Shown here: positions 1 through 23,108 of the stretch, one piece after another | Position numbering within the stretch: the stretch's first letter is position 1 | Layout: the number at the start of each line of letters is the position of its first letter | The notes under the pieces: generated by a model | The model's database searches: none | What the model saw: only the letters and a program-made list of their open reading frames with translations | Told to the model about the DNA's origin: nothing | Made by a program: the position numbers and the translations under genes | Virus record (IMG/VR): IMGVR_UViG_3300042691_013689 | Span: 1 to 23,108 of that record | Length of the DNA: 23,108 nucleotides | Reading direction: 5' to 3' (one strand) | Source of the DNA: a virus

Positions 1-3000
1 TATAGTTGCCTTTTGATCCAAAGTTTGACCAAATATATTTCTATATCTTTCGGAAATACTTGCTGTTGTTGCAGAAATGTTTGTTATTAAATTTGTTGAT
101 ACATCAATATCATCTTCTAAATTATCTGTTTCAGATTCGATAACAGTTTCAATATCAAATTCACCATTTATATTTGTAAATTCACTTGGTATTTCTTCAT
201 CAAATCCAACAAAAATTGTTGTCTTTTTTGAATTTGATATATCACCACTAATAACAACTGATGACGATATTTCTGTTGTATCTCTTACAAATTTTTCAGG
301 AGGCAATCCACCGAAATCACGATTGATTTTTACCTTAGACCTTTCAAGTATATTTGGTTCAACTACAACCCCAAGTATTTCATTTGTTCTAACAGGTAAT
401 GTCTGACGTATTTGATCGAAAACACTAAAATCAAATAACGATACCATTCTCAAATAAGCGGTAAAGTCATTTCTAGTTGTATATTTTTTCCAATACTCTT
501 GAGCAAATTTTTTCAATGCAGGGTATTCATCTTTTTTGGTATTCGAGTATTCACCCAAATAATCATCTATAACAGTATAACCGATTGATTCGTATATGTC
601 TTCATTTATTATGTGTTGTGGTGAAAATGCAACCATCAATTTATTAGAATCGATAGAGAATCTATCAAATGCAGTTACAGTTGATGATTCATCCATTAAC
701 AATGCACCTTGTAATGATGCAGAGTCTATTCTTATCTTTTCAGAAAAAGGAGTGTTGTTAGCAACAGTTGCAACTTCCATGTTGTAAACTTCAACTGTTG
801 GTATAAATGAATCACGATTGAACAAATGAAAATATGCATTCTTTGAAGAACTATAAAAAGTATTTTTTGTTTGATCCGGATGGACACTCTTAATACTTGA
901 TGTTGATTCTGCATTAAATGGTTGCCAGAATTTCCACTGACCTTGTAAGTCATAGAAAGAAGATGTTGATGTATTTCCATTGTATGATCTTGCAGCAAGA
1001 ACGTGGTTATCAAATGAAGATGTTATTAGAGATTTTGTCCAATATCTTAATTCAAAAATTGATCCAGATAATGAATAATATGTTTGTTGATTTGAACCAG
1101 ATCCTAAAAATAAATTACCATCTGATGACCAAGCTCTATTGTAGTTACTTTCAGTTGCACCATTTACACTTATACTTGCACTTCTATCTACAACAATTTT
1201 TCCATACTTTTCTGTTTTTAATATGAAATCATAAGTTTGATTTGTGGTTAAGTTATCACTGTTCTGATTTCTACGAATCATTATGTTAAGTGGAATGTCA
1301 TCATACAGATATTCGTCTTTAATAGAAGCAGATTTATAGTTAGTACCATCACCGATATAAAATGTCAAATCACCCTTTTCATCAGATCCGGTTCTATTAA
1401 CAGTTACAAACCAATCAACTCTACTTGAAGTTGTTTCTTTTTGTAATAAGGTTTGAATCTTATTACCTTCATAATCATAAAATTTAGACGGATTCATTTT
1501 CCATCTAAATGTCAAAGTATCTGGAAACTGCCAAGTATTGTTTTCATTGTTTACTCTTTCCCAAGGCACTTTTACATAACTTGATGTTGGTGGTTGCTGT
1601 CTACTTCCAACAAATTCCAAATAATATGTATGTTTTTCCCACTCTGCTCTTGGGATAATACCCAAATCTGCATTATCAGGTCCACCGTATTCTCGTATAC
1701 TTAATAGAGTTTGTGGAATACCATAGGCAGCCAAAAGTGCCTTTATTCCTCTTGAAGTTCCTTTTGATTTATAGATGTACGGTAGATTGTTTAATACCCG
1801 TCTCCAAACCTCTTTGGTTCGTTCTTCTTCACTCTTTGAATAGTTTTTACCTACTGTTGTTCTTCCAGTCCATATCGGCTCGCCACTACCACTTAAACCT
1901 AAAGCATATTCCCAAAGGTCTTTTGTTTTTGTTCCACTTGATAATGTCCAACCTAAATTTCGAGTTACCTCATAAATAAGATCTTGTGATACACCGTCTT
2001 TCGGGTGTTCTAATCGTAAATTCTTTTTTAATATATGGTCAGTGTAATAATACAGAACATCAAAATGTTGAGCCAACATATTAACAAATGTTATTATCTG
2101 ATTATTGTCTGGATTATCATATACATGGTCAGGTAATGCCTTTACAAGTGCAGCAGAATTTGACATATCATAGTCTGTTGCCAAATCTAATATATTGTTA
2201 TACCAATTCTCAACCTCAGTTGATGTTGTTTGATATAAATTAAACTTTCCTTGTCTTGATATTAAATCGTATGTACTTCCGGTTACTTCATATTTTGGAA
2301 ATGGTTTTATTGAAGAAGTTAATTCGGAAGTATATCGTAAACTCGCAGAAGTTTCATAGTACAACCATTTTTCAAACTCATCAAATCCAGATACAACTTT
2401 ATCTCTAAGCATTTTAACTTTTGTCTTATTAGATTCAAGTGATCCAGTGTATACTTCTAAATTCGATAATTGAGTATTGTAGTTTTCTATCAATCGTATT
2501 TTGTAGTAAAAATTTTCAACTCTTTCTTCGGCAGAAGAATAAAATACAAAATTCTTAAATTCAGTAAAATCATAATTCAATGATACATTTGATCCAGATA
2601 CATTTATGTATTTATCTAAAATCTGCTGAGAAGTCTGTACATTAGTTGAAAGTAAATCAGTCCAATTTTTATACTCTGTGGTTCCTGTTATGAATCTATC
2701 ATATTCTACTTCAAAATTTGGACCCTTGATAAATCTTGGTTGTAATCTTTCAAACTCTTTTTCTACTTGAACCGAATCTATGTACGGTTTCATTATCTGA
2801 CTTGAAAGCCAGCACTGATAGTATAAATCAACATCAAATGGTAAAGGTTCTGCTAACTTTACAAAAAAGTATGTAGGGTTTCCATCAGAAGTTACATTTA
2901 TTACATCTACTATATTATTTTCACCAAAGTTCAGAACTATTGGTAGTTTGTATCGAGATCCCCTCATATACTCGACTACAAAATTTGTTAGATTTTCAAT

Positions 3001-3456
3001 AGATTCTAAATCACTTGGATTTGTTAAAGTTAAACGGAGTTCTTTTCTATCAGAAGATAAATCTGAAATGAATAATCTATTTTGATTATCATTTGATCCA
3101 ATTAAATCTCTAAAAAAGTTGTAAACAATTCTATATGGACCAGGAATTAAATTTAATTGTCTTATATGATCATGTATAGGCAGATTAACATATCGTATAG
3201 GTTCGCCGTCTTCATTTACTCTTGGATCAATAGAATAATTTGCATAATATAATGTAGTAAAATAAGCGGAGTTTGGTAAAAATACGTGAAGTTCAACATT
3301 TGTACCAGGAGAAGATGGATCCTCTGGATTGTTTAATGTAGAAAATTTAGGAACAATAATTTTACTGTTCAAATCAGAATAAAGAAATCGTTCACCACGA
3401 ATTGGATCACGTGACCTTAATATGTCTGTTATATTTTTGTATAAAAAATTTGGCAT
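1..3456 (-). CDS. Giant baseplate wedge/tail protein, gp7/gpI-like with LamG-like domain (C-terminus off window)
   Basis: The frame is open from an ATG at 3456 to the left window edge: 1152 codons with no stop, so the C-terminus is missing. Residues about 550-605 contain a segment with the pattern LPYIYKSKGTSRGIKALL followed by a YGIP and a REYGG motif. This resembles the conserved core of phage tail protein I (P2 gpI), the counterpart of T4 baseplate wedge protein gp7. Residues about 635-825 look like a concanavalin-type (LamG) beta sandwich, with alternating beta strands, an FILKTEKYGK strand, a GNLFLGSGS strand and a closing LSGSIFELRYWTKSL strand. The order gp25, gp6, two smaller proteins, then this protein fits a wedge cluster. 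The start is preceded by a weak GTGAAAG. I see the motifs directly; the gp7 equivalence is inferred from position, size and the gpI-like motif. It could instead be a fibre-bearing tail protein. Confidence 0.72.
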   Translation of the reverse strand, partial: MPNFLYKNITDILRSRDPIRGERFLYSDLNSKIIVPKFSTLNNPEDPSSPGTNVELHVFLPNSAYFTTLYYANYSIDPRVNEDGEPIRYVNLPIHDHIRQLNLIPGPYRIVYNFFRDLIGSNDNQNRLFISDLSSDRKELRLTLTNPSDLESIENLTNFVVEYMRGSRYKLPIVLNFGENNIVDVINVTSDGNPTYFFVKLAEPLPFDVDLYYQCWLSSQIMKPYIDSVQVEKEFERLQPRFIKGPNFEVEYDRFITGTTEYKNWTDLLSTNVQTSQQILDKYINVSGSNVSLNYDFTEFKNFVFYSSAEERVENFYYKIRLIENYNTQLSNLEVYTGSLESNKTKVKMLRDKVVSGFDEFEKWLYYETSASLRYTSELTSSIKPFPKYEVTGSTYDLISRQGKFNLYQTTSTEVENWYNNILDLATDYDMSNSAALVKALPDHVYDNPDNNQIITFVNMLAQHFDVLYYYTDHILKKNLRLEHPKDGVSQDLIYEVTRNLGWTLSSGTKTKDLWEYALGLSGSGEPIWTGRTTVGKNYSKSEEERTKEVWRRVLNNLPYIYKSKGTSRGIKALLAAYGIPQTLLSIREYGGPDNADLGIIPRAEWEKHTYYLEFVGSRQQPPTSSYVKVPWERVNNENNTWQFPDTLTFRWKMNPSKFYDYEGNKIQTLLQKETTSSRVDWFVTVNRTGSDEKGDLTFYIGDGTNYKSASIKDEYLYDDIPLNIMIRRNQNSDNLTTNQTYDFILKTEKYGKIVVDRSASISVNGATESNYNRAWSSDGNLFLGSGSNQQTYYSLSGSIFELRYWTKSLITSSFDNHVLAARSYNGNTSTSSFYDLQGQWKFWQPFNAESTSSIKSVHPDQTKNTFYSSSKNAYFHLFNRDSFIPTVEVYNMEVATVANNTPFSEKIRIDSASLQGALLMDESSTVTAFDRFSIDSNKLMVAFSPQHIINEDIYESIGYTVIDDYLGEYSNTKKDEYPALKKFAQEYWKKYTTRNDFTAYLRMVSLFDFSVFDQIRQTLPVRTNEILGVVVEPNILERSKVKINRDFGGLPPEKFVRDTTEISSSVVISGDISNSKKTTIFVGFDEEIPSEFTNINGEFDIETVIESETDNLEDDIDVSTNLITNISATTASISERYRNIFGQTLDQKATI

Positions 3457-3483
3457 ATAAAACTTTCACTTATTAAATTATTA

Positions 3484-4269
3484 TTAACCTTCTTCGTCTT
3501 GCGGTTCTTCTTCACCGGTATCATTAGCAAAATAATCAGCTTCTATGAGTTTTGACATTCTACTTAAACCAATCTCATTTTCATCTATAAAATTACTTTT
3601 GAAATTTTTCAAAGAATCAACATCTTCTGCCAATGCAGTCAATGTTTCATTTGTTCTTTCAGATAATGCATTCAATATATTTTCGGTTCTTATCTTATCT
3701 GTTTCTAATCTCGTTGACAAATCTGTTAGTATCTGTTCTTGTTGAGCAGACAACTCAGTATTTATTCTTTCAAATGCATCAGCACGAACTTGTTGTTCTA
3801 GATATTCATTTGCCCACAGATTCATTGTTTCTTGCCACTTAACTTCTTGTGTACCCCAATCTGCAAGTTCTTGATTTTGTGAATCTATTATATTCTGCAA
3901 TTCATCTATTTTTTGTTTCAAACCTTCTATTGAGTTTGGATCATTCTGTGCTATATTCTGTAAATTTTCTAATAATTGATTTCTAGCAACACTTTGTATA
4001 TTTTCCATTTCGGATGGTGAAATTCCAGAAAGTGGAACACCTCTTAATAATCCAGTTTGTATTGTTTTTATTTGATCAAAAACCTTTTTCTCTGCATCAA
4101 CGGCATCTCTTAATGTAGAAAAATTTGACTTTACCACAAAATCAAAATTAGAAGACAAGAATCTTTCATCAACAACAGGAACTTCTATTTGTCCTTTATT
4201 ATTAGAAGAACGGTCATCCAAATAACTAAGTATTCGGTTTGTAGCAGAGTCTCTACTCAATTCATTCAT
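3484..4269 (-). CDS. Coiled-coil tail/baseplate protein of unknown function
   Basis: This 261-residue protein is not recognised by family. Residues about 60-235 are almost wholly helical and rich in Glu, Gln, Asn and Leu with heptad-like spacing, so a long coiled coil is likely. The C-terminal 12 residues are strongly acidic (EEEPQDEEG at the end). There is no signal peptide or membrane segment. Its ATG overlaps the stop of the preceding gene as ATGA (4266-4269), which suggests translational coupling. It lies between a DNRLRE-like protein and the gp7/gpI-like giant protein, so a structural or assembly role at the baseplate periphery is the best inference. It could be a fibre attachment stalk, a trimerising adaptor or a chaperone. 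Confidence 0.8.
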   Translation of the reverse strand: MNELSRDSATNRILSYLDDRSSNNKGQIEVPVVDERFLSSNFDFVVKSNFSTLRDAVDAEKKVFDQIKTIQTGLLRGVPLSGISPSEMENIQSVARNQLLENLQNIAQNDPNSIEGLKQKIDELQNIIDSQNQELADWGTQEVKWQETMNLWANEYLEQQVRADAFERINTELSAQQEQILTDLSTRLETDKIRTENILNALSERTNETLTALAEDVDSLKNFKSNFIDENEIGLSRMSKLIEADYFANDTGEEEPQDEEG

Positions 4270-5444
4270 CGTACAACCTTAAAGTAATGATTATTGTCAA
4301 AAATTTGAACGTTATCGCCACCATCTCTTTCTACTTTAACAACTACTCTATAAAATCTTTCTGGTTGAAAAGAATCCATCCAAAGATTAAAATAACTGCT
4401 AGTACCATCACAACTTATTTTTGATCCAGTATAATCAAATGGTAGTATCACTTCATCGGTATGTGCATCTCGTATTTCATAATAAGAAGATGACGGTAAA
4501 TAATAATTTACTGTTTGATATGCAGTTGTTGTATAATTTTTTTGTGGATAACGAGTATTTGCATATATTCTTATTTTTGCCTTTTCTTTTTCTGCGTAGA
4601 ATTTTTTCAATTTTACATTTATATTGACATTATCTTCTGAAACTGGAGTCAGACTTCCTGTAATAAATTCAGAATCATCCCATACTATATTCAGTCTTGG
4701 GACATAGATTGTGTTACTATCTGTTCCAAAAAATTTAAGACTGTTTAATAGATTATCGGGAGAACTCTCCATTTCATTACTGAATTTTAGCAACATACCA
4801 TCATTTTCAAACCTACCGGATCCAGTTATCCATTTTTTAACTATACCACTAACATCCATGTATAAATCAGTTGATTCAAAAGAAAATGATTGAGTACATT
4901 CCAAACCATCGTAATCCCACCAAGTTCCACCACCCTCATGTGTAAAATATGATGATGTTACGGTTGCTGTTAAGTAATTTGTTCCAAATAATATATTGGC
5001 ATCAACCCATGTTTCAGATATACCATCCCATTCGTATGAACCAGTTTGTGGTGGAATATCCCATTCTATTCCAGTTACTTTTGATGTTCTATATTTCCAT
5101 GAAACACCATCTGTTGTATATGGAAGATTTGAAAATCTACCAGTTCCGTTTACCCAAGATGAACTCAATGGATATGCATATACAACATATTCTTGTGGAA
5201 TTTCTCGTATATCTGCAGTAATCAATGATAGATAGTATTTTGCATTGTTTGATATTTTGCCAGAATTTACTTTATTCTGAATATCAGATACATCAAATTT
5301 CAACAGTATTCTGCTATTGTAAATTGATGAACCAGATCCAGGAGTTTCGTGTGATAATTCCAACAATGGATCTATACCAGTATTCATGGTATATTGTCTT
5401 TCGTAAATCGTTGCATCTCTTTGAGCAAAAATAGAATATATCAT
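4266..5444 (-). CDS. Baseplate-associated protein with DNRLRE-like beta domain
   Basis: A 392-residue, beta-rich protein. Residues about 8-256 follow the layout of DNRLRE domains (named for a conserved motif, seen in secreted and cell-wall proteins). DATIYE sits near residue 10, SRILLKFDVSDI at 44-55 gives the 'sR.llkFd.s' signature, a KKWITGSGRFENDGMLLKF stretch at about 203-221 matches the 'w..g..N.GlllK' part, and VPRLNIVWDD at 248-257 matches the closing 'P.L.v.w' strand. The remaining 130 residues are a second beta domain. The start ATG overlaps the stop of gp6 by four bases (5441-5444) and the stop overlaps the next start by four, so it is translated as part of the wedge operon. It has no obvious T4 counterpart. 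An adhesion or fibre-support role is inferred. Confidence 0.75.
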   Translation of the reverse strand: MIYSIFAQRDATIYERQYTMNTGIDPLLELSHETPGSGSSIYNSRILLKFDVSDIQNKVNSGKISNNAKYYLSLITADIREIPQEYVVYAYPLSSSWVNGTGRFSNLPYTTDGVSWKYRTSKVTGIEWDIPPQTGSYEWDGISETWVDANILFGTNYLTATVTSSYFTHEGGGTWWDYDGLECTQSFSFESTDLYMDVSGIVKKWITGSGRFENDGMLLKFSNEMESSPDNLLNSLKFFGTDSNTIYVPRLNIVWDDSEFITGSLTPVSEDNVNINVKLKKFYAEKEKAKIRIYANTRYPQKNYTTTAYQTVNYYLPSSSYYEIRDAHTDEVILPFDYTGSKISCDGTSSYFNLWMDSFQPERFYRVVVKVERDGGDNVQIFDNNHYFKVVR

Positions 5445-7330
5445 CCGAATGACCTCGCTCTTCCAACAATATCATTGTTTGGATATTTTATTTCAAAAAT
5501 CGAAGGATCTAGTGATGGGAATAATACACCATCTTTAATAGATTGATCTATATTGTAAGCATGGGGTGAATAACCTAATGAAGGATCAAATAGATTCTTA
5601 ATTTTTACATTAACAACAGTTTGAACTCCAGGAACTCTATCAAGTTCTGTAAATATATTACTGATGATGATTGGTTGATTTATTTGCCATTTTTTAACAT
5701 CAAAGTAACTTTTCAATCTATCGATACATCTAAGAATTACTTGATTGGAATTTTCATCTGGAAGTGTAATAATATCAAATTCAATTCCGATGTTTATGAT
5801 ATAAGCATCTCTAATGTTTATGGCATCTGTTAATAGTCTATACCAATTTAGATAATTTTTGAGATTTTCTTTTGTTGCATCATTTACAGTTGTCAATTTT
5901 CCATTTATGTCATAACCCAATACATAGAAATTTAGAGCCAAATCATTTTGAACTCTATCACTATTAAAAATAGAATCTCTTGTTAGTTGGGTATCTTTTG
6001 TTATGTATGCCTTTGCTATAGATCCGTATCTCTGTGGTAAACTATAAGCACGGATTATGTAATCTTCTTTTGTTACCGCTCTATTTTGTGCAGCAAATGA
6101 TGCAACTGCATTGTATCTGATTTCATTTATATCTTCTTCAACTTTACCACCAGTGGCAGGTTCAGGATTGGTAACTGCCAAACTTGATACGGCCTGTGAA
6201 TAAAGAACAGGATCCAAACCTTCTTGATCAAGAACAACATTTCTTCTCAATATATTGGTTAATACTTCACTTGGAACATTATCAGTATTACCATTCCCAA
6301 CTGTATAATAAAATGTTAGTGTTGTATTATTAGGAGAAAGGCCGTATGTTTTTGTATAAAGAAAATTTGAAGGATCAATATCTATCGATAGATTTGGATT
6401 AGTCATTGGTAACGAACCACCAACTAAATCCGGATTAGGTATCAATAGTTCATCATCAACATCACTAATTCCCGCACCAAATTGTATTTCATATGTACCA
6501 TTTGAGAATTGTCTTGTTGTAAATCTTCTTGGAATTTTTTTCAGTTTTAACAAATAGGGTGTTTCCAATCTATATTTGCTAAGTTTTGCATCATTTCTTG
6601 GGATGTTAAGAATTGGTTCAAATACAGTATCTTGTGATAAGTAAGGTACATTTGTCCATACGTTTCCTTCACTATCAGTTGCATATAAAACTTCTATTAT
6701 GTTTTCAACTTCTAATGTTACCTTATCATATGGTTTTGGATCACTAAATGTAAATTCAGCAGTACGAATATCACCAGATACCGCTTTTGTTGATTTTCTA
6801 AGCAACCAATAAGTAACCTCGCCAGTGGTATCATCTATTTCATACGGAGTAACTTCGGTTGGATCAAAACTACTACTCGTTTTGAAATCAACATAATCTA
6901 TTGTTCTAAAACTAACATCACCTTCGGCTGTTGGTGAAACTACCATTCCAGGTTGTACCGCAAAAGCATAATCAAAATCAGGAACAACACTTCCACTGAT
7001 TTGTTTTGCCGGAACAATCTGAAAAACATCTAAAACAACATTTGCAGAAATTCTATTTTTAGGTGTATAACCCAATGATTGTGCAATGTTTAATATATTT
7101 TGACGTTCATTTGCGAACAAAATCATCGATTCTTGTAGAGTAACATCGGTATAAAAAGATAAGACATCACCAACATAAGCAGCCATTTCCATGAACATCA
7201 TTCCTGGAGATGCCTCGTTAAAATCTTGGTATGTATCTGGAAAATAATTTTTGCTAAAATCTACAAGTGCCTTTTTTAGCGAATTAAAATCTCTGTTTGA
7301 ATAACGAATGTCTTTGTTTATCAAGGCCAT
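5441..7330 (-). CDS. 6: Baseplate wedge protein gp6 (baseplate J-like family)
   Basis: At 629 residues it is close to T4 gp6 (660). The N-terminal motif is characteristic: YSNRDFNSLKKALVDFS at 10-26, then NEASPGMMFMEMAAYVGDV at 38-56, then FYTDVTLQES and NILNIAQSLGY. The rest is typical of the gp6/J family, with a conserved AVTKEDYIIRA segment near residues 418-428. gp6 proteins dimerise to form the inner ring that holds baseplate wedges together and triggers sheath contraction. The gene follows gp25 after 14 bases, the usual gp25-gp6 order in contractile machines. An AAGAGA sequence six bases before the ATG serves as ribosome binding site. The stop overlaps the next start. Nothing appears truncated. 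Confidence 0.93.
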   Translation of the reverse strand: MALINKDIRYSNRDFNSLKKALVDFSKNYFPDTYQDFNEASPGMMFMEMAAYVGDVLSFYTDVTLQESMILFANERQNILNIAQSLGYTPKNRISANVVLDVFQIVPAKQISGSVVPDFDYAFAVQPGMVVSPTAEGDVSFRTIDYVDFKTSSSFDPTEVTPYEIDDTTGEVTYWLLRKSTKAVSGDIRTAEFTFSDPKPYDKVTLEVENIIEVLYATDSEGNVWTNVPYLSQDTVFEPILNIPRNDAKLSKYRLETPYLLKLKKIPRRFTTRQFSNGTYEIQFGAGISDVDDELLIPNPDLVGGSLPMTNPNLSIDIDPSNFLYTKTYGLSPNNTTLTFYYTVGNGNTDNVPSEVLTNILRRNVVLDQEGLDPVLYSQAVSSLAVTNPEPATGGKVEEDINEIRYNAVASFAAQNRAVTKEDYIIRAYSLPQRYGSIAKAYITKDTQLTRDSIFNSDRVQNDLALNFYVLGYDINGKLTTVNDATKENLKNYLNWYRLLTDAINIRDAYIINIGIEFDIITLPDENSNQVILRCIDRLKSYFDVKKWQINQPIIISNIFTELDRVPGVQTVVNVKIKNLFDPSLGYSPHAYNIDQSIKDGVLFPSLDPSIFEIKYPNNDIVGRARSFG

Positions 7331-7344
7331 GTTTTATCTCTTAT

Positions 7345-7854
7345 TTAATAATTTTCGGGATATATTGCAGGAATCTCTATCCCACCAGTAACAGATATAA
7401 ATATCTGAATGGGTAAATATATCGTTGTTTCTCGTAGTTTTACGGTAAATTCTATCTTTATTGCATGGTCATTTTCGGACAAATATGATTCTTCTGGATT
7501 TATATTGACCACTAATTTTTCCAATGTTAAAAAAGGCATCCATTCTTTGAATGCATCGACTATATCACTTTTTATAGCATCTATAAATGTTTCTTCACTT
7601 GTTATATTCTCAAAAAGAATATATCTAAGATTTGTTCCAAAAGTTGGCAGCATATATCTTTCACCCTTAGCGGTGAGAAGTAGGTTTCTTATATTTGAAT
7701 AAATTTGTTGTCTGTTTGTTACACTTTGATAAAACACTCCCTTTGGGTTATTGAATGGCATCAATACACCAACAAATTTATTACTTTTAACAGAACCCTC
7801 ATTTACGGGTTTTGTAAAATACTCCCATCTATTTCTACCTAATCTTTTTTCCAA
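7345..7854 (-). CDS. 25: Baseplate wedge subunit gp25-like (GPW_gp25 family), TTG start
   Basis: 169 residues, longer than T4 gp25 (132) because of an N-terminal extension of about 30 residues. The core has the family hallmarks: a YSNIRNLLLTAKGERYM segment, then PTFGTNLRYILFEN (about residues 69-82), a helical stretch ending in the DAFKEWMPFL segment, and C-terminal beta strands. gp25 binds gp6 and the sheath in the baseplate wedge. I accept the TTG start because AAAGGGAG lies seven bases upstream and no in-frame ATG occurs until the methionine in GVLMPF, which would cut into the likely fold entry. It starts three bases after the stop of the upstream 142-residue gene and sits directly before gp6. 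Confidence 0.92.
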   Translation of the reverse strand: MEKRLGRNRWEYFTKPVNEGSVKSNKFVGVLMPFNNPKGVFYQSVTNRQQIYSNIRNLLLTAKGERYMLPTFGTNLRYILFENITSEETFIDAIKSDIVDAFKEWMPFLTLEKLVVNINPEESYLSENDHAIKIEFTVKLRETTIYLPIQIFISVTGGIEIPAIYPENY

Positions 7855-7857
7855 TTA

Positions 7858-8286
7858 TCATCTCCCTTTTTTTTCATCTATTTTTTTCATAAGAGCAGAA
7901 TAGTCTTTTGTCAATGCAGACATAACTTCACTTGGTATTTCGGCTTTATTATACCCTTGTGGTATTGGTGCACTACCTCTTTCATACCCAAAACCTTCAG
8001 CCATATCCGCAGTGAAAGTAAATTCATCTTCCATCTCATAACTTTCTTGAAGACTTCTTTTAGTTTCTTCTAATAATTGCTGTATAGAAGCAAATTCTGT
8101 TTTTTGAGTTTTAGGTTTAACAGTTTTTTTAGGAGACTGAATCTCATTGTACATAGTCAATCCATGTTTCAAGGTGGAAACATCATCTTTTTTCGTTTGT
8201 TTTTGATTCAATTTTTTTGTAAGAGCATAATCTATTTCCTCTCTTATTATTGAACGTATTTCTTGTAAAAATTTTTTCGTGTCCAT
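7858..8286 (-). CDS. Small charged hypothetical protein in baseplate operon
   Basis: 142 residues, not assigned to a family. The N-terminal 30 residues form an amphipathic helix rich in Lys, Arg and Glu (FLQEIRSIIREEIDYALTKK). A basic, low-complexity linker follows (about 25-62), then a helix (SIQQLLEETKRSLQES), an acidic aromatic patch with EFTFTADMAEGFGY, and a final Lys-rich helix ending in KKIDEKKGR. There is no signal peptide or membrane segment. A perfect AAGGAG (8295-8300) stands before the ATG, the best ribosome site in the window, so it is probably made in quantity. Position directly before gp25 and gp6 suggests a small baseplate or assembly factor; that is inference only. Confidence 0.78.
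   Translation of the reverse strand: MDTKKFLQEIRSIIREEIDYALTKKLNQKQTKKDDVSTLKHGLTMYNEIQSPKKTVKPKTQKTEFASIQQLLEETKRSLQESYEMEDEFTFTADMAEGFGYERGSAPIPQGYNKAEIPSEVMSALTKDYSALMKKIDEKKGR
7862..7869 (-). promoter_or_regulatory. Ribosome binding site deciding TTG start of gp25
   Basis: AAAGGGAG on the minus strand, seven bases before the TTG at 7854 and inside the end of the preceding gene. A nearby ATG (top base at 7859) is out of frame with gp25, so this site supports the TTG. Confidence 0.75.
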
Positions 8287-8294
8287 TCTAAAAA

Positions 8295-8300
8295 CTCCTT
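8295..8300 (-). promoter_or_regulatory. Strong Shine-Dalgarno before 142-aa gene
   Basis: AAGGAG, eight bases before the ATG at 8286. It overlaps the TAA stop (8299-8301) of the hydrolase-like gene, so termination there and initiation of the next gene are physically linked. Confidence 0.8.
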
Positions 8301-10935
8301 ATCCAGGTTCTACAATTTGATCATATAAATTATTTTTTAACGTTTTTAATACCTTTTTATCACCACCTTTAAGTGCTTTGTAATAACTATCAACTAAATC
8401 AGTTCTTCTAAATTGTCCGTTCATTGTTGGTTCTATTTTTTGATATTCTGATGTTGGTGTTAGTTTGTGAAATGCACAATGTTGGCCTGGTTTTTTAGTA
8501 TCTCCAAATTTCCATATAAATCCTTTTTGAGAAGCAAACTGACCACCTGCACCTGTAACCGATCCACTTTTTGTATTACCACCAAGTCTCCACATTGATC
8601 CATCTGGATTAAGATAACCACATAATTCTATATGGCTTCCACGTGTAATAATAGAAGTTTCCCAACCTCGTTGACTTAAAAAATGTTCCATTAACTTTTT
8701 ACCCATTTCTGTTAAACCACTTCCATTGTAATGAACACCATTTATGAAATATATTGAAATTGGATTCGGTAAAAGTGATTCATATACTTGAATTGCAATT
8801 TTTTCGGATTTTACACTTTCTTTGTTTTTTGGTTTTCCTTTGACTATAACTGTATTATTAGTTACAGTTTTCTTCTCAAAATGTGTCTTTTTGTAAAAGG
8901 TGTACATTTTATTAAATTCTCTTTGATCACCTTCCCCCGAAGATGGTGATCCCATTTTGTAAAATTCAGGATCAACTTCCCAATTATTTGTTTCAGGATT
9001 TATGAACATGGGTACATTGCCGTATGTGCCATTAGTTTCTTTTGTAATTGGGTTTGGTGTATTTGCAGAATAAGTAATAGTAACTCCATTTGCTACTGAC
9101 CACTTAAATTGTCTTACTGGTTTATATCCAGAATGTTCACAAGCGTGTTTAGCAAACATTCCACACCAATGATGTATTTCTGCCCAATTTGAGTATTGTA
9201 AGTCCGTTCCAATCCCATATTTACCAGTTGGACCAAATCCTGCATTTTCTTTAACCATTCTGTGTTGTTCTGTTTGATTTTCTGCAACATAAGGAACTAC
9301 ATTATTTGGTATACCAACTTCTGGAAAATTCATTATTATTGGATAATCTATCATTTTCAATAAACTTTTATCCGATGGAATATCTACACCAAGAACAGGT
9401 TTTTTAGTCAAACCGCTCCAAACTGCACCAAAATACCATTTTACAGAATGTGTTAATTTAGATTCTACTTTTAACTCATTTTCTTTTAATCCTAAATTTT
9501 CAGTTTTTTGTGCTCGAAATCCCCAATTAGGACCTTTAACTGGAGGTGCTGATGTTAAGTTTATCAAGTGTGATGTTATTCTCATAGATACTGGAACCTC
9601 TGCCTTAGATTCTTGTAAATCTCTCAATTTCGCAGTTGTAAGTGCCTTACTATTTTCAACATTTACAGGTGCACCCTCTGGTGATTGATTTGATTTTTCT
9701 TTCGCTTCAAATTTTTGCTCAGGATCAGTTGGGTTTGTTGCTGGGTTTTCATCATTTGGTGTATCTGTATTTGATGCAGGTGGTTCTCCCAATCCCCAAC
9801 CAACGTATGTATTTCTTGGACTATCATCGGATGAACCATCTGGTTTTTTTAATCGAGAATCAACCAATTTCGATAACCACTCAGCAGCAGTATCTCCACC
9901 ATTTATTGTTACATTTTTTGATGAGTATTTTGTACCATTTATTATCAAATTACCGTCATCTTCAAATGCAATATCACCATCGTAATTAGAATTTGGTGCA
10001 GTTACACCAGATGGTGGTTTAACAACAACGACCATTCCATATTTGGATTCAGGTTTTATCACATATCTAATGGAAGAAACATCTATTTTTTCAGATGGAT
10101 TTTGAGGATTTTTCAAACCTAATGCATCATTAAATTTACTAATCTTTTCTTCATCAGACAAATTAAAATAATCTTTTAGATTAAATGTTGTTGTTCCTAC
10201 TGTAAATGTATCATCTTGCCAAGCAGCATTTTGTTTTGATATATCTGTTTCAGTATCGGAATACTCTGTACCTTTTCTATCGATTGGATATTGAACACCT
10301 TTGTACTCTACATATTTTCCTTTACTACGATTTCTACCCTCTCCAAAAAATGATGGTGGATTAGTACCAGTACCCTCACCGAATTGACCACTTCTATCTC
10401 CACCTGTGTTTTGTTCACCATTATCTGGTGTATTATCTATGAAATTATCATCTTTTGGTGGTTGTTCTTCTCTTCCACCGCCAGTTCCACCACCGGTATT
10501 AGTTCCACCAGTTCCACCACCGGTATTAGTTCCACCAGTTCCACCACCGGTATTAGTTCCACCAGTTCCACCACCGGTATTAGTTCCACCACCAGTTCCA
10601 CCACCGGTATTAGTTCCACCGCCAGTTACACCACCGGAGGTACTACCGAAAAGATTTGTAACAAAATCCGCAATAGCTAAATCTGGATTTGAAGATTGTA
10701 CAGTAGTATTTCCAGATCGTGTTTGATTACCAGAACCACCTGTTTGTGTACCACCAGATTGATTTCTTCTATGTCCACCGTCTTTGTCTGAACGGTTCTT
10801 TGTTGAATCATCTAATGTATCTACATCAGTTGTCTCCTTTTTTCTATTATCTCTAGCTCTAGTATTTAATGAATTTCTCGTGGTTTTATCACGAGGTGCT
10901 TCATCTTGTTCTATGTCATCTACTGTTCTTGGCAT
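8299..10935 (-). CDS. Tail-associated CHAP-like Cys/His hydrolase with Gly/Thr repeat linker
   Basis: An 878-residue protein in several parts. Residues 1-90 are polar, charged and probably disordered. Residues 101-154 are an almost pure Gly/Thr/Asn repeat. A beta-rich middle (about 205-360) follows, then a Pro/Asn linker. The C-terminal part (about 545-830) resembles CHAP/NlpC-P60-type peptidoglycan hydrolases: HHWCGMFAKHACEHSG (Cys591), then GSHIELCGYL (His768), then MWRLGGNTKSGSV (GGN at 785-787). The spacing is unusual: about 175 residues separate the candidate Cys and His, so an insertion domain sits inside the fold. The family match is by motif only. Being in the baseplate block and next to a gp5-like spike that lacks a lysozyme domain, it is a good candidate for the virion enzyme that opens the cell wall. 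Its TAA stop overlaps the ribosome site of the next gene. Confidence 0.78.
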   Translation of the reverse strand: MPRTVDDIEQDEAPRDKTTRNSLNTRARDNRKKETTDVDTLDDSTKNRSDKDGGHRRNQSGGTQTGGSGNQTRSGNTTVQSSNPDLAIADFVTNLFGSTSGGVTGGGTNTGGGTGGGTNTGGGTGGTNTGGGTGGTNTGGGTGGTNTGGGTGGGREEQPPKDDNFIDNTPDNGEQNTGGDRSGQFGEGTGTNPPSFFGEGRNRSKGKYVEYKGVQYPIDRKGTEYSDTETDISKQNAAWQDDTFTVGTTTFNLKDYFNLSDEEKISKFNDALGLKNPQNPSEKIDVSSIRYVIKPESKYGMVVVVKPPSGVTAPNSNYDGDIAFEDDGNLIINGTKYSSKNVTINGGDTAAEWLSKLVDSRLKKPDGSSDDSPRNTYVGWGLGEPPASNTDTPNDENPATNPTDPEQKFEAKEKSNQSPEGAPVNVENSKALTTAKLRDLQESKAEVPVSMRITSHLINLTSAPPVKGPNWGFRAQKTENLGLKENELKVESKLTHSVKWYFGAVWSGLTKKPVLGVDIPSDKSLLKMIDYPIIMNFPEVGIPNNVVPYVAENQTEQHRMVKENAGFGPTGKYGIGTDLQYSNWAEIHHWCGMFAKHACEHSGYKPVRQFKWSVANGVTITYSANTPNPITKETNGTYGNVPMFINPETNNWEVDPEFYKMGSPSSGEGDQREFNKMYTFYKKTHFEKKTVTNNTVIVKGKPKNKESVKSEKIAIQVYESLLPNPISIYFINGVHYNGSGLTEMGKKLMEHFLSQRGWETSIITRGSHIELCGYLNPDGSMWRLGGNTKSGSVTGAGGQFASQKGFIWKFGDTKKPGQHCAFHKLTPTSEYQKIEPTMNGQFRRTDLVDSYYKALKGGDKKVLKTLKNNLYDQIVEPG
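10473..10643. repeat. Six-unit 27/30-bp tandem repeat encoding Gly/Thr linker
   Basis: ACCGG marks recur at 10492, 10519, 10546, 10573, 10603 and 10633, giving unit lengths of 27, 27, 27, 30 and 30 bases. The first copies are almost identical at the base level and the last unit (10633) is diverged. All unit lengths are multiples of three, so changes in copy number keep the reading frame. On the minus strand it encodes GGGTGGTNT-type units at residues 101-154 of the 878-residue hydrolase-like protein. Confidence 0.95.
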
Positions 10936-10963
10936 ATTTTTCTCTATTTTTGTTAATCAGTTA

Positions 10964-13735
10964 TCACCAAGCTATACCAACCGTTACTGGTCTACCGCTT
11001 CCCGCATATTTTTTACCATTTGCAAAAAATTGTCTTGATGCACTACCATCAGAAACACCCATATTTTTTACATTTCCTTTATAGTAATTGAAAACAGCAG
11101 TTGCAAGAGTACCTGGATCGGGTATGGATGTTGTTCCTGCAAACCAAACTCCATTTTTAGTCACTCCTATAAATGATGTTCCACTATCAAGTCCTAATTT
11201 ATCCAACTGTTCTGGTGTGTAAGTGGAAACTTTTCCATTATCAATAACAAGAGCAGAACCCGGTGCAGAGGATTTTATTCCCTTTGCAGTATTTACTGCC
11301 TTATTTGCGTCAACTTTCGTACCTCCTCCGTCAGTGTATATGGAATTACCACGACCTAATTGAGGACCATTGGCACCAATATAGAACATTGCTGCATATT
11401 TCCGAGCTGCCTCAGCGGTCTTTGCACCATAATTAAGACCGTTTACCATAAATGTACCAGTTGGTTGTCCCCAACCCCATCCAGAATCACCCCTTTCAAA
11501 CATACTCCAATTTATGTAGTTTTTAAGATTAGGGAATTGTTGATCCCAACTCCTAAATGGTTTACTAAATGGACTAGGTCTTCCTTGTGCATATTTTGCA
11601 ACCCATGTATTATTGTAACTATTTGTTCCAGGTTCACCTATTGGTCTGAATGCTTCAAATTCCCATTGAGTTGCACCATCAGAGTTTGTATATTTACCTG
11701 CAATTTTGTAAATTATTGATAAAGTAGATGGATTGGGTATTTGTGTGAATACTATTTTTCCACCATCTAATGAAATCATATTTCCAGATACACTAGCATT
11801 AAAATTAACATTTGCACCAGGTGTCTCGGATTTTGTGAATACTGTGTTAATATCATAAGTTTTATCTTTCCATATTCCTTCACTTGTAATAAAATCACCA
11901 TCTATTTTTACAATACGATTTGTTGCATCTTCTTCAAATCCACCACCTATTTTGAAACGGTCTTTACCAATACTTTGATTTGTAAGTTTTTTAGTTCCTT
12001 TATTAGTAGAACAATCAAAATTCCCATATACTTGTTTTGGGGCAAAAGATAATGATGTCAGTGATAAACCACCGGCTTCAAAAGTTCCAATTTCAAATTC
12101 CGCCATACTTGCAGGAAATACAGTTATACCAACGTTACCCCTTATCCAATAATCGCCGGGTTTACCAGTTTTTGCATCCTTTACAGGTCTTGGTATTCCA
12201 TTTAATGATGTTAATTCATTATTTGAACAATCAAATCTAGTTACACCAGTTGAAGTAACTACACCTAAACCGGTTAAACTTGTAATTTTATTACCAGCAC
12301 AATTAAATCCGCCTGGACCAAATGTTGTGATTCCATTGCCATCTAATGATGTTAAAGAACATCCTGAAACATCGTAGATAAATTCATTTTGACTTTTATT
12401 TGAATCGGTTATTCCTCTTATTATTTTTGGTCCACCAACTAATGTTGTTAAACTTTTATTATCACTTGCAATAAATCTACCAACCTCTTGTGGTCCACCA
12501 GCGAGTGTTGTTAAATTATTTTTTGAACAATCAAAAGTACCAGTAACAGTTTTTGGAGAATTTGCTAATGTTGTCAGTGTTACCTTTTGACAATTAAAGT
12601 TGCCGTTTATTTTACCGAAAGGTATTGTAAACTTTCCATTTTCAATCAATCTAACTGAATCTTTTCTATCAGGAACATTTATTTGAACATCACCATCTAT
12701 ACTAACAGAACCATCTGTTTCTATTGTAATTGTTGCAGTATCACTGATTCTTAATTGTGGTGCCTTATCAGTTGATTTTTTCGGTTTACCATTTTTATCA
12801 TATTCAACTTTACCGTCTTTAACAATCCAACCACGCATTATGTTTATCTTTTCAGATAAAGAAGATGTATCGGTTTCTTTTTTTACATCATCTGGTGTTT
12901 TATTACCATCCGAACCTGCATTTGGATCAGACGTATCTTCTTCTCTGTCTGGAAGACCTTCTTTATTTTCTTCTGATGTTTTTGTTTCTACTAATCCCCA
13001 TGAATCCATTATAGCATTTGCATCGGAATCACCTTTTAACTGTTCACGCCAATACTTTAATGCAGATGAATTATCAAATTCAAACAAAACTTGTAATGCA
13101 GAATACTTTACACCCAAAACTGTTATGTATCCAGTTCTATCAAATATGAATGAATTTTCTGCACCTGCTATTTTTATTATTGCTTCAAATTTTGCAGGAA
13201 CTGCACCGTTTTGTCTTTCTGATGTATAGTATAGTTTTTGAGCTGTTATATTTTTGATGTCAGAAGAAGTGCCCTCTTTTGGTATAGAATCATCAGCAGT
13301 TCCCCCACCACCTTGAAGTCCAAACTTTGCACCAGGTGGTGATAGTTTTCTTTCTGCTTGTCTTATTACTTTCTTGGTTTCATCTATTGGTGCAAATCCT
13401 AAGAATACAGGTGGTTCTTGGTCATAATCATAAAGTGCCTCACCACCAGTTTTTTCAATTTCAAAGTATTCCATTGGTACTTGATGGTCTGAAATGTATA
13501 TTGGATTTACTAATTTTGTTTCGTAATTTGGATTTTCTTTTTTCTTTTTAATTTCCTTAATAGAATCAGGTGTGAAGTATTTTTCATTTTTTTCCAAATA
13601 CACACCCATTCTTGCCAATGCACGCAAAAAGTATGTACCTTCTTCTCCAGGTTTGTGTATATCTCCACTAGCATACGCATATCGGTATGTTAGTTTTTTA
13701 GTTAATCCAAGATCTATTCTTTCTTTGTCTGTCAT
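10964..13735 (-). CDS. Leucine-rich-type repeat tail protein with phosphodiester-glycosidase-like C-terminus
   Basis: 923 residues. After an N-terminal domain (1-130) and an acidic linker (about 250-295) comes a repeat region at about 377-580. Its units have the phage/BspA-style pattern FDCSxNxLTSLxG, at 379 (FNC), 401 (FDC), 421 (FIA), 477 (FNC), 501 (FDC) and 573 (FDC), with degenerate units between, at roughly 22-24-residue spacing. These fold as short leucine-rich-type solenoids used in binding. The last 160 residues are different: ALVIDNGKVS (828-837), SFIGVTKNGVWFAG (854-867), NMGVSDGSASRQF (891-903) and RPVTVGIAW (915-923) follow the order of motifs in NAGPA/phosphodiester glycosidase domains (G.t.dG, N.DG.gS, RpV). 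The glycosidase reading is by pattern only. A receptor-binding or surface-polysaccharide-degrading tail protein is the best inference. Confidence 0.75.
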   Translation of the reverse strand: MTDKERIDLGLTKKLTYRYAYASGDIHKPGEEGTYFLRALARMGVYLEKNEKYFTPDSIKEIKKKKENPNYETKLVNPIYISDHQVPMEYFEIEKTGGEALYDYDQEPPVFLGFAPIDETKKVIRQAERKLSPPGAKFGLQGGGGTADDSIPKEGTSSDIKNITAQKLYYTSERQNGAVPAKFEAIIKIAGAENSFIFDRTGYITVLGVKYSALQVLFEFDNSSALKYWREQLKGDSDANAIMDSWGLVETKTSEENKEGLPDREEDTSDPNAGSDGNKTPDDVKKETDTSSLSEKINIMRGWIVKDGKVEYDKNGKPKKSTDKAPQLRISDTATITIETDGSVSIDGDVQINVPDRKDSVRLIENGKFTIPFGKINGNFNCQKVTLTTLANSPKTVTGTFDCSKNNLTTLAGGPQEVGRFIASDNKSLTTLVGGPKIIRGITDSNKSQNEFIYDVSGCSLTSLDGNGITTFGPGGFNCAGNKITSLTGLGVVTSTGVTRFDCSNNELTSLNGIPRPVKDAKTGKPGDYWIRGNVGITVFPASMAEFEIGTFEAGGLSLTSLSFAPKQVYGNFDCSTNKGTKKLTNQSIGKDRFKIGGGFEEDATNRIVKIDGDFITSEGIWKDKTYDINTVFTKSETPGANVNFNASVSGNMISLDGGKIVFTQIPNPSTLSIIYKIAGKYTNSDGATQWEFEAFRPIGEPGTNSYNNTWVAKYAQGRPSPFSKPFRSWDQQFPNLKNYINWSMFERGDSGWGWGQPTGTFMVNGLNYGAKTAEAARKYAAMFYIGANGPQLGRGNSIYTDGGGTKVDANKAVNTAKGIKSSAPGSALVIDNGKVSTYTPEQLDKLGLDSGTSFIGVTKNGVWFAGTTSIPDPGTLATAVFNYYKGNVKNMGVSDGSASRQFFANGKKYAGSGRPVTVGIAW

Positions 13736-13749
13736 TTTATCTCAATGAA

Positions 13750-16700
13750 TTATTTTTTAATTTCTATGTACCAATTTATATCTCTTGGGTTGTATACAAA
13801 TCCAGGAGGAGCATTTCCTACTAATGTTATTTCACCTGTATTTGAATCTTGAATTATATCCGTAACCCAATCATATGTATAAATAACATAATTTCCAGCA
13901 AGTGCCTCTCCGGTTACACCACCATCTGGTGCAGATGTTTTTGGAACATCAACAACATACTTATCATCAACATTAAATGTATCACGCCATTTATCCGGAC
14001 CTGCCTCATCCAATAAATCTGCATAAGGATCTGCCGTTAATTCACCTGCACTATCATATATGTCTTTTAGTATACCTTCTTTTTCTATTTCTTCACGAGT
14101 GTCTACGATTTCATCATATACACCCATCATTGCTGCTTCGTTTTCTAAAAGGTTTGGCGTATTTTTAATACTTTCATATTTTTTCAACAATCTATTTTTT
14201 ATCTCAATACCTTTTGCCAAGTTATTTCTAAAAGTCAATGCTTTTTCAATAACTATACCACATTTAACTATACTAAGTCCAGGAACTTCTATATGAGTTA
14301 TATCTTCATTATTAGAATTTTTTTCAAATGGTGGTTTCAATTCTTTTATGTCAGTAAATCCAAGAGCAGCAGCTATGGTCTGTTTCATTTTTGGATCAAG
14401 TACACCTTGTCCTGGTATAACTTTCCTAACCATTTTACCAGAACTGGTATCCTTTTCCATTACTACTTTATTGTATTTTTCCCAAACTTCACCATTTGCA
14501 CCAAACTGATTCAGTAGTTTTTGACCTACACTATCAAACAATCCCTTAAAATAATCTTCTTTTTCTTTATCACTCTTGAATCTTTTTCCGGTTGCCATAT
14601 CGGTCAAATCGCCTGCAATAGGAATGATAGTTCCTAATGTATCTTCACTAACACCGAGTTGTTTTGAAATCTTTTTCTTCAATTCAGGTGGTAGAGAATT
14701 GTAATGCTGAAATCCTTTGGTTGATAATTCGTATAAGTTTTTTGCACCACTTAATACTTCATAATATCTAATGATTTCGGATTGACTGACACCAACCATT
14801 CCACCAACCGAAACGATAAGTCCTTGTACTGCAGGTGGTAGATTTTTGAAATCAACTGCATCAAATATAGACAAAAACTGTTGTTTTTTATATGTGTTGT
14901 AAACAGCTAATGCATTAGCAGCGGTTTTTGTTGTTTGGAATCCTTCTTCCATTTTATCTGCATTTTCTTTTTCTGCATATGAACCACGAATAAATCCATC
15001 GAATCCAATTTCTTCGGTAGTAGATTCACCTTCTGCCAATATAACATCTGCTTTCTCATATGTTATACTACCATTTGGATTTTGTATTTCTATAAGTGGT
15101 GTTGTATTTCCAATGTAATGATATTTTATTTTGAATGGCAAATAACCTTTTCTTATTTTATTAGAACCACGATATTCAAATAAAGGATTAAATTCACTAT
15201 TATCTAGTTGAATAGTTAATACATCAGTTCCACTTGGAAATATACCATAAGATCTAAAATCTACTCCAGTTTCTTTTCCAATAGTACCATTGTATGTTAT
15301 CTCACAAGATTGACCTGTGCTTGATATATTAACTGCATTAGCGAAAGATGGATCAGGAATTGTTGAGTTTCCAGATTTCAATGCAGCAGAATTTGTTACA
15401 GATTTTATTGGTATGAAACTTCCATTACCTTGTACTTCTGATTGAATTTCTATTCTTGTTAGAATTAAAGTATTTCCTGGAACTTTTGTGTATGACGGAT
15501 TATCAAGTTTTATCACCAATGTATCTTTGTTCGGAATCTCATAATTTTTTACTACAACCGATCCAAGTGATATATCTTCAAAAATTTCACCAGTAATAAT
15601 ACTTTTTATTTCAGGATCAACATCATCTATTGATTTTTTATCTAATTCTTTCAATAAAACATTTTTTAATTCATCGTATTTCCCATCATCTACCAATTCT
15701 TGAACTTGAAGAATTTTTCTAACAACCCAAGTTACTCTACGAAGAACATTTGGATTTACACCCAAAAACTTTGAAATATGAATTTGTTGTCTTCTTGTTA
15801 ATTTATCAAAATCTAATAGTGTTTTCAAATTGGCAAGAAGTACAGTTGTTACATAAGCAGTTTTACCTTGTGTATATGCACGGTATAGTTTTGCAGACAA
15901 TGATAGTGCTCGTATACCACTTTTAATAATAGGTGTATATTGACCAGACGTAAGTCCATCTAATGCAGCAACTGGAAATCCAATTATAGTTGTAAATAAA
16001 TTAGTTTCCCGATCTTTTTCAGATTCTAACTGTTTATTAGCATCCTGTAAAGTGTAACCTTTCGGTATCTTTGATCCAAGAAGTGATGTTACTTGTTTAC
16101 TTGCCCACCCTACACCTTCTCCGATATATCCAGCTGCTCCGCCCAAAACACCACTGATATAATCCATTGCATCAGTAACATATTTGTCTACTGATCCAGT
16201 AACAGAATTTAATAACCCACCATCACCTAATAATGAATTTGATTTTATTTTTATGGTTAAGTATTCGTTTTCAATGTTGGTTCCGGAGTCCATTGGGTCT
16301 GGCAACTTAAATTGACTTGCCTGTTTATCCCAATTAGCCCAAACTTTCAGTGTCATATTTACTGCAACACCAGTTTTGGATGTGTCTAAAACTCCAAATT
16401 TATCAACTAATAAATTTGCAATACCAAAAGGATCAGGTGCACCGACTATTTTACATTTCCAAACCAGAGCGTGTTTAGAAGCATATTGTCTTATTTCTGA
16501 ATCATCCGCAAATTCTGCTTTATACTCACCATATGCATCTGGTGCACTTACACCGTTATCTGTATAATAAGCAGCATTTACTAATGTTCTTTCCCAAATT
16601 TCTAAATCTCTGTTGCCCGGTGGTCCATTTACGAATTGAATATACTCTAATAGATCAACAGAATCTCCCTGAAATACTTCAATCTCGTATGTTTCCCCTT

Positions 16701-16776
16701 TCTGTTCTACATTATTATCATTTGCAGGAATACTTGGGCTATATTTTGTTTTTCTTTTATTCCAAAGTATTGGCAT
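13750..16776 (-). CDS. Very large structural tail/baseplate protein of unknown family
   Basis: 1008 residues, not recognised. Residues 1-180 are mixed alpha/beta, 196-236 are Gly-rich and amphipathic (GVLGGAAGYIGEGVGWASKQ), 290-400 are helical, 405-600 are beta-rich like a tail beta-sandwich, and 600-905 are helical again. A short helical motif with an LGV core recurs at about 330-345, 647-668, 696-714 and 796-810, twice introduced by LPP. There is no N-terminal signal; the hydrophobic Gly-rich stretches are not long enough for a sure membrane call. A good GGAGG (16786-16790) precedes the ATG, and the start overlaps the previous stop by one base (TAATG), so it is coupled to the gp5-like spike gene. 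A virion component close to the hub is the likely role; a tape measure is possible but the beta content speaks against it. Confidence 0.75.
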   Translation of the reverse strand: MPILWNKRKTKYSPSIPANDNNVEQKGETYEIEVFQGDSVDLLEYIQFVNGPPGNRDLEIWERTLVNAAYYTDNGVSAPDAYGEYKAEFADDSEIRQYASKHALVWKCKIVGAPDPFGIANLLVDKFGVLDTSKTGVAVNMTLKVWANWDKQASQFKLPDPMDSGTNIENEYLTIKIKSNSLLGDGGLLNSVTGSVDKYVTDAMDYISGVLGGAAGYIGEGVGWASKQVTSLLGSKIPKGYTLQDANKQLESEKDRETNLFTTIIGFPVAALDGLTSGQYTPIIKSGIRALSLSAKLYRAYTQGKTAYVTTVLLANLKTLLDFDKLTRRQQIHISKFLGVNPNVLRRVTWVVRKILQVQELVDDGKYDELKNVLLKELDKKSIDDVDPEIKSIITGEIFEDISLGSVVVKNYEIPNKDTLVIKLDNPSYTKVPGNTLILTRIEIQSEVQGNGSFIPIKSVTNSAALKSGNSTIPDPSFANAVNISSTGQSCEITYNGTIGKETGVDFRSYGIFPSGTDVLTIQLDNSEFNPLFEYRGSNKIRKGYLPFKIKYHYIGNTTPLIEIQNPNGSITYEKADVILAEGESTTEEIGFDGFIRGSYAEKENADKMEEGFQTTKTAANALAVYNTYKKQQFLSIFDAVDFKNLPPAVQGLIVSVGGMVGVSQSEIIRYYEVLSGAKNLYELSTKGFQHYNSLPPELKKKISKQLGVSEDTLGTIIPIAGDLTDMATGKRFKSDKEKEDYFKGLFDSVGQKLLNQFGANGEVWEKYNKVVMEKDTSSGKMVRKVIPGQGVLDPKMKQTIAAALGFTDIKELKPPFEKNSNNEDITHIEVPGLSIVKCGIVIEKALTFRNNLAKGIEIKNRLLKKYESIKNTPNLLENEAAMMGVYDEIVDTREEIEKEGILKDIYDSAGELTADPYADLLDEAGPDKWRDTFNVDDKYVVDVPKTSAPDGGVTGEALAGNYVIYTYDWVTDIIQDSNTGEITLVGNAPPGFVYNPRDINWYIEIKK

Positions 16777-18272
16777 TATAGTGGTCCTCCACCATCAGAA
16801 TCACCACCAGGAATTATAGATGCACCATAGTCAAATTTTGGATCAGTTTCACCTAATATCTCGTCTAAGATTCTAACCTTTTCTTTTTCCAAGTCAGACA
16901 TTTCTTGAACTAATGTTAATGCATCTTGTTCAACTAATGCTTCTTCTTCTGTTTCTACCAATACTCTTGAACTATCACCAACTACTGCGTATGAACTTTC
17001 ACTTATAGGTTCCTCTGCCTCAGAAACTTCTTTCTCAGAAGGACCACCTGCCTTTTCATTCACAAAAGCAAGTTGACTTGGTAAATCTTTTATAGCACTT
17101 TTCAATTCATTCAAATGTGAATATGCAGTAGAAAAATTTGCAACATTTATAGGAACACCAGAAGGTCCAGTTCCAGTAGGATGTGTCTGTTCTGTTATTG
17201 CCTTAGTTATATTCATTAAAACTTCACACAAATTATTCAACCAATTCATAGTTCTTTTACCCAAAAGAATTGGTTCTATTGCATTCATTCCAAGACTTAT
17301 TTTTTGAGAAGATTCTATCTCTACAACTTGTCTACCATCCAATGATATTCCTTTCTCAGAAGAAAATCCAATACCTTCTTTACTAAAACCAATCAACTCT
17401 TGTTTACGAGAATTGAAAACAATTCTATCAGATGCTATCATTACAGCATTTCCACCATATTCATTTTTTGTAAATAGGTTTATACTTTTATCTGTAATTG
17501 ATGGTGTGTATGTAGAAGCTGGTTCAAATTTTACATATTGTCCTGATGTCATCCATATTGTAGAATCATCAGTATCTATACTTTCAAGGATAAATTCATT
17601 TCTTGGAAGTTTATCTGGATTTGTACCGTTTGATATTATTAAGATTGGATTTCCGGTTGCACCCAAGCCCTTTTTCCACGTTGGAACTTGTGGGTACTTT
17701 CTTCTTTCATCTATTGTTGATCCAAATCGTATAGATTGTCCCCATCTACCTTCAAGTATTATATCACCAGAATATGGTTGAATTGGATAAACGTCTTTTC
17801 TTTCAACAAAGATTGGATCTATTGGATAATCGGATTGTACACTTGATTTTGCAGAGTGAGTCAAACCGTCTCTTGCCGATTCTCTTGATTGTGCATCACC
17901 GGTACTATAATTACTTAACCAATGTGTCAATCCAGGAAGACCATTGTGGTGAATGGATGATTGTATAGAAACTGGATTTGAATAGTAGTATTCTTGTGAG
18001 ACGGCACCAGCACTTGCATGCGGCGATGGTGCCTTTGTCACAAGTATTACTTCGCCTCTAATTGGGATATTTTTTATATTTACATCGAGCGCCCTTGCAC
18101 GGATAACATCTTTTTTGTTGTGTCCAGATGCACCCGCATATCTACACAATACGGTATAGAGTGCGGTTTTATCTAAACCTTCAAAATCAACATCTAAAAC
18201 TTCAGCAGGAAACCATTCTCTAGGAAAACCATCAAGAATTGTTACCTGCGGATTAAAGGGTAGGCCGCTCAA
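16776..18272 (-). CDS. 5: gp5-like baseplate central spike / hub OB-fold protein, TTG start
   Basis: 498 residues. Residues about 20-100 look like an OB-fold (FPAEVLDVDF start, a cluster of strands, GEVILVTKAP). Residues 164-186 hold a motif common in phage spike proteins (GDIILEGRWGQSIRFGS). Residues about 270-340 show short repeated strands (AVMIASDRIVF, IGFSSEKGISL, VVEIESSQKISLG), which fit a gp5C/VgrG-type triple-stranded beta-helix. A helix, a HPTGTGPSGVP turn and a long acidic C-terminal helical tail follow. No lysozyme domain like that of T4 gp5 is visible. It would form the membrane-piercing tip under the tail tube. The start is TTG: GAGGAG lies seven bases upstream and there is no ATG alternative. 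It overlaps the upstream gene by 20 bases. Confidence 0.75.
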   Translation of the reverse strand: MSGLPFNPQVTILDGFPREWFPAEVLDVDFEGLDKTALYTVLCRYAGASGHNKKDVIRARALDVNIKNIPIRGEVILVTKAPSPHASAGAVSQEYYYSNPVSIQSSIHHNGLPGLTHWLSNYSTGDAQSRESARDGLTHSAKSSVQSDYPIDPIFVERKDVYPIQPYSGDIILEGRWGQSIRFGSTIDERRKYPQVPTWKKGLGATGNPILIISNGTNPDKLPRNEFILESIDTDDSTIWMTSGQYVKFEPASTYTPSITDKSINLFTKNEYGGNAVMIASDRIVFNSRKQELIGFSKEGIGFSSEKGISLDGRQVVEIESSQKISLGMNAIEPILLGKRTMNWLNNLCEVLMNITKAITEQTHPTGTGPSGVPINVANFSTAYSHLNELKSAIKDLPSQLAFVNEKAGGPSEKEVSEAEEPISESSYAVVGDSSRVLVETEEEALVEQDALTLVQEMSDLEKEKVRILDEILGETDPKFDYGASIIPGGDSDGGGPL

Positions 18273-18615
18273 TGTTATTCTCCTCTTGATTCTCTTTTAT
18301 TTCTTGAATACCTTCTAATAAGGCCTGTTTTTCTTCGTCTGTCAAGAATGAGGAGGATTCTTCACCAGTGTTAGACATAGCACGTTGTATAACCGCAGCC
18401 AATTTAACTAAATGTTCATCATTCTTAACACCGACTTCCATGAAATCTTTTATAGCAGGAACTAAAATTGCAGCATCACTTATGTTATTCAACATAGGTT
18501 TTAAGTCAGCAATAAGTAGATTTATCTGACGATCTTTCTTCTTCTGATTGTCATAGATGTCCTTTAACAAATCAGAGAATTTTTTATTTCCAAAAATTTC
18601 TTCATTTAGATTCAT
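18253..18615 (-). CDS. Small helical hypothetical protein
   Basis: 120 residues, soluble, predicted almost all helical, with no signal peptide. It opens with FSDLLKDIYDNQKKKDRQI, continues with a hydrophobic helix pair (DLKPMLNNISDAAILVPAIKDF is shortened here to its start and end) and ends in an acidic helix rich in Glu and Gln. Function unknown. It lies between the late sigma factor and the spike gene, starts 11 bases after the sigma stop, and its end overlaps the spike start by 20 bases. No strong ribosome site is visible before its ATG, so it may depend on translation of the gene before it. It could be a transcription co-factor or a small baseplate factor; the sequence does not decide. 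Confidence 0.75.
   Translation of the reverse strand: MNLNEEIFGNKKFSDLLKDIYDNQKKKDRQINLLIADLKPMLNNISDAAILVPAIKDFMEVGVKNDEHLVKLAAVIQRAMSNTGEESSSFLTDEEKQALLEGIQEIKENQEENNIERPTL
18280..18285 (-). promoter_or_regulatory. Ribosome binding site deciding TTG start of gp5-like spike
   Basis: GAGGAG on the minus strand with a seven-base spacer to the TTG at 18272, inside the preceding gene. No ATG in frame lies near, so the TTG is the best start. Confidence 0.8.
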
Positions 18616-18626
18616 ACGTATAAATA

Positions 18627-19361
18627 TCAGTTGTTCATAATATATTGAATTTCATACCAATTCATTTTTTCTAAATTTATACCGTTCTTGTACTGTAAAA
18701 ACATTTTTGAGTATATCGTTTTAATCTTGTTGATAACACTTGTAATGTACTGTGAATTTACACCAGTTCTTTCTCTAACCAATATGTATATCGCTTTCTT
18801 ATTGTAATTTTCTATATTTTCTCTCGTCTTAAACAGATATAAAATAGAATCGGCAACTTGAACATCCCTTTGTTTAGTAAAGAAAAGTGGTAAATGTTTC
18901 TCAACAACATTTACAAAAATATCAATAAAATCTTTCTTTTCTTCGATAGATTCATGTCTAATTTTTTCATTAACTATATTTCTTTCTAAATCTATCGCAT
19001 CTATGTTTTGACTTCTTTTGAAGTGATAATAGTTTTTATTATTCTCTGCAATAAGATAATTTTTAGCAACAATCGAAAAATATGAAAAAGCCTTACCATT
19101 TTCTGCCTTATATTTAGTAATTTTTTCATGTAAAAAAGAAATCACTTCATGTTTGACATCCTCATGTGATACATCAAAGTTATAGAACTTAAATCTATGT
19201 ATCATAATTTCAGCAAGTTTGTAAAATGCAGGATGAATTTTTTGTGTGTATATCAAATTTCTTTGAAACTCATCTTCCATTGTGTTGTACAATACTATTG
19301 CATCTTCTGTTTCTTTGGTAAAGTAAACATTAGGTTTTTTAGGACTTCGTTTTTGCTTCAT
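18627..19361 (-). CDS. 55: gp55-like late-transcription RNA polymerase sigma factor
   Basis: 244 residues (T4 gp55 is 185). The centre has the sigma region 2 layout seen in T4-like late sigma factors: LAEIMIHRFKFYNF (49-62), HEDVKHEVISFLHEKITKY (66-84), then a Phe-rich FSYFSIVAKNYLIAENNK (92-109), which matches the region that binds core polymerase and the -10 element. Residues 188-215 (AIYILVRERTGVNSQYITSV) resemble a helix-turn-helix. T4 gp55 instead ends in a short hydrophobic/acidic clamp-binding tail, and I do not see one here. It would redirect host RNA polymerase to late genes, which fits its place just before the tail block. The ATG overlaps the preceding stop as ATGA (19358-19361); AAGGA lies about nine bases upstream. 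Confidence 0.85.
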   Translation of the reverse strand: MKQKRSPKKPNVYFTKETEDAIVLYNTMEDEFQRNLIYTQKIHPAFYKLAEIMIHRFKFYNFDVSHEDVKHEVISFLHEKITKYKAENGKAFSYFSIVAKNYLIAENNKNYYHFKRSQNIDAIDLERNIVNEKIRHESIEEKKDFIDIFVNVVEKHLPLFFTKQRDVQVADSILYLFKTRENIENYNKKAIYILVRERTGVNSQYITSVINKIKTIYSKMFLQYKNGINLEKMNWYEIQYIMNN

Positions 19362-19729
19362 ATGTAATAATCCTTCTGAAATGAAACATCTGCAGGTTTC
19401 TGATTTTGAATAATACTTCTTTTTTCATCATCCAATGGTTCTTCACCAAAGTAAACGGAAATATCATTTACAATATCTTTCATTTCTTTGAAGAAATATC
19501 CAGTTTCGTCATCGGCCTCAAACGAACCAATCCTATCTAATTGTCTTAAATAGGATTGTTGTGACCGTATTCTATTTCGTAATTCAGTTAAAAACTTTTC
19601 ATTCTCTAATAGAGCATCAACAGTATCTTGTGCCATATCATCTAATTTTTCAAACTTTTTTGTTAAGTTTACATTGACAAAAATAGATATGGTTAAACAT
19701 ATTGATAATACAATTATTGTCAATAACAT
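19358..19729 (-). CDS. Small membrane-anchored coiled-coil protein
   Basis: 123 residues. Residues 2-23 (MLLTIIVLSICLTISIFVNV) form one N-terminal membrane segment, followed directly by Lys-Lys and a charged helix, so the bulk probably lies in the cytoplasm. Residues 25-65 look like a coiled coil, and a conserved-looking acidic segment follows (FEADDETGYFFKEMKDI, about 74-90). Function unknown; I have no firm family. It begins one base after the ClpP stop, with AGAGG inside the clpP end as ribosome site, and its stop overlaps the sigma factor start. The tight packing with the protease and the 362-residue membrane protein suggests they are co-expressed. Confidence 0.8.
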   Translation of the reverse strand: MLLTIIVLSICLTISIFVNVNLTKKFEKLDDMAQDTVDALLENEKFLTELRNRIRSQQSYLRQLDRIGSFEADDETGYFFKEMKDIVNDISVYFGEEPLDDEKRSIIQNQKPADVSFQKDYYI

Positions 19730-19730
19730 A

Positions 19731-20390
19731 TCAACCTCTCTTATGTTTTGGTGGAATTATTGAATCTATAACACCAAGATTTAATGCATCCGTTGGTGTG
19801 ATGTAATAATCTTTTATAGTAACATTCTTCCAAAATTCTGTATCTTTGTTTGAATTTGATTTTAAGATTTCCAATAGTATTTCTTCTAATTTTTCCATAT
19901 GTTGAACATTAGCTTTCATATCAGAAGATTTTCCGTAAATATCAGAACTAATTTCATGGAACATGATAGTTGAGTATTGTGAAGCCAAACGAAGACCGGT
20001 TCCTGCACAAAGAATAAGAGCAGCTGCAGACATTGCCCTACCTCTACAAATTGTATTAACCTTTACATCAAGACTTTGCATATAATCAATAATACCAAGT
20101 GCCTCATAAACAGAACCACCATCTGAATTGATGATTAAATTTATTGGATCATTTTTATGTTCTTCTGATCTCATGTGAAGAATTGCACGAATACGAGTGA
20201 TAATATCGTACAAAGAACCATCCATGATTTCACCAAATAACAAAATGGAAGATGCCTCTACATCAATACCATAATCCATCTGTGTTGTTGCTTCTTTCCA
20301 TCTAACTGGAATATCGTTTTCTTTTTCTTTTGATTTATTGTTTACTTGATTTTCTTCAACAATTTCGTCACCATCATAAAAATCGTTCAT
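19731..20390 (-). CDS. clpP: ClpP-like serine protease
   Basis: 219 residues, the size of ClpP peptidases plus an N-terminal charged extension of about 35 residues. The full triad is visible: Ser121 in GRAMSAAALIL, His145 in STIMFHEIS, Asp194 in TIKDYYITPTDA. The INSDGGSV segment at 87-94 provides the oxyanion glycines, and the C-terminal LNLGVIDSII matches the family. ClpP forms a barrel that degrades substrates passed to it by an ATPase (ClpX or ClpA). No such ATPase is encoded in the window, so it would use a host partner or work alone. Some phages use ClpP-fold enzymes as prohead proteases; no head genes are here to support that. CAGGAG stands seven bases before the ATG. Confidence 0.92.
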   Translation of the reverse strand: MNDFYDGDEIVEENQVNNKSKEKENDIPVRWKEATTQMDYGIDVEASSILLFGEIMDGSLYDIITRIRAILHMRSEEHKNDPINLIINSDGGSVYEALGIIDYMQSLDVKVNTICRGRAMSAAALILCAGTGLRLASQYSTIMFHEISSDIYGKSSDMKANVQHMEKLEEILLEILKSNSNKDTEFWKNVTIKDYYITPTDALNLGVIDSIIPPKHKRG

Positions 20391-20426
20391 AACAGAACTC
20401 CTGGTTAAAATACAACAATGACATCA

Positions 20427-21515
20427 CTATAAAGATATTCCTCGCCTATATCCAAAATCTGGTTTAGGTTTTTCTTCATAGAATGCCCTTTCAATTTCAT
20501 TTTGTTCTAATATACTAATTTCTTCCGTAACTGCCAAGGGTTTTTTTTCTTTTTTATTTTTTTGTCTTTTAGTAGCAGTAACATCATCAGTAATTTTGAT
20601 ATTTTCTATCGATTTATTTTTTTCTTTTGGTTTCAAAACATCTACAACATCTTCTAAAACTTTTTCTTTTTTAATCGGTGGTGGAGAATCATCGTCTTCT
20701 GGTGGAATTTGTTTTTCATTTTCTTTGTGTTTCAAATGATTAGCAGCAATTACTAAACTAACTGCCAAAGGATCGAATACCGAAACTAATATCAGTATAA
20801 ACCAATTAACAATAATATCCATAGGTGCACCTGTTAATCTACTCAAATAAAGTAGTGGTCCTATTTCTGATGTAAATGTTGAATTTTCAAGAACCAATTT
20901 TTCTTGTTCCAATTTAGCAACACTATCAGATAAACCAATAGATTTTTGATTTAGTTCCGAAATTTCTTTGTTTAAGGTTTGAGTTGAATTATCAACAGAT
21001 TGGATATTTTTTTGTAAACCCTTTGTACCCTTCTTCTGTGTTAGTTGGTTATTCAGAGAATTTTCTTGTGACAATCTTAATTGATCATAAGATGATATTC
21101 TCTCTCCCTTTTGTTTTACGAGTGTATCTATTTGTGATTTCTGTTCGAGGAAAATTTCTTTTTTCTTAACAATCAATGCAATTTTGTTTTGTGTTTCGTA
21201 TATTTCTTTTGCAGTTTCTTGATAAGAATTGGTTAGATACCCATAAACACCAACCGATGTTAATATCATAAGAATAACAGCGGAAGACATTAGATATACT
21301 TTGAAAGCAGTTTTGAGAGTTTTGTAGTGGTCATGTAGGAATGTTATTACCACCAATTTAGAAAATTCTAGCATACCGGCCATACCAACTATTGACCAAG
21401 AACCACCAGAAAATAGTTTGGATATACCGTAAACAGAATAATATCCCGAAAATACTGCCAATCCGATAGCACAAAACCAGATTAGATTTTTCAGAGAGAA
21501 TAATTTATTTGACAT
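20427..21515 (-). CDS. Multi-pass membrane protein with central coiled coil
   Basis: 362 residues. Membrane segments are visible at about 10-33, 39-60 and 72-95, then a long coiled coil (about 98-212, rich in Gln, Lys, Glu and Leu), a fourth segment at about 232-258, and a basic, Pro/Asp/Lys-rich tail to the end. This three-plus-one layout recalls the DUF4407 type of membrane protein, but I cannot confirm membership. No enzyme motif is seen. The protein probably sits in the host inner membrane. No clear ribosome site precedes the ATG, and the 61-base gap upstream carries inverted repeats. It lies 36 bases before clpP, with a second membrane-anchored coiled-coil protein after it, so a membrane function shared by the three is possible. 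Confidence 0.85.
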   Translation of the reverse strand: MSNKLFSLKNLIWFCAIGLAVFSGYYSVYGISKLFSGGSWSIVGMAGMLEFSKLVVITFLHDHYKTLKTAFKVYLMSSAVILMILTSVGVYGYLTNSYQETAKEIYETQNKIALIVKKKEIFLEQKSQIDTLVKQKGERISSYDQLRLSQENSLNNQLTQKKGTKGLQKNIQSVDNSTQTLNKEISELNQKSIGLSDSVAKLEQEKLVLENSTFTSEIGPLLYLSRLTGAPMDIIVNWFILILVSVFDPLAVSLVIAANHLKHKENEKQIPPEDDDSPPPIKKEKVLEDVVDVLKPKEKNKSIENIKITDDVTATKRQKNKKEKKPLAVTEEISILEQNEIERAFYEEKPKPDFGYRRGISL

Positions 21516-21520
21516 TTATA

Positions 21521-21576
21521 TCCCAAGATTGTTCTTAATTCTGTAAGAATAAATATGAACATTTGGGATTTTGGGA
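21521..21576. promoter_or_regulatory. Nested inverted repeat between uvdE and membrane protein gene
   Basis: TCCCAA (21521-21526) pairs with TTGGGA (21563-21568, with a second copy at 21571-21576). GTTC (21531-21534) pairs with GAAC (21557-21560). Alternatively, TTCTTA (21532-21537) pairs with TAAGAA (21544-21549). The structure lies in the 61-base gap just before the membrane protein start. It could be an operator, a weak terminator after uvdE or an mRNA structure. There is no U-tract typical of an intrinsic terminator on the minus strand. Confidence 0.35.
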
Positions 21577-22482
21577 TTAGATTCCGTATTCTGTTAGATA
21601 TTGTTTAAGTGCCAATTCTTTTGCTTTACATTCCAACATAATATCAACATCATGTCCGTATGTATTGATTTTCTCTAATATGTAATCAGCGTGTGCTTGT
21701 GGTTTTTCTTTTGTATTACCGGTTTCTTTTAATCTTGAAGAAGAATAGTGAACAACTGGTGTAATACCTTCTGGCCATGTTGATATTGCAAGTTCAAGGG
21801 CTTGTTGTTCAGTTAAATCGCCTGTGCAGAATTGGTGGTGATGATAGTCAAATACGATAGGAATACCAACACATTCATGTATTTTCATAAGGTCTTTAAC
21901 TGAATACATATTCGGTTTGTCATCATTTTCAATGGTCATTCTTGAACGGACACTATGCGATAGTAATTGAAAGTTTTGACACCAACGGTCAAGTGAAGCA
22001 TTCTTGTCACCATAAACGCCATTACAATGTATGTTGATTTTGTTGTATGGTGTATGCGATAATCCCATCATATCAAATACCCTACCATGTAGTTCCAAAT
22101 CGATTATTGTATTCTTTACAACATCTGGATTTGGTGAACATAGAACATTAAATGGACCAGGATGACATGATAGACGGACACCATTTTCATTTGCATACTC
22201 ACCGATTCGTTTGAGAACAATTTTTATTTTATCAATATCTTTGAGTTGTTCCAAGTCATACTCAGAACCCCAAGGAAATACATTGGAAGATGTACGGAAG
22301 AAGTAAATACCGTTTTGAACATTCCATTTGATAATTCGTTCCATATCAACCACATTCAGATATGCAAGTTCGGAACAATAGTCTAAACCTTTTTGTAGAA
22401 ATGTTTTCTTAATCATGGAACGGTTGGTGGTGATTTTATCTTTTGATAAAGTCATGTTGATGCAGGCATATCCGAGTTTCAT
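21577..22482 (-). CDS. uvsE: UV damage endonuclease (UvdE/UvsE family)
   Basis: 301 residues, the usual length for bacterial UvdE, a metal-dependent TIM-barrel nuclease that cuts 5' to UV photoproducts and starts alternative excision repair. Family motifs are in order: MKLGYACINMTL at the start (Tyr5, Asn9), RTSSNVFPW (63-71), LSCHPGPF (His107), INIHCNGVYGDK (His152), MTIENDD (Glu185), IVFDYHHHQF (Asp212, His214/215), PVVHYSSSR (His245), HADYI (His264) and IMLECKAKE (Glu284). All expected metal ligands seem present, so it should be active. The ATG is chosen because the protein then begins exactly at the first strand, although no ribosome site is clear. It repairs phage or host DNA in sunlit settings, by inference. 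No related repair gene is adjacent. Confidence 0.93.
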   Translation of the reverse strand: MKLGYACINMTLSKDKITTNRSMIKKTFLQKGLDYCSELAYLNVVDMERIIKWNVQNGIYFFRTSSNVFPWGSEYDLEQLKDIDKIKIVLKRIGEYANENGVRLSCHPGPFNVLCSPNPDVVKNTIIDLELHGRVFDMMGLSHTPYNKINIHCNGVYGDKNASLDRWCQNFQLLSHSVRSRMTIENDDKPNMYSVKDLMKIHECVGIPIVFDYHHHQFCTGDLTEQQALELAISTWPEGITPVVHYSSSRLKETGNTKEKPQAHADYILEKINTYGHDVDIMLECKAKELALKQYLTEYGI

Positions 22483-22545
22483 AGGTTGGCGTTAATGTTT
22501 AATGAATAATAAACCAATATACGAAATTTACAAATACGATCAAAA
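22483..22545. other. Short intergenic gap, no clear signal
   Basis: 63 AT-rich bases between the glycosyltransferase-like gene and uvdE. On the minus strand it holds -10-like strings (TATATT, TATTAT) but no convincing -35 or late TATAAATA element, and no stable hairpin. A promoter for uvdE here is possible but unproven. Confidence 0.4.
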
Positions 22546-23108
22546 TTATTTTACTTTATGACCATAAAACTCCGATAAACTATCATACATACCATTCGTG
22601 TCAAATTGGTTGGCAATAATTTGTTGGCATCTTTTTTGGAATAATTCTATATGGTCTCCCCATCTACTTTCAAAAAGATGATATGTTTTATTTTCATAAA
22701 CAGTACCAATTCCGTAATACCCATAATTTGATAATCTCCAAACACCATCTTTCTTGGGAACTCCATCAAATTTTGTAGGATATAAACAACGGTATCTCTT
22801 TCCTTTTTCATCAGCAACATGGCTGATTTCTTCAGCAACATCTGAACGAATGGTTGGATAGAATGTTGGTTTACCGAGAAATTCATAACACGATTTTGTT
22901 ATTACGAAAAATGAAGGTGCAACAAACACATGAGTTTTTGGGTGTATATGGTTTGACACTTGTGCATTACCGAATAAACTATCGTTTTCAGTAACATAGT
23001 GAATTGCTTCGTCATAAACCTCACGATTGAGTGGAACACAATCAATATCAAAAAATACATAAATATCCGCATCAGTGTTACGGCAAACTGCATTCATCCA
23101 CAAACCAT
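22546..23108 (-). CDS. Glycosyltransferase-like protein, N-terminus cut by window edge
   Basis: The frame is open to the right edge, so the true start lies outside; the first in-window start-like codon is TTG at 23103 and I do not believe it is the start. About 187 residues are visible. The segment MNAVCRNTDADIYVFFDIDCVPL contains DxD-type residues (Asp-Ile-Asp at 19-21, counted from the TTG) in the setting typical of GT-A glycosyltransferases, where they bind the metal and nucleotide sugar. Later parts include APSFFVITKSCYEFLGKP, reminiscent of the acceptor side of these enzymes, and a C-terminal helix. It may modify phage DNA, virion proteins or host surface sugars. A glycosyltransferase-fold protein without activity is also possible. 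Confidence 0.7.
   Translation of the reverse strand, partial: GLWMNAVCRNTDADIYVFFDIDCVPLNREVYDEAIHYVTENDSLFGNAQVSNHIHPKTHVFVAPSFFVITKSCYEFLGKPTFYPTIRSDVAEEISHVADEKGKRYRCLYPTKFDGVPKKDGVWRLSNYGYYGIGTVYENKTYHLFESRWGDHIELFQKRCQQIIANQFDTNGMYDSLSEFYGHKVK

Follow-up and report, generated by a model that had tools for sequence, protein, structure and literature searches.

The window, a 23,108-nucleotide stretch of viral DNA (IMG/VR record IMGVR_UViG_3300042691_013689), encodes a four-segment membrane protein (TM4) and a ClpP-fold serine peptidase which, judged from their sequences, look like a functional pair and are probably working together at the cell membrane. Our leading proposal, held with slightly less than even confidence, is that the two make up a bipartite, membrane-linked peptidase in T4-like phages, and that the single-pass coiled-coil (coil) protein encoded after them forms another pair with a sigma-like gene. 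This ClpP is best read as a membrane-tethered, ATPase-independent enzyme, with docking onto TM4 as the presumed means of tethering. We recognised no description of this gene grouping in the literature searched.

Organization of the locus

The features discussed below are as follows.

21577..22482, minus strand: uvdE, UV endonuclease; upstream block neighbour, serving as the reference for block synteny; not part of the proposed pair
20427..21515, minus strand: ORF for TM4, four-segment membrane protein, 362 residues; segments 3 and 4 separated by a long helical insert; tail of about 100 residues, predicted to be cytoplasmic and disordered
20472..20483, minus strand: FYEE motif, residues 345-348 of the TM4 tail
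19731..20390, minus strand: ClpP-fold serine peptidase, 219 residues; triad S121/H145/D194, altered docking cleft with R116 and S137
20370..20381, minus strand: FYDG motif, residues 4-7 of the ClpP N-terminus, within a stretch of predicted disorder
19358..19729, minus strand: single-pass coil protein, 123 residues; invariant D..G.F..DDE.G motif, accompanies the next gene rather than ClpP
18627..19361, minus strand: sigma-like neighbour gene; weak TIGR02937 match, always adjoins the coil gene; not part of the proposed pair
18253..18615, minus strand: conserved neighbour, 120 residues, no assigned function; same block, outside the proposed pair

The open reading frames confirmed the row on which the original prediction was built, with a gap of 36 bases between TM4 and ClpP and of 1 base between ClpP and the coil gene. 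The block continues into the following gene (19361-18627), which the coil gene overlaps by 4 bases. The original prediction had asked whether the three genes stay together in relatives and would have been refuted by their dispersal; they do stay together, and the relatives repeat the order and strand of the window genes, which is more than chance would give. The phage is a tailed phage, and its ClpP gene is located in a baseplate-side block.

An intact catalytic triad and an altered docking cleft in ClpP

The window ClpP matches PF00574, which we take to be MEROPS family S14, at 5e-32 (111.7 bits against a gathering score of 20.2). Its likeness to bacterial ClpP lies in the fold (the monomer model matches ClpP structures with Z 25.7, rmsd 2.3 and 181 residues aligned), the handle-helix region and the Ser-His-Asp triad, with S121, H145 and D194 aligning with S111, H136 and D185 of the E. 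coli enzyme. The catalytic residues are invariant in 141/141 distinct ClpP sequences, a set from which E. coli ClpP and six comparison phage ClpPs had been removed. The original prediction had taken the protein to be apparently active, and its fold and triad are intact. On the other hand, it differs from bacterial ClpPs in its docking pocket and N-terminal motif (see below), and in its overall sequence, which is 24-30% identical to the solved ClpPs listed (24-27% for the subfamily against E. coli ClpP) and scores below every NCBIfam ClpP cut-off listed (TIGR00493, 90.4 vs 308.6; NF001368, 107.2 vs 249). Nor does it reach the Pfam cut-offs for ClpP-fold peptidases of the NfeD1b or SDH type (PF25145, 20.7 vs 40 bits; PF01972, 15.4 vs 31.3 bits). 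Because the alignment is uncertain there, we make no claims on residues R36 and E40 of the axial loop, and V58, L62 and E67 were left out likewise. The conserved C-terminal Arg-Gly of the window-clade ClpPs was not used as evidence, since its codons overlap a probable ribosome-binding site for the coil gene.

An AAA+ motor, or a drug occupying the same pocket, ordinarily opens the ClpP ring, whose apical cleft usually accommodates the hydrophobic IGF loop of ClpX or ClpA. We examined the docking-pocket residues given in an excerpt of PMC6853987, in E. coli numbering. Met106 is replaced by Arg and Leu128 by Ser in 141/141 ClpPs, Tyr74 by Asn, Thr or Ser in 141/141, and Phe96 by Ser, Thr, Asn or Ala in 137/141. 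With Arg and Ser at the first two positions throughout, this ClpP does not have the hydrophobic H site for the IGF loops of Clp ATPases.

As the original prediction had stated for the window, its 23,108-base record, a fragment, contains no match to AAA_2 (PF07724). A dedicated Clp ATPase elsewhere in the genome, beside another partner, had been named as evidence that would refute the grouping; three large relatives that bear this ClpP yielded none, although a Clp ATPase of the host may be available, and the ClpB_D2-small domain is absent from all four relatives' records examined. AAA_2 matches in three relatives had been candidates for a Clp ATPase. The one that was scanned (L147) proved to be AAA_5/MoxR-like, and the other two were read by eye as AAA_5/MoxR-like too.

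A terminal motif shared by ClpP and TM4

Hydrophobic 19-mers in TM4 peak at residues 5-29, 42-60, 73-91 and 239-257, and an AlphaFold2 model, poor with a mean pLDDT of 65, shows residues 69-215, between segments 3 and 4, to be rich in helix. Taking the hydropathy profile together with the positive-inside rule, TM4 would span the inner membrane, its coiled coil facing outwards and its disordered tail reaching into the cell. This predicted-cytoplasmic tail and the disordered N-terminus of ClpP have a motif in common, Φ-Y-[DEGNK]-[ED], which in both proteins falls in segments with pLDDT mostly below 50. The motif is short and was noticed after inspection of alignments; in two ClpP-seeded scans it is present in 88/88 ClpPs (7.0 in shuffles) and in 87/88 TM4 tails (11.7 in shuffles). 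Across all loci, 122 of the 132 distinct ClpP-TM4 pairs, which come from 24 ClpP clusters, carry both copies. Where both ClpP and coil are missing from the vicinity, 13/107 TM4 tails have it, against 9.8 expected. No enrichment of the motif was seen at the termini of CXXC, HD, GroES, coil, sigma-like, MoxR or Hsp20 proteins. Across the genomes of two large relatives (198 and 135 ORFs) it is not enriched either: at a frequency near chance, it occurs in the first 15 residues of 2 and 2 proteins and the last 20 residues of 2 and 3, ClpP and TM4 included.

Fragmentary proteins, identical proteins and loci with too little visible flank were removed before counting. Wherever upstream DNA was visible, TM4 is located upstream of ClpP in all distinct cases from two ClpP scans (29/29 and 39/39, 68/68 together). 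The membrane link for ClpP that had been suggested is supported by this co-occurrence and by the common terminal motif, and of the two signs we regard the motif as more telling than synteny.

A possible mode of ClpP control by TM4

The presence of one kind of peptide on two neighbours suggests one receptor. The most economical receptor would be the ClpP ring itself, at its apical cleft, where the invariant Arg and the invariant Ser would suit an acidic aromatic peptide. The ClpP N-terminus would fill its own cleft until displaced by the Φ-Y-[DEGNK]-[ED] peptides that TM4 tails would present inside the cell. This displacement would tether the ring at the membrane and open it, and the opened ring might then digest, at a guess, peptides or loosely folded proteins near the membrane without a Clp ATPase. 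That the cleft has switched from hydrophobic to arginine-bearing, that TM4 tail peptides stand in for AAA+ IGF loops in docking, tethering and gating the ring against the competing lid of its own N-terminal peptide, and that a membrane-tethered ClpP is thereby controlled without an ATPase, is a tentative scheme which we consider possible but more doubtful than the pairing itself. If true, it would represent a natural, motor-free control of ClpP, in which the pocket has changed in every examined member and a candidate membrane ligand is encoded next door. It would also supply peptide ligands for the ClpP docking pocket and offer a first clue to the function of TM4, a membrane protein of phages whose gene is repeatedly seen near those for Clp proteins and chaperones.

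The peptides of ClpP and TM4 could instead both bind a third protein, of phage or host, with no binding between ClpP and TM4. TM4s with the coil gene but without ClpP nearby keep the tail motif in 8/16 cases, and a factor besides ClpP can account for it in those. The 16 records, many of them fragments, hold one ClpP, by eye of another lineage; it is found in the L521 record, away from the TM4 locus. Because half of these ClpP-less TM4s keep it, the tail motif may serve more than this ClpP, unless ClpP was lost recently. In addition, FSLYGE is the C-terminal sequence of two small proteins beside TM4 in the ClpP-less loci L194 and L205. However, the lack of terminal enrichment in the genomes of the two relatives and in the seven other families means that no general code for such a hub is visible, and a shared partner would leave the altered, invariant cleft of ClpP unexplained. 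We consider a third-protein hub rather unlikely.

Distribution and neighbours of TM4

The entire block is constant in relatives (uvdE in 45/48, coil in 87/88, sigma-like gene in 86/86, 120-residue gene in 84/84). Conserved order by itself proves little, since uvdE, the DNA-repair gene at the other end, is nearly as constant as the genes of interest. TM4 was found in more than 500 viral stretches per scan, and ClpP lies downstream of it in 0/38 of one TM4 scan and 22/60 of another. As TM4 is far commoner than ClpP, it must have a ClpP-independent role. TM4 and ClpP might thus be no more than stable neighbours, with ClpP acting independently and degrading, for instance, peptides of the phage or host; the constancy of the whole block and the many TM4 family members without ClpP, which are the majority, would fit. 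Against this, the terminal motif is common to ClpP and TM4 only, and phages without this ClpP have Clp ATPases and ClpS near TM4, so that we judge neutral synteny unlikely.

Outside the ClpP clade, TM4 relatives adjoin ClpX and ClpS in Salicola phage SCTP-2 and contig L285, a Clp-type ATPase in L170 and L187, and ClpS and Hsp20 in L277 and L279. At the SCTP-2, L285, L277 and L279 loci the same membrane-protein family is again near Clp or chaperone genes, but an ATPase or adaptor replaces ClpP, and the coil and sigma-like neighbours were not detected. To examine distances, we searched 37 complete records with Pfam families; the records were selected by length and are related to one another, and the p values are uncorrected. 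Clp ATPases were within 4 kb of TM4 in 3/10 cases (0.51 expected, p 0.010) and Hsp20 in 6/16 (2.05 expected, p 0.009), whereas the ribonucleotide reductase control gave 0/15 (1.47 expected). GroES failed the test, with 1/14 (1.21 expected). An earlier chaperone-distance test was set aside as biased, its marker proteins having been picked from TM4 neighbourhoods.

TM4 has no match in Pfam or NCBIfam and no convincing one in PHROG. A structure search with its model gave eight matches at E up to 0.001, all unnamed or uncharacterised viral proteins, from which nothing follows given the poor model; the same model gave no match in the PDB at E up to 0.001. Matches from a PDB sequence search were coiled-coil noise. 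The charges that are predicted to be embedded in the membrane are nearly invariant: D248 in 304/304, K53 in 297 with one substitution and six gaps, and E50 (or Asp) in 296 with eight gaps. Such residues, and the location of TM4 relatives near glucosaminidase and GH108 (Mosig), a cell-wall hydrolase (L277) and holin/endolysin genes (immuto), could indicate a lysis or envelope protein whose turnover, and thereby the timing of lysis, is governed by ClpP. No convincing match of TM4 to holin or spanin families was obtained, however, and no lysis gene was identified beside TM4 in the window clade; we consider a function in lysis improbable.

The coil protein and its sigma-like neighbour

The coil protein has a single hydrophobic segment at residues 2-20. 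Its gene adjoins the sigma-like gene in 65/65 cases while ClpP is upstream of it in only 11/31, and its invariant DDE motif is kept in phages whose locus lacks this ClpP. On these grounds, we do not regard the coil protein as a third member. Of the three-protein unit originally envisaged, the pairing of TM4 and ClpP is supported by co-occurrence and the common motif, and the coil protein falls away to its sigma-like partner. The sigma-like gene gave a weak sigma-70 match (TIGR02937, E 0.0034, under the cut-off), an hhalign probability of 4.7% against the T4 late sigma factor gp55, and no match in a PDB sequence search.

Along the lines of the original prediction, host ClpX, or else ClpA/ClpC, would be recruited by the phage ClpP, to which both coil proteins would deliver membrane substrates. 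The intact ClpP fold and triad, and the failure to find a Clp ATPase of the phage's own in three large relatives, would be compatible with such recruitment. However, host ClpX recruitment is unsupported, because the canonical docking pocket is altered at its core, to Arg and Ser, in 141/141 sequences, and the coil protein pairs with another gene. We regard this arrangement as very unlikely.

Comparison with known ClpP systems

ClpP-related head maturation proteases of many phages (PHROG 94, NF045542) resemble this ClpP in fold and active site, and a role in cutting capsid or scaffold proteins would suit its best PHROG match (phrog_94, 2.9e-34) and its NF045542 match (6.9e-25), but the latter scores 87.9 bits against a cut-off of 120, the gene sits in the baseplate-side block, and a T4 gp21-type S77 prohead protease is encoded elsewhere in 4/4 relatives searched, three of them bearing this ClpP, so that ClpP would not be needed as a prohead protease; we consider the role very unlikely.

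ClpP and ClpS of jumbo phages are discussed as agents against host proteins in an excerpt of PMC7824862, and ClpP and ClpS of phage Atu_ph07 are discussed in one of PMC6102473. These cases are similar to ours in that Clp parts occur without a full set and with a scattered distribution. They differ in that the excerpts make no mention of a membrane partner, a terminal motif or an altered docking pocket, and in that Atu_ph07 ClpP shares about 64% identity with its E. coli counterpart, compared with 24-27% for the present subfamily. In Atu_ph07, ClpX is near topoisomerase genes, as in SCTP-2, and the neighbours listed are short proteins.

Gene block and its encoded proteins

Three open reading frames lie in a row on the minus strand, as originally described, separated by gaps of 36 bases (TM4/ClpP) and 1 base (ClpP/coil).

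21515-20427, minus: four-segment membrane protein with a coiled coil (TM4)
20390-19731, minus: ClpP
19729-19358, minus: single-pass coiled-coil protein (coil)

There is a 4-base overlap between coil and the weakly sigma-like gene that comes next (19361-18627), and the block continues into baseplate genes. A PF07724 search of the 23,108-base record detected no Clp-type ATPase domain. An unexpected member of this stable block beside structural genes was the DNA repair gene uvdE (21577-22482; PF03851, 3e-60). Elsewhere, positions 8299-10935 encode an 878-aa protein with a glycine/threonine/asparagine repeat run (TNTGGGTGG) near its N-terminus, and no long closed minus-strand reading frame is listed in 1-3480, where a gene probably runs off the record end.

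The ClpP product matched PF00574 (5e-32), and its structure model (pLDDT 82) aligned with Staphylococcus aureus ClpP over 181 residues (Z 25.7, rmsd 2.3); as modelled, the protein has a true ClpP fold. The catalytic triad was invariant in all 141 distinct sequences of the subfamily formed by this ClpP and its relatives. The protein scored under every NCBIfam ClpP cut-off listed, as well as under that for ClpP-related head maturation proteases. As a T4 gp21-type S77 prohead protease was encoded elsewhere in all four relative records searched (three with this ClpP), a head-protease role for ClpP is not needed.

Hydropathy and loop charge suggest that TM4 has four membrane segments, with the coil outside and the tail inside. 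Three charged residues within the predicted membrane helices were nearly invariant among 304 distinct relatives: D248 (304/304), K53 (297, with one substitution and six gaps) and E50 (290, plus six Asp and eight gaps). The family is large, with at least 592 and at least 596 relatives among the 600 candidate stretches of each of two scans (the best 80 of 592 and of 596 were kept). There were 52 TM4 loci in genome contigs, many of which may be phage contigs. Searches of Pfam and NCBIfam gave no family for TM4, and PHROG no convincing one.

Conservation of gene order

The original prediction grouped TM4, ClpP and coil as one unit. In two ClpP-seeded scans (75 loci; best 80 of 508), TM4 was constantly upstream of distinct ClpPs with enough flank (29/29 and 39/39), and coil was downstream in 47/47 and 41/42. 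The place of coil in the unit was not supported. In a coil-seeded scan (best 80 of 404) the sigma-like gene adjoined coil in 65/65, but ClpP was upstream in only 11/31, and Flavobacterium phage immuto has coil and sigma-like genes together, TM4 elsewhere and no ClpP that we could find. Coil therefore goes with the sigma-like gene. When seeded with TM4, ClpP was found downstream in 48/48 near relatives, 22/60 wider relatives, 0/38 of a Mosig-like group and 2/38 in genome contigs. This ClpP was thus seen only where TM4 is present. As uvdE is also near ClpP (45/48), synteny alone is no proof of a working TM4-ClpP pair.

Other genes occupy these intervals. Between TM4 and ClpP, 54/75 relatives encode a small Cys-containing protein with no Pfam match (for example, L001 19511-19906 and L040 4209-4595), which in contig L146 is next to a MoxR-like ATPase. 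Deeper relatives carry GroES (Cpn10) and an HD-domain-like protein between ClpP and coil (L065 11860-13012, L070 6216-7298). In a ClpP-less relative, a protein resembling peptide deformylase by eye (L185 11491-12318) fills part of the ClpP slot.

An altered docking pocket and a common motif

On ClpP, a hydrophobic pocket is the binding site of both Clp ATPases and acyldepsipeptides (residues listed in PMC6853987; background in PMC9035409); we mapped its positions onto E. coli ClpP. In 141/141 members of the subfamily, M106 is replaced by Arg, L128 by Ser, and Y74 by Asn, Thr or Ser; F96 is polar or small in nearly all. The Arg/Ser pair was absent from six other phage ClpPs compared, some of which also deviate at the pocket. 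PF10431 had no match in three large records from the same group (190, 177 and 137 kb), whose PF07724 matches, one of which was tested, look MoxR-like. Given these results, the proposed recruitment of host ClpX, at least in the usual way, is unlikely.

A motif, Φ-Y-[DEGNK]-[ED], spotted post hoc and searched with slightly different expressions between tests, occurs at the ClpP N-terminus (FYDG) and in the TM4 tail (FYEE), both in predicted disorder. Among loci of the ClpP-seeded scans (75 plus best 80 of 508) with a visible TM4 tail, it was present in 88/88 ClpPs (shuffles, 7.0) and 87/88 TM4 tails (shuffles, 11.7). When all loci were taken together, both copies were found in 122 of the 132 distinct pairs, from 24 ClpP clusters. 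The motif was missing from E. coli ClpP and from six phage ClpPs, and it was not enriched at the termini of seven other families (CXXC, HD, GroES, coil, sig, MoxR and Hsp20). Nor was it enriched genome-wide in two relatives, either in the first 15 residues (2 and 2 matches against 1.3 and 0.8 expected) or the last 20 (2 and 3 against 2.5 and 1.9), ClpP and TM4 themselves being among the matches. Where TM4 lacked both ClpP and coil in its vicinity, the motif was near chance (13/107; 9.8 expected); where coil but no ClpP was present, it was kept in 8/16, against 1.4 expected. Two small proteins at ClpP-less loci (L194 7234-7485, L205 3045-3284) end in FSLYGE, which contains the motif.

ClpP and TM4 thus co-occur and have a motif in common, and the apical cleft of this ClpP is altered. 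We favour a membrane-tethered ClpP: the ΦY-acidic peptide of TM4 would dock in the changed cleft, holding ClpP at the membrane and perhaps gating it, and ClpP's own N-terminus would compete for the same site. Alternatively, both motifs may engage a third partner acting as a hub. The motif retained in ClpP-less TM4 relatives favours such a hub and is the main result against docking in the cleft. Phage-encoded Clp parts are already known; jumbo-phage ClpP and ClpS have been discussed as proteins that may act against the host or help assembly (PMC7824862, PMC6102473). The portions of these accounts consulted mention no membrane partner, motif or altered pocket, the features by which this ClpP appears, from its sequence, to differ.

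TM4 beside Clp and chaperone genes in other phages

Phages that do not belong to the ClpP clade repeatedly have TM4 in a chaperone and protease neighbourhood. In the genome of Salicola phage SCTP-2, ClpX, a small S21-like protein and ClpS come after TM4; contigs L285, L277 and L279 combine TM4 with Hsp20, S21 and ClpS, and L285 also has ClpX. Hsp20 was thus present at three of the four S21/ClpS loci below, ClpX being found in SCTP-2 and L285.

Loci where S21 and ClpS genes come after a TM4 relative
L158 9158-11046
L285 11185-13671
L277 10298-12582
L279 10316-12607

Two further contigs encode, within 1 kb after TM4, a Clp-type ATPase of 671 aa with two domains, which by eye resembles ClpC/ClpA.

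L170 12053-14068: Clp-type ATPase
L187 12102-14117: Clp-type ATPase

Distances to TM4 were compared with random placement, using 37 whole records picked for their length. Within 4 kb, neither GroES (1/14) nor the ribonucleotide reductase control (0/15) exceeded random placement. Clp ATPases (3/10) and Hsp20 (6/16) were each commoner than random, with p about 0.01, values that are optimistic because the 37 records are related.
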